NCBI GenBank assembly: GCA_002254845.1
Contig: NKPT01000001.1
Location: 77,001 to 141,000 of the forward strand
Direction: 5' to 3'
DNA: 64,000 nt
DNA from: Chloracidobacterium sp. CP2_5A
GTDB taxonomy: Bacteria > Acidobacteriota > Blastocatellia > Chloracidobacteriales > Chloracidobacteriaceae
Positions 1 to 64,000 of this stretch are shown here, piece after piece. Below the pieces are notes generated by a model, which saw only the letters and a list, made by a program, of their open reading frames with translations, had not been told where the DNA came from and made no database searches. The position numbers and the translations under genes were made by a program. Numbering within the stretch: position 1 is the first letter of the stretch; every line of letters starts with the position of its first letter.

Positions 1-280
1 GCTGCGCGAGGCTGTCCGTGGACTCGCTCGCTTTCCGCAAACGCTGATCAACGTCCCCGTCCGCGAAAAGCGCCCGTTTGAGACGCTGCCCGGCCTCGCC
101 GCGACCGTCCGCGACGTGGAAGCGCAGCTGGCCGGTCGCGGGCGGCTGCTGTTGCGCTATTCCGGGACGGAAAATCTGGCGCGCGTCATGCTCGAAGCCG
201 CCAACGGCATTGACATCGGCGCGCTCGCGGCCCAGGTCGCCGCCGCCATTGCGCGCGACTTGGGCAACGGCCGCCCATGA
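1..280 (+). CDS. glmM: Phosphoglucosamine mutase, C-terminal end (partial)
   Basis: The reading frame enters from outside the window (codons begin at base 2) and ends at TGA 278-280, giving 92 residues. The RYSGTEN stretch matches the phosphate-binding loop (R-x-SGTE) in domain 4 of alpha-D-phosphohexomutases, and the VREK/VRDVE surroundings are typical of GlmM rather than ManB/Pgm. The enzyme converts glucosamine-6-phosphate to glucosamine-1-phosphate on the way to UDP-GlcNAc and peptidoglycan. The stop overlaps the next start (ATGA), so the following genes are probably translationally coupled to it. The active-site serine region lies outside the window, so GlmM versus a close paralogue rests on the tail alone. 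Confidence 0.8.
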   Translation, partial: LREAVRGLARFPQTLINVPVREKRPFETLPGLAATVRDVEAQLAGRGRLLLRYSGTENLARVMLEAANGIDIGALAAQVAAAIARDLGNGRP

Positions 281-1065
281 CGAGCGTCGCCGACAGCGTG
301 GCGTTTCAATACGCGCCGCCCAAAGCCGCGCATGGCGCGCGCCGCATCATCGTCAAGCCCAACTTGGGCTATCCAGTTCCGGCCCCGGTAACCGTGGGGC
401 TGCCGGTGTTGCGCGCCGTGTTGACCGGCCTGCGGCGCGTCGCCCCGCGCGCGGAAATCATCCTGCTGGAAGGCGTGTGCACAAAGGTCAGCTTTTCCGA
501 AGTCATGGCGCGATTGGGCATCAACCAACTGCTGGCGGAACTGGATGACCCGGAGATTCGCCTGCTGGACGCCGACGCGCTGCCCGGCAGGCCCTACCCC
601 AATCAGTCGCCGAAGCCCGAGCGCTTTGCCGAAATGTATGCGCCGGCGCTGCTGGACGAAGCTGACTGCCGCCTATCGGTCGCCGCCTTCAAGCGAACGA
701 CGCTTCGGGAGCGCCCGCTGCTGAGCGCCGCGATCAAAAACCTCTACGGCTTGTTTCCCCGCGCCATCTATCGCGCGCGCAGCCCGCATGCGCGCGGGCA
801 ACTGCACGTCCCCGATGTGCAGCGCATTCTCGTGGACGTCTATTTCACGCTGGGCGCGCGGTTTGACGGCGCGGTCGTGGATGTGACGCGCAAGTTCGTC
901 AGCCGCGACTGGCAGCCTGACGTAGGGGCGGCCGTCCCAGTCGGCAAAGTCGTCGCCGGCGAAGACCTGCTGGCCGTGGACATGCAAGCGGCCGAGCTCG
1001 CTGAAGAGCCCCTTTCGGAATACTTCCAGACCATTGCCGAACGGCGACAGGCGACCGGCGCATGA
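277..1065 (+). CDS. DUF362 domain-containing protein
   Basis: A 262-residue soluble protein that starts inside the glmM stop (ATGA). The VKPNLGYP segment near residue 30 and the following allosteric-looking TVGLPVLRAVL stretch are the hallmark of the DUF362 family, whose members often sit beside iron-sulfur or cell-wall genes and have no established reaction. No CxxC ferredoxin motif is present, so this is the short form without an iron-sulfur domain. It overlaps the next gene by an ATGA as well, placing it in the middle of a coupled operon with glmM upstream and a DNA glycosylase downstream. Family assignment is good; function is unknown. Confidence 0.75.
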   Translation: MTSVADSVAFQYAPPKAAHGARRIIVKPNLGYPVPAPVTVGLPVLRAVLTGLRRVAPRAEIILLEGVCTKVSFSEVMARLGINQLLAELDDPEIRLLDADALPGRPYPNQSPKPERFAEMYAPALLDEADCRLSVAAFKRTTLRERPLLSAAIKNLYGLFPRAIYRARSPHARGQLHVPDVQRILVDVYFTLGARFDGAVVDVTRKFVSRDWQPDVGAAVPVGKVVAGEDLLAVDMQAAELAEEPLSEYFQTIAERRQATGA

Positions 1066-1625
1066 ACCGATTGGAAGCCGCCCTGACCGAAGACTTTTTC
1101 AGCCGGGACGCCGTCACGGTCGCGCAGGACCTGCTGGGGTGCATCCTGCTCCATGAGGATGTCGGGGGCATTATCGTCGAGACCGAAGCTTACGCGGACG
1201 ACCCGGCTTCGCATGCAACGCTTCGAGGTCCGCGTGGCCAACTGATGCGGGAGACCCACGGCCGGCTGTACGTTTATTTGATTTACGGAATGCACTACTG
1301 CCTAAACTTCACGACGGACGCCGCCGGCCCCGGCGCGGCGCTCATTCGCGCTGCCGCGCCAACCCGCGGCCTCGACCGGATGCAGGCGCGCGCGGCGCGC
1401 CCGCTGCCGGCGAGCGAGCTGGCGCGTGGACCCGGACGCCTGTGCCGCGCTTTTGGCATCGGGCGCGAGCATAACGGCGACCGCGTCGGCGACCGGGTGC
1501 GCGTCCTGCCCCGAGCGCGCCGCCCGGCCATCGCCTGCTCGCCGCGCATTGGCATTACGAAGGGCCGCGATTTACTCTGGCGGTTTTATATCCCCGACGA
1601 GCCGAGCGTGAGTCGTTTCCGATGA
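1062..1625 (+). CDS. DNA-3-methyladenine glycosylase (AAG/Mpg family)
   Basis: This 187-residue protein has the normal length for bacterial Mpg/AAG. It carries the family signature: DLLGCIL at the start, the IVETEAYADDPASH block with the catalytic Glu, the RGQLMRETHGRLYVYLIYGMHYCLN core, and GPGRLCRAFGI near the end. The enzyme flips out and excises alkylated or deaminated purines (3-methyladenine, hypoxanthine) as the first step of base excision repair. Start and stop both overlap neighbours by ATGA-type junctions, so it is expected to be co-translated with the DUF362 and flavoprotein genes. Confidence 0.93.
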   Translation: MNRLEAALTEDFFSRDAVTVAQDLLGCILLHEDVGGIIVETEAYADDPASHATLRGPRGQLMRETHGRLYVYLIYGMHYCLNFTTDAAGPGAALIRAAAPTRGLDRMQARAARPLPASELARGPGRLCRAFGIGREHNGDRVGDRVRVLPRARRPAIACSPRIGITKGRDLLWRFYIPDEPSVSRFR

Positions 1626-2236
1626 TGAGCGAGCCTCTCTTGACCGATCTCGATGCGGTTCTCGCCACCGCCTGGGCGGCGCTGGAAGCCGGCGCGCGGC
1701 AGGCGAAGCATCCGTTTCACACGCCGGTCGTGGCCACCGGTGGCGCGGACGACTGCGACGCGCGGGTGGTCGTGCTTCGGCGGGCGTCGCCCGAACGGCG
1801 CGAGCTAGCGTTTCATACCGACGCGCGAGCCCCCAAAGTTCGCTTGTTACAAGCTTGTCACACGACGGCATGGGCGTTTTATGACCCAGCGGCTAAGGTG
1901 CAGGTGCGCGCCAAAGGAACGACGCGGGTTCACATTGGCGACGCGGTGGCGGAACAGGCGTGGGCGCGGACGAAGCTCATGTCGCGGCGCTGCTACCTAG
2001 CGGAAACGGCGCCGAGCGCGCCGGCGGAAGAGCCGACCAGCGGGCTGCCGGCGGCGTTCATCGAGCGGTCGCCGACGGCGCTGGAAAGCGAGGCAGGCTT
2101 TGTCAACTTCGCGGCGTGCGTCACGACGGTCGCCCGCTTGGAATGGCTGCATCTCGCGGCGCGCGGTCATCAGCGAGCCGCCTTCGCTTGGGATGCCGAC
2201 GCCGCGCAGTGGCGCGGAACTTGGCTGACGCCCTGA
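1622..2236 (+). CDS. Pyridoxamine 5'-phosphate oxidase-like FMN-binding protein
   Basis: A 204-residue protein with the split-barrel FMN-binding fold: the strand RVVVLRRA, then LAFHTDARAPKVRLLQA and the TAWAFYDPAAKVQVRAKGTTRV strand are diagnostic of the PNPOx-like superfamily. The C-terminal WLHLAARGHQRAAF segment resembles the PdxH-type dimerisation region, where R-x-H contacts substrate. I do not see enough of the PLP-site signature to call it PdxH, so its substrate is open. It begins at overlapping ATGATG inside the stop of the glycosylase gene. Second ATG at 1625 is an equally possible start. Confidence 0.75.
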   Translation: MMSEPLLTDLDAVLATAWAALEAGARQAKHPFHTPVVATGGADDCDARVVVLRRASPERRELAFHTDARAPKVRLLQACHTTAWAFYDPAAKVQVRAKGTTRVHIGDAVAEQAWARTKLMSRRCYLAETAPSAPAEEPTSGLPAAFIERSPTALESEAGFVNFAACVTTVARLEWLHLAARGHQRAAFAWDADAAQWRGTWLTP

Positions 2237-2255
2237 AGGCCGTGGCAGGAAAGGT

Positions 2256-2543
2256 ATGTTTATGCTTCCGTCAACCGCATTGACCGCCTTGGGCCTGATC
2301 GCCGGGGCGCTCACCAGCTTCTCCTTCGCGCTTCAAGCGTGGCGTAGCTGGCGCACGAAGTCCGTCAAGGATGTTTCGGGCGGAATGTACGTTGTGTTCT
2401 CCGCCGGCGTCCTGCTCTGGCTGACGTATGGGCTGCTGCGTCACGATGTGGCGCTGATTGTCTGGAACGCGCTCACGCTGGTTTTGGTAGCGCTCATCCT
2501 GATGCTGAAGTTTCGCTACCAGCAGCGCTCGGCGGCAAAATAG
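2256..2543 (+). CDS. SemiSWEET-type (MtN3/PQ-loop) small sugar transporter
   Basis: A 95-residue protein with three predicted membrane helices (about residues 5-25, 43-61 and 66-85), the size and topology of bacterial SemiSWEETs, which work as dimers to move small sugars. The loop LQAWRSWRTKSVKDVS after helix 1 corresponds to the PQ-loop position (usually P-Q-x-x-K-x-x-K-T-K-S); here the Pro is replaced by Leu. A purine-rich AGGAAAGG lies 4-11 bases before the ATG. It is the last gene of the run starting at glmM. Substrate cannot be read from sequence. Confidence 0.85.
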   Translation: MFMLPSTALTALGLIAGALTSFSFALQAWRSWRTKSVKDVSGGMYVVFSAGVLLWLTYGLLRHDVALIVWNALTLVLVALILMLKFRYQQRSAAK

Positions 2544-2649
2544 CCGGCTCCCCTCCGCAAAAGCGCGGGGCGCGCCAACCTGCTTTCCCTCGGAAAAGCG
2601 CTAGAAACGCCTGATGCCGGCCGCTCGCTCGGCTCGGGCCTTTTCTCGA

Positions 2650-3150
2650 CTGAGAAGAATCCCGCTAAGCGGCGGCAACAGAGGCCACGCCTGAGGCGCG
2701 CGCCCTTGAAGGCGAGCCGCTCCAGGTTGCGCGCTGACACAAAGCCTTTTTGGATGAGGCCTTTTTGGATGAGATGGCGCAATTCATCGTTTGAAAGCGC
2801 TTCCAGGCGGGCAAGTTCAAATCCCGGCAAAATCGTTTCGGGCGTTCGCTTTTCCTGCCTGCGGAGGCTATGGAACGCTCGATACAGCCGGTTCGGGTTC
2901 GACTCGCCGGGCGGTCGATACGCCGTTTTTCCCAGCGGGCAAGAATCGGCAGCGTCAACGCGTTGGTCAGCGACAAATGAAAGCCGCATCCGCGTAGGGC
3001 TGGGTAAATCCAGCATCAGGTTATTGCCTGCCAGCGCCAGCGCGACCAGACAGGGGTCAATGGAGCTTCGGTAAAGCCACAGCTTGGCGGACTTGCCCAG
3101 CGACGAAGCGACAACGGGACGAAAACTGAGCGGCTTATAAATAAATAGCG
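2650..3150 (-). pseudogene. Possible remnant of a protein-coding gene, family not recognised
   Basis: Read leftward, one frame gives protein-like text (for example SSLGKSAKLWLYRSSIDPCL, then LMLDLPSPTRMRLSFVA, and later FELARLEALSNDELRHLIQK) but it has no start codon after an in-frame TGA near 3170 and protein-like text appears to switch frame around 2960. This looks like a gene broken by frameshifts. A 15-bp tandem duplication inside it doubles the residues LIQKG. I recognise no family, and chance open frames in GC-rich DNA are the main alternative. Confidence 0.3.
2744..2773. repeat. 15-bp perfect tandem duplication
   Basis: The unit GCCTTTTTGGATGAG occurs twice in direct succession (2744-2758 and 2759-2773) without mismatch, inside the decayed spacer. 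Confidence 0.95.
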
Positions 3151-3410
3151 ACGCTCCGCGCCACCGGCTTCAAATGACGCCTCCACTGGCTCCGGCGGCA
3201 AGCGCCACTGAGTCGGTTGCCGGCGACTGGATTGGATTACCAGCGGCAGCCCGCCGCAGATCAGGAGCGGAATCCCCCCAGACAACCAGCAGAGCCACTC
3301 AATCCACCGGAATATCCACGCGCCCGCCCTCCGCGGCTTGCCGCCCGTCGCGGGCGCTTCCAGCGCTGCGTTGAGCGGCGCGAAGCGCCAGGCGAATGAA
3401 TCGCCGTCTG

Positions 3411-3430
3411 TTACATCCGCTTACATCCGT
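3411..3430. repeat. 10-bp tandem duplication
   Basis: TTACATCCGC is followed immediately by TTACATCCGT (one mismatch at the last base), in the spacer upstream of the kinase gene. Confidence 0.9.
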
Positions 3431-3520
3431 AAGCGCCAAGGCTAAAATTTTGATATGCTCAGCCGTCAAAAGCGGAACAACCGATTTAGTTGTCACGCTG
3501 GGCGGTTTGGCGCAAAATAG

Positions 3521-3543
3521 CTAGGCTGCCCCGCGCGGCCTAG
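3521..3543. promoter_or_regulatory. Inverted repeat upstream of the kinase-WD40 gene
   Basis: CTAGGC and GCCTAG face each other across an 11-base GC-rich centre, ending 22 bases before the kinase start. It could be an operator or a 5'-UTR hairpin; nothing else supports either reading. Confidence 0.3.
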
Positions 3544-3565
3544 GTTCTCTAGCGGAGACACCATC

Positions 3566-5692
3566 TTGACGACGATCCCCGATCCTTTCATTGGTGTCAC
3601 CCTCGACGGCAAGTACCGCCTTGACGCCAAAATCGGCGTTGGCGGCTTTGGCGCAGTGTATCGGGCAACGCACCTCAATCTCAACCGCCCCGTGGCGGTC
3701 AAAGTGCTGCACAATAACGTCCACAACACAACGCCCGAAAACCTCGAGCGGTTTCGGCAGGAAGGCGTCTCCGCCTGCTCAGTCTCGCATCCGAATGCAG
3801 TCGCCGTTCTTGACTTCAGCATTACCCAGGACGGCCATGCCTACCTCGTCATGGAGTTGCTCGACGGACGCCCGCTCAGTGATGAATTGCAAGAGCGATT
3901 CGTCCTGCCGATTGAGCGCTGCGCGGAGATCATCATCCCGGTCTGCGACGTGCTGACGGAAGCCCATGCGTCAGGCATCGTTCACCGCGACATCAAGCCG
4001 GATAATATTTTCCTGCACCGCGCCCGAAGGGGGGAAATCGTCAAGGTTCTGGATTTTGGCATCGCCAAGCTGGCGCGCCCGCCTAAGGAGCCGGGCCAGC
4101 GCAACCTGACGGCGACTGGCATCCTGATGGGAACGCCGGAATACATGTCGCCGGAGCGCATGCGCAACAAGCCATACGACGGCAAGGCGGATGTCTATAG
4201 CTTGGGCGTCATGATGTACCAGATGCTCACGGGAAAGCTCCCCTTCGAGTCAGCCGACAACGACTTCGTGGCGGTGATGTGGATGCAAGTTAACGACCCG
4301 CCGCCGCCGCTGCGGGCCTACAATGCGGTCGTGCCGATTGAAGTCGAGCGGGTGGTTTTGCACGCGCTGGAAAAAGACCCCGCCAACCGACCGACGGCGG
4401 AAGAGCTGTCGCAGGCGTTACTCGCGGCCATGGGCGAGTCGTCGCTTGGCTATTCGTCGGGGAAATTCACGCTGGGGAGCGCCACGCCCGCGCCGCTGCC
4501 GCCGCTGACGGCCGAGGGGATGCAGGCGCCGCTGCTCTTCGATTTGACCTCCACGCTCGAAATCATCACCGGGCCGCTGACCGAAGTTTCGCCGGTCATC
4601 ACGAATGGGCCTGGTCAAAGCCCTTCGCTCAGCGCTGCCGGCGCGCCCGCGCCGCCGCGCGTCGCGGAAAAAGTCGGCGAGATTGCCGTCTTCGCCGGTC
4701 ACCACTATCCCAACAGCATCGCCTTCTCGCAGGACGGACAGTCTTTTCACTCGGCGCGGCGCGACAAGACCATCGGCATGTTCTCGACCGAAGACGGGCG
4801 AGAGATCACGCGCTTCGCGGCCGGGCGCATGTTTCCGGCGCGCTGCGCGGCGCTAAGTCCCGATAACCGCATCGCCGTGTTCAGCGGCGCGGATGATAGC
4901 CTTCGGCTGCGCGACGCCCAGAGCGGAAGCGAGTTGCGTCGCCTCTTTGGGCATCCCCATGTCACGACGGTAGCGTTTTCGCCTGACGGGCGCTGGATTG
5001 TGACGGGCGGGCAAGACAAAACGGTTCGTCTGTGGGAAACCGCTTCCGGCCGCGAGCTGCGCCGGCTGACCAAGCCGGCCGACGAAATCGCCTGCGCGGC
5101 GTTTGCGCCGGATGGTCAGTCGGTAATCGCGCTGACGGTCAGCGGCGACATTCACCTGTGGGATGCGCAAACCGGGCGTCAGCTGCTTTACTTGCCGCCT
5201 GACGAAGCCACCTACGACTCCCTGAGCGTGGCCATCTCCGACGGCCGGCAGCGTCTTGTGGGCGGCGATCTCAAGCAGGTCAAAGCGACGGAAAGCGAGA
5301 GCCGCCGCCGCATCAAACGGCTCGACATCGGGCAAATCCCTTATGGCTCGTCGCAAGTCGCGTTTCTGCCGGATGGGAAGCGGGCGGTCTCAGTGAATCT
5401 TGACTCCACGATTCGGCTCTGGCAGGTCGAGGATGGCAAGCCGCTCCAGGTCTTTGTCGGTCACGGCAACTACGTCAACAGCCTGGCGATCTCAGCCGAT
5501 GGCAAGCGGCTTCTTTCCGGGAGCGACGATCGCACCGTTCGGCTGTGGGACATTGAAAGCGGGCACGAAATCATACGCTTTACCGGCCACGCTGACCGGG
5601 TGCACCACGTGGCGCTGCACCCGGATGGCGCGCACGCCCTGTCGTGCGGCCCTGACGGCACGGTACGGCGCTGGGGACTGCCGCCGCCCTAG
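3566..5692 (+). CDS. Serine/threonine protein kinase with C-terminal WD40 propeller
   Basis: A 708-residue fusion. The kinase domain (about 17-280) has every catalytic landmark: glycine loop GVGGFG 24-29, VAVK with Lys46, HRDIKPDN 140-147, DFG 163-165 and the activation segment GTPEYMSPE 189-197. A Pro-rich linker with no evident membrane helix leads to about seven WD40-like repeats (370-705), the clearest ending VRLW; one repeat near 560-600 is degenerate. The architecture suggests a cytoplasmic Hanks-type kinase that recruits partners through its propeller. The start is a TTG; no ATG lies nearby in frame before the glycine loop. The gene ends one base before the convergent sigma54 activator gene, a plausible but unproven functional partner. 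Confidence 0.95.
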   Translation: MTTIPDPFIGVTLDGKYRLDAKIGVGGFGAVYRATHLNLNRPVAVKVLHNNVHNTTPENLERFRQEGVSACSVSHPNAVAVLDFSITQDGHAYLVMELLDGRPLSDELQERFVLPIERCAEIIIPVCDVLTEAHASGIVHRDIKPDNIFLHRARRGEIVKVLDFGIAKLARPPKEPGQRNLTATGILMGTPEYMSPERMRNKPYDGKADVYSLGVMMYQMLTGKLPFESADNDFVAVMWMQVNDPPPPLRAYNAVVPIEVERVVLHALEKDPANRPTAEELSQALLAAMGESSLGYSSGKFTLGSATPAPLPPLTAEGMQAPLLFDLTSTLEIITGPLTEVSPVITNGPGQSPSLSAAGAPAPPRVAEKVGEIAVFAGHHYPNSIAFSQDGQSFHSARRDKTIGMFSTEDGREITRFAAGRMFPARCAALSPDNRIAVFSGADDSLRLRDAQSGSELRRLFGHPHVTTVAFSPDGRWIVTGGQDKTVRLWETASGRELRRLTKPADEIACAAFAPDGQSVIALTVSGDIHLWDAQTGRQLLYLPPDEATYDSLSVAISDGRQRLVGGDLKQVKATESESRRRIKRLDIGQIPYGSSQVAFLPDGKRAVSVNLDSTIRLWQVEDGKPLQVFVGHGNYVNSLAISADGKRLLSGSDDRTVRLWDIESGHEIIRFTGHADRVHHVALHPDGAHALSCGPDGTVRRWGLPPP

Positions 5693-5693
5693 C

Positions 5694-8600
5694 CTAGCGG
5701 GGGCCCGACGACCACCGGGCCAGCTTGGGCGCGTTGTCCGCCGCGACGCAAGACGGCTCTTTTTCCAAGCCGTAGCGGCGACGCTTGAGAATCAGCCCCT
5801 GCCGGGTCAGCCCCAACTCGCGGGCGGCATGAGTGACGTTGCCTTGGTGACGCTCCAGGGCTTCCGCCACCATCCGCCGCTCAAGGGCTTCAACCGCCTC
5901 GGCCAGCGTCGCGCCGCCCGACGCGAGTGGCTCGCCGGCGCCGCGGCGGACGCCCGCGACCGCCGACGGCAACGGGTAGCTGCCGCTCGGCGCGAGCGAG
6001 GCGGAGCGCCACAGCTCCGGCGAAAAGTGATCAGGGGTCAGGACGTCATTGGGTTCGGCCAGCGCCACGGCCCGCTCGACTTCGTTTTTGAGCTGGCGCG
6101 CGTTGCCTGGCCACGGCAGGCTGCACAACCGCTCCAAAGCGGCTTCGGAAAGCGAGACGGTCTTGCCTTCCCGCCGAGCGCACTCCCGCAGAAAGTGCTT
6201 GGTCAGCGGCGCGATGTCTTCCCGGCGCGCGCGCAGCGGCGGCACGTGCAGACGCACAACATTGAGCCGGTGAAAGAGGTCTTCGCGGAACTTGCCCTGC
6301 GCCACTTCGGCTTCGAGGTCGCGGTTGGTCGCGGCAATCACCCGCACGTCCACTTTGATGGGCTGCTCGTCGCCGACCGGGTGGATTTCCTTTTCTTGAA
6401 GAAAGCGCAGCAGCTTAGGCTGGACGTGCAGCGCCAGCTCGCCAATCTCGTCGAGAAACAGCGTGCCGCCGGCGGCCGAGCGAATAATCCCCAACGCGCT
6501 TTTGTTCGCCCCGGTGAAAGCCCCTTGACGATGCCCGAACAGACGACTCTCGACCAGCTCCGCCGGGATGGCGGCGCAGTTGAACGGCAAAAACACTCGG
6601 TCGCGGCGGCGGCTGGTCGCGTGTAGCGCGCGGGCGACCAGCTCCTTTCCAACGCCGGACTCCCCAGTAATGAGCACCGTCACGTCCGACGAGCGAATTT
6701 TCTCAATCCGCTCCGCCACGGCCAGCATCGCCGGCGATTCGCACAGCAGCCCAATATGGGCAAAGCGATTGGCGACTGGCTCGCTGCTGACCACCGCCCG
6801 CGCGGCCCGCGCGGCGTTCCGCAGGCGATGGTTTTCCAGGATAAACTCGACCACGTGAACCAGCGCCTCGATGGTCGTCGCCAAGCTCGGCGGAACCGCG
6901 CCCGCAAGGCATAGAAAAAAGCGCCGCATCGGGGCGAGGTCGGGTCCGGGGCGCGCGTCGCTGAAGACGCGGACGGTCAGGTCATCGGGAAAGGATCGCT
7001 CGTCGTGCAGACTACTTTCCAAGGCGCGGCGCATCCGCTCCGCCTGGGGCGCGCCGCCCGCATGCAGGCGAATGCCATCCGGCATTTGCTCGAAGATTGC
7101 CGCCGTCAACCGCAGCTCGTCGCGGAGCAGGATGGCCAACTCGCGCAACAGCAGATCAGGCGAGGCTGAAGCCGCCACGAGACTTTCAATCAGGAGGGCG
7201 TCCAAACTTGGCGCGGGCGGCGGCGAGGCCCACGTCGCATCCGCCCGCTGCGTCTCGGCCAGCAGTTGCGCCGCCTGCGCGCTTAGGCGCTTAGCGCCCA
7301 ACTCGGTCAATATCCGCTGCGCGGCCTCCAGGTGAATGCGCGCCCGCGCCGCGTTCGCCAGAGCGAGAAAGGCCCGCCCGGCGCCAAGGTGGCTACAGGC
7401 CGCGTCGTAGAGGAAGCCCGCCGCCTCAAACATCGACAAGCTTTGCGTGAAGGCGGCTACGGCTTCGCCCGGATTCTGCCGATGAAGGTGCAACTCGCCA
7501 TCCAGCCGGCAGGCGAAGCCTTTTGAGTGCAGCTTGGGCGAGTCGCCAAACAGCTCGCGCGCGCGGCGCAGATGCGCTTCCGCGCGGGTCGCGTCGCCGG
7601 CCGCCAGACAGGCTTCGGCAAGCCGCAGATGGCTGACCGGCAGCCGGGCGACGCGGTTAGTCTTGGCATTGATCCGGGTTGCCTGCTCAAAGAGCGAAAT
7701 GGCCTCCTCGCTACGTCCCTGTGCCAGCCGCACATCCGCCAGCGCTTCCCAGCCGCCCGCCTCCGCCGCCGGCTGCCCAGCCGCGAGTCCGCGCTCAATA
7801 GCCAGCCGGGCCTGCCGCTCGGCGGCGTCCAGGTCGCCTTGCCAAAGGCGCAGCCGACTAGCGGTGCGTCGCGCGAGGCTTTCCGTCGCCTGATCATCAG
7901 CCACCAGCGACAAGGCTTGCGCCAGCGCCTCTTCCGCCTCGCGCCACTTGCCCGCATACAGGCGCGCGTCAGCGACCAAGTCGTAGGCCCGTCCTAGCGC
8001 GAGCTTGTCTTCCGTCTGCGCCCAGTGGGCAATAGCCTTTTCGAGCAGCGTCAGCGCCACGGCGAGCTCGCCCGATTCAAAAGCGATAAACGCCTGATGG
8101 TCCAGGAGTTGCCCCACAAGACGGATGTCCTGCGCCGGCAGGCCGCCGGGCAACGCCTCAAGCAGCGTCAGCGCGCGCGCCACGGCGGCCTGCGACTCCG
8201 CGATCCGCCCCTCGTGATAAGCCAGGACGCCAAGCTGCCAAAGGCACTCAGCCAGCGCGCCCGCGTCGCGCAGCCCCTCTAACAGGCGAGCGCCGCGCTC
8301 CAGGTGCTCGCGCGCGATGGCCGGCTCGTCAATCGCGGCGTAGATGCGTCCCAGTAGCGCCTCAGCGCGCCCAACCAAGGCGTCAGCCTGTACGGACTCG
8401 CCCAGCTTGAGCGCCAGATTGACCTCATGAATGGCGCGCGGGATATGACGTTGCCGAAGCAACAGCTCGCCCCGCTGCGCGTGCACGCGGGCGATGGTCT
8501 CAGCCTCCTGCGCGCCGACCGCGATGGCGTCCAAAGCCTGCGCCGCCTCATCAAAGCGCTGCGCGTCCGCCAGCGCCCCGACCAGCGCAAAGCGTCGCTC

Positions 8601-8714
8601 AATCGCCAGCGGCGACCGCTGCCGGTCAAGCTCTTCAATCTCAATCTGTAGCCGCGCTATCAGCCGCTCTTGGCGGCTGCCGCGCGACGCGGCGGCAGGC
8701 ATAACACTCGACAT
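5694..8714 (-). CDS. TPR-containing sigma54-dependent transcriptional activator
   Basis: A 1006-residue enhancer-binding protein. Roughly residues 1-480 are alpha-helical TPR-like repeats rich in Ala/Leu, about 500-640 is an unclassified sensory region, and the AAA+ domain follows with Walker A GESGVGKE at 684-691, the sigma54-contacting GAFTGA loop at 731-736 and Walker B GGTLFLDEIGEL. The C-terminus (about 940-990) is a Fis-type helix-turn-helix with the sequence HQGNVTHAARELGLTRQGL. An intact GAFTGA means it should activate sigma54 promoters. There is no receiver domain, so TPR-mediated protein contact is the likely input. It reads divergently from the subtilase gene, in front of which lies a -24/-12-like sequence. 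Confidence 0.95.
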   Translation of the reverse strand: MSSVMPAAASRGSRQERLIARLQIEIEELDRQRSPLAIERRFALVGALADAQRFDEAAQALDAIAVGAQEAETIARVHAQRGELLLRQRHIPRAIHEVNLALKLGESVQADALVGRAEALLGRIYAAIDEPAIAREHLERGARLLEGLRDAGALAECLWQLGVLAYHEGRIAESQAAVARALTLLEALPGGLPAQDIRLVGQLLDHQAFIAFESGELAVALTLLEKAIAHWAQTEDKLALGRAYDLVADARLYAGKWREAEEALAQALSLVADDQATESLARRTASRLRLWQGDLDAAERQARLAIERGLAAGQPAAEAGGWEALADVRLAQGRSEEAISLFEQATRINAKTNRVARLPVSHLRLAEACLAAGDATRAEAHLRRARELFGDSPKLHSKGFACRLDGELHLHRQNPGEAVAAFTQSLSMFEAAGFLYDAACSHLGAGRAFLALANAARARIHLEAAQRILTELGAKRLSAQAAQLLAETQRADATWASPPPAPSLDALLIESLVAASASPDLLLRELAILLRDELRLTAAIFEQMPDGIRLHAGGAPQAERMRRALESSLHDERSFPDDLTVRVFSDARPGPDLAPMRRFFLCLAGAVPPSLATTIEALVHVVEFILENHRLRNAARAARAVVSSEPVANRFAHIGLLCESPAMLAVAERIEKIRSSDVTVLITGESGVGKELVARALHATSRRRDRVFLPFNCAAIPAELVESRLFGHRQGAFTGANKSALGIIRSAAGGTLFLDEIGELALHVQPKLLRFLQEKEIHPVGDEQPIKVDVRVIAATNRDLEAEVAQGKFREDLFHRLNVVRLHVPPLRARREDIAPLTKHFLRECARREGKTVSLSEAALERLCSLPWPGNARQLKNEVERAVALAEPNDVLTPDHFSPELWRSASLAPSGSYPLPSAVAGVRRGAGEPLASGGATLAEAVEALERRMVAEALERHQGNVTHAARELGLTRQGLILKRRRYGLEKEPSCVAADNAPKLARWSSGPR

Positions 8715-9083
8715 CGTGGCGACAGACTAGCCTCTAAAACCATCGTGAAGATACTTGCCGTCAACAAGCTTGACAGCAAGCCGCTTGACGCTGTGGCGAC
8801 AACTGACGGGACTGGGCGCGAGTGTGTGAAAGTAGTGTTAAGTATTCCTTGCGCTCAAGCCTTTTGCTCGCCGGATGCCGCCGAGCGCCGGAAAGTCGTT
8901 GAAAAACCTATGTTTCAAGGGGGCATCCGCGCCCCCGCGCAAGCGCTGGCCGCATTGCTGACAACGCTTTGGGCGCGCCGCGCCAAGTTTGGCACGCTGT
9001 TTGTACTATCCTGAGGCGCACAGCGCGCTTGGACGCCTGCGCGCCAAAAACCTTCCGCTCAATCATCTTGGAGGAATCCCCTC
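8715..9083. other. Divergent regulatory spacer between activator and subtilase genes
   Basis: This 369-base spacer holds no gene. It separates two divergently read genes and must contain both promoters. The only element I can point to is a sigma54-like sequence near 8989. It has no recognisable riboswitch. Confidence 0.5.
8986..9006 (+). promoter_or_regulatory. Candidate sigma54 (-24/-12) promoter for the subtilase gene
   Basis: TTGGCACG at 8989-8996 is followed after four bases by TTGT. The sigma54 consensus is TGGCACG-N4-TTGC, so the -24 half is perfect and the -12 half has GT instead of GC. It sits about 80 bases upstream of the subtilase start and next to a gene for a sigma54 activator. 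The imperfect -12 GC keeps confidence low. Confidence 0.4.
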
Positions 9084-10550
9084 GTGAAGAAGTCTTTTAT
9101 CTATGCGTTTGCGCTCCTGTGTGCCGGCAGCCTGACGGCGACCACGTTTAGCCAAATCAGCCGGCCGCTGCCGCCAGCGGCGGGCGGCTCGCAAGGCGAT
9201 GAATACCCGGTGGACGTAGCGGGCGAGCCGCGTTACGTCGCCAACCAAGTCATTGTTCAGTTTTACGAGGACGCCGACGAGCGCAGCCGGGCGCAGGCGC
9301 GCGCCATGATCGGCGCGTCGCGCGCCGCTACGCTGCTTTCGGCCAATCAGCGACAGACGCTGGAAGAAGGCACGCCGTTGCGCAGTGGCCGGGAACGGGC
9401 CGCCGGCGAAGTCGAGCTGGAAACTCTGCCGCCGGGGCTGAGCGTCAAGGCGGCCTGCGAAATCCTGAAGGACAACCCGGCGGTCAAGTCCGTCGAACCG
9501 AACTGGATTTACACCAAGCTGCAGGCGGCGCGACCGAACGATCCGCTCTTCCTCAACGGCTCTCTGTGGGGCATGTACGGCTTCCAAACCGGCTCCGGCA
9601 CGAGCAACCAGTTCGGCAGCGAAGCGGCCGCCGTATGGTCCACCTCGGTCACGAACGGCACCGGCTCGCGCAACATCTTTGTCGGCGTCATTGACGAAGG
9701 CATTCAGGTCAACCACCCCGACCTCCAAGCCAACATGTGGGTCAACCCGTTTGACCCGATTGACGGCCGCGATAACGACGGCAATGGCTACGTGGACGAC
9801 ACGCATGGCTGGGATTTCGCCAATAACGACCGGACGGTCTATGACGGCCCGGCTTCCGGCTCGACCAACATTGACTCGCACGGCACGCACGTCGCCGGCA
9901 CGATTGGCGCGGTCGGCAACAACGGCATCGGGGTCGTCGGCGTCAACTGGCAAGTGACGATGATTTCGGGCAAGTTCCTCGGCACCCAGGGCGGCACGAC
10001 CGCCAACGCCATCCGCGCGATTGACTACTTCACGGACCTGCGCGTCCGGCACGGCCTTGACATCGTCGCCACGAACAATTCGTGGGGCGGCGGCGGTTAC
10101 TCGCAGGCGCTGTTTGACGCGATCTCGCGGGCGCAGGCGCGCAACATCCTGTTCGTCGCGGCGGCCGGCAACGAGTCCAACGACAACGACCGGCGGCCCT
10201 CCTACCCGGCGAGCTACAGCCACAGCCACATCATCGCGGTCGCGTCGATCACGAGCGCCGGCGCGCTGTCGTCCTTCTCGAACTTCGGCCGCGCGAGCGT
10301 TGATCTGGGCGCGCCCGGCTCTAACATCCAGTCCACGCTGCCGGCCAGCCGGTATGGCTCGCTGAGTGGCACATCAATGGCGACCCCGCACGTGACGGGC
10401 GTGGTCGCGCTCTACGCCGCCCGGCGCTCGGCGCGCGGCCTCACCATCAAGAACAACATCATGAGCAGCGTCTATCGGATTTCGTCGCTCAACGGCCGCT
10501 GCGTCAGCAACGGCACGCTCGACGCCAACGCGCTGTTCCGCAACTTCTAA
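9084..10550 (+). CDS. Secreted subtilisin-like serine protease (S8 family)
   Basis: A 488-residue preproenzyme. Residues 1-23 form a Sec signal peptide; about 45-145 is an inhibitor_I9-like propeptide (ANQVIVQFYED, AVKSVEPNWIY). The catalytic triad is Asp204 (GVIDEG), His266 (SHGTHVAG) and Ser431 (GTSMATPH), with oxyanion Asn363 in AAAGNES. A Ca-binding-like DGRDNDGNGYVDD insert lies at 227-239. The start is GTG, chosen because GGAGG lies 10 bases upstream and the signal peptide begins there. No C-terminal sorting domain is present, so it is probably released to the periplasm or medium. It is monocistronic, ending in a strong terminator. Confidence 0.95.
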   Translation: MKKSFIYAFALLCAGSLTATTFSQISRPLPPAAGGSQGDEYPVDVAGEPRYVANQVIVQFYEDADERSRAQARAMIGASRAATLLSANQRQTLEEGTPLRSGRERAAGEVELETLPPGLSVKAACEILKDNPAVKSVEPNWIYTKLQAARPNDPLFLNGSLWGMYGFQTGSGTSNQFGSEAAAVWSTSVTNGTGSRNIFVGVIDEGIQVNHPDLQANMWVNPFDPIDGRDNDGNGYVDDTHGWDFANNDRTVYDGPASGSTNIDSHGTHVAGTIGAVGNNGIGVVGVNWQVTMISGKFLGTQGGTTANAIRAIDYFTDLRVRHGLDIVATNNSWGGGGYSQALFDAISRAQARNILFVAAAGNESNDNDRRPSYPASYSHSHIIAVASITSAGALSSFSNFGRASVDLGAPGSNIQSTLPASRYGSLSGTSMATPHVTGVVALYAARRSARGLTIKNNIMSSVYRISSLNGRCVSNGTLDANALFRNF

Positions 10551-10577
10551 CGCTGAGTCGTCAGACAGCGTCAAGCG

Positions 10578-10614
10578 AGCGAGGCGGAGCTACGCGGCTC
10601 CGCCTCGCTTTTTT
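10578..10614 (+). terminator. Rho-independent terminator of the subtilase gene
   Basis: A perfect 13-bp GC-rich stem (10578-10590 with 10597-10609), six-base loop, followed by a run of T to 10614, 28 bases after the subtilase stop. Confidence 0.93.
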
Positions 10615-10626
10615 GCCTTGCGGCGC

Positions 10627-10701
10627 TGGAGCGGGCGATGGGACTCGAACCCACAACACCCAGCTTGGGAAGCTGGTACTCTACCATTGAGCTACGCCCG
10701 C
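10627..10701 (-). tRNA. tRNA-Gly (anticodon CCC)
   Basis: A 75-nt cloverleaf including an encoded CCA: 7-bp acceptor stem GCGGGCG/CGCCCGC, anticodon stem CCAGC/GCTGG with loop TTCCCAA (anticodon CCC at 10667-10669), T-arm with GGTTCGAGTCC. Reads GGG codons. Confidence 0.96.
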
Positions 10702-10759
10702 AAGATGGCAACGCGCGCAGACATTACGCCGCCCGCTCAGCGGCTGTCAACGCGCCCGA

Positions 10760-11173
10760 TCATAGGTCGTAGAGAAACTCGACGCGCATCTCGATATCCG
10801 GGTGCAGACTGTGATGCACCGGACAGGTCAGCGCGGCGCGCTCCAGTTTTGGTCGCGCCTCGAAAGGAATGCGACCGGGGAGATGAAATGTAATTGGCAA
10901 GGCGCTGACGCGACGCGGCGATGTCGCTTGCATGTGCTTGACGACGCGAAAGTGCGCGCCGGCAAGGTCAAGGTTGTCGCGCTGAGCGACAATCCCCATC
11001 AGGGTCATCATGCACGACCCAAGCGCCGTAGCGACCAAGTCGGTCGGCGAAAAACCGCTGCCGTCGCCGTGGTTGTCCGTCGGGGCCGTAGTCTGGAGCG
11101 TTGCGCCTGATGGGACATGGGTCATCTCGACGCGCAAGGCGCCAAGGTATTTGCCAGTCATTTCAACAGCCAT
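10760..11173 (-). CDS. OsmC/Ohr family peroxiredoxin-like protein
   Basis: A 137-residue OsmC-fold protein. The two redox cysteines of the family are visible: Cys54 in ALGSCMMT and Cys117 in LTCPVHHSL. The family reduces organic or inorganic hydroperoxides using dihydrolipoamide or thiol partners. The FSPTDLVATALGSC block matches the YhfA/OsmC-like subgroup rather than classic Ohr. A good ribosome site (GAGGAGA) lies 6 bases before the ATG. It stands alone between tRNA-Gly and atpC, in the opposite direction to atpC. Confidence 0.9.
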   Translation of the reverse strand: MAVEMTGKYLGALRVEMTHVPSGATLQTTAPTDNHGDGSGFSPTDLVATALGSCMMTLMGIVAQRDNLDLAGAHFRVVKHMQATSPRRVSALPITFHLPGRIPFEARPKLERAALTCPVHHSLHPDIEMRVEFLYDL

Positions 11174-11334
11174 GAACAGTCTCCTCGTCTTGATAAACTT
11201 GAGCGGCTAGGCCGGCTCAGCTCGGCCGGCAGGTAAAGCGGGTAAACCATCTGACGCGAGCTTTCAAACAGGGGGCGGAGCTGGTATCGTGCCGCCAAAC
11301 CCACTTTGACACAAAAGAGACGCTCTCAAACGAT

Positions 11335-11754
11335 ATGCCTCTCACACTCGACATCGTAACGCCCGAACGGGCCTTGCCTTCCCAAACCGCGGAGGAAGTC
11401 GTTTTGCCGGCGCTGGACGGCGAAATCGGCATCTTGCCTGGTCACGCCGCGCTCATGTCGCAACTTGGCGTAGCCGGACTTCTGACCTACCGCCAGGGCG
11501 GTAAGGAGACCCTGGCGTTTGTGACCCAGGGCTTTGTCGAAGCGCTTGGCGACCGCGTGACGGTGCTGACCGAACGGGCCGAGCTGGCTGAAGACATTGA
11601 CATCGAGGATGCCCGCGCGCGCCTGCGCGAGGCGGAGCTGGCGCTCAAGAAAGCTGAATCCGAGCGTCCCGACGACGACCTATCGCGCCTGCGGGCCGAG
11701 CTTGAGTCTTCCCTGGTCAGGGTCAGGACGGCTGAGCGTTACCAGTCGCGCTAA
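11335..11754 (+). CDS. atpC: F-type ATP synthase epsilon subunit
   Basis: A 139-residue protein with the epsilon N-terminal beta sandwich: TLDIVTPERAL, the LPALDGEIGILPGHAALMSQL block and FVTQGFVEALGDRVTVL. A two-helix C-terminal region (about 88-137) follows and could act as the regulatory inhibitory arm. It is the central-stalk subunit that couples rotor to F1. Unusually, atpD does not precede it: the neighbours are OsmC and an Lgt paralogue 24 bases downstream, so the atp operon is split in this genome. No good Shine-Dalgarno is evident. Confidence 0.92.
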   Translation: MPLTLDIVTPERALPSQTAEEVVLPALDGEIGILPGHAALMSQLGVAGLLTYRQGGKETLAFVTQGFVEALGDRVTVLTERAELAEDIDIEDARARLREAELALKKAESERPDDDLSRLRAELESSLVRVRTAERYQSR

Positions 11755-11778
11755 CTTCCGCCGCCCGCGCGCGCCCCC

Positions 11779-12564
11779 ATGAGCTTCCCGCACGACATTC
11801 GGTTGCCGGGGATGGTCATTCCCATCCATCTTGTCTGCGAGGCGCTGGCCTACGGCGTTGGCTTTCGGCTCTACGTCCGGGCGCGTCGCCGCCAGCTGAG
11901 CGCTGAGCAAGCCGTCTGGACGCTGGTTGGCTGCCTCTTTGGCGCGTGGCTTGGCTCGAAGCTGCTGGCCTGGCTGGAAACGCCAACGCTTTACTGGCGC
12001 TATCGAGCCAACCCGCTCATCTGGCTCGAGGGCAAGTCCATTGTCGGCGGGCTGCTGGGCGGCTGGGCCGGCGTCGAAGTCGCCAAGCGCCTGACGGGCG
12101 TTCGGCAGGCGACCGGCGACGCCTACGTGACGCCCCTGATCGTCGGGATAGCCATCGGTCGCGTCGGATGCTTTCTAACCGGCCTGACGGACGGCACCTG
12201 CGGGGTGGCGACCGATCTTTGGTGGGGCGTGGACTTTGGCGACGGGCTGCCTCGCCATCCAACGCAGCTGTACGAAATCGCCTATCTGGCGGCGCTTGGC
12301 GCGACGCTTCGCTGGATGGCCAGCGCGGACGATCCGCCAGGCGCGATGTTTCGCCGATTTCTGCTTGGTTACTTCGGCTTTCGCCTCACGGCGGAATTCA
12401 TTAAGCCGCGTCCGTTTTTGTATCCGTGGGGGCTGACCGCTATTCAGACGGCGGCGCTGCTGGGGATGGGCGCGGCCGGCTACGACCTGTGGCGGCTGGG
12501 GCGTCAGCCGCGCAACCTGATGTTATCGCCTCTGACAGGCGAGGGAGAATGCCCGCATGGCTGA
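11779..12564 (+). CDS. Divergent Lgt-family (prolipoprotein diacylglyceryl transferase-like) membrane protein
   Basis: A 261-residue polytopic protein with the Lgt fold and landmarks: GKSIVGGLLGG (85-95), GRVGCFLTGLTDG (127-139), HPTQLYE (160-166) and FRLTAEFIKPR (201-211). Against E. coli Lgt the conserved Arg143 and Arg239 equivalents are kept (Arg128, Arg202), but the essential His103 position is Val89 and Asn146 is Cys131. It therefore probably is not the genuine lipoprotein diacylglyceryl transferase, but a paralogue still likely to bind phosphatidylglycerol-type lipid. It overlaps the downstream Tes-like radical SAM gene by 8 bases, so the two are translationally coupled and likely act together. 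Reaction unknown. Confidence 0.85.
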   Translation: MSFPHDIRLPGMVIPIHLVCEALAYGVGFRLYVRARRRQLSAEQAVWTLVGCLFGAWLGSKLLAWLETPTLYWRYRANPLIWLEGKSIVGGLLGGWAGVEVAKRLTGVRQATGDAYVTPLIVGIAIGRVGCFLTGLTDGTCGVATDLWWGVDFGDGLPRHPTQLYEIAYLAALGATLRWMASADDPPGAMFRRFLLGYFGFRLTAEFIKPRPFLYPWGLTAIQTAALLGMGAAGYDLWRLGRQPRNLMLSPLTGEGECPHG

Positions 12565-13969
12565 CCGACCCTATGTGTTTTACGAGCTAACCAACGCGAT
12601 TTGCTCCATCTGTCTGCACAAGGTCGAAGCCAAAATCGTCATCGAGGGCGAACGGGTGTATATGCACAAGCTTTGCCCAACGCACGGACGCGAGCGCGCG
12701 CTCATCTCGACCGACGCGGCGTTTTACAGACAGCAGCGCGCTTTTCTCAAGCCTGGCCAGCTTGTCAAGAAGTTCAACACGCCGATTCGGCACGGCTGCC
12801 CGTACGATTGCGGCATCTGTCCCGATCATGAGCAGCACGGCTGCCTGACCATTGTGGAAGTCACCGACCACTGCAACCTGACCTGCCCGATTTGCTACGC
12901 CGAGTCAGGGCCGCACCGCCCGACGCATCGCTCGCTGGAACGGATCGAGTTCATGCTGGACTGCGTCGTCCGCAACGAGGGCGAGCCGGACATCGTGCAA
13001 ATCAGCGGCGGCGAGCCGACGCTTCACCCGCAGTTCTTTGAGATTCTCGACGCTGCGCGCCGCCGTCCCATCAAGCATCTGATGGTCAACACGAACGGGC
13101 TTCGCATCGCGCAGGACGCCGCCTTTGCCGAGCGGCTGGCGAGCTATATGCCAGGCTTTGAGGTCTATTTGCAGTTTGACTCGCTGCGGGCGGACGCGCT
13201 GCGCGACTTGCGCGGCGCGGACTTGCGAGCGATACGCGAGCAGGCGCTAGAACGCCTCGACCGCCTGAAGGTTTCGACGACGCTGGTTGTCACGCTCAAG
13301 AAGGGCGTCAACGACGATGAAATTGGCGATATCGTCGCGTTCGCGCTTCAGCATCCGTGCATCCGGGGCGTGACGCTTCAACCGGTACAGGTCGCCGGGC
13401 GGACGGAAAATTTCAACCCGGCGCGCGACCGCCTGACGCTCGGCGAAGTCCGGCAATCCCTGCTCCGTCAGACGCCGTGGCTCAAGCCGCAGGACGTGTT
13501 GCCCGTGCCCTGTCATCCCGACTGTCTGGCGATGGCCTACGCGCTGAAAATAGGCGGCGAGGTCATCCCGCTAACCGGACTCATTGACCCCGAACTGCTC
13601 CTGACAAGCGATGGCAGCGCCATCGCTTATGAGCGCAGTCCGGCGCTGCGCGAGCAGATTTTCAAGACGTTTTCGACCGGGCACGCGCCGGCCATGCAGG
13701 CGCTTTCGCTCAAGCAGCTTTTGTGTTGCCTGCCGCTCGCGAGCGCGCCGGAGCAGCTCACCTATGAAAACATCTTCCGGATTTTGATTGTGCAGTTTAT
13801 GGACGCCCACAGCCTTGACGTTCGCTCAGTCAAGCGGTCGTGCGTGCATATTGTCCATCCCGACGGGCGCGTCATCCCGTTTGACACGTTCAACTTGTTT
13901 TACCGCGACGGGCGCGAGGCGCAGCTCAACCCGCGGCGCCACCAGTGGCCCGCCGCCGCGGCTGATTGA
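12557..13969 (+). CDS. Radical SAM protein of the tetraether lipid synthase (Tes/COG1964)-like family
   Basis: A 470-residue protein. Order: cysteine-rich N-terminus with CSIC (16-19) and CPTH (40-43), a second cluster-like motif CPYDCGIC...C (81, 85, 88, 96), then the radical SAM cysteines CNLTCPIC (106, 110, 113) and GGEP (151-154); further cysteines CHPDC (319, 323), CC (390-391) and C429 could hold an auxiliary cluster. This layout (rubredoxin-like site, radical SAM cluster, auxiliary clusters) is that of archaeal Tes, which joins two lipid tails by a C-C bond, and of bacterial membrane-spanning lipid synthase homologues. Coupling to an Lgt-fold membrane protein fits a membrane-lipid substrate. 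The exact reaction is inferred, not shown. Confidence 0.85.
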   Translation: MADRPYVFYELTNAICSICLHKVEAKIVIEGERVYMHKLCPTHGRERALISTDAAFYRQQRAFLKPGQLVKKFNTPIRHGCPYDCGICPDHEQHGCLTIVEVTDHCNLTCPICYAESGPHRPTHRSLERIEFMLDCVVRNEGEPDIVQISGGEPTLHPQFFEILDAARRRPIKHLMVNTNGLRIAQDAAFAERLASYMPGFEVYLQFDSLRADALRDLRGADLRAIREQALERLDRLKVSTTLVVTLKKGVNDDEIGDIVAFALQHPCIRGVTLQPVQVAGRTENFNPARDRLTLGEVRQSLLRQTPWLKPQDVLPVPCHPDCLAMAYALKIGGEVIPLTGLIDPELLLTSDGSAIAYERSPALREQIFKTFSTGHAPAMQALSLKQLLCCLPLASAPEQLTYENIFRILIVQFMDAHSLDVRSVKRSCVHIVHPDGRVIPFDTFNLFYRDGREAQLNPRRHQWPAAAAD

Positions 13970-13985
13970 GCCGGCAAGAAGCCCG

Positions 13986-14528
13986 ATGCCCGAACGCCGA
14001 TTGGATTCCGATGCCCCCCTGGCTGAGGCCCCGGCGGTCGTTTCGCGCCTGCGAGTGCGCTACGCCGAGACCGACCAGATGGGCGTCGCCTACCACGCCA
14101 ACTATCTGGTCTGGATGGAAGTCGGGCGGACGGACTACTGCCGCGCCTGCGGACTGGCCTATCGCGATCTGGAGGCGGCAGGCATCCGGCTGGTAGTCGC
14201 CGAAGCGCGCGCTCGGTATCAGGCGGCGGCGCGCTATGACGACGCGCTACGGATTGAGACGCGCCTGACGGTCTTGCGCTCGCGGCAGATTGGCTTCGCC
14301 TACGCTATCTACCGCGAAGACGACAACGCCCTGCTGGCGACGGGCGAGACGCTCCACCTGCCGACCGACGCGCAAGGCCGGGCAATGCGCTTGCCGGCGG
14401 AAGCCCGCCGCGCGCTGTCGTCGCTGCGCGGCGCGGGCGACGAGCGACAGGCAACGCGAGCGCCGGGCGCGCGGACTGGCGCTGTCCGTCGCCGCGCTTC
14501 CTTGCTTGCCGGCGGCGGTTGCGCGTAA
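13986..14528 (+). CDS. Acyl-CoA thioesterase, 4-hydroxybenzoyl-CoA thioesterase (YbgC/FadM-like) family
   Basis: A 180-residue hot-dog-fold protein. The motif RYAETDQMGVAYHANYLVWMEVGRTDY is cut here to its key parts: YAETDQMGV with the catalytic Asp, then YHANY and the helix WMEVGR. These define the YbgC/FadM group, which hydrolyses acyl-CoA thioesters. The chosen ATG lies 16 bases after the radical SAM stop and just before the first conserved residues. The last 40 residues are Arg/Ala-rich and lack family similarity. Its place in the run suggests, but does not prove, a role in supplying or clearing acyl groups for the lipid genes upstream. Confidence 0.88.
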   Translation: MPERRLDSDAPLAEAPAVVSRLRVRYAETDQMGVAYHANYLVWMEVGRTDYCRACGLAYRDLEAAGIRLVVAEARARYQAAARYDDALRIETRLTVLRSRQIGFAYAIYREDDNALLATGETLHLPTDAQGRAMRLPAEARRALSSLRGAGDERQATRAPGARTGAVRRRASLLAGGGCA

Positions 14529-14573
14529 CCTGCCGCCCGCTCGCTTTGCATCCTTCACAAGGTCACAAGGTCC

Positions 14574-15956
14574 ATGACTTCACTGACGCCTCCGCTTTCA
14601 GGGCGACTTTCACGGCGACGCTTCCTGCGCTTTCTGACGGCATCGGCCGCATTCCTGGCTTCAGTTCGGGCGACGCCGGGCCGCTCGGTCGCCGGCAGCG
14701 TCATCGTGGTCGGAGCCGGACTCGCCGCCGCCCGCGCGCTGGCGGATGCGGGCGCGGAAGTGACCGTCCTGGAAGCGCGCGACGATGTTGGCGGTCGCAT
14801 CCGCACCGACCGCTCGCTGGGCTTTCCCTTTGACTTGGGCGCGGCCTGGATTCACGGCCCCAACGGCAATCCGATTACCGACCTTGCCGCCCAAGCTAAA
14901 GCGCGCACCTTCTTGACTGATGACGAAAGCGTTGTCATCTATGACCGCGACGGGCAGCCGATTCCCGGCAAGGTGGTCGTTGAGCGGGAGCGGCGCTACC
15001 GGGCGCTCCTGAAGAAGCTTGAAGCCGACGCCCCGCGGCAAGCGGGCGATGAAAGCCTCGCCGCCGCGCTCAAGCGGCTGGACCCCGCCGCGCTGGAAGA
15101 CCCGCTCCTGCGCTACTTTCTGTCAGCCTACGCGGAGTTTGACAGCGGCGGGGCGCTGGAGCGTCTTTCCGCTCGGGAGTGGCAAAGCGACGAAAAATAT
15201 CCCGGCAAGGATGCGCTGATGATTGACGGCTACGACGCCGTGACCAACTTGCTGGCGAAGGGGCTGAACATCAAAACTCAGACAGTCGTGAAAGCCATCG
15301 CTTGCGACGAGGAATGCGTCAGCGTCGCCGCGGCGGACGGTCACGCCTACGAAGCCGATGCCGCGATCGTGACGCTGCCGCTCGGCGTCCTGAAGAAAAA
15401 CGCCGTCGCCTTTGCCCCCGCGCTTCCGGCGCGGAAGCGCGAAGCCATCGCGCGGGTTGACATGGGCATTGTCAACAAGGCCTGCCTTGTGTTCAGCGAG
15501 CCGTTCTGGGACGTGGAAACGCACTACTTTGGCTACCAATCGGCAGTCATGGGGAAATACTGCTACTTCCTCAACGCCCGCGCTTTCTGCGACGCCAACG
15601 CCTTGGTGACGTTTGCCTTTGACAGCTACGGACGGGCGTTTGAGCGGCAGACCGACGCGGAAATCGAGGGCGAAGTCATGGAGACGCTGCGCGTGATGTT
15701 TGGCAAGGACATTCCAACCCCGCAAAAAATGCTCGTGACGCGCTGGGGCGCAGACGTCTTCGCCTATGGCGCGTACTCATTCGCTTCGGTAGGCGTGACG
15801 CGGCAGGATTTCGCGGCGCTGGCCGCGCCCGTCGGCGAGCGGCTGCTGTTCGCCGGGGAGCACACGTCAGCAGCGTATCGCGGCACGGCGCATGGCGCGT
15901 ACCTCTCCGGTCTGCGCGAGGCGTCCCGCGTCGGCAAGCTGCTGGCGCGGCGCTGA
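14574..15956 (+). CDS. Tat-exported flavin monoamine oxidase-like protein
   Basis: A 460-residue FAD amine-oxidase-family protein (polyamine oxidase/LSD1-like fold). Residues 11-40 carry a twin-arginine signal (SRRRFLRFLT followed by a hydrophobic stretch), so it is probably exported folded with FAD. The dinucleotide motif starts VVGAGLAAARAL and ends VLEARDDVGGRIRT; the third Gly of GxGxxG is Ala52, a mild departure. LGAAWIHG and the C-terminal FAGEHTSAAYRGTAHGAYLSG complete the FAD site. The substrate amine is unknown. It starts 45 bases after the thioesterase gene and may be the last gene of the atpC run. Confidence 0.88.
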   Translation: MTSLTPPLSGRLSRRRFLRFLTASAAFLASVRATPGRSVAGSVIVVGAGLAAARALADAGAEVTVLEARDDVGGRIRTDRSLGFPFDLGAAWIHGPNGNPITDLAAQAKARTFLTDDESVVIYDRDGQPIPGKVVVERERRYRALLKKLEADAPRQAGDESLAAALKRLDPAALEDPLLRYFLSAYAEFDSGGALERLSAREWQSDEKYPGKDALMIDGYDAVTNLLAKGLNIKTQTVVKAIACDEECVSVAAADGHAYEADAAIVTLPLGVLKKNAVAFAPALPARKREAIARVDMGIVNKACLVFSEPFWDVETHYFGYQSAVMGKYCYFLNARAFCDANALVTFAFDSYGRAFERQTDAEIEGEVMETLRVMFGKDIPTPQKMLVTRWGADVFAYGAYSFASVGVTRQDFAALAAPVGERLLFAGEHTSAAYRGTAHGAYLSGLREASRVGKLLARR

Positions 15957-15969
15957 CGACGGGCGCCGC

Positions 15970-18165
15970 TCAGCGGTCGTCGTCCCCGTTGGCGACGAGG
16001 CGATCCAGGCTGATGACGCCGGAGACATTCCGAATCGCGCGCATCACGCGCGAAAGATGCTGGGCGTCGTGCACATCAATCGTGATAGTGATGCGCCCGT
16101 AGCCGTCCGAGCCGACGCGGGCGTGGGATTCGCGGATGTTAGTTTTGATTTCGGCGACGGCGGTCGTCACATTGGCCAGGATGCCGGGACGGTTTTCAGT
16201 CGTGGCGGAAAGCGTCACCGGATACGTGGTCGTGCCTTCGGTCTCAATAACCCAATCCACGTCAATCATGCGCTCCCGGTTGATCATCAAGTTGGCGGCG
16301 TTCGCGCAGTCAGCCCGATGAATGGCAACGCCTTTTCCGCGGGTGATGTAGCCAATGATTTTCTCGCCCCGAATCGGCGAGCAGCAGCGCGCCCGAAACA
16401 CCAGCACTTCATCAATGCCGCGCACTTGAATGCGGTCGGGACCGAGCCGCAGATACTTTTTGACGAGCCGGCTGACTTTAGCCAGACCGTTAGCCGGCGT
16501 GCGCGCGCCGAGCGCCGTGAGCTTAGCCGGCGAAACGAACTTGGACAGCGCGTGGCGCGCTTCAAGCTTCCCGTAGCCAATGGCGGCAATCAGGTCCTCG
16601 TCGCGCTGGTAGCCGTGATCCTGCGCCACGCGGTTGAGGTCGCCCGCTTCCAGCAGCTTGCGCAGGTTGAGCTTGAGGCGGTCGGCTTCGCGCTCCAGCG
16701 ACTTGCGCCCGATTTCCAGCGACCGCTGGCGCTCGGTCTCGACCAAGTAGCGCCGAATCTTGTTCCGCGCGCGGGCGGTTTTGACCAGCTTTAGCCAGTC
16801 GCGGTTCGGCTTGCCGGTGGGCGAAGTCATGATTTCGACGACATCGCCGTTCTTGAGCTCGTACGACAGCTTGACAATGTTGCCGTTGACCTTCGCGCCG
16901 ACGCACTGCTGGCCGACATCGCTGTGGATAGCGTAGGCGAAATCAATTGGGCAGGATCCGCGCGGGAGCTCCAGCACCTTGCCCTTCGGCGTATAGGCGT
17001 AAACCTCATTGGGGTAGAGGTTGATTTTCAGCTCGTCCAGAAACTCGCGCGAGTCGGCGACTTCCTGCTGCCACTCCACCAGACGCTTGAGCCAAGCGTA
17101 AGCTTCGTGGTCCTCCTTGACTGCCGAGCGCCCTTCCTTGTAGCGCCAGTGCGCCGCGATGCCTTCCTCCGCGACCTTGTGCATCTCGGCCGTGCGAATT
17201 TGAACCTCAAAGGCGTGTCCGATATCCCCGACCACCGAGGTATGGAGCGACTGATAGAGGTTGTTGCGCGGAATGCCGATCCAGTCCTTGAATCGCCCCG
17301 GCACAGGCTTCCAGATGTTGTGCACCACCCCGACCGCCGCGTAACAGTCGGCGATGTCCTGGGTAATTACGCGCACGGCCATGAGGTCATAGACTTGGTC
17401 AATCGAGATCGCCTGCTGCTTGAGCTTGCGGTACAGGCTGTAGAGGCGCTTGATGCGCCCCTGAATTTCGACGATCTTGACGTTCTGCGTCGGGAGCGTC
17501 TCCGCAAGCGTCGCCCGGACGCGCGCCAGGTCGGCTTCAAGCGCGGGACGACGCTGATCTACGATGGATTTCAAATGGCGATAGTCGTCTGGATAAAGGT
17601 ATTGAAAGCTGAGGTCTTCAAGCTCGCCGCGAATTTTCCCCATGCCCAGCCGGTGCGCGATGGGCGCGTAAATGTCGAGCGTTTCCTGAGCCTTGGCCGC
17701 GCGCTTGTCCGGCGGCAGGTGGTCGAGCGTCCGCATGTTGTGCAGGCGGTCGGCAAGCTTGACGAGCACCACGCGGATGTCGTCCACCATCGCCAACAGC
17801 ATCTTGCGGACGGTTTCAGCCTGCCGCTCCTCGCGCGAGGTGTACTCAATGTTGGAGATCTTGGTCAGCCCGTCCACTAAGTGGGCGATCTCCGCGCCAA
17901 ACTGAGCGCGAAGCTCGTCAAGCGTAACGTGGGTGTCTTCAACGACATCGTGGAGCAGCCCGGTAGTAACGCAGATGACATCCAGGCGCATGTCGGCCAG
18001 GATATAAGCAACCGCGAGCGGGTGCATCAGATACGGCTCGCCGGATTTGCGCACCTGTCCCTTGTGCATTTGCGCCGACAGCAGATACGCCCGACGCAGG
18101 AGGTCAAGGTCAGCGTTCGGGTGATAGCGCTCGACTTTCTCGGCGATGTCTTCAAATCGAATCAC
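15970..18165 (-). CDS. Bifunctional (p)ppGpp synthetase/hydrolase (RelA/SpoT family)
   Basis: A 731-residue long Rel protein. The N-terminal HD hydrolase has GQVRKSGEPYLMHP and HDVVEDT (HDxxED); the synthetase shows RIKRLYSLYRKLK, DLMAVRVI and the EVQIRTAEMHKVAEEGIAAH segment; TGS (about 385-450), helical/zinc-finger-like and C-terminal ACT domains follow. Because both catalytic halves look intact it should make and degrade the stringent-response alarmone. It is the only such gene in the window. It converges on the amine oxidase gene with 13 bases between stops. Confidence 0.97.
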   Translation of the reverse strand: MIRFEDIAEKVERYHPNADLDLLRRAYLLSAQMHKGQVRKSGEPYLMHPLAVAYILADMRLDVICVTTGLLHDVVEDTHVTLDELRAQFGAEIAHLVDGLTKISNIEYTSREERQAETVRKMLLAMVDDIRVVLVKLADRLHNMRTLDHLPPDKRAAKAQETLDIYAPIAHRLGMGKIRGELEDLSFQYLYPDDYRHLKSIVDQRRPALEADLARVRATLAETLPTQNVKIVEIQGRIKRLYSLYRKLKQQAISIDQVYDLMAVRVITQDIADCYAAVGVVHNIWKPVPGRFKDWIGIPRNNLYQSLHTSVVGDIGHAFEVQIRTAEMHKVAEEGIAAHWRYKEGRSAVKEDHEAYAWLKRLVEWQQEVADSREFLDELKINLYPNEVYAYTPKGKVLELPRGSCPIDFAYAIHSDVGQQCVGAKVNGNIVKLSYELKNGDVVEIMTSPTGKPNRDWLKLVKTARARNKIRRYLVETERQRSLEIGRKSLEREADRLKLNLRKLLEAGDLNRVAQDHGYQRDEDLIAAIGYGKLEARHALSKFVSPAKLTALGARTPANGLAKVSRLVKKYLRLGPDRIQVRGIDEVLVFRARCCSPIRGEKIIGYITRGKGVAIHRADCANAANLMINRERMIDVDWVIETEGTTTYPVTLSATTENRPGILANVTTAVAEIKTNIRESHARVGSDGYGRITITIDVHDAQHLSRVMRAIRNVSGVISLDRLVANGDDDR

Positions 18166-18282
18166 GGTAGCGCGCCTCGCGGAATGCCGCGGCCCTTGGC
18201 AACAATTATCAGGGGAGTTAACTATAACGCGCCGAGCAAGAATCCGCTGTATAACTTACCTTAACCAACGGAAAAATCAGCG

Positions 18283-19242
18283 ATGCCTATGACGACGAGA
18301 ATTCTGGCGGCTTGGATGAGCTTGTTCGCGATGGTCTTTCTGGTTACCGGGCTTTTCGAGGCTTGGGGGCGAGCCCAGGAGGACATCGTGCTGCGCGGGA
18401 ATCTCGTGATGATTGAAGTCACCGTCACCGATCTTGAGGGACGCCCGCTGACCGGACTGCGCCGCGATGATTTTCTCGTTTACGAAGAGGGCAAGCCGCG
18501 CCGCATCGAATTCTTCCAAGCGAACGGGGAGCAGGCGCTGCGCCCGCTGGCCGTGGTGTTCGCGTTTGACGTTTCGGGCAGCGTGACCCCGGAAGAGGTC
18601 GCGCTCCAGCGCCGCGCGCTGGAGGCGTTTCTCGCGGAGCGGCACCCTGACTCCGTCTTCGCTCTGCTGACGTTCAACAACGAGGTGCGCGTTCTCGAAG
18701 GCTTTACCAAAGAGCCGCGCAAGCTGCTGGCCAAGCTGGATCGCTTCAGGGGCTTCGGCGGCTCGACGCGCCTGTTCGACGCCGTGGATAAATCCGTCAG
18801 CCTTTTCAAACAAGCGCCCAAGCAGCGCGCCGGGCGCCTTCTGCGGCGACTGGTCATCGTGTTGACGGACGGCTTTGACAGCGCCAGCAACGTCAACCTG
18901 GACGACTTGCTGCAACGGGTCAATCAGCAGGAGGTGACGGTGTACAGCGTGACCTCGCCATCCTATACCCTCACCGTCGCCGGACGGGTGCGCGTGCTGA
19001 CGCCGCTTGACGCGGCGCGCCTCGTGCCACTCACCGGCGGGCGCGACTTTCCTATGGTGCCGGGCAAGGACTATAGCGATTCCTTTCGGGCCATCGCGAG
19101 GGACGCGGCAACCAGCTACACGCTGGCGTACGAGCCGGAGGCGGCGGAGGGGCAAGCGGGCTTTCGGCGAATTTCGGTGCGCCTGCGGCACCCGGACGCG
19201 GTCGTGCGCGCCAGCCGCGAGGGATATTACGCCCAGCCCTAG
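18283..19242 (+). CDS. Secreted VWFA-related domain protein (acidobacterial type)
   Basis: A 319-residue protein with an N-terminal signal sequence (about 1-31) and a von Willebrand factor A domain. The metal-ion-dependent adhesion site reads FDVSGSV (DxSxS) with a distal TDGFD. The preceding IEVTVTDLEGRPLTGLRRDD module is characteristic of the VWFA-related family that is greatly expanded in Acidobacteria, which is one taxonomic hint in this window. Likely an extracytoplasmic binding or adhesion protein; ligand unknown. It is divergent from rel with 117 bases between. Confidence 0.9.
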   Translation: MPMTTRILAAWMSLFAMVFLVTGLFEAWGRAQEDIVLRGNLVMIEVTVTDLEGRPLTGLRRDDFLVYEEGKPRRIEFFQANGEQALRPLAVVFAFDVSGSVTPEEVALQRRALEAFLAERHPDSVFALLTFNNEVRVLEGFTKEPRKLLAKLDRFRGFGGSTRLFDAVDKSVSLFKQAPKQRAGRLLRRLVIVLTDGFDSASNVNLDDLLQRVNQQEVTVYSVTSPSYTLTVAGRVRVLTPLDAARLVPLTGGRDFPMVPGKDYSDSFRAIARDAATSYTLAYEPEAAEGQAGFRRISVRLRHPDAVVRASREGYYAQP

Positions 19243-19271
19243 CGGGCGGCGCGCGTCAGCCTGGCCGCTTG

Positions 19272-19293
19272 TGGACAGCCGCGCGGCTGTCCA
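19272..19293. repeat. 22-bp perfect palindrome between convergent genes
   Basis: TGGACAGCCGC is followed immediately by its exact reverse complement. It lies 30 bases after the VWFA stop and 84 bases beyond the stop of the converging gene. It could act as a bidirectional hairpin (no T-run is present) or as a dimer-binding operator. Confidence 0.85.
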
Positions 19294-19376
19294 TCCCAAG
19301 GGCGGAGCGGTTCGGGATGAAGCCGTCCCTGGCGACCTCGGCAATGCCTCTCCGCTACGCCCTTGCGGAACGAAAG

Positions 19377-20255
19377 CTAACGAATGCTCGCCGCAATCCG
19401 AAGCCCAACTGAATCGAGCTTGATCTCCGGGTCAAGCTTATAGCGCACCGCCGACCGACAGGCGGCCGCGTTGGCGAGATAGGAACCGCCGCGCACCACG
19501 CGCCACGTGCCGTTGCTTGGCCCGGTCGGGTCATCCGACGATGACTTTTTGTAGTAGAGGTCGTCGTACCAATCCTGACACCACTCGCGCGCATTGCCGT
19601 GCATGTCGTGCAGCCCGAATGCATTCGGGGCTTTCTTGCCGACCGGCTTGGTCTTTCCGCCGGCGTTTTCGAAATACCAAGCGGAGGCGTTGAGATCGCC
19701 CGCGTATTTGCCGGTCGTCCCGGCGCGGCAGGCGTATTCCCACTCAGCTTCCGTCGGCAGACGGTAAAAGAGCGGGTCGCCCGCGTCATTGAGGCGCTGG
19801 ATGAACGCCTGCGCGTCCTTCCAGGACACGCTGTCTACCGGCAAGTCGTCGCCGACGAACTTGCTGGGGTTGTTGCCCATGATTTGCTTCCACTGGGCTT
19901 GCGTGACTTCATACTTGCCGAGATAAAACGGCTGGCTAATGACGACGCGGCGCGTTGGCTGCTCATCCGGCTCGCCGCTGGAATCGCCCATCGTGAATTC
20001 GCCAGCCGGAATGAGGACGAGTTCAATGCCCCCAACGCCGGCCATGGTTTTCGGCAAGTTGGCAGGATCGAGCGGCTGAGCCGCGCTTTTCGCGCGCGGG
20101 GCGACGCCCGCGACTCCGCCGCCTGGATTCGCTGCATCGCGGTCGCAGCCCGCGCTTGCAAGCCAACACGTCAGTAAAATACACCAGCCGGCTAGCGCCG
20201 AGCGGCGGCGCAGCGCAGCGAATTCCCTCGCCGTTGTCGCGTCTTTCCTCAACAT
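19377..20255 (-). CDS. Lipoprotein with formylglycine-generating enzyme (SUMF1) fold
   Basis: A 292-residue protein. The N-terminus is a signal peptide with a lipobox (LASAGC, Cys about 39), so it is lipid-anchored. The rest is the FGE-sulfatase domain: LVLIPAGEFTMGDSSGEPDEQP, GKYEVTQAQW, LPTEAEWEYACRAGT, NAFGLHDMHGNAREW, and RVVRGGSY. Many bacterial members of this family are binding modules, and no sulfatase lies nearby; the two cysteines that bind copper in true FGE are not evident at the C-terminus. Role is therefore open. It stands alone between repeats. Confidence 0.88.
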   Translation of the reverse strand: MLRKDATTAREFAALRRRSALAGWCILLTCWLASAGCDRDAANPGGGVAGVAPRAKSAAQPLDPANLPKTMAGVGGIELVLIPAGEFTMGDSSGEPDEQPTRRVVISQPFYLGKYEVTQAQWKQIMGNNPSKFVGDDLPVDSVSWKDAQAFIQRLNDAGDPLFYRLPTEAEWEYACRAGTTGKYAGDLNASAWYFENAGGKTKPVGKKAPNAFGLHDMHGNAREWCQDWYDDLYYKKSSSDDPTGPSNGTWRVVRGGSYLANAAACRSAVRYKLDPEIKLDSVGLRIAASIR

Positions 20256-20365
20256 TCTCGCGTCTCCTTAACTCGAACTAGCGCGAAAAGCGATGGCGCA
20301 GCGCCTCGCCTACCGCCGCCCAAAAGTAAAGACGTCAAGTCGCGGCTTGAATCCTGAGCCGTCTA

Positions 20366-20393
20366 ATAGCCTCGATGAGATAGCCTCGATGAG
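20366..20393. repeat. 14-bp perfect tandem duplication
   Basis: ATAGCCTCGATGAG occurs twice back to back (20366-20379 and 20380-20393). Confidence 0.95.
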
Positions 20394-20534
20394 ACCGGAA
20401 ACGCCTTAACTCTACGTTACAAAACGCCGTCTTTTCCGGAAAAACGAGCGCCTATCCGGTCGCCAAGCCGGGCGATTGACCCAGGTCGGGTCTGCCTGGC
20501 GCCCGCCGCCCAGGTTGCGCGGAAAGGATCTTGA

Positions 20535-20700
20535 TGAAGTTAGAAATCGGCTCGCGATTGCGGAGCTGCCGCTCGCCAAAGGGCCCCCGACGCTACGCGC
20601 GCCGACAAGCAGGGCAATACGGCGCTTTCGCTGGCGCGCGGGCAAGACCATAAGGCCAGGACGACATGATCGAGCTTCTGCAGCGTCATGGGGCGCGGCG
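20535..20700 (+). pseudogene. Ankyrin-repeat protein remnant
   Basis: In successive plus-strand frames one reads RLAIAELPLAKG, then DKQGNTALSLARGQDH, then MIELLQRHGA. Put in order these spell one and a half ankyrin repeats (G-x-TAL-x-LA and the following helix ending LL-x-x-GA), but frame changes near 20600 and 20665 and a TGA break them. No start codon or complete domain remains. Confidence 0.5.
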
Positions 20701-20825
20701 AAGCGGGCGGCAACGTCAATCGCCGTTCCGGAGGAGCTTGGAAAGCGCGCAGGCCGCGCCAGTTTGCAAGCCGCGCCGCTTTCAGCGTAAAAATCCCTCC
20801 ACCATACCTTGAGGAGAGACTCGCC

Positions 20826-21404
20826 ATGGCGCTCACGCTATCTGCAATGCCGGCGCTCGGCGCGCCAGCCCCGGATTTCACGCTCGCCGATGTCGCCACC
20901 GGACGCGAGGTTTCGCTGGCGACCTTTGCCGACTGTCCCGCGCTGCTCGTGATGTTTATTTGCCGGCACTGCCCCTACGTCAAGCACATCGAGACCGAGC
21001 TGGCCCGGCTGGCCAACGAGTATGTCGCCAAGGGCGTCGGCGTCATTGCCATTAGCTCCAATGACGCCGCGGCCTACCCCGATGACGCGCCGGACTCGCT
21101 CAAAGCCATGGCGCGCGAGCTGGGCTTTCAGTTTCCCTATGCCTACGACGAAACGCAGGAGGTCGCCAAGGCTTTTCAAGCGGCCTGCACGCCGGATTTC
21201 TTTGTCTATGACCGCGAGCGAAAGCTCGTCTATCGCGGACAGATGGATGACAGCCGTCCCGGCAACGGCCGTCCCGTCACCGGCGATGACCTTCGGCGCG
21301 CGCTCGACGCCGCGCTGGCCGGCGAGCCGCCCCTAGCCGACCAAAAGCCGAGCGTTGGCTGCAACATCAAGTGGCGACCGGGCAACGCGCCGGCTTACGC
21401 CTAA
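20826..21404 (+). CDS. Thioredoxin-fold peroxiredoxin-like protein
   Basis: A 192-residue AhpC/TSA-type thioredoxin-fold protein. The redox motif is CRHC at 46-49 in LLVMFICRHCPYVKH; this CxxC group (often annotated thioredoxin family protein) is common in bacteria and phototrophs, and ends with the conserved SVGCNIKW. It probably acts as a cytoplasmic thiol reductase or peroxidase; no signal peptide is present. The ATG was chosen because GAGGAGA lies 10 bases upstream and the family begins there. The riboflavin synthase gene follows 8 bases later. Confidence 0.88.
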   Translation: MALTLSAMPALGAPAPDFTLADVATGREVSLATFADCPALLVMFICRHCPYVKHIETELARLANEYVAKGVGVIAISSNDAAAYPDDAPDSLKAMARELGFQFPYAYDETQEVAKAFQAACTPDFFVYDRERKLVYRGQMDDSRPGNGRPVTGDDLRRALDAALAGEPPLADQKPSVGCNIKWRPGNAPAYA

Positions 21405-21412
21405 CGCCGCCC

Positions 21413-22054
21413 ATGTTCACCGGACTCATCGAGGAAGTCGGGCGCGTTACACGCCTTGACCGCCGGGCAAGCGGCGGCGTTGTCTGCGTCGCGGCGCAGA
21501 CCGTCATGGAAGGCGCAAAGCTCGGCGACAGCATCGCTGTCAACGGCGTCTGCCTCACCGTCACGTCGCTGACGGCGAGCGGCTTTACGGCCGACGCCTC
21601 CGAAGAAACGCTGCGGGTATCAAACCTGGGCGAGTTGCAACCGGGCGACGGCGTCAACCTGGAGCGCGCCCTGGCCGTTGGCGCGCGGCTGGGCGGCCAC
21701 ATCGTGCAGGGCCACGTGGACGCCGTCGGGCGGTTTCTGGCGCGCCGACCCAGCGGCAACTCGGTCCTGATGCGCTTCGGCTTCCCGCCGGAGATCGGGC
21801 GCTATTTGGTTCACAAGGGGAGCGTCGCCGTAGATGGCGTCAGCCTGACCGTGGCGGCGCTGGGCGATGACTGGTTTGAAATTGCCGTCATCCCGACAAC
21901 GCTTGACTGGACGACGCTGCCCCGGCTCAAGCCCGGCGCGGCCGTCAACTTGGAAGCCGATGTGCTGGCGAAGCACGTTGAGCGATTGCTGCATTACACA
22001 TCGCCCACAGCGCCCCGGCTGACGGCGGAGCGCCTGCGCGAACTGGGCTACTGA
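21413..22054 (+). CDS. ribE: Riboflavin synthase, alpha chain
   Basis: A 213-residue enzyme of normal length. It starts with the invariant MFTGLIEEVG and has two homologous barrels, each with the signature SIAVNGVCLTVTSL (first) and GSVAVDGVSLTVAAL (second), plus GGHIVQGHVD. It dismutates two 6,7-dimethyl-8-ribityllumazine molecules to riboflavin. No FMN riboswitch is visible upstream and no other rib gene is in the window, so it is regulated separately here. Its end overlaps the convergent M16 protease gene by 7 bases. Confidence 0.96.
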   Translation: MFTGLIEEVGRVTRLDRRASGGVVCVAAQTVMEGAKLGDSIAVNGVCLTVTSLTASGFTADASEETLRVSNLGELQPGDGVNLERALAVGARLGGHIVQGHVDAVGRFLARRPSGNSVLMRFGFPPEIGRYLVHKGSVAVDGVSLTVAALGDDWFEIAVIPTTLDWTTLPRLKPGAAVNLEADVLAKHVERLLHYTSPTAPRLTAERLRELGY

Positions 22055-23508
22055 CCGTCCGCCGTCCGAGCCGGCTCGCCGATCAGTTCCGCTTCCGTTA
22101 GGCTCAGGCTGGCCTGCGCCTCCGGCGACATCAGCGCCACGGTCACATGCGGCCGCCCGATGACGTACTTGCGCAGGTAACGCTGAATGTCCGCCCGCGA
22201 GGTCGCGCGCAGCGTCGGGAGGTATCCGCGGAAGTAATCCAGCCCCGTCGAGGCCCACCAGAAACTCAGCGAATGAATATGCTCGCTGACTTTCTCGCGC
22301 GAAAACAAATCGTCGGCTTCGAGCAGGATTTTGGCGACGGCAAGCTCTTCGTCAGTGAAGTAGTCCGCGTCGGCGAAGCGCCCGATTTCGGCGTAAACGG
22401 CCTTGAGCGCGGCGCGGGCTTTGTCCGGCGTCGTTTGTAAGGTGAGCGTAATCGGCCCGACGTTGCGCTGCGTGAGATATATCAAATCCACGCCCGTCGT
22501 CAGCCCGCTGTCCACAAGCGCCCGCTGGAAACGCGAGTTCGGCTGCCGCAGGATGAATGAAAAGACGTCCGCCGCGTAGGTCGCCGCGTCGTCCTTGCCG
22601 ATTGAAGGCCCGTGCCAGCCGATTTGGAGCGTCACGGTTTGCACCGGCTGGGCGACAACGACGCCTTCGCTCTTCTCCAGCGGCGGATGCTCGACAAGCG
22701 GATATTTCTCAAAGGGATCGTCGCCGCGCGGCCAGTCGCCGAAATACTGCGCCACGAGCCGAAACGCTTCTTCGGGCTGTACGTCGCCGGCTACCAGCAC
22801 CGCCGCGTTGTTCGGGATGTAGTAGCGCCGCTGAATAAGCCGCATCTGGCTGGTCGTGGCGTTGGCGACGGTTTCGCGCGTCCCCAACGGATTTTTGCGG
22901 CTCGTGTATTTGGCGAACAGCCGCCGCGTCATTTCCGTCGAAAGGTAGTGGTAGGGGCTGGACTCATTGCGGTCAATCTCGCCCAGCACGACCTCCTTTT
23001 CGCGGGCGAACTCTTCCTCGTCAAAGGCTGGATACAACGCGGCATCGCGCATGAAGCGCAGCGCCGTCGGCAGGTGGCGGCTCAGCGTTGTGAAGTGGTA
23101 GTTGACCAGCTCGGTCTGCGTCGCGCCGTTATAAATGATGCCCAACTCGCCAATGGCTCGCAGGTATTCTTCCTGATTTTTCACGGCGCGGTTGGCCTTG
23201 AAAAACATGTGCTCATAGAGATGCGACAGGCCGTTGAGCTCGGGCGGCTCGGTGTATGACCCGTTCCGACAAGCCAGTTCAATCGTCACCAGCGGCACGG
23301 CGTGGTCTTCGTAGACGATGACTTCCAGCCCGTTGGCGAGACGGCGGTTGAAGAGCTGGGCGTATTCGGTCGGCGCGCGCGCGGCGGACGGGCGAACAGG
23401 AGCGGGCTTGGGCTTCTGGACGGCCCGGGAGGTCGCGCCCGGCGGCAGGGACCATCCCGGCGCGGGCAGCAGGAGCAAAAGCGACAGGGTAACGAGCCGG
23501 AGGCGCAT
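22048..23508 (-). CDS. Secreted M16 (insulinase/pitrilysin) family zinc peptidase
   Basis: A 486-residue protein with an N-terminal signal peptide (about 1-20) and the inverted zinc motif HxxEH seen as HLYEH in GLSHLYEHMFFK, with the downstream Glu in the EKEVVLGEIDR helix. The second half has the non-catalytic M16 fold. Family members degrade peptides or signal sequences in the periplasm, often as heterodimers with a second inactive chain; no partner gene is adjacent, although a 2-domain single chain would suffice. Expressed leftward from a spacer shared with the ABC exporter gene. Confidence 0.92.
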   Translation of the reverse strand: MRLRLVTLSLLLLLPAPGWSLPPGATSRAVQKPKPAPVRPSAARAPTEYAQLFNRRLANGLEVIVYEDHAVPLVTIELACRNGSYTEPPELNGLSHLYEHMFFKANRAVKNQEEYLRAIGELGIIYNGATQTELVNYHFTTLSRHLPTALRFMRDAALYPAFDEEEFAREKEVVLGEIDRNESSPYHYLSTEMTRRLFAKYTSRKNPLGTRETVANATTSQMRLIQRRYYIPNNAAVLVAGDVQPEEAFRLVAQYFGDWPRGDDPFEKYPLVEHPPLEKSEGVVVAQPVQTVTLQIGWHGPSIGKDDAATYAADVFSFILRQPNSRFQRALVDSGLTTGVDLIYLTQRNVGPITLTLQTTPDKARAALKAVYAEIGRFADADYFTDEELAVAKILLEADDLFSREKVSEHIHSLSFWWASTGLDYFRGYLPTLRATSRADIQRYLRKYVIGRPHVTVALMSPEAQASLSLTEAELIGEPARTADGQ

Positions 23509-23702
23509 GGCGGAGGCCTGTGATGCGGTGGCATGCCCGGCGCTGTTTCAGCCGGGCCGGGGGTTATCTTGGCGAGCGCGCCCGTCCGCGTCAACGCCGG
23601 CTGAAGCGACGTGTCAACCGCATCCAACTCGGCTATAAACACGCTTTCGCGCCCGGGCTTGCGCCGGCCGCACCTTCGCGCTCGCTCGCGGCATTCGCCC
23701 GT

Positions 23703-25508
23703 ATGACGCCATCCACGCCGAACGCCTCGCTCGCTCCGCCGCCAACGCAACCGCCGCCGCCGTGGCAACGACTCATCGGCTTTTGCGCGCCCTACTGGGG
23801 AAGTTTCGCGCTGGGCGGCCTGTTTATTTTGGCGAGCGCCTACGCCAACCGCCTGTCGCCGCAGGTCATTCGGACGGCCGTGGATGACCTGCGGTCCGAC
23901 ATCACGCAGGAAAAAGTGGCGCGCTACGCGCTGCTGGTCGTCGGCATCGCGGCGGTTCGGGGCCTGTTTTTATTCTGGCAGCGGCGCATTCTTATCAACC
24001 GCTCGCGGGACATCGAGTATGACCTGCGCAACGCTTTTTACGCGCACCTGCAACAGCAGCCGCCGGCGTTCTTTCAACGTCAGCGGATTGGCGATCTGAT
24101 GTCGCGCGCCACGAACGACATTGGGGCCGTCCGCATGCTCATTGGGCCGGCAGCGCTTTACGGTCTCAACACGCTGTTCACCGTGGCGCTGGTTCTGCCG
24201 TCCATGGTCGCCATCAATGCCGCGCTTACGTCCTTTGCCCTCATCACCCTGCCGCTGGCGGCCGCGGCGACGAAGTATTTTGGCGCGCGCATCCATGAGC
24301 GTTCGGAGCAAATTCAGGAATACTTCGGACTCGTGACGGCCAAGGCGCAGGAAAACTTTTCAAGCACGCGCATTGTGCGCGCCTTCGCGCAGGAAGCCGC
24401 TGAGGAAGCCGCCTTTGACGCCATGAACCGCGAGTTTGTCCGGCGCAACCTGCAACTGGTCAAGCTGTCGGCGCTGTTTCGCCCCATCCTGGACATTTTG
24501 TTCGGGCTGGGGCCGGCGATTGCGCTGTGGTATGGCGGGCGGCTTGTCCTGCGCGACGAGCTGACGCTGGGGCAGTTTGTGGAGTTCAACCTCTACCTGA
24601 CGATGCTGGTCTGGCCGATGATTGCGCTGGGGTGGGTCATCAACCTGACGCAGCGCGGCCTAGCAAGCATGGGGCGGCTTTCCAAAATCCTTGACGAAGC
24701 GCCGGCCATCCGCGACGCGACGGCCGCCTCGGATTTGCCGCCCATCAAGGGCGACATCGAGCTTCGTCATCTAACCTTCGCCTATCCCGGTCACGACGGC
24801 GAGCCGCGACCGCCGGCGCTGCGCGACCTGTCGCTCATGATTCCGCGCGGCGCGACGCTGGCCATCATCGGCCCGACGGGGGCTGGAAAGAGCACGCTGG
24901 CGAACCTGCTGCCTCGCTTGCTCGACGCGCCGCCAGGGACGCTCTTGATTGACGGCCGCCCCATCCGCGACTACCCGCTCGATCAACTCCGCGCCGCCAT
25001 TGGCTACGCGCAGCAGGAAAGCTTTCTCTTCAGCGACACCATCGCCGCTAACATTGCCTTCGGCGTCGAGCAGGCGTCGCCGGAAGCGATCGCGCAGGCA
25101 GCCGAGCAGGCCGGTTTGCGCGAGGATGTCGAGCGCTTTCCAAACGGCTTTGAAACCATCGTCGGCGAGCGCGGCATCACGCTGTCCGGCGGGCAAAAGC
25201 AGCGGACGGCGCTGGCGCGCGCGCTCTTGCGCAATCCGAAAATTCTGATTCTCGACGACGCGCTGTCGGCGGTGGATACCGACACCGAAGCCCGCATTCT
25301 GGAGCATTTGCGCCACGTCAGGCGCGACCGAACCACCATCCTCATCGCCCATCGGATTTCAACCGTCAAGGATGCCGATCATATCGTGTTTCTCGAAGAG
25401 GGGCGGATTATCGAGCAGGGGACGCACGCGCAGCTTCTCGCCCTGGGCGGGCGGTACGCGGCGCTGTACGAGCGGCAGAAGCTCGAAGCCGAACTCGCCG
25501 CGCTCTGA
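23703..25508 (+). CDS. ABC transporter, fused permease/ATPase (MsbA/MDR-like exporter)
   Basis: A 601-residue half-transporter: six membrane helices (about 25-320) followed by an ATPase domain with Walker A GPTGAGKST, Q-loop QQESFLFSD, signature LSGGQKQR, Walker B ILILDDALSAVD and the switch His in IAHR. It works as a homodimer exporting lipids, peptides or drugs. The ATG at 23703 was chosen because the upstream codons are Arg/Ala-rich without similarity. It is followed after 21 bases by murJ on the same strand, so the pair may be co-transcribed and a lipid substrate is plausible but not shown. Confidence 0.93.
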   Translation: MTPSTPNASLAPPPTQPPPPWQRLIGFCAPYWGSFALGGLFILASAYANRLSPQVIRTAVDDLRSDITQEKVARYALLVVGIAAVRGLFLFWQRRILINRSRDIEYDLRNAFYAHLQQQPPAFFQRQRIGDLMSRATNDIGAVRMLIGPAALYGLNTLFTVALVLPSMVAINAALTSFALITLPLAAAATKYFGARIHERSEQIQEYFGLVTAKAQENFSSTRIVRAFAQEAAEEAAFDAMNREFVRRNLQLVKLSALFRPILDILFGLGPAIALWYGGRLVLRDELTLGQFVEFNLYLTMLVWPMIALGWVINLTQRGLASMGRLSKILDEAPAIRDATAASDLPPIKGDIELRHLTFAYPGHDGEPRPPALRDLSLMIPRGATLAIIGPTGAGKSTLANLLPRLLDAPPGTLLIDGRPIRDYPLDQLRAAIGYAQQESFLFSDTIAANIAFGVEQASPEAIAQAAEQAGLREDVERFPNGFETIVGERGITLSGGQKQRTALARALLRNPKILILDDALSAVDTDTEARILEHLRHVRRDRTTILIAHRISTVKDADHIVFLEEGRIIEQGTHAQLLALGGRYAALYERQKLEAELAAL

Positions 25509-25529
25509 CGAGACCCGGAGAAGACGCGC

Positions 25530-27110
25530 ATGCCGACGCTACCGAAGCTTCCGGCGTCGTTGCTGGTCGGGCTGGGCATTCTCGCCAGTCGGCTGTCAGG
25601 ACTCGCCCGAAACAAAGTTTTCGCCTACTACTTCGGCGACTCCGACCTGGCCGGCGCCTATCGCGCGGCGCAGCGCATCCCGAACGTTCTGCAAAACTTG
25701 CTTGGCGAGGGAGCGCTGTCGGCGTCGTTCATTCCGGCTTATTCGCGCCTGTTGGCCGAAGGCCGCGCGGAAGACGCCGGACGCCTGGCCGGCGCGATTT
25801 TCGGGCTGCTCTGCGTGGCGGTCTCGGCGCTAGTCGCGCTGGGCGTGGCGCTTGCGCCCTGGCTGACGCAGGTTATCGCGCCGGGCTTTACGGGCGAAAC
25901 CTACGCGCTGACCGTTCGGCTGGTCAGGATTTTCTTTCCCGGCATCGGCCTGCTGGTCTTATCGGCCTGGTGCCTGGGCGTCCTCAACAGTCACCGACGG
26001 TTTCTGCTGCCCTACGCCGCGCCAACGGCGCTCAACGCGGTCGTCATCGCCACGCTGCTGCTGTTTGGCGGTCGTCCGCTGGAGCAGCTCGTCATCTGGG
26101 CGGCGTGGGGCGCGGCGGCTGGAAGCGTCGCGATGTTCGCCATCCAGCTCCCGGCCGCATGGCGCGCGGCTCCGCCGCTGGTCGTCTCGCCGCGTCCGGA
26201 TTTCGCCCCGACGCGCGAGGTCATTCGCAACTTCTTTCCAGCGCTCGTCAGTCGCGGCGTCGCGCAAATCAGCGGCTACTTGGACAACATCCTGGCCAGC
26301 TTGGTTTCACCGAGCGCGGTCGGCATTTTGGGCTACGCGCAGGACGTGTACATGCTGCCGGTCAGCCTCTTCGGCCTGGCGATTTCGGCGGCCGAGTTGC
26401 CGGAGCTGGCGAGCGCCACGGGCGAGCGCGAAGCCGTCGCCGCGCAGATGCGCGAGCGACTGGCCCGCGCCGCGCGGCGGATGTCGTTTTTCGTCATCCC
26501 CTCCAGCGTGGCGTTTCTAGCGCTGGGCGGCAGCATTGTCGGCGTCCTGTATCGCGGCGGACGCTTTGACGACCGGGCGGCGACGGCGGTCTGGCTAACG
26601 CTGGCGGCGGCGACGGCGGGGTTGCGGGCGGCGACGCAGGCGCGGCTGTACGCTTCCGGCTTCTACGCGCTGGGCGACACCCGGACGCCGCTGCGCTATG
26701 CGCTCGCGCGGGTGGCGCTGGGCGCGGCGGGCGGGGCGGCGGCGGCGCTTTACGCGCCCGGCTGGCTGGGCCTGCCGCGCCTGTGGGGGGTTGCCGGACT
26801 AGCAGCCGCCTCCGGCGCGGCCGCATGGGTTGAGTTTTTCCTGTTGCGCCGGGCGCTTCAGCGCGCCCTGGGGTCAATCACAACCAACGGGCTTGAACTC
26901 GCTGGCCTGTGGCTGTGCGCTCTGCTCGCCGCCGCCGGCGCCTGGGCGGCGACGGCGCTGATGGGGGCCAGCTTCATCCAGCCGGGACTGACCCGCTGGC
27001 TGGCGGATTTGGGCGGCTTAGCGCTTTACGGCGCGCTCTACCTTGCGGCGACGGCTATCTTGGGCATTACCCCGATTGACCTCCGCGCCGCCGCGCGGCG
27101 CTTTCTGTAA
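25530..27110 (+). CDS. murJ: Lipid II flippase MurJ (MviN family)
   Basis: A 526-residue MOP-superfamily membrane protein with about 14 helices. The N-terminal block SRLSGLARNKVFAYYF, then RIPNVLQNLLGEGALSASFIP is the family signature, including Arg residues that line the central cavity. MurJ flips undecaprenyl-pyrophosphate-linked peptidoglycan precursor across the inner membrane. GGAG is found upstream of the ATG. Odd feature: the last 14 bases with the stop codon are duplicated 18 bases further on. Confidence 0.93.
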   Translation: MPTLPKLPASLLVGLGILASRLSGLARNKVFAYYFGDSDLAGAYRAAQRIPNVLQNLLGEGALSASFIPAYSRLLAEGRAEDAGRLAGAIFGLLCVAVSALVALGVALAPWLTQVIAPGFTGETYALTVRLVRIFFPGIGLLVLSAWCLGVLNSHRRFLLPYAAPTALNAVVIATLLLFGGRPLEQLVIWAAWGAAAGSVAMFAIQLPAAWRAAPPLVVSPRPDFAPTREVIRNFFPALVSRGVAQISGYLDNILASLVSPSAVGILGYAQDVYMLPVSLFGLAISAAELPELASATGEREAVAAQMRERLARAARRMSFFVIPSSVAFLALGGSIVGVLYRGGRFDDRAATAVWLTLAAATAGLRAATQARLYASGFYALGDTRTPLRYALARVALGAAGGAAAALYAPGWLGLPRLWGVAGLAAASGAAAWVEFFLLRRALQRALGSITTNGLELAGLWLCALLAAAGAWAATALMGASFIQPGLTRWLADLGGLALYGALYLAATAILGITPIDLRAAARRFL

Positions 27111-27128
27111 GCATGGCGCTTTCTGTAA
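27097..27128. repeat. Direct duplication of the murJ 3' end
   Basis: GGCGCTTTCTGTAA, the last codons and stop of murJ (27097-27110), is repeated exactly at 27115-27128; spacing 18 bp. Confidence 0.93.
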
Positions 27129-27196
27129 AGGGCGGCGGCTGGCCGCTTTTTACGCTGCCGAGCGCTGGCTGCCGTTGCAGTCCGGCTTGGGCCGCT

Positions 27197-27228
27197 CGAT
27201 TTGCTTGGAAATCGATTTGTTTGGAAAA
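27197..27228. repeat. 16-bp imperfect tandem duplication
   Basis: CGATTTGCTTGGAAAT and CGATTTGTTTGGAAAA lie back to back, with two mismatches. Confidence 0.88.
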
Positions 27229-27324
27229 CGGACGAGATGAGCCGCCACGCGGCACCGGGGCCACAGCGGAGGCGGGTTGAGGCAGCCGATCCCAGTGGCG
27301 CGCCCCAGCCCGCCTTCCCGCCTT

Positions 27325-27348
27325 TGACTCTTCGGGTGACTCTTCGGG
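27325..27348. repeat. 12-bp perfect tandem duplication
   Basis: TGACTCTTCGGG occurs twice in succession. Confidence 0.95.
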
Positions 27349-27410
27349 CGGCCCCTGACTGGCAAGCCAGTCGGACAAGGCGGCGTCCGCGTCCAGAGTC
27401 CCCGTCCAGA

Positions 27411-27428
27411 AACGCTCCGCGGAGCGTT
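27411..27428. repeat. 18-bp perfect palindrome
   Basis: AACGCTCCG is followed directly by CGGAGCGTT. It might be an operator or hairpin; no neighbouring gene start supports a specific role. Confidence 0.85.
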
Positions 27429-27482
27429 GGGCATCGGCGTCCTGTCTTGCCCTCCCGGACCAACGCTCATTTTTCGCTCGTC

Positions 27483-27504
27483 GCCTGAAAGAAGCCTGAA
27501 AGAA
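27483..27504. repeat. 11-bp perfect tandem duplication
   Basis: GCCTGAAAGAA occurs twice in succession. Confidence 0.94.
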
Positions 27505-27594
27505 ATCAAAAGTTGAAGTAGCCCCGGCCAATGTGAGCCTTGTACGCCGTAGCCGCCCAGTCGGGCGCCCGCTTGACGGAAGGTAGCGAGCCTA

Positions 27595-27616
27595 TTTCTT
27601 TCCCGTTTCTTTCCCG
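27595..27616. repeat. 11-bp perfect tandem duplication
   Basis: TTTCTTTCCCG occurs twice in succession. Confidence 0.94.
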
Positions 27617-27632
27617 CTTTTCGCGGCGGCGG

Positions 27633-27655
27633 CGCGTTGACAGGTCGCGTTGACA
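27633..27655. repeat. 13-bp period direct duplication
   Basis: CGCGTTGACA at 27633-27642 recurs at 27646-27655 after GGT. Confidence 0.85.
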
Positions 27656-27694
27656 AGCTGAGGTCGCCGCGGACCGCGACCCTAAGCGCGTTAG

Positions 27695-28369
27695 TTATTC
27701 GCGCTGGGAATCCGGCATTGGGGAATCCGGCATTGGGGAATCCGGCATTGGGCCGGCGCAGAGGCGCTGGTGACGCTCCCGCGCTTCCGCGCAACTGCGC
27801 GGGTATTGCCCCCGCCCCAGCGCGACCTCCTCAATCGCCGCCCGCATCTGATGCGCGCAAGCGTTGGGGCTAACTTGCCCAACGCCGGTGCCCAAGCCCG
27901 GAAACGCTACCGACTGAACGGCCGCAGCCACCGGCTCGCCCGCCAACGCGCCGGCTGGCATAACGCCATGCTTGATGAGCAGCAGGACCGCGCGCGCCGC
28001 GAGGTAAACGTTCACGGTGTCGCCCAGCGCCATCGGCACGCGCATGGTTGGGGCCGCGATCAGGTAGGGAGAGCGCGGATGCCCGGTCTCGACGATTTCC
28101 GCCGTCCCCACCAGCAGCTCGCCGTGGTGGCGGGCGCGAATCAGCGCCTGAAGTCGCGCCTGCGTTTCCCAGCCGAAGCGACGGGCGTAGAGATAATCAA
28201 GGCCGCCGTCCATGAACCCGAAGCTGTTGGACGGGCTGACAACCGCGTCAACCGCCAAGTCAAGGATCGAGCCGCGATAAATCGATACGCCGGGCAGGTC
28301 GCCGCAGCGCCGCTCCCAGGCGTCGGCTAAGTCATCGTCAATGGCAGCGAGAATAATCCACGCGTCCAA
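27695..28369 (-). CDS. Macro domain (ADP-ribose-binding) protein
   Basis: About 224 residues. The family core is clear: VDAVVSPSNSFGFMDGGLD (a diphosphate/ribose loop), then LLVGTAEIVET and the second loop SVAFPGLGTGVGQVSP. Macro domains bind or hydrolyse ADP-ribose and its derivatives; members of this SNSFGFMDGG type are stand-alone cytoplasmic proteins. I prefer a TTG start at 28369 because AGGAGG lies 9 bases before it; an upstream GTG at 28420 is an alternative. The C-terminus carries three exact copies of a 15-bp unit, giving repeated SPMPD, just before the stop. Confidence 0.85.
   Translation of the reverse strand: MDAWIILAAIDDDLADAWERRCGDLPGVSIYRGSILDLAVDAVVSPSNSFGFMDGGLDYLYARRFGWETQARLQALIRARHHGELLVGTAEIVETGHPRSPYLIAAPTMRVPMALGDTVNVYLAARAVLLLIKHGVMPAGALAGEPVAAAVQSVAFPGLGTGVGQVSPNACAHQMRAAIEEVALGRGQYPRSCAEARERHQRLCAGPMPDSPMPDSPMPDSQRE
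27706..27750. repeat. 15-bp perfect triplication inside the macro-domain gene
   Basis: GGGAATCCGGCATTG occurs three times head to tail (27706, 27721, 27736). The period is a multiple of three and falls in frame at the 3' end of the gene, adding SPMPD repeats. Confidence 0.96.
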
Positions 28370-28558
28370 GCCGCCGCGCCTCCTGACCCCCGCAGGATAG
28401 TTTCGCCCGCCGCCTGCCACAAGCTGACGGGCATCCGGCGGCTTTGCGCCAAAACGCTTTTCGTCCGCGGGCGAGCTATGAAAACTTGCGCCGGCTTTGC
28501 TCGCGGAAGCGACTTGCCATTCGCCCCGTACCCCTCAGCACGCCTGACAACACGCGCC

Positions 28559-30226
28559 ATGTCCAACCTTGCCATCGCCCGCTCCGTGACGTTGCAACCC
28601 ATCGCGGCCGTCGCTGAACGCCTCGGCGTCGCGACTGACGAGCTTGAACCCTACGGCCGCTATGCCGCCAAGCTGCCGCTGCGCTTCGGCGCTCCCGACG
28701 CCCCGCGCCGCGGCAAGCTGATCCTGGTTTCCGCCATCACGCCGACGCCGGCCGGCGAAGGCAAAACGACGGTCACGATTGGCCTTACGGATGCCCTCAA
28801 CCGGATTGGGCGCCGAGCGGTCGCCGTCCTGCGCGAGCCGTCGCTGGGCCCGGTCTTTGGTCTGAAAGGCGGCGCGACCGGCGGCGGATGGTCGCAAGTC
28901 GCTCCGATGGACGCCATCAACCTCCACTTCACGGGCGATTTCGCCGCCGTGACGGCCGCGCACAACCTCCTTGCCGTCATTGTGGATAACGATCTTCACC
29001 AGCGCCCCCAGGCCCGCGGGCTTGACGCGACGAGCGTTCGCTGGAAGCGCGTCCTGGATGTCAACGACCGCGCCCTGCGGCAGATCGTGGTCGGGCTGGG
29101 CGGCAAGGTCAACGGCGTCCCCCGCGAAACTGGCTTTGACATTACGGCCGCTTCGGAAGTCATGGCGGCAATGTGCTTGTGCGACTCGCTGTCTCATCTC
29201 AAAGAAAAGCTCGGCGGCGTTTTTGTCGGACGGACGCGGGACAAGCAGCCCCTCTATGCCCGCGATTTCAAAGCCCACGGCGCGATGGTCGCCTTGCTCA
29301 AGGACGCCATCAGGCCCAACTTGGCCCAGACGCTCGAAGGCAGCCCGGCCATCATTCACCTCGGGCCGTTTGCCAACCTCGCGCAGGGAACAAACTCCAT
29401 CCTGGCAACGCGCGCGGGGCTGAGCTTGAGCGAGTACGCGGTGACGGAAGCCGGCTTCGGCTTCGACTTGGGCGGGGAAAAGTTTTTCCACATCAAGTGC
29501 CGAGCGGCCGGGCTGTCGCCGGCGATTGTCGTCCTGGTGGCGACGGCGCGCGGCTTGAAATACCAAGGCGGCCTCGCGCTCGAAGCGTTGAGCGCGCCCG
29601 ATATGGCAGCGCTTGAGCGCGGCTTTGGCAATCTGGAAAAACATCTCGAAAACGCGCGAGCGTTCGGGGTTGAGCCAGTCGTCGCCATCAATCGCTTCAC
29701 GAGCGATACGGCTGAAGAGCTGACCTGGATTCAGGAACGCTGCGCGGCGATGGGCGTCGCGGCGGCCGTCTCTGAAGCCTGGGCGAAGGGTGGCGCGGGC
29801 GCGGAGGCGCTGGCCTATGAAGTCGTCGCGGCCGTTGAGCGCGCGACGGGCGACTGGCAGCCGCTCTACAGCCTGGACGACCCCATTGAGCGCAAGATTG
29901 AAATCGTGGCGACGCGGGTCTATGGCGCCGGCGACGCGCGATTTTTGCCCAAAGCCCAAGCCGACCTGCGCTTGATTGCCGAGCTGGGCTTGACGCGCTT
30001 GCCCATCTGCATCGCCAAGACGCAGAAGTCATTTTCGGATGATCCGAAACAGCTTGGACGCCCGACCGGATTCACGCTGACCATCCGGGAAATCGAAATC
30101 GCCGCCGGCGCGGGCTTCGTCATCCCGATTGCGGGCGACTTGGCTCGCATGCCGGGCCTGCCGCTCGCGCCGGCCTCCGAGCGGATTGACATTGACGACG
30201 AAGGCAACATCACGGGCCTGTCATAA
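28559..30226 (+). CDS. fhs: Formate-tetrahydrofolate ligase
   Basis: A 555-residue enzyme, the standard length. The ATP loop TPTPAGEGKTT, then REPSLGPVFGLKGGATGGG, HFTGDFAAVTAAHNLL and DNDLHQ are strongly conserved in the family. It activates formate with ATP to 10-formyl-THF, feeding one-carbon metabolism. The ATG at 28559 starts the conserved MSNLAIA-type N-terminus; the upstream extension has no similarity. It is transcribed divergently from the macro-domain gene. Confidence 0.96.
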   Translation: MSNLAIARSVTLQPIAAVAERLGVATDELEPYGRYAAKLPLRFGAPDAPRRGKLILVSAITPTPAGEGKTTVTIGLTDALNRIGRRAVAVLREPSLGPVFGLKGGATGGGWSQVAPMDAINLHFTGDFAAVTAAHNLLAVIVDNDLHQRPQARGLDATSVRWKRVLDVNDRALRQIVVGLGGKVNGVPRETGFDITAASEVMAAMCLCDSLSHLKEKLGGVFVGRTRDKQPLYARDFKAHGAMVALLKDAIRPNLAQTLEGSPAIIHLGPFANLAQGTNSILATRAGLSLSEYAVTEAGFGFDLGGEKFFHIKCRAAGLSPAIVVLVATARGLKYQGGLALEALSAPDMAALERGFGNLEKHLENARAFGVEPVVAINRFTSDTAEELTWIQERCAAMGVAAAVSEAWAKGGAGAEALAYEVVAAVERATGDWQPLYSLDDPIERKIEIVATRVYGAGDARFLPKAQADLRLIAELGLTRLPICIAKTQKSFSDDPKQLGRPTGFTLTIREIEIAAGAGFVIPIAGDLARMPGLPLAPASERIDIDDEGNITGLS

Positions 30227-30647
30227 GCGTCTCATCAGCGCGCCGCCCACGCCTGCAACGCCAAACAAGCCAAAAATAGCCAAAAAGCGCGGATGTGATA
30301 CGGATTCGATAGCTCGGCAGCGCGCTTACCGGGGCAGCTTTTGGCCGTGAAAGCGCCCTTATTGCGGGGACAGCGGTTGATCCACAACCGGCAGGACGCG
30401 AAACGCCAGCGTAGCAGGGGAGCCTGTGATTGTCGCGCGCGCCGCCGGCAGGCTCGAAATCCGGCGTGACATCTGGCGCCCAGCCGAAACTTGGCGGCTC
30501 GCCTTCCGCGTCCATCCCCGCTCGCATCCCCGCTCGCCGCTGCCGCCGCGCTCCACGCGCTTGACGCTGTAACTGAACCGGGGGTCGCGACCTAGGCGCG
30601 TAAAGCGCGCTAGAGGTCAGGCCCCGGCGACGCTCCCTAGCCCGAAA
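30227..30647. other. Spacer of 421 bases without a gene
   Basis: Convergent fhs and the hypothetical gene at 30648 flank it. I see no intact gene, RNA or terminator; only a 12-bp tandem duplication stands out. Confidence 0.55.
30513..30536. repeat. 12-bp perfect tandem duplication
   Basis: CATCCCCGCTCG occurs twice in succession. Confidence 0.94.
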
Positions 30648-31529
30648 TCACGCTTGCCCAAGCTCAGGTAGCCACAGAACGAACTTCCGCAACAGAACGA
30701 TCTGCCCGGGCTGAAGGCCGACCTCAAACGGATCGCAAGCTGACGCCGCCTCAAGGCAACGGGTGCATAGGTCGTTTAACTGGCGGCGAACATCCATTTC
30801 GATATGCAGCAGCGTTTCGTGCAAGTCTGGGTCGCTCACCGCTTGGCTTAGCGGCTGATTGTCCTCGGCCGCGACGATGAGTCGCTCGCCGCTTGAAAAG
30901 AGCGACTCCAGGCGGGTGATCGAGGAAAAAAACTCCTGCCGCCGGTCGTTGAGGATTTCATTGAGCTTGGCTTCCGGCAGATGCTTGCCAAGCCCTTTTC
31001 GCTCAGCCGCCGCTTGCACTTGCAAAAGCTTCAGATTGACGCGCGCCGTGAGCGCCGCCAGCTCGTCCTCGATGGCATCGGCGGCCGATTCCGCCAGCCG
31101 CCCGACAAAGCTTTCCCGCGTTTCCCCAACCTCGGAAAACGCGTCGAACTGCTTGTTAAACCACAGCCGAAGCTTTTCGCGCCGCGACAGCCAGGCAACC
31201 AGCTCATCCGCGTGCCGGGATAGCGCGCCTTCGTCAAGCAGATACCCTTGGAGGCGATGCGGCAACTCGCGCGGCGGAGACTTCCACAACTGCGCGTCCG
31301 TCAAGCCGGCGGGATCAAGCGGCGGCGCTTCCCAATCCGGGCTGCCCTCGCCGCGCGGCGCCCAAGCCAGAAAGCGGCGCTCGTCGGTGTGCTTGATTCG
31401 CGCCCGCAAGCTGTGAAACTTCAGACTGCACTCAACCAGCCACGCCGGACGATAGGCGCTGGCCGCTTCTGGCACCGGCGCGAGCCAGTACTGTGACACA
31501 TTTAGCGATGGTGGCAAGGCAGTTGTCAT
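30648..31529 (-). CDS. Hypothetical coiled-coil protein
   Basis: A 293-residue protein I do not recognise. It has no signal peptide or membrane helix. Residues about 120-215 are heptad-rich and charged (LVAWLSRREKLRLWF, AAERKGLGKHLPEAKL) and likely coiled coil; a short Cys pair (CTRCLEAASAC) lies near 255-265. It reads in the same direction as argS and sits 47 bases downstream of its stop, so the two may be co-transcribed. Coding status is supported by coherent composition over the entire length. Confidence 0.65.
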   Translation of the reverse strand: MTTALPPSLNVSQYWLAPVPEAASAYRPAWLVECSLKFHSLRARIKHTDERRFLAWAPRGEGSPDWEAPPLDPAGLTDAQLWKSPPRELPHRLQGYLLDEGALSRHADELVAWLSRREKLRLWFNKQFDAFSEVGETRESFVGRLAESAADAIEDELAALTARVNLKLLQVQAAAERKGLGKHLPEAKLNEILNDRRQEFFSSITRLESLFSSGERLIVAAEDNQPLSQAVSDPDLHETLLHIEMDVRRQLNDLCTRCLEAASACDPFEVGLQPGQIVLLRKFVLWLPELGQA

Positions 31530-31576
31530 AGCGGCAAGCGGTCGTCCGGCAAGCGTTCCAGGAGAGCGAGGGGGGG

Positions 31577-33589
31577 CTACATGCGCTCCGGGGCGTCAAT
31601 GCCGAGGACGTTCAGCGCCGCCCGCAGCCGGCTTTCGACCAAGCTCGCCAGCGTTATCAAAAACGCCCGCCGGACATTGTCTGATTCGTGTCGGATGTTG
31701 TGCCGATTGTAAAACGCGCTGAACGCTTGCGCGAGTTGGAAGGCGTACTTTGCCACCACTGACGGCTCCAGCGTCTCCCGCGCTTCCGCTAGCGCCGCGT
31801 CGTAGCGCAGCGCCAGCGCCGCCAGCGCCCAAAACTCATTGGCGCTCTGGCCATCGTCCCGAAGCCAGGCTTCGAGTTGCGCAAGGTGGTCGCGCAACGC
31901 GGCGGCCGGGGCGGGAAAGTCCAGCCCGGCCGCGCGGAGCTTGCGGCGAATGCTCGCCATGCGCACCAGCGAGTAGAGCAAATACACGCCGGTCTCCCCC
32001 TGTTCAGCCAGGGCGTCGGCAAAGTCGAAGGCGATGAGGGTCGTTCGCGCAAACTTGAGCAAAAAGTAGCGGATGGCCGCGACCGCGACCTTGCGGGCGA
32101 TGTCCCGCCGCTCGACTTCTGGCAGGGCGGACTGGCTCGCCTCGACATGCGCCAGCGCCTTCCCTTCCAGACGGTCAAGCAAATCATCCGCCTTGACGCC
32201 CAGCCCTTTCCGCCCGCTCATCGAGACAAATGGTCGCCTCCGGTCTTCCTCCGAAAGCGTAAAGCCCAGCTCAAGGCAACTGGCCGGCGTCAGAGCCACT
32301 TTTTCGTAGGCGATATGGGCGCTCGCGGCAATGCTGTCCTGGGCGCTCGGCGGCGCGACGGCGAGCGCCCCGCGCTTGACGAACGCCTGCGCGTAGCTCT
32401 GGCCCGCGTCAATGACGTTCAAGTAGGCCGCGCCATGACCGAACTGCGCGCGGGGCGAGTCCGCTTCGGAAGCCGTCGCGCCGCCCATCCAGGCGATGTG
32501 ACCGTCCGGATAGCGGTAAAACGCCCGGTAGTGGAAATCGCGGTCAAGCAAGCCGAGCTTCCACAGGTGATAGGCGATGTCCTTGCCGGTGTAGTTCACC
32601 GTGCCATTTGAACGAACCAGAATTTTGTCGGCGTCGTGCTCATCGTCGGCTGTCGCGGCCGCTTCCGGATCGGCGCGCATCACCCAGCAGCCGGCCCGCC
32701 GACCTTCGGTTTCATAGACAATGGCGCCGGCCGCCTTGAGGCGCTCGAAGGCGTCGGCCCAAAAGTTCAGTTGCAAAATGGCGCTTTCGCAGGGCAACGC
32801 GTCGTACTGAATGCCTAGCCGCTGCATAGTGGCGAGGTGGCACCGCGCGATGCGCTCGGCGATGTGTTCGGCCAGCGCCGCCAACTCGCCCTCGCGCCGC
32901 TCGATGGCATGGAGGGTCTCAGCCCGCAGGCGCAGGCGCGATTCGTCCTCGGCATACCACGCGCCGACCCGGGCGTAGAGGTCCCAGCAAGCGTCGTCGA
33001 ACTTGCCGGTCATCGCCTCCACGTCAGCCAGCGACTTGCCTTCAATATAAACAAACCCCACGACGACATCCGCCACCTGCGCGCCAGTGTCGTCAATGTA
33101 GTTGTGGACCTCCACCGTCTCGCCCGCGGCGCGCAGGATGCGAACCAGCGCGTCGCCAAGGGCGGCGTTGCGCAGGTGTCCGATGTGGGCGGACTTGTTG
33201 GGGTTGACGCTCGTGTGCTCGACGATGACCTTGCCGCCGAAGCGGGGCGCGAGCGCCGCCGCCGGCGCGTCGAGCGCCCGCAGAAGCGTCTCTGGCCGTC
33301 GCAAAAACAGATTCACGTAACCCGCGCCAGCGACTTCGATACGATCGAAGTCCCTGAGCTCGGCGCGCAACGCCTCGGCGAGCGCCAGCGCGATATCGCG
33401 CGGCGAGCGCTTTTCGCCAGTCGCCGCCTTAAGCCGCTTGGCAATTTCAAAAGCCGCCGGCGTCGCCAGATCGCCCAGAGCGACGTTGGGCGGGAACTCA
33501 ACCGCCACGTCCGCGAGAACGATCCCGAACTGCCGCTCAACCGCAGCTTGGATCGCGGCTCGGACGCTTTCTCTCAAAGGGTGGAACAT
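31577..33589 (-). CDS. argS: Arginyl-tRNA synthetase
   Basis: A 670-residue class I synthetase. The HIGH motif appears as SAHIGHLRNAALGD after TSVNPNK, and the KMSKS loop is replaced by MSGRKG (VSMSGRKGLG), the usual situation in ArgRS. The N-terminal Add-1 domain and C-terminal DALR anticodon-binding domain (LAQAFSAFYNRHNI) are present. It charges tRNA-Arg in the cytoplasm. It is a little longer than E. coli ArgRS (577) because of inserts in the catalytic domain. Confidence 0.96.
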   Translation of the reverse strand: MFHPLRESVRAAIQAAVERQFGIVLADVAVEFPPNVALGDLATPAAFEIAKRLKAATGEKRSPRDIALALAEALRAELRDFDRIEVAGAGYVNLFLRRPETLLRALDAPAAALAPRFGGKVIVEHTSVNPNKSAHIGHLRNAALGDALVRILRAAGETVEVHNYIDDTGAQVADVVVGFVYIEGKSLADVEAMTGKFDDACWDLYARVGAWYAEDESRLRLRAETLHAIERREGELAALAEHIAERIARCHLATMQRLGIQYDALPCESAILQLNFWADAFERLKAAGAIVYETEGRRAGCWVMRADPEAAATADDEHDADKILVRSNGTVNYTGKDIAYHLWKLGLLDRDFHYRAFYRYPDGHIAWMGGATASEADSPRAQFGHGAAYLNVIDAGQSYAQAFVKRGALAVAPPSAQDSIAASAHIAYEKVALTPASCLELGFTLSEEDRRRPFVSMSGRKGLGVKADDLLDRLEGKALAHVEASQSALPEVERRDIARKVAVAAIRYFLLKFARTTLIAFDFADALAEQGETGVYLLYSLVRMASIRRKLRAAGLDFPAPAAALRDHLAQLEAWLRDDGQSANEFWALAALALRYDAALAEARETLEPSVVAKYAFQLAQAFSAFYNRHNIRHESDNVRRAFLITLASLVESRLRAALNVLGIDAPERM

Positions 33590-33754
33590 AATCCTTTAGA
33601 CGTGTCTCGCGCAGTATCTAGGCTGTAACGCTAGCACTCCAGCTAGTGGTCGGCGCAAGCCGCCAGCGTCTCGACCCGGCGTCTCGACGAAGCGGCGTTT
33701 GGCCTGTAACGTTTGCTCGTCAACCGCATCTTGAAATAACCAGGAAGGCTTGAC

Positions 33755-34447
33755 ATGACCGCTCGGCTGCTTTTTCCAATCCTTGCGACCTTCGCGCTCC
33801 TTGGCTTTGCCAATGGCTTTGCCGATTCGGCGACAGCGCAACAGCGCCGACCAGCGCGCCCGGCAACCCGTCCGGCGACAACGCCGCAGCCGCCACAGCC
33901 GGCAACGCCCAAGCCAAGCCGCGCCGCCACGCTTTCGATTGAGGAGCTCAAGGCCACCCGCGCCGTCATCGAGTCGGCGGCCGGCAACATCACGCTGGAG
34001 TTTTTTCCCGAAATCGCCCCGAACCACACGCGAAACTTTCTTCGCCTAGCGGAACAGGGCTACTTCGACGGGACGGAATTCAACCGCATCGTGAAAGGCT
34101 TTGTCATCCAGGGCGGCGACCCGGCCAAGTGGCCGGCGAATAGCCCGAATCGCAAGACGCTCTTTGACACGTCGCCGCTCAAGGCGGAATTCAACGATAC
34201 GCCCCACGACCGGGGCATTCTTTCCATGGCGCATGGCCGCGACCCGGACAGCGCGACCACGCACTACTTTATTTGCCTGCGCCGCGCCGAATCGCTGGAT
34301 GGCAAATACACGGCCTTTGGGCGCGTCGTCGAGGGTCTCGACGTCGTGGACAAAATCGCTGCCACGCCGCTTGAGCCAGGCACCGAAGACAAGCCCGCCG
34401 AGCGCGTCGAAGTGCGAACGATTCGGGTCATTTATCCTCCAAAATAA
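33755..34447 (+). CDS. Exported cyclophilin-type peptidyl-prolyl cis-trans isomerase
   Basis: A 230-residue protein: signal peptide (about 1-28, ending near ATAQQ), a Pro/Ala-rich linker (29-62), then a cyclophilin domain from about 65. Conserved parts are NHTRNFLRLAEQGYFDG, FNRIVKGFVIQGGDP, ILSMAHGRDPDSATTHYFI and YTAFGRVVEGLDVVDKI. The usual QFFI reads HYFI. It likely helps proline isomerisation of envelope proteins. AGGAAGG before the ATG supports this start. Its last 20 bases overlap the convergent alkyltransferase-like gene. Confidence 0.93.
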   Translation: MTARLLFPILATFALLGFANGFADSATAQQRRPARPATRPATTPQPPQPATPKPSRAATLSIEELKATRAVIESAAGNITLEFFPEIAPNHTRNFLRLAEQGYFDGTEFNRIVKGFVIQGGDPAKWPANSPNRKTLFDTSPLKAEFNDTPHDRGILSMAHGRDPDSATTHYFICLRRAESLDGKYTAFGRVVEGLDVVDKIAATPLEPGTEDKPAERVEVRTIRVIYPPK

Positions 34448-34796
34448 GCGATTCGCCCGGCGCCCAGCCATAAACCGCCATATCGAGCGTGCCGTCGGCC
34501 CGGAAGACGACCCCCTCGCTCTCCAGCCGCGCCCGTTGCGCGTCCGCCAGATGAAGCGATAGCTTGCCGGCGCTAATCCCGCCGCGCGCATTGACGACCC
34601 GATGCCACGGCACGGGCCAGGCGGCCCGCGCGCAGGCTTGAAGCGCCCAGCCGACGCCCTGCGCCGACAGGCGCTCATCTATGAGCCGCGAAATTTGGCC
34701 ATAGCTCATCACGCGCCCGGGCGGAATGCGTCTGACCCAGGCATAGACGGCCTCAAACGGCGGGATGACTTTTTCTGAAGCTGGAAGCTGTTTCAT
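34428..34796 (-). CDS. Alkyltransferase-like protein (ATL, MGMT family)
   Basis: A 122-residue stand-alone MGMT C-terminal domain. The active-site PCHR of O6-alkylguanine transferases is PWHR here (63-67 PWHRV), the defining change of ATL proteins, which bind alkylated guanine, flip it and flag it for nucleotide excision repair instead of accepting the alkyl group. The arginine finger/helix RVMSYGQIS is kept. Its start codon shares the bases CATG with the divergent threonine aldolase gene, leaving almost no room for a promoter between them. Confidence 0.9.
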   Translation of the reverse strand: MKQLPASEKVIPPFEAVYAWVRRIPPGRVMSYGQISRLIDERLSAQGVGWALQACARAAWPVPWHRVVNARGGISAGKLSLHLADAQRARLESEGVVFRADGTLDMAVYGWAPGESLILEDK

Positions 34797-35841
34797 GACG
34801 CGCTCCGACCTGCCGATAGATTTGCGCAGCGACACCGTGACGCGCCCCTCGCCTGCCATGCGCGAGGCTATGTATCGCGCCGAAGTCGGCGATGACGTGT
34901 ACTTCGAAGACCCGACGATCAACGCGCTTCAGGAGCGCGCCGCCGAGCTGCTCGGCTTCGAGGCCGCATTGTGGACGCCGACCGGGACGATGGGCAACCA
35001 AATTTGCATCCGGCTGCATGCCCCGCCGGGCAGCGAAGTCATCGTCGAAAGCCGCGCTCACATTTACGAGTGGGAGCTTGGCGCGCTGGCCGCGCTGTCG
35101 GGGCTGGTTCCGCGCTTGGTCGCCGCGGAGCGCGGACACCCAACCTGGAGCGCTATCGCCGCCGCCATTCAGCCCACTGCGTACTACCGCGCTCAAACGG
35201 CGCTCATTTGCCTTGAAAACACCCACAACATGCACGGCGGCACGGTCGCCGATCAATCCGAAACAGCCGTCATTTTGCGCGAGGCCGCGGCCCGCGGGCT
35301 GCCCGTCCACCTGGACGGCGCGCGGCTGTTCAATGCGGCGGTTGCGCTGGGCCGTCCGGTGGCGGAACTCGCGCGCGGCTTTTCGAGCGTGATGACGTGC
35401 CTGTCAAAAGGGCTTGGCGCGCCGGCAGGCTCCATCATCGCCGGCTCGCGGTCCTTTATCGAGCGGGCGCGCGCCACGCGCAAGATGTTTGGCGGCGGCA
35501 TGCGGCAGGTCGGCGTTTTGGCCGCGGCCGGACTCGTGGCGCTCGATGAGGGGCCGGCGCAGCTTGCCGCCGACCATGCCAACGCCAAGGCGTTGGCCGC
35601 CGCGCTCGCTTCCCTTCCCGGCTGGCGCGTTGACCTGAGCCGAGTCGAAACGAACATCGTGATTGGCAATGTCGCTGAAACTGGCTTTTCCGCGCCCGAC
35701 CTTTGCCACCGTTTCAAATCGGTTGGCGTGTTGGCCGGCGCCGTGAGCGACGCGGAGATCCGCTTCGTGACACACCGTGACGCGCCCCGCGCCGCCTGCC
35801 AGGAAGCCGCGGAGCGAATTCGCCGCCTATTAGAGCGTTAG
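34795..35841 (+). CDS. ltaE: Low-specificity L-threonine aldolase
   Basis: A 348-residue PLP enzyme of fold type I. It begins DLPIDLRSDTVTRPSPAMR and carries GDDVYFEDPT, TPTGTMGNQ and the PLP lysine in CLSKGLGAPAG; LDGARLFNAA supplies the Asp that contacts the pyridine ring. It cleaves L-(allo-)threonine to glycine and acetaldehyde. ATG at 34795 is chosen next to the first conserved residues; an upstream ATG at 34765 would extend into the divergent ATL gene and is less likely but not excluded. Confidence 0.9.
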   Translation: MTRSDLPIDLRSDTVTRPSPAMREAMYRAEVGDDVYFEDPTINALQERAAELLGFEAALWTPTGTMGNQICIRLHAPPGSEVIVESRAHIYEWELGALAALSGLVPRLVAAERGHPTWSAIAAAIQPTAYYRAQTALICLENTHNMHGGTVADQSETAVILREAAARGLPVHLDGARLFNAAVALGRPVAELARGFSSVMTCLSKGLGAPAGSIIAGSRSFIERARATRKMFGGGMRQVGVLAAAGLVALDEGPAQLAADHANAKALAAALASLPGWRVDLSRVETNIVIGNVAETGFSAPDLCHRFKSVGVLAGAVSDAEIRFVTHRDAPRAACQEAAERIRRLLER

Positions 35842-35904
35842 AGAACTTTCCGTGAAAGCGCAGCGATTGTCGCTGTAGCGTGCCGCTGCGCCCCCCGATG
35901 GATG

Positions 35905-36105
35905 GCCACGGGCGCCCTGCTCGTCGCTCGTCAGCCCGGACCGCAGCCCGCGGTCGCGCTCGGCCCGCCCAACCCGCGTCCGCAGCTTCTCCCCCTTGCA
36001 GCCGATCTTCCCGGCCCCCGACGTGATCGCCGCCCGCTGGGAGCTGCGCTCGCCCTGGCGTCCAGGACCATCCGCACCGCCCGCTCACGCGCCTCGTCAT
36101 GACTC
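35905..36105 (-). mobile_element. IS3-family transposase orfA fragment (broken)
   Basis: Read leftward, ARERAVRMVLDA is followed, after a one-base frame change near 36050, by QGERSSQRAAITSGAGKIGC, then ERDRGLRSGLTSDEQG. This matches the helix-turn-helix N-terminal half of IS3-group OrfA proteins (R-E-R-A-V-R-M-V, AAI-x-S-I-x-x-K-I-GC, LR-x-W-V-x-Q-AE-x-D). The sequence stops matching after SDEQG, and no orfB or inverted repeats are seen. It lies directly downstream of the recombinase remnant. Confidence 0.75.
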
Positions 36106-36129
36106 CATCCTCTCAAGGCTTGGAGCCTC

Positions 36130-37154
36130 CGGGAAAGGCGGGGCGATTCAGGGCAAGACGACCAGCCTCGTTGCTGGGCGTTCAGGCAAACGTAGTAGCG
36201 ATACCGCTTGCCGTCGTTGTCCTTGGCCGTGTAGGCATGCGCCACCCCAGTGCCGCAGGGAGCGCAGTAGAGAATCCCCTTCAGGAGGGCTCCGTACTTG
36301 TTGCGCGCCTCCTTGCCGCCGGTGGCGCCGTTCCGCCAGAGAGCATCCTGCACCCGCTGCCAGAATCGATGTCGACGATCTCCTTGTGTTCGCCGTTGTA
36401 AAGGCGCCTTTGTAGTCGTCTTGCCGGCGCAGATCACGTTGGTCAGGAGACGGAAGAGGCTGCTCTTGGTGAAAGGCTTTTCGCCGCGCTCCTGACCCTT
36501 CTTGGTGGTCCACCGCTGGCTCTTCCAGCCGCGCCGTTCGATTTCCTAAACGACAGGGATCAAGGCTTTGTGATCCAGGTAGAGCTGGCACATCCCCCGG
36601 ACCTGTACGGATTCGCCCTCGTTGACGATCAGCCTTTCGCCTTTCGGGTCCACGTCATACCCGAGAACCGGCATCCCGCCGACCCGCTTGCCCTTGCGCC
36701 GCGCGGCGGACATCTTGTCGCGGGCGCGCTCCGAGATGATCTCCCGCTCGAACTGGGCAAAGGATAAAACGATGTTCAAAGCGAGCCGCCTCATAGAGCT
36801 GGTCGTATTGAACTGCTGGGTGACCGAGACGAAGCTCACGGCGCGCTTGTCGAAAAGCTCCATCATGCGGGCGAAGTCCGGGAGAGACCGGCTCAGCCGG
36901 TCGACCTTGTAAACCACCACGCAGTCGATGTCGCCCGACTCGATGCCGGCGAAGAGTCGCTTGAGGGCGGGCCGCTCCAAGTCGCCACCGGTGAAACCGC
37001 CGTCGTCGAAACGATCCGGGATGCACACCCGCCCCTCGTGTCGTTGGCTCGCGATATAGGCTCCTGCGGATTCCCGCTCGGCGTCGAGGCTGTTGAACTC
37101 CTGTTCCAGCCCCTCGTCTGTGGACTTGCATGTCTAGATGGCGCATCCGCTCAT
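36130..37154 (-). pseudogene. Large serine recombinase, decayed
   Basis: The gene starts with ATG at 37154 (GGAGG upstream, overlapping the stop of the DUF2924 gene) but the Tyr codon before the catalytic-Ser motif KSTDEGLEQEFNS is TAG (37134-37136). The resolvase domain then reads cleanly (VVYKVDRLSRSLPDFARMME, FAQFEREIISERARDKMS), a second in-frame TAG follows PVV near 36546, and three one-base deletions between about 36435 and 36360 shift and restore frame. The recombinase and zinc-ribbon parts are still legible (NKYGALLKGILYCAPCG, YRYYVCLNAQQRGWSSCP). The element can no longer make a full recombinase. Confidence 0.9.
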
Positions 37155-37656
37155 TCGTTCCTCCGCTCCTCCTCTCGGGTTTGTGGCTCCTGCCCTTGGC
37201 CGCGGCATCGGCGATACCCAAGAAGAGGAACCCGTTCCACTTGCTCCCGGCGACCTCCTGGGCGATGGCTGAGCGAGACCTGTACCGTCGGCCGTCGAAA
37301 TCGAACCCGTTGTCGAGCGCCTTGACCACCAGGTCGCGGCCCTTGGAACTCGCGGGCGAGCAGAGTTCCGGGCAGCGGCAGCCTCGGGTCGCGCGACGGG
37401 GATAGGCGGCTGGTCGCCGTTCTCGCTTTGACCTCAGCGGATCCCTGAGGCGACCGGATCAGGCGGAGACTGCGCTCTCAGGTCACAGCGTCACTGGCCA
37501 GTTCCTCGGCCCTGCGCCGGGCCCGATCCAAAAGGTCGCCTTCTGCCAGGGACTAGATACGCCAGGCGATTCGCTTGCGAAGAAACCCCTTGTGGCAGGA
37601 GCGGGTCTCTTCCCCAAAGCCTCAAGGCGCTTGTCCCGGAGTTCTCCGACGGTCAT
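37151..37656 (-). pseudogene. DUF2924 family gene, decayed
   Basis: Legible pieces in order are MTVGELRDKRLEALG, RKRIAWRI-TAG-SLAEGDLLDRARRRAEELA, DPRLPLPGTLLAREF and LVVKALDNGFDFDGRRYRSR. They match DUF2924, a small protein usually encoded just before serine recombinases in integrative elements. It is broken by a CAG-to-TAG type change, at least two frameshifts (one duplicated C near 37350) and a TGA. Its stop overlaps the recombinase ATG (ATGA), preserving the original operon arrangement. Confidence 0.82.
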
Positions 37657-37764
37657 CCGGGAGCGCCCCTGGACCTCTTGCTACGTTGTCGCTTCCAGCC
37701 GAAACCTCCTTGGTTCATGGGCTTCACCCGGCGGGCGGCTCGTCCGCACCGCAATCTCAGGGCG

Positions 37765-37986
37765 TTAACTCGTGAATGAATGAAGGCTTCGGTGGCCCGG
37801 AATATCAGGGCGTTTCTCCGTAAACGCTTCAGCTTCCTCAACTTGCGCCACATGCTCGGCCTCGCTGCCGGAATCTGGGGCGATTCGGCGTCCGTTTCGA
37901 TGGCGCAGGTAACCCCGGGCAAGGATCGTAGCGATCTCCGGTATCACCTCGTCGAGAAAGATTGGGACGCGCTCGTTGGCCGGCAT
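37765..37986 (-). CDS. Small hypothetical protein associated with recombinase element
   Basis: A 73-residue open frame that looks intact, starting at an ATG with AAAGGAGGA five bases upstream, the best ribosome site in this region. It reads IFLDEVIPEIATILARGYLRHR and ends DIPGHRSLHSFTS. It resembles short proteins found at the head of DUF2924-recombinase operons, but I recognise no functional family. It lies 109 bases upstream of the DUF2924 remnant. Confidence 0.5.
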   Translation of the reverse strand: MPANERVPIFLDEVIPEIATILARGYLRHRNGRRIAPDSGSEAEHVAQVEEAEAFTEKRPDIPGHRSLHSFTS

Positions 37987-38232
37987 CCGGTCCTCCTTTT
38001 GCGGGAGGCCGCGGAAGGTTTCCGTCACGGATGCCGCGGGACTGGATAGGCCGGTCATCGAGAAGGCCGTTGGAGCCCGTTCAACACCCCCTGAAGGCGA
38101 TGTCGCCGGCACCCGCAACGATCTCCGATCTCGCGGCTGTTTCCGCTGTCTGGTGAGAGGACATTTCGGTGAGCGCCCGCAAGGTAAATGTGCAGGCGGG
38201 CGCAAGCCGGCCTGGGCGCGCCGGAAACGACG

Positions 38233-38262
38233 AGACCCCGAGGGGATCGCCCCACGGGGTCT
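38233..38262. terminator. Hairpin between mobile remnant and tRNA-Asn, possible terminator
   Basis: AGACCCCG pairs with CGGGGTCT, then an A-A mismatch, then GGGG/CCCC around a four-base loop. A weak T-containing tail follows on the plus strand. It may terminate tRNA-Asn transcription (minus) or mark an element boundary. Confidence 0.5.
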
Positions 38263-38301
38263 TCTCGTTACACAAGAACCGCTGAAATCGGCGGATTGAA
38301 T

Positions 38302-38378
<77 letters not shown>

Positions 38379-38430
38379 ATAGAAGTCCGACTTTGTACCG
38401 ACCTCGGCGCGGCTTGTCAATGGCTTTTCT

Positions 38431-39489
38431 TCACGACTCGCCAAAGAGCGGCGTCTGCGCCGTTTCAGCGCGCGCGCGCGGCGCGACGCCCAAATGCGCG
38501 TAGGCCGCGCTGGTCGCCACTCGCCCGCGCGGCGTCCGGTTGAGGAAGCCAATCTGAATGAGATATGGCTCGTAGATTTCCTCGATGGCGTCTTTTTCCT
38601 CGTTGATGGCCGCCGAGATCGTCCCCAAGCCCACGGGGCCGCCGTCAAACTTCTCGATAATCGTCAGCAAGAGCTTCCGATCCACTTCATCGAGACCGAA
38701 CTTATCCACCTCCAGCCGGTCGAGCGCCTCGGCGGCGACGGCGGCCGTGATGCGCCCGTCGTAAATGATTTCAGCAATATCGCGGACTCGGCGCAGCAGG
38801 CGGTTGGCAATGCGCGGCGTTCCGCGCGCCCGGCGGGCAATTTCAGCCGCGCCCGCCTCGTCAATCGGCGTGTCAAGAATCCGGGATGAGCGCTCGACAA
38901 TCTGCTGCAAGTGCTCCGGCGTATAGAAGTCGAGATGCAGGTTGATGCCGAAGCGCCCCCGCAGCGGAGCCGTGATGAGTCCGGCGCGCGTGGTCGCGCC
39001 AACCAGCGTAAAGCGCGGCAGATCGAGCTTGATCGAGCGCGCCGACGGACCCTGCCCAATGACGATGTCAAGCTGGAAATCCTCCATCGCCGGATAGAGG
39101 ATTTCCTCAATGGCCGGGGATAGGCGGTGAATCTCGTCAATGAATAGAACGTCGCGCTCCTGAAGGTTGGTCAGCAGCGCGGCTAGGTCGCCCGCCTTTT
39201 CAATCACCGGGCCGGCTGTGGACTTAATCTCGACGCCCATTTCGTTGGCGACAATCATCGCCAGCGTTGTCTTGCCAAGGCCCGGTGGCCCGCACAGCAG
39301 CAGGTGATCCAGCGGCTCGCCGCGCCGCCGCGCCGCCTGCATGAAAACGCCTAGATTGTCAGTGGCGCGGGTCTGCCCCACATAGTCGCGCAGCCGGCGC
39401 GGGCGCAGCGAAGACTCGATGTGGCGGTCTTCGCCGTCCGTTTCGCCTGCGACAAGCCGCCGCGCTACGCTCTGATCGGCATCCTGCAT
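38431..39489 (-). CDS. ruvB: Holliday junction branch migration ATPase RuvB
   Basis: A 352-residue AAA+ motor. Present are [14 protein letters not shown], Walker [10 protein letters not shown], Walker [11 protein letters not shown], sensor region [18 protein letters not shown] and the C-terminal winged helix with [13 protein letters not shown]. RuvB hexamers drive branch migration with RuvA. No ruvA or ruvC is next to it. It lies 63 bases downstream of the S41 protease gene on the same strand, so it may be transcribed from that promoter; tRNA-Asn follows. Confidence 0.97.
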
Positions 39490-39552
39490 GCGGGTCTATT
39501 TGCGAGAGGCGTCGCCCTCCCCGGCGGCCGCGTCGCGTCAGCGCCCGGCGCG

Positions 39553-41283
39553 CTAGTTCTTGAAGCTGTCCGCCGGACGCGCTAGCGGCGCGGTCAGCCG
39601 GCGCGCGCTTTCCGCTAGCGCGCGCGCCCGCGGAATCTCGGCCATGGCGCGCTTGACCACAGCCTCTTCGCGAATAACGACTTCCTGCGCGATGTCAAAG
39701 CCATAGGCCGCCGTCAACGCTTCGCGCCGGAGTTGCTGCCGCAAAAAGGCGTCGTTGCCCGCCAGGGCGCTCGGCGACAGGCCAAAGTCTTGCAAGCGAC
39801 TTAGGGCAAAGGCCTTGAACGCCGCAAACAGCTTTTCTGTCACCGGATAGTCGGTATCTTGCAGCGTATGGCTGAAATCCACGTCGCGCGGCGCGCGGTA
39901 GTCAGCCAGCCCGTCCACCTGCCCGTTAACCAGCAGGCGGGTAAACAAAAAGGTCAGGCTCGCGAGTTGCGCCTGCGCCAAGGTGTAGGTCTCTCCCTTG
40001 ACCTCAATATCCGGGGTGATCCCCAGGCCGCCGTAAACCGTTCGCTTGCCGTCGGTCAGGTATTGGGTCAATCCACCCTTGCCCGCGGCGTCCGCCCCCG
40101 AGCGGCGGCGCTGGTAGTCATAAAGCGAAACGTTGTCGTAGCGCCGCTGAATAAGTCGCCCCGTCGGCGTGTAGTACTTCGCGGAAGTCAGCGTCAGCCC
40201 GTAGCCGTCCGGCAAGCGGTAGGGGGTTTGCACCAACCCCTTGCCAAAGGTCGTCTCGCCCACCAACAGGGCACGGTCGTGATCCTGAAGCGCGCCGGCC
40301 AAGATTTCCGCCGCGCTGGCGCTCCCGCCGTTGATCAGGACGACGAGCGGAATATCCTCCGGGCTGGAGCTGTTGGCAGTAAGAGCGTTTTCATACGTCG
40401 CGCCGCGCGGCGTCCGACCGCGAATGCTGACGATTTTTTGCCCGCGCTGAAGAAAAAGCTCAGCAATGGCGCGCGCAGCGTCCACCAATCCGCCCGGGTT
40501 GTCGCGCTGGTCAAGAATGATCGCCTTAGCCCCGCGCGCCTTGAGCTGGCGCACCGCCGCCGCGACCTCTTCGCCGCTTGCTTGGGCAAAGCCGCGCCGA
40601 AACGCCAGATACCCAATGTCTGGCGTCAGCATGAAGACATTCGACACGGAAGGCTGTCCGACGGAATCGCGGACAATCCGCACCGTGATGGGCGCCGGCT
40701 CGCCCGGACGGCTGACCGTCACCGTGACGGCCGTGCTGCGCAAGCCGCGCAGCCGCGACCGCACCTTCGATACATCCCAGCCTTCGGCGGATTCGCCGTC
40801 CACCGCGATGATCTCGTCGCCGTAGCGCAATCCGGCGCGGTAGGCCGGCGTGTCGGCGATTGGCGACCAGATGTAAACCTTGCTGCCGTGCTGGGCAATG
40901 AGCGAGCCGATGCCGGAGTAGTTGGCTTGCTGCTGGCTGCGGAATTCGTTGAACTCTTCGCGAGTGAAAAAGTTTGAGTGCGGATCAAGCATCCGCAGCA
41001 TGCCCGTGGCGGCGGCGTCGCAAAGGCGTTCATGGTCAAGCGGGCCGGCATAGCGCTCCTCGACCAGCGTCAGCGCCTCAATGTAGGACGTCGTCACTTC
41101 CTTACCCTTCCAGGCGTCGCCGCTCGCCGCCTCCGGGCCTAAGCCAAACTCAACTTCCTGAGCCTGTACCGCTCCGCGTCCGGCGTCGCCAACCAGAGCC
41201 GGAACGCCTGTGAGCCAGGCCGCGCAAGCTAAACTAAAAACGCCTACCGCTAAGCGCGATGGGGTGCGAGTGAAAGACTTCAT
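39553..41283 (-). CDS. C-terminal processing peptidase, S41 family (CtpA-like)
   Basis: A 576-residue exported protease. Signal sequence about 1-30; a helical N-terminal part with DPHSNFFTREEF; a PDZ domain (about 115-195, YSGIGSLIA, YRAGLRYGDEIIAVDG); and the protease core with the catalytic Ser in NGGSASAAEI and the general-base Lys in TTFGKGLVQT. Such proteases trim C-termini of envelope proteins in the periplasm. A C-terminal extension of about 130 residues past the core is longer than in classical CtpA. Confidence 0.95.
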   Translation of the reverse strand: MKSFTRTPSRLAVGVFSLACAAWLTGVPALVGDAGRGAVQAQEVEFGLGPEAASGDAWKGKEVTTSYIEALTLVEERYAGPLDHERLCDAAATGMLRMLDPHSNFFTREEFNEFRSQQQANYSGIGSLIAQHGSKVYIWSPIADTPAYRAGLRYGDEIIAVDGESAEGWDVSKVRSRLRGLRSTAVTVTVSRPGEPAPITVRIVRDSVGQPSVSNVFMLTPDIGYLAFRRGFAQASGEEVAAAVRQLKARGAKAIILDQRDNPGGLVDAARAIAELFLQRGQKIVSIRGRTPRGATYENALTANSSSPEDIPLVVLINGGSASAAEILAGALQDHDRALLVGETTFGKGLVQTPYRLPDGYGLTLTSAKYYTPTGRLIQRRYDNVSLYDYQRRRSGADAAGKGGLTQYLTDGKRTVYGGLGITPDIEVKGETYTLAQAQLASLTFLFTRLLVNGQVDGLADYRAPRDVDFSHTLQDTDYPVTEKLFAAFKAFALSRLQDFGLSPSALAGNDAFLRQQLRREALTAAYGFDIAQEVVIREEAVVKRAMAEIPRARALAESARRLTAPLARPADSFKN

Positions 41284-41511
41284 AGCCGGATAACCAAAGG
41301 CAAAGCGTCATGTTGTTGAGGAAGCGACCCAAACCGAACGGCGAGCCGTGGAGCGAAACGACTGGCGCATTGTTGGATGTTACCGGCCCGGGGTCAAGCC
41401 CCGGCGGATAAAGCGGCGCGGATCAAGCGACTCGCCGGCGGATTGAAAAGCCGCCGCCGCGCGCTATAGTCACGCCTTATCCCGCGCGCCAAGGCAGGAC
41501 AGCGTTCGCTT

Positions 41512-42855
41512 ATGCAAGCATGCGTCATCACGCTCGGTTGTCAGATGAATGAGTACGACACGCACGCCATCCAGTCGCAGTTGGCCGGGATTGGCTACTC
41601 GTTTGTGGACGACATTTACGACGCCGATCTCGTTTTGGTCAACACCTGCGCCGTGCGCGGCAAGCCGGTTGAGAAAGCCCGCTCGATCCTGGGCGCGCTG
41701 CGCAAAGAAAAAAAGCGCCGCTCAGTCACGGTCGGTCTCATGGGCTGCTTGGCGCAGTTGCCCGAAGGGCAGGCGATGGGCGCGAAGTTCGGCGTGGACC
41801 TCATGCTTGGTCCTGGCGCGCTGACCGACCTCATTCCGGCGCTCCGGCAGAGCGGCTTCAAGAGTTTCGCTTTCAAGGACGACTTGCGCGATTACGCGCC
41901 GCCGCCCCCGAAAGGCGCGCTGTCCGCCCACATTGCGATCACGCGCGGCTGCAATCACAAGTGCACCTACTGTATCGTCCCGACGACGCGGGGGCCCGAA
42001 GTGTCGCGTCCGGCGGCCGACATCCTGCGCGAGGCGGAAGCCCTGCGCGACGCCGGCGTCGCGGAAGTCAGCCTGCTGGGGCAAAACGTCAATAGCTACG
42101 GGCTGGAGCCGGGATTAGGTCCGCGCCGTAAGCGGTTGCCTGGCTTCCCTTCGTTCGCTGAGTTGCTGCGGATGGTCGGTCAAGTGGGCATCCCGCGCGT
42201 TCGCTTCATCACGAGCCACCCTATCAACTTTACCGACGACATCATCGCGGCGATCGCCGAAACGCCGGCGGTGTGCCGATACGTTCACCTGCCGGTACAG
42301 TCCGGCTCGAACCGCACCTTGCGGCGGATGGCGCGCGAGTACACGCGGGAGTACTACCTAGAGCGCGTCGCCGCCATTCGCGCCCAGCTTCCCGACGCCA
42401 CCCTTTCCACGGACATCATCTGCGGCTTTCCGGGCGAGACGGAAGCGGATTTTGAGGAGACGCTGACGCTTTATGACGCCGCGCGGTTCGACATGGCGTT
42501 TATGTTCGTTTACTCCGAGCGCGAGGGAACGCCGGCGGCCGCCCATTTTGACGACATTCCGCAGGCGACCAAGGTTGGGCGGCTGATGCGGCTGATCGAG
42601 CGCCAGAAACACTGGAGTTGGCATAATTACCGGCAGTGGGTCGGGCGAACGGTGGAAGCGCTCGTCAAGGGCCCGGCGCGCGAGGGGGAACTCATGCAGG
42701 GCCATACGCGCGGCAATCATGCCGTGGTCATGCCGCGCGCCGTCGCGCCAAAGCCGGGCCTCTACACGGCGCGTATCGCCCACGCGACGCCGCATATGCT
42801 CTATGCCGAGGGCGCGGCGCTGCCCGAAGACCGGACGATCCCCACCGCCGCCTGA
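41512..42855 (+). CDS. miaB: tRNA-2-methylthio-N6-isopentenyladenosine synthase MiaB
   Basis: A 447-residue methylthiotransferase. The N-terminal UPF0004 domain supplies three cluster cysteines (TLGCQMN, NTCAVR, GCLAQ), the radical SAM motif is CNHKCTYC in [15 protein letters not shown], and a C-terminal TRAM domain (about 375-440) binds t[13 protein letters not shown] separates MiaB from RimO and MtaB. It thiomethylates A37 of tRNAs reading UNN codons. Confidence 0.96.
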
Positions 42856-42885
42856 GCGCGGCCGCCAGGCGAGAATGGACGCGCG

Positions 42886-43413
42886 ATGACGACCATGACC
42901 GAAGAAGAGCTCGCCAGGTTACATGCGGAAGTTGCGCAGGCGCTCGGCGATCGCGCGCTGCCGGCGCTGTACGAACAACTCGCGCTCAGCCAGCGCACCC
43001 GACGCTTTGAACTCTTTAGCGCGCCCTGCCTGCGGCGTCCCGCCGTGCGTATTCAGCACACCTTGCTCGGCATCGAGTTGAAAGTCGGACGGCGGCGACT
43101 CAGTTGCCCGGATTTGGCGACGGCCCGTTATTTAGCCGTGTTTGCGCGGCTGGGCGTTGCGGCAGTGGCCGTACCCTACGACATTTCACAGCTTCCGCGC
43201 ATTGCCGACGAGCTTGAAACCGCTTGGCAGCAGTTTCTGCTCACGGTTGAGAATCGACTTCGCTCGCGCCGCCCGCGCGAGCAGTCCTGGGCGCGAAACC
43301 GCTTGCTCGACCTTGCCCGCCGGTCTATCGAGGCGATGGGGGCCGGCGCGGCGCGGCCGACCTTTCTCCAAACCACGCGCCAACGGCCCTTGCTGGGACA
43401 GGCTCGCCAATGA
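42886..43413 (+). CDS. Hypothetical protein between miaB and the TMTC pair
   Basis: A 175-residue soluble protein without recognised domain. The N-terminus is helical and acidic (EEELARLHAEVAQAL), the middle has strand-like text (VRIQHTLLGIELKVGRRRL, ARYLAVFARLGVAAVAVPYD) and the end is basic. It starts 30 bases after miaB and its stop overlaps the next ATG (ATGA), so translation is coupled to the downstream membrane protein. Confidence 0.65.
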   Translation: MTTMTEEELARLHAEVAQALGDRALPALYEQLALSQRTRRFELFSAPCLRRPAVRIQHTLLGIELKVGRRRLSCPDLATARYLAVFARLGVAAVAVPYDISQLPRIADELETAWQQFLLTVENRLRSRRPREQSWARNRLLDLARRSIEAMGAGAARPTFLQTTRQRPLLGQARQ

Positions 43414-45344
43414 CCACGCCGCGCACGCCGCCGCAGGGAATGTCGAGAAAGGCGTGGAAGCCGCGCGCGGCGCCCCTGACGCTCTGGGCGGCCAGCCTCG
43501 CCGTGGCGGTGTACGCGAACACGCTCGGCAATGACTTCGCCTATGACGACATCCCGCTAATTGTCAACAATCCAGCTGTGCATCAGGCGGATTGGCGGGC
43601 GATCTGGCTGCGGGGTTACTGGAGCCACATCAGCGGCGGCGGCGGCAACTATCGGCCGCTGACAGTCACGACCTTTGCGCTGGACTACCAACTGTGGGGT
43701 CTGCGTCCGCTCGGCTACCATCTGACCAACGTCCTGTTGCATGCCGCCAATGTTGGCTGGCTCTCGGTTTTGCTGCGGCGTTATCGCCTGTCGGCGGCGC
43801 TGACCGGCTTGGCGGCGCTGTTGTTCGCCGCGCATCCGGTACATACGGAGGCCGTCGCCAACATTGTCGGACGGGCGGAGTTGTTAGGAATGTTTTTCGG
43901 CGGGATGATGTGGTGGGCATGGCTAAACGGCAAGCGCGGCGGCTGGACGTGGCGCGGCGGCGCGGCGGCGGCGTATCTCGCGGCCATGCTGTCAAAAGAA
44001 AACATGATTGTGCTGCCGGGGGCGCTGTTTGTCGCCGAATGGCTGGCCGGACGCGCCCGCCCGCGCCCACGCCAGCCGCTGTCGGACTGGTTGCCGCGCC
44101 GCGGGTTGCCCTATCTCATTTTCCCTGCCGCGCTCGGGCTGTATTTCTGGTTGCGCTCCCTGTCCGGCGAAGCGCTGGCTCAAGCGGTTGAAGTCGGACA
44201 GGTGCCGCTGGCTGGCTGGAGCCCGTGGGAGCGCTTCATCATTATGTCTGGCGTCGGCGCGACCTGGTATCGGCTCGTCCTCGTCGGCTATCCGCTGCAA
44301 ATACAATACAGCGTCCGCGAGTTCAATCTGACGCCTATATTGGACTGGCGCGGCGTGACGGGACTGGTCATCACAGTCGGTCTCATTGGGTTGGCGGTTT
44401 TCTGTCGGCGGCGCGCGCCGCTGGTCACGTTCGCCGTCGCTTTTTGGTTCATCACGCTGGCGGTCACAAGCAATGTCTTGCTTCCAATCGGCGCATTGCT
44501 GGCGGAACGCTGGCTGTACTTGCCTTCTGTCGCCGCTTCGCTGGCGATGGCGACAGGCATGCTCTGGTGCATCCGCAGGGGCGGCGCAACGCGCGCCCTG
44601 GCTGCGGGAGCAACGGCTGGACTGCTTGCGCTCTACGCCTTGGCAACCGTCCAGCGAAACTGTGACTGGCGCAACAACGTCACGCTGTTTGAAAGCTTGG
44701 TCGCCGACGCGCCGAACAACCCTTCGGGCTACATGATGCTCGGTCACGAGCTCATGCTGACCGACCCGCGGCGCGCGCGCGCGCTACAGGAGACGGCGCT
44801 TCAGCTTGACCCTGATTTTTTATCCCCACATGGCAGCTTGGCTGAACTCGACCTGCGCGCTGGACGGGCGGCGGCGGCCCGCGATCGGTTAGCGCGCTTG
44901 CTGGCGCAGGAGCCGGAAAACCTGCCCATTCCAACGGGAGAATGGGCCACCTGGCATGCCTTGTACGCCAAGTCGCTGGCCCTGACCGGCGACCTGCCCG
45001 CCGCCCTCGCGCAAGCTGAGATCGCGCTGCATCAAGACCCGACGTCGGCAATTGTTCTGTTTGAAACGAGCCAGGTGTTTTTACGGGCTGGAAAGGTCGA
45101 AGCCGCCCTGGACGGGCTGCGGCGGCTGACCATTCACGACCGGGACCACAATCGCGCGTATGGCAATCTGGCCACCGTCTTGATTGAGCTGGAACGCTAC
45201 GCCGAGGCTGAGGATACGCTGCTGAAAGGCTTGCAGCTTGTCCCGGGCGCGCCGTCCTTGCAAGCCAGGCTCGACTTTGTCCGCCGGAAGCGCGCCGCGC
45301 TCAACGCGCCCCCGGCCGAAGCCCCTCTAAGAGCGTCGCCGTGA
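43410..45344 (+). CDS. TMTC-like membrane glycosyltransferase with TPR tail (copy 1)
   Basis: A 644-residue protein: about ten membrane helices (25-420) then TPR-like repeats (about 430-625). Landmarks of the TMTC/DUF1736 GT-C group are the first-loop Asp pair in FAYDDIPL (46-47), GGGGNYRPLTVTTF, HPVHTEAVANIVGRAELL and LSKENM. Eukaryotic TMTCs are O-mannosyltransferases using dolichyl-phosphate-mannose; the bacterial donor is presumably a polyprenyl-phosphate sugar. It is followed 6 bases later by a clear paralogue. Acceptor unknown. Confidence 0.88.
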   Translation: MTTPRTPPQGMSRKAWKPRAAPLTLWAASLAVAVYANTLGNDFAYDDIPLIVNNPAVHQADWRAIWLRGYWSHISGGGGNYRPLTVTTFALDYQLWGLRPLGYHLTNVLLHAANVGWLSVLLRRYRLSAALTGLAALLFAAHPVHTEAVANIVGRAELLGMFFGGMMWWAWLNGKRGGWTWRGGAAAAYLAAMLSKENMIVLPGALFVAEWLAGRARPRPRQPLSDWLPRRGLPYLIFPAALGLYFWLRSLSGEALAQAVEVGQVPLAGWSPWERFIIMSGVGATWYRLVLVGYPLQIQYSVREFNLTPILDWRGVTGLVITVGLIGLAVFCRRRAPLVTFAVAFWFITLAVTSNVLLPIGALLAERWLYLPSVAASLAMATGMLWCIRRGGATRALAAGATAGLLALYALATVQRNCDWRNNVTLFESLVADAPNNPSGYMMLGHELMLTDPRRARALQETALQLDPDFLSPHGSLAELDLRAGRAAAARDRLARLLAQEPENLPIPTGEWATWHALYAKSLALTGDLPAALAQAEIALHQDPTSAIVLFETSQVFLRAGKVEAALDGLRRLTIHDRDHNRAYGNLATVLIELERYAEAEDTLLKGLQLVPGAPSLQARLDFVRRKRAALNAPPAEAPLRASP

Positions 45345-45350
45345 CTGAAT

Positions 45351-47258
45351 ATGCTTGCGCCACGTCGGGTCGGCTTTTTCATTGTTTTCCTTGCGGTCCT
45401 GGTTTACGCCAACACGCTCGCCAACGGCTTCGCCTTTGACGACATCAGCATCGTTCAGTCCAACCCGTACATCACGGACTGGCGACGCATACCCTGGCTG
45501 CTGACCAAGGGCTACTGGAGTCACCAAACCGGCGGCGGCGGCAACTACCGTCCCCTGAGCCTCGCGACCTTCACGCTGGAATATGCGCTCTGGGGCTTGT
45601 GGGCGGCGGGCTACCACCTCACCAACGCGCTGCTGCATGCGATAAACGTCGCTCTGTTGTTTTACTTGCTGCGCCGCCACCGCGCCGCCCTTGGCGTCGC
45701 TGGCGTCGCCGCCCTGGCGTTTGCCGTGCATCCCGTCCACACCGAAGCGGTCGCCAACATTGTCGGCCGCAGCGAACTCCTAGGGATGACCTGCGGGGGA
45801 CTCATGTGGTGGGCTTGGCTCCAGTCACGGCGAAGCCGGCGAGGGCTGAGTTGGCGGGTCGCCGCCGCCGCCGCTTACCTTGCAGCGGCCCTTGCAAAGG
45901 AAAATATGGTTGTTCTCCCGGCGGCGCTGTGGCTGGCCGAGGCGCTCCGCGCGCGACGCCGGTGCTTCATCCGCGGCGATTCCGCGGCGCGTTGGCGCAG
46001 CCTGCGGCGTCTGACCACCCCCTTCTGGGTGTTTGCGGCGGCGCTGGTTCCGTACTTTGGCTTGCGCGCCTTAGCCAGCGAAGGACTCGCGCAAACCTCC
46101 GGCGTTGGCGTTATTCCACTCGCTGGTTATTCGCTTGGGCAACGCGCCGTCGTCATGCTCGATACCGGACTGGTCTGGTATCGCCTGATCTTCGTCGGGC
46201 ATCCGCTCCGCCCGTGGTACGACCAGATCAACGTTCCGCTAACGCTTGACTGGAACTGGCTCAAGACGTTCGGCCTGCTGCTGAACGGCGGTTTGTTCGT
46301 CGCGTTCGGATTGAGTTGGCGGCGCGCGCCGCTCGTCGCCTTCGCCGTCGGCTTCTGGTTTATCACGCTGTCCATCGTCAGCAACGTCCCGATACCGCTG
46401 GGCGCGCTCATCGGCGAGCGATGGTTGTACGTTCCATCGGCGGGGTACGCTGTTGCGTTCGGCTACGGCGCTTGGCTCGCCTGGCAAGGCGCGCCCCGGT
46501 TGGCGGCGTGGTCTGGAGGACAGGCGCGGGCGGTGGTTGTGCGGTTGTGCTTGGGCGTCTCCCTGTTCGCCGTCGCGGGGAGCTACGCCTACCGGACGGC
46601 TCAGCGCAACCTTGACTGGCGCGACAACTACACGCTGTTTAGCCGGTTTATTGAAACCGATCCGCAGCACCCGCTTGGCTACGCCAACGTCGGCGACGCG
46701 CTTGCGCGGTCTCAGCCAAGGCAGGCGCGGGCGTTTTATGAAAAAGCCATCCAAGTTGAGCCGCGCTCCAAGTCGGCCCACATCATGCTGGCGACGCTTG
46801 ATCTTGACGCCGGAGCGTTTACAGCGGCGCGGGAACGCCTGGCGCGCATGCTACTCAGAGAGCCGCCGGGCCTGCCGCTGCCTTCCAACGAGTGGGGGCT
46901 GATTCACGCCCTGCACGCCAATGCGCTAGCGGCGTTGGGCGAGGCTGAACTGGCGCGGGCGGAAGTGGCGACCGCATTGCGCTACGGCCCGGACGCCCCA
47001 CAAGTCTTGCTGACGGCTGGCGAGGGGCTGGTCGCCCTTGGAGAGCGCGCCGCTGCGATTGACGTCTACCGGCGGCTCACAGGTCTGCTGTCGAAAGCCG
47101 GCGGACCACGCGCGCGGCTTGGCATTCTGCTGCTTGAGGCCGGCGACCCCGTCGCCGCCGAGCGGGAGTTGGTCGTCGCGGCCCAACTCCTGCCGGATTC
47201 GCCGCTGGTCAAGGAGTGGCTGGAGAAAGCCCGGCGACAGGCGAGCGCCCCGCCATAG
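45351..47258 (+). CDS. TMTC-like membrane glycosyltransferase with TPR tail (copy 2)
   Basis: A 635-residue paralogue of the preceding gene with the same order of parts: Asp pair in FAFDDISI (30-31), GGGGNYRPLSLATF, HPVHTEAVANIVGRSELL, LAKENM, then a TPR-like C-terminus. The two proteins align along their entire length but have diverged well, so the tandem duplication is old. The extracytoplasmic loops and TPR part differ most, which may reflect different acceptor proteins. The run ends before the initiator tRNA gene read from the other strand. Confidence 0.88.
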   Translation: MLAPRRVGFFIVFLAVLVYANTLANGFAFDDISIVQSNPYITDWRRIPWLLTKGYWSHQTGGGGNYRPLSLATFTLEYALWGLWAAGYHLTNALLHAINVALLFYLLRRHRAALGVAGVAALAFAVHPVHTEAVANIVGRSELLGMTCGGLMWWAWLQSRRSRRGLSWRVAAAAAYLAAALAKENMVVLPAALWLAEALRARRRCFIRGDSAARWRSLRRLTTPFWVFAAALVPYFGLRALASEGLAQTSGVGVIPLAGYSLGQRAVVMLDTGLVWYRLIFVGHPLRPWYDQINVPLTLDWNWLKTFGLLLNGGLFVAFGLSWRRAPLVAFAVGFWFITLSIVSNVPIPLGALIGERWLYVPSAGYAVAFGYGAWLAWQGAPRLAAWSGGQARAVVVRLCLGVSLFAVAGSYAYRTAQRNLDWRDNYTLFSRFIETDPQHPLGYANVGDALARSQPRQARAFYEKAIQVEPRSKSAHIMLATLDLDAGAFTAARERLARMLLREPPGLPLPSNEWGLIHALHANALAALGEAELARAEVATALRYGPDAPQVLLTAGEGLVALGERAAAIDVYRRLTGLLSKAGGPRARLGILLLEAGDPVAAERELVVAAQLLPDSPLVKEWLEKARRQASAPP

Positions 47259-47307
47259 AGCTGGGCGGATGTCAGCGCAAGATGTCGGCGAAAAGGCGAC
47301 AAAAAGC

Positions 47308-47334
47308 GAAAGCCCCGATGACTTCGGGGCTTTC
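47308..47334 (-). terminator. Rho-independent terminator of the initiator tRNA gene
   Basis: GAAAGCCCCGA pairs perfectly with TCGGGGCTTTC (11 bp, 5-base loop); read leftward it is followed by GCTTTTTG. It lies 5 bases beyond the tRNA 3' end and may also stop rightward transcription from the TMTC genes. Confidence 0.88.
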
Positions 47335-47338
47335 CCAA

Positions 47339-47415
<77 letters not shown>

Positions 47416-47469
47416 ATAAGCCGTCGCCTTGCGGCGCGCCTGCTTGGCGCCATCTAAGGCCGGCTAGCC

Positions 47470-48048
47470 TTATGCATCGTCAGCCGGCGACCTGTCAAGC
47501 GATTTGTGCGCGAAATGCCAGGCGGCGAGGGCTCGGATGATACGGCTGGCCGCTTCCTGGGGCGTCGCGTTTCCAACCGCGAGATGGATGTCGGCTTGCG
47601 CGTAATCGCTTCGCCGCAACTGGTAGCGCGAACGGGCGTCTTCCAGGGAGGACCACAAAGGGCGGCTACCGTCCCGGGCCACGCGCGCCGCTAGAACCTC
47701 AAAGGGGACATCCAGCCAAAGGCTGCATCCGGACTGGGCGATGCAGGCGCGGTTTTCCGGCGACGCGAACGCGCCGCCGCCAAGCGCGATCACGCTCCAG
47801 CGGCGGTCGCGCTGCTCCTCGGCGCAGAGTCGGCGTAGCAGGTCGCTTTCGCGCCGGCGGAAGCCAGCCTCGCCTTCGAGTTGGAAAATGTCGCGAATTG
47901 GCCGGCCGGCGGCGGCGACAATCCGCTCGTCAAGGTCAAAAAAGCGCCCGCCTAAGCGCGCCGCCGCGAGCCGTCCCAGCGTCGTCTTGCCGCATCCCAT
48001 AAAGCCAACTAGGAAAAGCTTATGCGCGGCGCTCGATGACCTGCCCAT
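47470..48048 (-). CDS. aroK: Shikimate kinase
   Basis: A 192-residue kinase. Walker A GFMGCGKTT (15-23), FFDLDERI with the shikimate-binding Asp, GEAGFRRRE with the conserved Arg, and ALGGGAF, all as in AroK/AroL. It phosphorylates shikimate at O3 in the aromatic pathway. ATG 48048 is preferred (GGGAGGGGAG upstream, short leader before the P-loop); the frame remains open to 48174. No other aro gene is adjacent. Confidence 0.93.
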   Translation of the reverse strand: MGRSSSAAHKLFLVGFMGCGKTTLGRLAAARLGGRFFDLDERIVAAAGRPIRDIFQLEGEAGFRRRESDLLRRLCAEEQRDRRWSVIALGGGAFASPENRACIAQSGCSLWLDVPFEVLAARVARDGSRPLWSSLEDARSRYQLRRSDYAQADIHLAVGNATPQEAASRIIRALAAWHFAHKSLDRSPADDA

Positions 48049-48293
48049 CGGATAACGCTCCCCTCCCTGCCAAAGCCTAGTCGGCGAAAAGCGGCGCGAA
48101 AGATCATGGAAAGCCTTGTCGTCCAGCCAGTCCGAAAGTAACATGCGACTTCGTAGCGTTGGCGTTTCATTCAAGACTTGGCGCTCGTGAAACCAATCTA
48201 CAACTCAACGAGCTTTATCCCCAACGAGCGGCGGCTGGGCGCGCCGTCGGTCCCGTCGCTTTCATTCGCCAAGGAGCCAGTTCGCTAGTCGCC

Positions 48294-49883
48294 ATGGGCA
48301 TCGGTAACCCGGTTTCCAACTTGCTGGTCGTGTCCCTGACCGGTGCGGGGAGAGGGCGCTCCTTTGTCTTTGACAAGGAAGCGGTCACGATTGGCGCCGG
48401 GGCGGGCTGCGATGTCGTTCTCGACTTGCCGGCCGGGGAGTCGCCGGGCGCGGTAGCGGCCATTCACCGTCGCGCGCAGCGGCTGGAGCTGCTTGTTCAT
48501 GACGCCGACCATTATTCTTTTCGTATCAACGACGAGCTGCATACCCCCGCGCATGGGACGCCCATCGCGCTGACCAACGGCGACGTGGTGGCGGTCGCGC
48601 CGCGCGATGCGCCAGACGGCCGCGAGAGCGCGAAGGTCATGGTTCAGGTGGTCACGAAGCCGGAGGCGGCAAGCTCATCCGCGGCTTACGGCGTCCTGCA
48701 CTTTCCGGAAGTGGATGACGACGGGCAACTCCACCCGCGAACGGCTACGCGCTTTCTCAAGGAGCTGGTATTCGCCCTGTACGCTGAGATGCCCGCTTGG
48801 GTGCGGGCGGTGGCGCTGCTGCTGACGGTGCTCATCCCAGTTTCCGTCATGTCGGCCACGGTCATCGTGTTTGCTTTCCTGTGGAACTACGCCAAGCTGA
48901 CCGAGGACTTGCGGAGCAAGAACCGCGACTCGGGCGCGCAGATTGATACGCTTCTCGACGAAAACGAAAAGCTCAAGAACCGGATCAAGGACTACGAGGA
49001 AGCGATCAACTTCGCGCCTAAAATCGCGACCAGTTACCGGGGCGGGGTGTGCCTTATTGTTGGGTCCTATGCCTACCGCGACGCGCAGCAGCGCCCGTTG
49101 CGCTACCTCGATCACAGCTTTGACGACAGCCGGGCGCTTTCCGCCGACGGCAAGCTCAACGTGAGCTTCGAGGGCACGGGCAACGAGTTCTTTGAAGAAT
49201 TCAGCGGCACGGGATTTGTCGTGGACGAAGGCGTCATCCTTACCAATCGGCATATCGCGCAGCCGTGGTGGACCGATCCGACCGATAAGCTGATTACGCA
49301 GCTTGGCGGCAAGCCGTACATCAAGGAAATTCAGGCTTATTTCGCCGATCATAAAACGCCCTTCGCGCTCAAGCCCGTCGGATTCTCGCAGGAAAGCGAC
49401 GTGGCGATGTGCTCTTTCGCGCCCGGCGACGCCAAGATACCGATTCTGCCCATTGACGGCTTTGGCGCGGATGACTCTGGGGCCATGCCGGACATCACCG
49501 GACAGGCGATTTTGCTGATGGGCTTTCCGAATGGCGTTGAGGTGCTAGTCGCGCAGCTCACCGACGGGCAGCTCAAGCGCGACCTCGAGCGGCGCCTCAA
49601 GGTTTCGGACAAAGCGATTCTGCTGGCCCAGCGCGGCGAGCTGGTCCCGCTTGTCACGCAGGGACACGTCACCCGCTTAGTGGCCGGGCGCATCGTCCAC
49701 GACGCTGCGACGCAGGAAGGCGGGTCGGGCAGCCCCATCTTTAATACCGCCGGGAAGGTTATCGGCATCAACGCCCAAGTCACGGTGGACGAGGGCGGCG
49801 GGCAGGTGCCGGGCAACAACCTCGCCGTGCCGATTCGGGCCGCCTTCAAGCTGCTGCGCGATCTGAGGAAGCCGCTTGGCTGA
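48294..49883 (+). CDS. Membrane-anchored FHA-like/trypsin-like serine protease
   Basis: A 529-residue protein with an unusual order: an FHA-like beta domain (about 10-120, with FDKEAVTIGAGAGCDVVLD), one membrane helix (170-198), a coiled coil (200-238), then a chymotrypsin-fold protease with His320 (LTNRHIA), Asp369 (ESDVAM) and Ser478 (GGSGSP). The FHA part would face the cytoplasm and read phosphothreonine, and the protease the periplasm, linking kinase signalling to proteolysis; that is inferred. There is no PDZ domain, unlike DegP. ATG 48294 is chosen because the FHA part begins right after it; AAGGAG lies upstream at a long 17-base spacing. Confidence 0.82.
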   Translation: MGIGNPVSNLLVVSLTGAGRGRSFVFDKEAVTIGAGAGCDVVLDLPAGESPGAVAAIHRRAQRLELLVHDADHYSFRINDELHTPAHGTPIALTNGDVVAVAPRDAPDGRESAKVMVQVVTKPEAASSSAAYGVLHFPEVDDDGQLHPRTATRFLKELVFALYAEMPAWVRAVALLLTVLIPVSVMSATVIVFAFLWNYAKLTEDLRSKNRDSGAQIDTLLDENEKLKNRIKDYEEAINFAPKIATSYRGGVCLIVGSYAYRDAQQRPLRYLDHSFDDSRALSADGKLNVSFEGTGNEFFEEFSGTGFVVDEGVILTNRHIAQPWWTDPTDKLITQLGGKPYIKEIQAYFADHKTPFALKPVGFSQESDVAMCSFAPGDAKIPILPIDGFGADDSGAMPDITGQAILLMGFPNGVEVLVAQLTDGQLKRDLERRLKVSDKAILLAQRGELVPLVTQGHVTRLVAGRIVHDAATQEGGSGSPIFNTAGKVIGINAQVTVDEGGGQVPGNNLAVPIRAAFKLLRDLRKPLG

Positions 49884-50580
49884 CACCGCGCCCATCTATC
49901 GCGTCCGGGCGCTACTGTTCGACCTGGATGGCACGCTGGTTGACTCCCGGCGCGACCTGGCCGCGGCGCTTGACCTGACGTTAGCCGACCTTGGGCTGCC
50001 GCCGCTCGGCGTCGAGGCCGTGACGCGCCTAGCGGGCGATGGCGCGCGGCGGCTGGTCGAGCGCGGGCTGACGGCGGCGCGCCCAGATGCCGTCTTTTCA
50101 GAGGCTTTTATCGCTGCGGCGCTGGAAATCTTCCAGGCCCGCTATGGCGAGCGCCTGCTGGCGACGACGCAGGCTTACCCTGGGGTCTTGACAGCGCTTG
50201 AGCATTTTGCCGCTCTCCCCAAGGCGGTGGTCACCAACAAGCCGGCCGCTTTTTCGGAAGCGATCCTCAAGGGCCTGGGATTGCGGTCGCGCTTCGTCGC
50301 CGTCATTGGCGGCGACACCCTGCCGGAGCGCAAGCCGCATCCGGCCCCAGCGCTCGCCGGGCTGGCGGCCTGCGGCGTCAAAAATCCAGCCGACGCCGTG
50401 ATGATTGGCGACAGCCCGAATGACATTCGCGCCGGACGCGCCGCCGGAACGCTTACCTGCGCCGTCACTTACGGCTTTCGCCCCGCTCATGAGCTCACTG
50501 AGGCGGAGGTCGTTATTGACGACCTGTCGCGCCTCGGTGAATGGTTTCGAGCATTCGCCCCACGGAGCCCTTCGCCATGA
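49876..50580 (+). CDS. HAD-family phosphatase, phosphoglycolate phosphatase-like
   Basis: A 234-residue HAD hydrolase with all four motifs: FDLDGTLVDS, VVTNK, the Lys in ERKPHP and IGDSPNDI. The cap is of the C1 type, as in Gph, which removes 2-phosphoglycolate formed by oxidised DNA ends or oxygenation. The start is TTG inside the end of the previous gene; no better codon is available before the catalytic Asp pair. It ends in an ATGA overlap with another HAD gene. Confidence 0.88.
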   Translation: MADTAPIYRVRALLFDLDGTLVDSRRDLAAALDLTLADLGLPPLGVEAVTRLAGDGARRLVERGLTAARPDAVFSEAFIAAALEIFQARYGERLLATTQAYPGVLTALEHFAALPKAVVTNKPAAFSEAILKGLGLRSRFVAVIGGDTLPERKPHPAPALAGLAACGVKNPADAVMIGDSPNDIRAGRAAGTLTCAVTYGFRPAHELTEAEVVIDDLSRLGEWFRAFAPRSPSP

Positions 50581-51416
50581 CCCGTTATCGCATGCTCGCC
50601 GTTGATCTGGACGGCACGCTCCTCGGCCCGGACAGCCAGCTGACGCCGCGCACGCGCGCCGCCATAGAGCGCGCGATCCGGGCGTATGACGTAGCCGTGG
50701 TCATTGCCACCGGGCGGCGCTTTCATTCAGCGCGCCCGATTGCCCGCGATGCCGGACTCGCGACGCCGCTCGTGACGCACAACGGGGCGCTTGTCAAGGA
50801 TATTGAGACGGCGGCCGTCCACCATTACCAGCCGCTTGATCTGGACGTGGCGCGCGAGCTGCTTGAGCTTGGGAAGGCTTTTGGCGCGGACACCATCGCG
50901 CTGGATGACCCGGAAGGCGATGGGCGAATCTTGACCGACGGCGTTTCCGAGCGAAACGCCTCGCTGCGGTATTACCTGGAAATCAACCGCCAGTATGTTC
51001 ACGAGGTGGACGATCTCCGCCGGTCGGTTGCCGCGCCGGTCACGCAAGTCATGTTTTGCGGCTCCTGCGCGCCGATGCAGGAGCTGGCGCAGGCGCTGGA
51101 GCGCGATATGGCCGCCGCGGCCCGCCTGCTCATAACGACCTACCCGCGCAACGACATGACGATTCTTGACCTGATGCACCCAGAGTGTTCCAAGGCCACC
51201 GGCATCGCTCATGTCGCCGCGCAGCTTGGGATCGAGCCAGAAGCCATTCTGGCGGTCGGGGACAACTACAACGACCTTGACATGCTGCGTTACGCCGGGC
51301 GCGGCATTTTGATGGGCAATGCCGCGCCGGAACTCCAGGCGATGGGCTTTGAGCTGACCGCGCCCAATACGGAAGACGGCGTGGCGCAAGTCATTGAGAC
51401 CTACATTTTCGGATAG
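50577..51416 (+). CDS. Cof-type HAD-IIB phosphatase
   Basis: A 279-residue protein with the HAD core AVDLDGTLLGPD, ATGRR and VGDNYNDLDML and a C2-type cap (about 85-190), typical of Cof/YidA sugar-phosphate phosphatases. LEINRQYVHEVDD lies in the cap and is where specificity would be set. The gene begins in the stop of the preceding HAD gene (ATGA), so the two phosphatases are made together. Substrate unknown. Confidence 0.9.
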   Translation: MTRYRMLAVDLDGTLLGPDSQLTPRTRAAIERAIRAYDVAVVIATGRRFHSARPIARDAGLATPLVTHNGALVKDIETAAVHHYQPLDLDVARELLELGKAFGADTIALDDPEGDGRILTDGVSERNASLRYYLEINRQYVHEVDDLRRSVAAPVTQVMFCGSCAPMQELAQALERDMAAAARLLITTYPRNDMTILDLMHPECSKATGIAHVAAQLGIEPEAILAVGDNYNDLDMLRYAGRGILMGNAAPELQAMGFELTAPNTEDGVAQVIETYIFG

Positions 51417-51455
51417 CCGCCCCCCCGCGCTAAACCCATCGCTCGCGCTGAACCA

Positions 51456-52037
51456 ATGGAAAGCGATCCGCAACGCTCCGCCTCCATGCGCATCCGCATC
51501 CCGCCGCGCACGCTGGTCGCCCTTGCCGGAGCGTCTGGCTCAGGCAAGACGACCTTTGCGCGCCGGCATTTCGCGCCCACGGAAGTGCTTTCGTCAGACG
51601 CTTTCCGGGCGCTGGTCGCCGACGACGAAAGCGATCAGTCGGCCACCGAAGACGCTTTCGATGCGCTATATTTCATTGCCGCGCGGCGGCTGGCGCGCGG
51701 CAAGCTCGTTGTGGTGGACGCCACCCACAGCCAAGCGGCGGCGCGCGCGCGTCTGCGCGCCTTCGCGGCGGCGCATAGCGTTGAGATTTTGCTGATTGTT
51801 TTCGACCTGCCGCTTGACCACTGCCTCGCGGGCAACGCCAGCCGTTCGGCGCGCCAAGTCCCGTCGGCGGCCGTCGAGCGGCAGCATGCCGCGCTCCGGC
51901 AAGCGCGTCTGGGACTGGCGGCTGAAGGCTTTGTCTCCGTCATCAGGCTGGAAACGCCGGAGTCGCTAGACGCCGTCGTTGTCGAGCGCGAGCCGGCGCT
52001 GGACGCCGGCTCGCCGGCCAGCCAGTCGGGCGACTAG
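51456..52037 (+). CDS. Stand-alone Pnkp-kinase-like P-loop protein
   Basis: A 193-residue P-loop kinase. Walker A GASGSGKTTFA, the SSDAFRALVADDESDQSATE block and VVVDATHSQAAARARL match the N-terminal polynucleotide 5'-kinase module of bacterial Pnkp, which phosphorylates broken RNA ends. The phosphatase and ligase modules of Pnkp are absent here, so this is a single-domain relative; small-molecule kinases of the zeta/Gcn-type are an alternative. It follows two HAD phosphatase genes on the same strand. An internal ATG at 51486 is an equally good start. Confidence 0.78.
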   Translation: MESDPQRSASMRIRIPPRTLVALAGASGSGKTTFARRHFAPTEVLSSDAFRALVADDESDQSATEDAFDALYFIAARRLARGKLVVVDATHSQAAARARLRAFAAAHSVEILLIVFDLPLDHCLAGNASRSARQVPSAAVERQHAALRQARLGLAAEGFVSVIRLETPESLDAVVVEREPALDAGSPASQSGD

Positions 52038-52116
52038 TCGCCGATGGCCGGTGGTCGCCTTGCGCGGGCTGTGATAGGGTAGGTCGTTGGGACTTGACAC
52101 CTGCGGAGACAGCTTT

Positions 52117-52632
52117 ATGAACCTAGCAACGCTTCTCAAAACCGCGGTTGTGGGGGGATGCTTGTTGGTCAGCGCCTGCGGCGACGCGCCCCGCCCGGTT
52201 TCCTCAAAGGCGACCGCGCCGGCCGCCGGAGGCTACGGCGCTAGCCCGCAAGCGCAACCGCCCGCCGACCAGCCCGCGCCGCCGTCCGGTCAGGCGGCGC
52301 CCAAGTATGGCGACCCAGTGACTGATGAAAACTTCCTCAAGCTTCTCAAGCCCGAAACCGCAGCTTTGGCAGAAAAGGCGCGCAAGCTTCAGGAAAGCTA
52401 CGCCGCCGCGCCCCAAGACGCCGCTCTCAAGGGCCGGCTTGTGGCTGCCAAGGTTGCGTATGGCAACGCCCTGCGCGATCTCGGGCAAGCCGGCCCGCGC
52501 ATTTATTATCCGGCGGCGCTCCGCATGTATCGGCAAGCGTTGGCGCTAGACGCTGACAACAAGGAAGCTTCCGAAAAGAAAAAGGAAATCGAGATGATTT
52601 ACCAAAGCATGGGGCGACCCATTCCAGAGTAA
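52117..52632 (+). CDS. Small lipoprotein of unknown function
   Basis: A 171-residue predicted lipoprotein: signal peptide with lipobox LVSAC (Cys near 22), a Pro/Ala/Gln-rich linker, then a helical domain (about 75-165) that resembles a TPR unit (AYGNALRDLG, YYPAALRMYRQALALD). It would be anchored in the periplasm. The start ATG lies directly before the signal peptide. It stands alone. Confidence 0.75.
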   Translation: MNLATLLKTAVVGGCLLVSACGDAPRPVSSKATAPAAGGYGASPQAQPPADQPAPPSGQAAPKYGDPVTDENFLKLLKPETAALAEKARKLQESYAAAPQDAALKGRLVAAKVAYGNALRDLGQAGPRIYYPAALRMYRQALALDADNKEASEKKKEIEMIYQSMGRPIPE

Positions 52633-52739
52633 GTCGCGGGGGAGCGAATGCCCGCGCGTTGCCCTCGGACTGGCGCTCGGCTATAGTCGGGAAAAATCTT
52701 GCGCAACCCGGGTTAAAAGCTGAAAAGCAAGGACGGAAG

Positions 52740-52765
52740 CCCGTAAATAGCTCCCGTAAATAGCT
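52740..52765. repeat. 13-bp perfect tandem duplication upstream of the mutase gene
   Basis: CCCGTAAATAGCT occurs twice in succession and ends 15 bases before the mutase ATG, so it lies in the probable leader of that gene. It may affect spacing between promoter and ribosome site (AAGGGGA). Confidence 0.95.
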
Positions 52766-52780
52766 AAGGGGAAATGATCG

Positions 52781-54478
52781 ATGAGCGCGGTTTCGACAAA
52801 ACTGGACGCGAGCGCCGAGATGGACGCGCTGCAAGCCGCTGAGCGCCGCTGGGAAGAGACCACGCTGGCGCAAACGCTCGCCAAGCTGCCGGAAAGCCGC
52901 TCGACTTTCACGACGGTTTCCCTGCGCCCAGTCAAGCGCCTCTACACGCCGACTGACCTGCCGGATTTCAACTATGGGCGCGATCTTGGGTTTCCGGGCG
53001 AGTTCCCTTACACGCGGGGCGTTCACGCGACGGGCTACCGCGGCAAGTTATGGACTATGCGTCAGTTTGCCGGCTTTGGCTCGCCGGAAGACACCAACCG
53101 GCGCTTCAAGTATCTGCTTGAGCAGGGTCAAACTGGACTCTCGGTCGCTTTTGACCTGCCGACGCTGATGGGCTATGACGCGGACAGCCCCTTCTCGCTC
53201 GGCGAAGTCGGCAAATGCGGGGTGGCGGTATCGAGCCTGGCCGACATGGAAACGCTGTTTGATGGGATTCCGCTGGAACAAGTCACGACCTCGATGACCA
53301 TCAATGCCCCAGCGTCGGTCATCTTCGCGATGTTCATCGTGACGGCGGAGAAGCAGGGCGCTGACCTGCGAAAAGTGTCCGGCACGCTCCAGAATGACAT
53401 CCTCAAGGAATACATCGCCCAGAAGGAGTGGATTTACCCGCCGCGCCCCGCGATGCGGCTGGTGACGGACAGCATCGCGTTTTGCGTCGAGCGCATGCCG
53501 AAGTTCAACCCGGTTTCGATTTCGGGCTATCACATTCGGGAAGCGGGCGCGACGGCGGCGCAGGAGCTGGCGTTCACCCTGCGCGACGGCATGGAGTATG
53601 TTCAGGGCTGTCTCGACGCCGGCCTTGATGTGGATGACTTCGCGCCGCGCCTGTCGTTTTTCTTCAACGCCCATAACGACTTCTTCGAGGAAATTGCCAA
53701 GTATCGGGCGGCGCGGAGGCTTTGGGCGCGCATTATGCGCGATCGCTTCGGGGCGCGGCAGGAGCGTTCCTGGATGCTGCGCTTCCACGCCCAAACAGCG
53801 GGTTGCACGCTGACGGCGCAGCAGCCCTACAACAACGTCGCCCGCGTGGCGATTCAGGCGTTGGCGGCGGTGCTTGGCGGAACGCAGTCTCTCCACACGA
53901 ATTCGCTCGATGAAACGCTCGCGCTGCCTTCGGAGCAGGCCGCGACGATTGCCCTCCGCACGCAACAAATCATCGCGCACGAGACGGGCGTGACGAATAC
54001 GGTTGATCCCCTTGGCGGGAGCTACTTTGTCGAGAAGCTAACCAATGATCTTGAAGCGGAAGCGCTCGAATACATTCGGCGCATTGACGCGATGGGCGGG
54101 ATGGTCGCTGCCATCGAGGCCGGCTTCCCGCAAAAAGAGATTCAAGAGTCTTCGTACCAATACCAGAAAGCGGTTGACGCTCAGGACAAGGTGATTGTGG
54201 GCGTCAACGGCTTCACGCAGTCGGAGTCGCAGGAAGTGCCGCTGCTCCTCATTGACGAGCGCGCCGAGCGAGCGCAGCGGGAACGGCTGGCAGCGCTGCG
54301 CGCGCGGCGGGATAACGCAGCCGTCGAGCGCGCCCTGCAGGCGCTTGTGGAAGGCGCTCGCGGGAGCGCGAATACGATGCCGCTCATCATTGAGGCTGCG
54401 CGGGCTTACGCCACGCTCGGCGAGATTTGCGACTGCCTGCGACCTGTTTTCGGGGAATACCAGGAGCCAGCGTTTTAG
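52781..54478 (+). CDS. Methylmalonyl-CoA mutase catalytic chain, without B12-binding domain
   Basis: A 565-residue mutase large-chain TIM barrel. Conserved text includes [78 protein letters not shown] and [14 protein letters not shown] (only parts quoted). It is the McmA1-type chain: the cobalamin domain (DxHxxG...) seen at the C-terminus of single-chain mutases is absent, so a separate small subunit is needed, and none is in the window. It likely interconverts methylmalonyl-CoA and succinyl-CoA; a related acyl-CoA mutase such as isobutyryl- or ethylmalonyl-type cannot be excluded. Confidence 0.9.
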
Positions 54479-54507
54479 CCTATTCGCTTCACGCGACGAA
54501 AAGACTT

Positions 54508-55200
54508 ATGGCACGCATTCTTGTAGTTGACGACGAGCCGGATGTGCGCTTGGCGACAGTAATGTCTTTGCAGCGCGGCGGACACGAGACGGTGGAAGCC
54601 GATGGCGGCGTTATGGCCATGCGGCTGCTTCAGCAAGCGGGCCCGTTTGATCTCATTATATGCGATGTCATGATGCCCGGCGTGACTGGCCATGAAGTTT
54701 GCCAGCTGGTTCGTCTCAATCCGACAACCAAGAACATTCCGTTTATTTTCTTGAGCGCGAAGCGGGAAGTCACGGAACGCTCGGAGGGCATCGACCTGGG
54801 CGCGGATGACTATCTGGGAAAGCCCTTTGCGCTGGAGGAGCTGCTGATCCGCGTCAACAGCGCCCTTGCCAAGCATCAGGCGATCTCGACGGGCAAGGCG
54901 ACGCCCGACCCGCTTCAGCAAATCACTCTCGCCCAATGCATTGACCTCATCGTTCGGCACAAGCTGAGCGGCAAGCTGACCACGCTGATCAAAAGCGACC
55001 AGGGCGGCGTGCTGTCCGGGACAATCTTCTTCGAGGGCGGTCATGCCGTCCACGCCAAGCTTGAAGACCGCCTTGGCGAAGCCGCGGTCCGGGAAATTCT
55101 GACGTCGCCCCTGTTGATGTATTCGTTTGAAGCCTATGAAGTCACCGACCAAATTACGATAGCGATGGATATTACGCGGCTCATCAAAAAGCACGCCTAG
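54508..55200 (+). CDS. Response regulator with DUF4388 (PATAN-like) output domain
   Basis: A 230-residue protein. Receiver domain 1-120 with acidic pair Asp8/Asp9, phosphorylation site Asp53 (IICDVMMPG) and Lys105 (YLGKPF). The C-terminal part (about 135-228) reads LAQCIDLIVRHKLSGKL and GTIFFEGGHAVHAKL, the pattern of DUF4388, a protein-interaction output found in Deltaproteobacteria, Cyanobacteria and others. It lacks a DNA-binding domain. The next gene, 119 bases on, codes for a large unknown protein that may be its partner. Confidence 0.9.
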   Translation: MARILVVDDEPDVRLATVMSLQRGGHETVEADGGVMAMRLLQQAGPFDLIICDVMMPGVTGHEVCQLVRLNPTTKNIPFIFLSAKREVTERSEGIDLGADDYLGKPFALEELLIRVNSALAKHQAISTGKATPDPLQQITLAQCIDLIVRHKLSGKLTTLIKSDQGGVLSGTIFFEGGHAVHAKLEDRLGEAAVREILTSPLLMYSFEAYEVTDQITIAMDITRLIKKHA

Positions 55201-55319
55201 CCAGGGATAGCAGGGTGGCTTGCCGTCTCGGATTGCATCAAGCGGGGCGGTTTTGGTCGCATAAAGCGCGTCTCGCGCAGCCTTCCGTCCACATTCTTCA
55301 CTTTGTTGGTGGCTGTTCT

Positions 55320-58211
55320 ATGGAGCGGACCTCTTCAACCGCAGTTCCGCCGGCGGCCGCGTCTCGGCAAGCAGTGTCAGAAGAGATGTCGCCTGCCAAT
55401 CCGTCGCTTGACGAGATTGAGCGCGAGCTAAACGAGCGACTGAGCAAGCTCGGCTTACCGGCGCTGAGCGTAGCCGACAAGGGCGATGCCCGGGAGACCG
55501 CCCCGCTGCGAGCGGACCTCAGCCGCTCAACGCAGGTTCTGAATCTGAGCGAGCTGCGCGCCGCGCTGCGCCAGCAGGTGCGCATCGCCGAGATCAAGGA
55601 TCAAATCACAGCCGTTATCGCGGACTGGCGCCGCGAGCAGTTTCGCACCGGCGAAATCAAGATCGCTGAGTTTGAGGTGCGGGCGGCTGACATTCTGCTG
55701 CCGTACTGCCGCGAGTTTATTCCAGATTTTCCGGCCGACATGCGTCCGGTTGAGTTGGCGGTGGACCTCAACTTGGAGTCTATCCTGCGCGCCGCGCTCC
55801 CGCGCGAACACGAGCGCCAGTTGACGCAGGAAGAAACCGACCGGTGCGCCATCCAGGTGCTCCAGGCGCTGTTGAAGCATCCGCTCATTCCGCAGACGGC
55901 GGCCGACCGGGCGGAAGTGAGTCTCCAGACCACGGTTCTCAAGGATAAAAACGGCACGGCGGTTTACTCGCCTTCCGACGCCGCTTATCTCAAGCGCTTG
56001 CTTGAAGAGCGGTCCTTGCTCGATCGCGAGGGCGAGGCGGGTCTGCTGGCAATGCTCATCAGCGCGCGCAAGTGGCAAAAAATCACCGATGACACGCTCT
56101 TTGCCACGGCGGTTGAATATACGCTCGAGGCCCTCGCCAAGCGCCGCGGCATTCCGGGCATCATGCTGCGCAACCAGGGAGTCGACCATCCGGTGGCTTA
56201 CATTCTGGGCGAGTATGTTCAGCACCATCTGTCCGAGTCGCTGGAGAGTCAGATCACATTTGTCGAGCGCTTTCTTGCCGTCACCGCGCAGACGCTCGCC
56301 GAGGATGGGGCGCGCTTTATTGAAGCCGTCCGGCAGTCCTATGTGCCGCTCCTCCGGCAAATTTTTTTCGAACTGCTGCCCGATGCGCTCCATCGCTTTC
56401 TCTACAGTTTTGAGCGCGAGTTCCTTGGCTCATCCCTGACGCTGCGCAGCAAGCTGTTCCTGCTCAAGCGCGTTGGCGACTTCTGCGAGCTGGCCTTTTA
56501 CTGCCATGACGCGATGCGCAAGTTCGCTACGCCGACGGGCGACATCTATGCCGTGGAGCGTTTTTCCGAGGGGGCGGCGCACTTTGCGCGCCGCAACGCG
56601 CTGCCGTTGGCGGATGGCATGGATGTCTTCAATCAGCGGAACACGCTGGCGGAGCTGATGGTCAGCGCCATCAAGCACCGCTGCTCGCTTCCCTCGCCGG
56701 TGCGCGACACGGGGGAGTCGCGCCATCAGATCGAAAACCTCGTGACGAGCGATTTGCTCAACTGTTTCAACCACCTGCGGCGCGCCTTCGATGACGACTA
56801 CGCGCGGGGCCGGGAAAACAGCTACGAGCGCTACCTGCATTGGCGCGGGCTGATTTTGGAATGGAGCCGCGCCTATGTTCGACTGCTGACGGGGCGGACG
56901 CCCAACGATGTCGAGCAGTATCACTTGGACGGGATCGCGTCCTGGCACATTGAGCAAGAGATGGCCTTCACCCAAGTGAGCTTTCCGTTGGCTTTTCACT
57001 GGAACCGCGAAGCCGGCCTCGCCGGCGCGCCAACCATGCGCCAGCCGCAGGACATTCTCAAGGAAGCGTTCCTGCGTTTCTGGCGGGCTTTCCATATCAG
57101 CGTTCTCACCCGCGCCCAGGAGCGGGCGGATGTGGAGGAGCGCATCTTTTCCGCCGAAAAAGCCGACCGCCACGGGGCTCGGCTGTCGGTGGACGATCTG
57201 GGCAAGCGCGCCTTTCTGGCGCGCAGCGATTTGCCGATGGCGACCTATACCTTTGAGCGCCTAGCGCAGCACGTGATGCCGCAAACCGGCGACACCACGG
57301 TGATTACCCAGTCAATCGAGATGGCTCTTGAGCTGGCGAGCCAAGCCTATACCCGCGAGGAAGTCGTGGCCGCGCGCAGCTGTCTCCGGCGCATACAGCG
57401 GCGCTTGGATGACCTGCTCGCGCTGAGCGAGACCGAACGCCTTGAGTATCGCTCGCGCATTCCGACGATGATCCGCGATCTGGATCGCCGGGAGCCGGTG
57501 CAGCTCTCATCTTACATTGTGGCGCTCAGCGAGCTTGAAACCACGGACCTGACGGATGAGCGCGTTCTGGTCGAGTGGAAGACGCTTGAAACGACCATCC
57601 AGCGTCTCAAGCAAATTGCCGCGGCGTTGATTATGACGCGCTCGCGCGCCGCCCTGCGCGCTCTGGCGCGAGATTTCGGCAACTGGCACGCCGCGTTGCC
57701 GGAGGACGCCGAGCCGGCGGCGCGCCGCGCCTACGCCCACCGCTGGCAGGACATTCAGGAGCTGGCGCAGGTTAATGCTTTGCTCTGGTGGCTGCGGCGC
57801 TTGTTTCTACGCCTGGTTTGGACGATTCAGCGAGTGGCTTCCGTGCCCGACTGGCAGCCGCCGGAAACCTACATCCTGGAGGATTTGCTGGGCTTTGACA
57901 CTTCGCTGACGCGCCTGCGCGACTTGGAGATGGTGTTGGCCGCCTATCCGCCGCGGGAGGTTGGTCGCCTAGCCAAGCAGATGCGAAAGACGCTGGCGGA
58001 ACGGCTGGACCCAACCGGCGGTCGCAGCTACTACACTGACGATGAGCGCGACTTGCTGGAGAAACGCCTCTCGCGGCTGGAGCGCCTAGCGCACCGCCCA
58101 TCCTGGAAGGCGACAACGACGCGCTGGGCCTACGCCGCGCTGCGAGCGAGCCTGACGCCCTTTCGCCGCTCGGCGGCCAAGCCCGGCCAGAGCCATCCGC
58201 AACGCTCATGA
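55320..58211 (+). CDS. Very large uncharacterised helical protein (963 residues)
   Basis: A long protein that I cannot assign. It has no signal peptide or clear membrane helix and is charged and alpha-helical throughout; stretches such as LERELNERLSKLG-like heptads at the N-terminus and RLDDLLALSETERLEYRSRIPTM near 700 suggest coiled coils. One possible amphipathic segment (WWLRRLFLRLVWTIQRV, about 855-871) could touch the membrane. The downstream yraN start overlaps its stop (ATGA). Genuine coding is supported by GC-rich third positions and no frame breaks across 2.9 kb. Confidence 0.8.
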   Translation: MERTSSTAVPPAAASRQAVSEEMSPANPSLDEIERELNERLSKLGLPALSVADKGDARETAPLRADLSRSTQVLNLSELRAALRQQVRIAEIKDQITAVIADWRREQFRTGEIKIAEFEVRAADILLPYCREFIPDFPADMRPVELAVDLNLESILRAALPREHERQLTQEETDRCAIQVLQALLKHPLIPQTAADRAEVSLQTTVLKDKNGTAVYSPSDAAYLKRLLEERSLLDREGEAGLLAMLISARKWQKITDDTLFATAVEYTLEALAKRRGIPGIMLRNQGVDHPVAYILGEYVQHHLSESLESQITFVERFLAVTAQTLAEDGARFIEAVRQSYVPLLRQIFFELLPDALHRFLYSFEREFLGSSLTLRSKLFLLKRVGDFCELAFYCHDAMRKFATPTGDIYAVERFSEGAAHFARRNALPLADGMDVFNQRNTLAELMVSAIKHRCSLPSPVRDTGESRHQIENLVTSDLLNCFNHLRRAFDDDYARGRENSYERYLHWRGLILEWSRAYVRLLTGRTPNDVEQYHLDGIASWHIEQEMAFTQVSFPLAFHWNREAGLAGAPTMRQPQDILKEAFLRFWRAFHISVLTRAQERADVEERIFSAEKADRHGARLSVDDLGKRAFLARSDLPMATYTFERLAQHVMPQTGDTTVITQSIEMALELASQAYTREEVVAARSCLRRIQRRLDDLLALSETERLEYRSRIPTMIRDLDRREPVQLSSYIVALSELETTDLTDERVLVEWKTLETTIQRLKQIAAALIMTRSRAALRALARDFGNWHAALPEDAEPAARRAYAHRWQDIQELAQVNALLWWLRRLFLRLVWTIQRVASVPDWQPPETYILEDLLGFDTSLTRLRDLEMVLAAYPPREVGRLAKQMRKTLAERLDPTGGRSYYTDDERDLLEKRLSRLERLAHRPSWKATTTRWAYAALRASLTPFRRSAAKPGQSHPQRS

Positions 58212-58633
58212 CGCAGGCGGCGCTGAAGACCGACTTCCCGCAATCAAATCCTCGCGACTTGGGCCGGCGCGGCGAAGACCTTGCGACCCAGTTTCTGATC
58301 CGGTATGGCATGCAAGTGGTCGCCCGTAACGCGCGCGTCCCCATAGGGCGGACGCGCTCCGGCGCTCGCATCCACGGAGAAATTGACATCGTGGCGTTTG
58401 ATGGGCCAACGCTAACGTTTGTTGAAGTCAAAACGCGCGCCGCGCTGGAGGTCGCCGCGCCTGAAAGCGCGGTCACAGCGGGCAAGCAGCGTCGTCTGCG
58501 CCGCGCCGCCCGGCGCTACCGAGCCTTGATTGGCCCAGCGGACGCGCCTTACCGCTTTGATGTCGTGACGGTGGCCTGGCCGGCGGCGAGCGCGCCGACC
58601 ATCCAGCTTTTCAAGGGCTATTTTCACGCATGA
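58208..58633 (+). CDS. yraN: YraN/UPF0102 family protein (nuclease-like fold)
   Basis: A 141-residue protein with the family pattern: GRRGEDLATQFLIRYG, VVARNARV, GEIDIVAFDG and FVEVKTR. These residues (E, D, ExK) correspond to a PD-(D/E)xK nuclease-like core, related to Holliday-junction resolvase folds; the biological role is unproven. It overlaps both neighbours by ATGA junctions. Confidence 0.9.
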   Translation: MTQAALKTDFPQSNPRDLGRRGEDLATQFLIRYGMQVVARNARVPIGRTRSGARIHGEIDIVAFDGPTLTFVEVKTRAALEVAAPESAVTAGKQRRLRRAARRYRALIGPADAPYRFDVVTVAWPAASAPTIQLFKGYFHA

Positions 58634-59231
58634 GCGAGCCGCCGCGTCTTGTCGTCCTCATCTCTGGTCGCGGGTCAAATCTCCGGGCGCTTGCAGAAGC
58701 CATCCGCCAGGGGCGACTGCGCGCGACCATCGCGGCGGTGATCAGCAATCGCGCCGACGCGGCCGGGCTAGCCTTTGCGGCGGAGCAAGGACTTCCGACG
58801 CGAGTGGTTCCGCAGGCCGGTCTTTCGCGCGCCGCCCATTCCGACGCGCTGCGCGCGGCGGTTTTGCCCTTTGAGCCGCGCTTAGTGTGCCTGGCCGGCT
58901 TTATGCGCTTGCTCGCGCCGACCTTCACGCAGGCGTTCCCCAACCGCATTGTGAATATCCACCCGTCGCTGCTGCCCGCCTTTCCGGGTCTCGACGCCCA
59001 GCGCCAGGCATTTGACTATGGGGTGAAAATTTCAGGCTGCACCGTCCACTTGGTGGATGACGAGCTGGATCACGGCCCCATTGTCATGCAATCCGCCGTG
59101 CCGGCGCTAGATGACGACACGGCGGAAACATTGGCGGCCCGGATTCTGTCCGCCGAGCACAAAACCTATCCGGCGGCCGTGGAGCGGCTGCTGCACGAGC
59201 CATGGGGCATCGAGGGACGGCGCGTCGTTTT

Positions 59232-59253
<22 letters not shown>
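58630..59253 (+). CDS. purN: Phosphoribosylglycinamide formyltransferase
   Basis: A 207-residue enzyme of normal length. VLISGRGSNLRAL binds the GAR phosphate, LAGFMRLLAPTF and NIHPSLLPAFPG carry the catalytic Asn/His, and GCTVHLVDDELDHGPIVMQ supplies the Asp. It formylates GAR with 10-formyl-THF in purine synthesis, thus using the product of the Fhs enzyme encoded upstream in this window. It ends with a 22-base overlap with the convergent rhomboid gene. Confidence 0.96.
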
Positions 59254-59957
<704 letters not shown>

Positions 59958-60014
59958 AAGCCGTCTCCTTTGCTCAGTCCTTGCGAAGCCAATTTCTCGC
60001 CGGATCAGCCAGCC

Positions 60015-60434
60015 ATGCGCGAAGATACCATTCTTGTGACCGACTTTGCCCGTCCGCGGGCGAACTATCCTCACGCCCGGCGGGCGGGGGGCTTTATTTT
60101 CATTTCCGGGCTGTCATCGCGGCAGGCGGATGACTCCTTCGCCGGCGTCACGCGCTTCGCTGACGGGCGCGTTGAGCGCGACATCGCGGCGCAGACTGAA
60201 GCCGTCATTGAAAACCTGCGGACGGTGCTTCGCGCCGCCGGGGCCGACCTCGATCATCTTGTGGATGTCACGGTATTTCTGACGGATATGGCTGACTACG
60301 CCGCCTTCAACGCGGTGTACGATCGCTATTTCACCGCCGCGACCGGCCCAACCCGCGCGACCGTGGCGGTTCGCGAGCTGCCGCACCCCGATTTGCTGAT
60401 TGAAATCAAAGGCGTGGCCGTGGCGCCGGCATAA
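60015..60434 (+). CDS. RidA (YjgF) family deaminase, 2-aminomuconate deaminase-like
   Basis: A 139-residue RidA-fold protein. It shows the family-typical FIFISGLSSR and DVTVFLTDMADYAAFNAVY and the C-terminal PHPDLLIEIKGVAV. Proteins of this fold hydrolyse enamine/imine intermediates; the RANYPHARRAGGF N-terminus fits the subgroup annotated as 2-aminomuconate deaminase, without kynurenine-pathway genes nearby. The ATG lies 57 bases from the divergent rhomboid start. Confidence 0.88.
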   Translation: MREDTILVTDFARPRANYPHARRAGGFIFISGLSSRQADDSFAGVTRFADGRVERDIAAQTEAVIENLRTVLRAAGADLDHLVDVTVFLTDMADYAAFNAVYDRYFTAATGPTRATVAVRELPHPDLLIEIKGVAVAPA

Positions 60435-60448
60435 GCCGCGCCGCCAGC

Positions 60449-61279
60449 TTATGACCTGAGGTCCGCCACAAAGCGCGCCAGCCAAGGCTGGCGGTGATGC
60501 TCGCGCACCGCCGCGCCAACGCGCTTCATCCAAGCCAGCTCGTCGTCCGACATCGGCCCCTGGTCAAGGGCGGCGAAGGCGGCTTCGAGTTCCGCGGCGT
60601 CTTTTGGTCCCGCCAGGCAGACATCCACGCAGGAGTTCGTCAGAACGAAGCGGTAGCAATCGGCGGCGCTCGGAGTCCGCTCGCCCGTGGGCGTCAGGCG
60701 CGGATCGAGCAGCGATCCCCACCGGGTCGCCGTGTAGGCGACAACGCCTACGCGCCGCCGGCTCAGGCGCGGAAACACTTCCGTCTCCGCGCCCGGATGC
60801 GCCGCGTTGTAGCGAACCATAATAGCGTCAAATGTAGGATCGCCAATGAAGGCTTGGAACATCTTTCGCTCGTGGCACGAAATCATAATAAACCGCGCGC
60901 GACCGGCGGACTTGAGCTTGGCGGCCGCGTCAAGGATGCGGCGCGGCGGCCTATCATTCCACCAGCCCAGCAACAAAATGTCGGCATAGTCCGTATCGAG
61001 CTCGCGCAGGGCGGACTCCAGCGCCGGCTTCATGAGAAAACCGACGCGGGTGTACGTCTGAACGACGATCACGAGCCGCTCGCGGTCGCGCGCCGCCAAG
61101 CGACGAATCGCCTTGCCGAAATCCGGGCGCTGAATCGAGCCCCAGTACAGGTAGTTGATGCCGCGCTCGTAGGCCGCCTCGATTTCGCGCGCGCCAATCC
61201 CGTAGCTCGACCCAAGCCCAATCCGGCTGACCTGCAAGCCGGTGTCGCCCAGCGGCGCTTTATCCCAGAGCGATGCCAT
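60449..61279 (-). CDS. Aldo/keto reductase-fold protein lacking the catalytic tetrad
   Basis: A 276-residue TIM-barrel protein of the AKR superfamily: LGDTGLQVSRIGLGSSYG at the start and RILDAAAKLKSAGRARFIMIS in the middle. The residues normally forming the Asp-Tyr-Lys-His tetrad appear replaced: GINYLYWGSIQ has Tyr45 and Gln50 where DTA-x-x-Y is expected, VVQTYTR lacks Lys, and LLLGWWN has Gly105 in place of His. It may be non-catalytic or use another chemistry. It shares a strand with tRNA-Ile2 upstream and the YIP1 gene further up. Confidence 0.8.
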   Translation of the reverse strand: MASLWDKAPLGDTGLQVSRIGLGSSYGIGAREIEAAYERGINYLYWGSIQRPDFGKAIRRLAARDRERLVIVVQTYTRVGFLMKPALESALRELDTDYADILLLGWWNDRPPRRILDAAAKLKSAGRARFIMISCHERKMFQAFIGDPTFDAIMVRYNAAHPGAETEVFPRLSRRRVGVVAYTATRWGSLLDPRLTPTGERTPSAADCYRFVLTNSCVDVCLAGPKDAAELEAAFAALDQGPMSDDELAWMKRVGAAVREHHRQPWLARFVADLRS

Positions 61280-61337
61280 AGGCGGCGTAGCGGAACTGTC
61301 AGAATGGCAAGGGAAGAATAGGGGTACGGAAGCGATA

Positions 61338-61413
<76 letters not shown>

Positions 61414-61462
61414 GCGCTTGACTCGCCAATCGTAACCCGCGCGCCAGCCGTCGGCAAGTCGC

Positions 61463-62266
61463 TCACTTCGCGCCGGTCACAAGGGCAAAGATCGCCGACC
61501 CGAAAACGCCGAGCAGCCACAAACCGGCTGGAATGACAACCATTTGCCGCGGCGTCTTCTTGTAGGCGATGGCCGCCAGCCCAATCGCCATTAGCGCGAT
61601 GAACCAGATTGAAAAAGCGTCCACCCAGCTCGCGGCGGCCAACAGCCAGGCGGGCAGCGACTCCGGCAAGAGCGGCGCCGGATTGCTCACGACAAAGCTT
61701 CCGCGAGCCTTAATGATCTGCTCGACATCCGGTGGACGGAGGAGGATCACGAGCAGGCTAAGAGCGTACTTGACGCTATCCGTGGCATAGACAGCGTAAG
61801 CCGTCACCGATAGCGTCTGCGCGAAGCTCGCCTGCCCGCGCATCAGCAGCATGCCCAGGTAGTACAGCCCGGCCAGCGCCAATGTGAACAGGACGCCGAC
61901 GCCAACGCCCACCGCCGGGGCGAAGCGCTGAAGGGAAGCGCTGAACTCGATCCCCTGTTCATACTGGCGCTGTTCGGCGTCGGAAAGGTCATTCCAGCGT
62001 TTGCCTTGCAGCTCAAGCTGCCGTTCAATTGCGCGGCGGGCGACTTCCCTGTGGTCAACCTTGACCCAATAGGCGAAAACGATCGAGAAGCTGGCTGCCA
62101 AGACGGCCATCGCTAGCATCGGCGCGACGAAGTCCGGCTTTTGCCGCGCCGCCGCGAACACCGCGCCTGGAGAGAAAAAGACATCCCTCAGGCGTTGCCA
62201 AGGCGGCATCGGCGAGGGGGCGGCGTCTGCCGCGAGCGCCCGATTCGGGTCGTTGGGGTAGGGCAT
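61463..62266 (-). CDS. YIP1-family membrane protein
   Basis: A 267-residue protein starting with a Pro-rich tail and WQRLRDVFFSPGAVFAAARQKPDFV, then five likely membrane helices. The FFSPGAVF motif and helix layout fit the bacterial YIP1 family (Pfam Yip1), whose function is unknown. A loop at about 75-110 is charged (RQLELQGKRWNDLSDAE). It is read leftward with no co-oriented neighbour except tRNA-Ile2. Confidence 0.82.
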   Translation of the reverse strand: MPYPNDPNRALAADAAPSPMPPWQRLRDVFFSPGAVFAAARQKPDFVAPMLAMAVLAASFSIVFAYWVKVDHREVARRAIERQLELQGKRWNDLSDAEQRQYEQGIEFSASLQRFAPAVGVGVGVLFTLALAGLYYLGMLLMRGQASFAQTLSVTAYAVYATDSVKYALSLLVILLRPPDVEQIIKARGSFVVSNPAPLLPESLPAWLLAAASWVDAFSIWFIALMAIGLAAIAYKKTPRQMVVIPAGLWLLGVFGSAIFALVTGAK

Positions 62267-62391
62267 GCCAAACGCGCTCCTTTGCTTTTCGCTGTTTTTT
62301 TCGAGCGTCAGCGTCTCTCAAGTCACGGCGCGGGGCGGCGATATGCGCCAGCATCCCTCGCTAAGCTGACAAAGTCCCGAGCCTGGACGCT

Positions 62392-63870
62392 ATGACAAAA
62401 CGCATCATTCACTGGTTTCGGCGCGACCTGCGCCTTGACGATAACACGGCTTTGCTCGCCGCTCACGCCGCGACCAAGGCGATTGTTCCCGTTTTTATTT
62501 TCGATGACGCCATCTTGCGCCGCCCCGACACCGGAGCGAATCGCGTGGCGTTTCTCCTTGCCAGCCTGCGCGACTTGGATGAACGCCTTCGGGCGCGCGG
62601 CGGTCGGCTTATTCTCCGGCGCGGCCGGCCCGAGGAGGCGCTCGCCCAGCTGGTTGCGGAAACCGAAGCCGCCGCCGTCCACTTTAATTTGGACGTTGAG
62701 CCGTTCGCGCTGGCGCGGGATGCGCGGGTCACAGCCCGACTCGCCGGCTTGTGCGCGGTTGCAGGCTTTGAAGATGGCGGGCTGACCGCCCCAACCGCCA
62801 TCAAAACCAAGTCCGGAACGCCCTATACGGTCTTTACGCCGTACAAAAACGCGGTCCTCGCCCAGGCGATTCCGCGCCCGCGCCCGGCCCCAGACGCAAT
62901 CCAGACCCCGTCCAATATTTCAAGCGATCCGCTTCCGACGCTCGCTGCGCTTGGCTTTACGACCGCCGCCACCCTGCCGCCGGGCGGCGAAAGCGCGGCT
63001 CAAGCGCGGCTGTCCGATTTTATTCAGGCCGGACTAGGCCGCTACGCCACAGAACGCGACGCTTTAGCGAAAGACGGCACATCGGGGCTTTCGCCCTACC
63101 TGCGCTTTGGCTGCCTTTCGCCGCGCCGTGTTTGTTGGGCGGCGCGCGACGCCTTTCCCGAAGGCGCGCCGGATGCGGAGGCTTGGATTGCCGAGCTGAT
63201 CTGGCGCGACTTTTACCGGCAAATTCTCTTTCATTTTCCCTATGTCGAAACCGGAGCGTTCAAGCGGGCCTTTGACGAGCTAGCTTGGGAAAACAACGAG
63301 GAATGGCTCGACCGCTGGCGCAACGGGCGCACGGGGTTTCCGATTGTGGACGCCGCCATGCGACAACTGCTGACGACTGGCTGGATGCACAACCGCGCCC
63401 GCATGATTGTGGCGTCATTCCTGACAAAAGATTTGCTCATTGATTGGCGGCGCGGCGAGCGTCACTTCATGACGCACCTCGTGGACGGCGACTTAGCCGC
63501 CAACAACGGCGGCTGGCAGTGGGCAGCCTCGACGGGGACGGACGCCCAGCCGTACTTTCGCATCTTCAACCCGACAGCGCAGGGGAAAAAGTTTGATCCG
63601 ACCGGGGCGTATATCCGGCGCTACGTGCCGGAACTGCGCGCCGTGCCAGAGCGCTGGATTCACGAGCCGGCACGGATGCCCCCGGACGCGCAGCGCGCCT
63701 TCCGCTGCGTCATCGGCGACGACTACCCCGCGCCTATCGCGGATCACGCTCGTCAAAGGGCGAAGGCGCTGGCGCTGTTTGGTCGCCCAAGCGGCGACGC
63801 GCCCGCTATCGGGGCGGCGGGCGCAGGTCGGCGTCAAACAACTGCCGGTAGGCGCGGTAGTTCGTCATGA
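62392..63870 (+). CDS. phr: Class I CPD deoxyribodipyrimidine photolyase
   Basis: A 492-residue flavoprotein. N-terminal antenna domain from HWFRRDLRLDDN, and FAD-binding helical domain with LSPYLRFGCLSPRR, ELIWRDFYRQI, GRTGFPIVDAAMRQL, WMHNRARMIVASFLTKDLLIDWR and NNGGWQWAASTGTDAQPYFRIFNP. It repairs UV dimers by light. The last 30 or so residues (Gly/Arg/Ser-rich) overlap the opposing lytic transglycosylase gene by 65 bases and are probably an unconserved tail. Confidence 0.96.
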   Translation: MTKRIIHWFRRDLRLDDNTALLAAHAATKAIVPVFIFDDAILRRPDTGANRVAFLLASLRDLDERLRARGGRLILRRGRPEEALAQLVAETEAAAVHFNLDVEPFALARDARVTARLAGLCAVAGFEDGGLTAPTAIKTKSGTPYTVFTPYKNAVLAQAIPRPRPAPDAIQTPSNISSDPLPTLAALGFTTAATLPPGGESAAQARLSDFIQAGLGRYATERDALAKDGTSGLSPYLRFGCLSPRRVCWAARDAFPEGAPDAEAWIAELIWRDFYRQILFHFPYVETGAFKRAFDELAWENNEEWLDRWRNGRTGFPIVDAAMRQLLTTGWMHNRARMIVASFLTKDLLIDWRRGERHFMTHLVDGDLAANNGGWQWAASTGTDAQPYFRIFNPTAQGKKFDPTGAYIRRYVPELRAVPERWIHEPARMPPDAQRAFRCVIGDDYPAPIADHARQRAKALALFGRPSGDAPAIGAAGAGRRQTTAGRRGSSS

Positions 63871-64000
63871 CCTTGAAGACATAGTCCTTGGTCTCCGCGT
63901 AGCCCACTTCCGCCGCGAAGCGGTCGCGATCGCTTTCCCCGGCGCGTGCGCGCCACCGCGCCGTCGCCGTCTCTCCGCCGTTGTAGGCCGCCGCGACCGC
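63806..64000 (-). CDS. Lytic transglycosylase C-terminus (partial)
   Basis: Only the last 64 residues are inside the window; the start lies beyond it. AVAAAYNGGETATARW, then FAAEVGYAETKDYVFKVMTNYRAY is the end of the SLT goose-lysozyme-like domain (A-Y-N-x-G, E-T-x-x-Y-V-x-x-V-x-x-N-Y), as in Slt70/MltC-type enzymes that cleave peptidoglycan in the periplasm. The catalytic Glu is outside the window. TAG at 63806-63808 ends the gene inside the photolyase tail. Confidence 0.85.
   Translation of the reverse strand, partial: AVAAAYNGGETATARWRARAGESDRDRFAAEVGYAETKDYVFKVMTNYRAYRQLFDADLRPPPR

Follow-up and report, generated by a model that had tools for sequence, protein, structure and literature searches.

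A window of 64,000 nucleotides from Chloracidobacterium sp. CP2_5A contains two overlapping genes on the forward strand, the first encoding a paralogue of Lgt and the second a radical SAM protein (rSAM) of the Tes/TrsS superfamily (Table 1). Both reading frames, their overlap of 8 bases and the residues Val89 and Cys131 of the paralogue are as an earlier, sequence-only reading of this DNA had described them. When a larger conserved operon was sought, broad sequence conservation proved to be limited to the pair, with no other neighbour taking part. Specifically, the gene for the ATP synthase epsilon subunit lies 5' of the pair in genomes of the genus only. The two genes that follow on the same strand had been entertained as possible further members, which the comparison does not bear out: the thioesterase gene also lies downstream of the pair in two other genomes of the genus but had no counterpart when six further Acidobacteriota pair loci were searched, which ties it to the pair within the genus only, and the amine oxidase found no match in any of the eight Acidobacteriota pair loci fetched, those of the genus included.

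Table 1 The gene pair, its neighbours and the residues discussed in the text (positions in the window)
Feature	Position	Strand	Remarks
ATP synthase epsilon subunit	11335..11754	+	upstream neighbour, not part of the pair system
Lgt paralogue, 261 aa, 7-TM Lgt fold	11779..12564	+	Pfam LGT, E 6.9e-22; match to 5azb, Z 15.2
Val89 codon	12043..12045	+	position of Lgt His103 by the 5azb alignment; V89 nearly invariant in alignment A1
R128 (Lgt Arg143, kept) to C131 (at Lgt Asn146)	12160..12171	+	invariant in 32 pair-associated paralogues
R202 (Lgt Arg239, kept)	12382..12384	+	invariant in 32 pair-associated paralogues
Tes/TrsS-superfamily radical SAM protein (rSAM), 470 aa	12557..13969	+	Radical_SAM, E 8.8e-21; Zn_ribbon_HMPTM, E 8e-16
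Rubredoxin-like site C16/C19/C40/H43	12602..12685	+	conserved in pair, TrsS and Tes
N-terminal auxiliary cluster C81/C85/C88/H91	12797..12829	+	conserved in pair core, TrsS and Tes
Radical SAM motif C106/C110/C113	12872..12895	+	conserved in all groups
Pair-specific cysteines C319, C390/C391, C429	13511..13843	+	67/67 of pair core; putative changed C-terminal cluster ligands
4HBT thioesterase	13986..14528	+	neighbour, probably not part of the pair system
Exported flavin amine oxidase-like protein	14574..15956	+	not part of the pair system

The first protein belongs to Pfam LGT (PF01790), and its structure model (pLDDT 92) matches E. coli Lgt (5azb) over 232 residues, the next match reaching Z 6.3. 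It shares with Lgt the fold of seven transmembrane helices, the HPTQLYE and GR.G motifs, a glycine that aligns with G154 and, counted along the 5azb alignment, the two arginines Arg143 and Arg239. It differs in that the essential set of Lgt (Y26, H103, R143, N146, G154 and R239) is incomplete, Tyr26, His103 and Asn146 being replaced by E21, V89 and C131 in the same alignment. Its scores, furthermore, lie under every NCBIfam Lgt equivalog cut-off (31.8 against 118.9 and 37.1 against 334), the pair-associated paralogues split from canonical Lgts with a tree support of 100, and a separate canonical Lgt gene is found elsewhere in the genome. Two further differences are the partnership with a radical SAM protein and the putative targets, which often have no standard lipobox. 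Canonical Lgt binds phosphatidylglycerol via Arg143, and the cysteine that it modifies reaches it from the periplasmic side (PMC4728403); distant Lgts with an N146C exchange exist, one of which is partly functional in E. coli (PMC13251419).

The second protein finds its best PDB sequence match in the tetraether synthase GDGT-MAS (7tol, E 2.4e-61), and its model (pLDDT 86, with low confidence at residues 373-393) superimposes on 7tom with Z 43.4 and rmsd 2.6 over 411 residues, so that the Tes-like pattern recognized from the sequence alone is upheld at the level of the predicted fold. With Tes/GDGT-MAS (MJ0619) it shares the domain order, the ligands of the rubredoxin-like and N-terminal clusters, the radical SAM motif and the fold over the whole length. 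The C-terminal cluster site is different: columns 428 and 443, invariantly Cys in Tes and TrsS, hold S/T/A and D/E in 67 of 67 core pair proteins, in all of which the four pair-specific cysteines are invariant and would be the putative ligands of a changed cluster. In the window protein, positions 428, 443 and 432 are S, D and I, compared with C, C and Y in 12 of 12 archaeal Tes. Counted along the alignment with 7tol, I432 corresponds to Tyr459 of GDGT-MAS and V412 to Met439 (M in 39 of the 67 core proteins), two residues that are completely conserved across archaeal homologues (PMC9433317). The NCBIfam Tes model (NF045702) gives 273.5 bits against a cut-off of 450, and the best NCBIfam score, a full-length match to the TrsS radical SAM (seleno)protein (NF045646), reaches 318.8 bits against a cut-off of 490. 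TrsS, for which nothing was found in the literature beyond a table entry, keeps the Tes-type cysteines 428 and 443. The core pair proteins form a single clade apart from archaeal Tes and TrsS (SH-aLRT 100) in a 115-sequence tree from a quick search, which was midpoint-rooted, has several long branches and does not discriminate between proximity to Tes and to TrsS. A likeness to the bacterial membrane-spanning lipid synthase Mss, drawn from its published description only, lies in the Tes-like architecture and the proposed coupling of lipid chains. Judged by these residues and scores, the pair protein is no strict Tes, and its identification as one is not sustained.

Among 84,980 species genomes scanned, 80 paralogue loci were kept, about 70 of which have a radical SAM gene within 3.5 kb. 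The pair occurs in at least ten phyla (Acidobacteriota, Verrucomicrobiota, Cyanobacteriota, Pseudomonadota, Bacillota, Bacteroidota, Planctomycetota, Campylobacterota, Actinomycetota and Thermoplasmatota), with the Lgt paralogue preceding the radical SAM gene in 72 of 81 pairs. The divergence of one protein follows that of the other (correlation of distances, r 0.87 overall and 0.88 within the core; Mantel p 0.001). By this genomic comparison, the pairing is far beyond chance and both genes are inherited together in many phyla, so the neighbourhood survey that the sequence-only reading had called for supports its claim of a real functional pair. A close paralogue, 44-73% identical and clearly apart from canonical Lgts, was found in 11 of 149 Acidobacteriota genomes, and wherever it is not cut by a contig end a radical SAM gene lies nearby within wider flanks; in three Nostoc-type genomes tested, the radical SAM protein is encoded away from the paralogue in all three. 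The occurrence is patchy elsewhere too (9 of a sample of 292 cyanobacteria, 10 of 369 in the class to which Collimonas belongs), a pattern that suits a transferable accessory module. No description of the pair was found in the literature.

Several loci vary this arrangement. Divergent pairs (L105-L117, L161) often have the radical SAM gene first and mostly read GCCYG or GCCFG in the Lgt paralogue where the core has GLxDxTYG. One Bacillota genome (G352, L204/L205) encodes three Tes-like radical SAM proteins, two of them in tandem without an Lgt and the third paired with a GCCFG-type paralogue, in front of which lies the gene for a small protein with VVLCF at its end. In Neobacillus pocheonensis (L057:7929-10115), paralogue and radical SAM protein share one open reading frame, either a natural fusion or a sequencing error. 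Three Poseidoniales-type archaeal MAGs (L067, L073, L081) carry the pair, where contamination is possible; Lgt has been described as missing from archaea (PMC13251419).

The sequence-only reading had the pair act on a glycerolipid, and the corresponding explanation would be that it makes or alters bulk lipids, for example membrane-spanning iso-diabolic ones: the radical SAM protein would couple tails, and the head group would be the task of the Lgt paralogue. We consider this unlikely. The whole-length GDGT-MAS fold speaks for it, as does an Lgt fold with phospholipid-binding arginines, which also keeps the proposed glycerolipid substrate plausible. Iso-diabolic acid is described as common in Acidobacteriota. 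In Chloracidobacterium it is a primary fatty acid (PMC12816986). A better candidate source for it, from sequence features, is another gene of the same genome, located on the reverse strand (C261, L005), whose Tes-like radical SAM product sits on a long branch among archaeal Tes and retains HPNC and the Cys after it, FCAYN and the Met. Further arguments against the bulk-lipid explanation are the loss of the Tes-invariant C-terminal cysteines and of Tyr459, the separate clade, and a distribution that covers a small part of the Acidobacteriota and extends to Paenibacillus, Nostoc, Collimonas and Dyella, genera from which we know of no bulk membrane-spanning lipids. It also leaves unexplained the small membrane proteins encoded beside the pair in other genomes. 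A third Tes-like gene of the genome, apparently split by contig ends (C381, L006, and C385, L004; 36-46% identity), has methyltransferase-like open reading frames near its fragments.

At many loci, a small gene on the same strand lies beside or between the genes of the pair. A cysteine within a hydrophobic stretch is encoded by 29 of 49 such adjacent genes, compared with 19 of 217 distant genes at the same loci, and the residue preceding the hydrophobic run is mostly K or R, which places the cysteine, by prediction, on the outer side where the helix leaves the membrane. By a first rule for such exit-cysteine neighbours, 51 of 85 pairs are positive, as against 0 of 17 TrsS loci, 1 of 24 archaeal Tes loci and 4 of 18 canonical Lgt loci. 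Among 17 loci fetched later from other genomes, 14 were positive by the same rule, one or two of them doubtfully and with one of the 17 (L244) appearing to come from the genome of discovery locus L044. A strict rule (Cys 12-26 uncharged residues after K/R, in a hydrophobic run), composed once part of the data, namely the 14 of 17, was known, selects 50 of 85 discovery loci and 12 of 17 fresh loci compared with 5 of 285 control anchors (p 7e-33 and 4e-14). When the loci are grouped at 70% rSAM identity, 17 of 27 clusters retain the neighbour, and about 40% of pair loci have no adjoining exit-cysteine gene. Comparison across loci thereby shows that most pairs adjoin a gene for a small membrane protein in which, as predicted from sequence, a transmembrane helix is anchored by positive charge and carries a cysteine at its outer end; these neighbours are a new observation.

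The neighbours have little in common apart from this cysteine. One family (A6) comprises 22 proteins with a mean identity of 21%, in whose alignment the start Met and one Cys, C23 in a GxCG-like motif, are the only invariant positions; a second (A5) comprises 14 proteins with a NAACFG-like end and an invariant C69. Members of both were selected for having a cysteine, so its invariance is partly a product of selection and is illustrative. The two families do not match each other, and in ten neighbours scanned against Pfam no family exceeded its cut-off except for one zinc-finger part. Lipoprotein-like neighbours occur at L044, L072, L093 and L115. Beside the pair of the window and of two other genomes of the genus, no exit-cysteine gene is present (0 of 3), and profiles of A5 and A6 found nothing convincing in this genome or the genus. 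G063, from the same family as the organism of the window, encodes a candidate exit-cysteine protein 22 kb from its pair (L264, IGFGSCTAG).

It is these neighbours, conserved in other genomes and not visible in the window alone, that point to protein modification, and we infer that the small exit-cysteine membrane proteins are the substrates. They could instead be accessory subunits or chaperones that use the cysteine for a metal or a disulfide, the true substrate being a minor lipid or quinone. This is the most doubtful of the explanations considered here: zinc-ribbon-like N-termini in front of a transmembrane helix with an exit cysteine, found at L086, L097, L100, L207 and, not adjacent to the pair, L264, would suit it, as would the loci without such neighbours, but unrelated families that share little but a cysteine fit substrates better, and loci L088 and L093 each encode two or three of them. 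An account in which the radical SAM protein modifies the small protein itself, by a thioether or C-C link, while an Lgt paralogue without transferase activity docks or presents it, is improbable to a slightly lesser degree. In its favor, small and variable genes next to a radical SAM gene, with a single conserved residue, recall RiPP precursors; three residues essential in Lgt are exchanged; and the peptide maturases SuiB and SkfB are among the second-tier fold matches. Such maturases, however, reach Z 19 as opposed to the Z 43 of the whole-length match to GDGT-MAS; both phospholipid-binding arginines are invariant, and the cysteine is predicted to lie outside, with the radical SAM protein in the cytosol.

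The explanation we favor, to which we would give not quite an even chance, is that the pair is dedicated to a modification in two parts, lipidation of the exit cysteine by the Lgt paralogue and reworking of the lipid chain by the radical SAM protein. The paralogue would act at the outer face of the membrane, as Lgt does, hold a phospholipid with the two arginines that it retains and transfer the glycerolipid part onto the cysteine, leaving the transmembrane helix uncleaved. The cytosolic radical SAM protein, of tetraether-synthase build with a changed third Fe-S site, would use radical chemistry to alter the alkyl chain of this lipid or of the lipid donor. Lipid transfer is proposed because Lgt accepts its cysteine from the periplasmic side, where the cysteine of the neighbours is predicted to lie, and because N146C Lgts exist. 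As Chloracidobacterium contains little or no phosphatidylglycerol (PMC12816986), the lipid donor there may be a different one, and in this genus the substrate would be encoded away from the pair. Several points argue against lipidation: a radical SAM protein that is presumably in the cytosol and a cysteine on the outer side leave the order of steps unexplained; His103, Asn146 and Tyr26, essential in E. coli Lgt, are all replaced; many pair loci, including all three of the genus, have no exit-cysteine gene beside them; and the neighbours could be subunits instead of substrates. A broader proposal, and an unlikely one as it stands, would make the system a branch of protein lipidation in its own right, present in bacteria and perhaps in certain archaea. 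Its substrates, integral membrane proteins that stay uncleaved, would receive on the exit cysteine a glycerolipid with a chain that the radical SAM protein extends or cross-links, possibly into a membrane-spanning anchor.

Taken together, the pair and its exit-cysteine neighbours suggest, from sequence comparison, an undescribed way of modifying membrane proteins. Bacterial Tes homologues are now counted as candidate synthases of membrane-spanning lipids, a practice that affects climate proxies. The large branch formed by the radical SAM proteins of the pair probably does something other than the synthesis of such lipids and is to be set apart when Tes homologues are counted. Should the exit-cysteine proteins indeed be the substrates, integral membrane proteins would undergo a widespread modification that has been overlooked.
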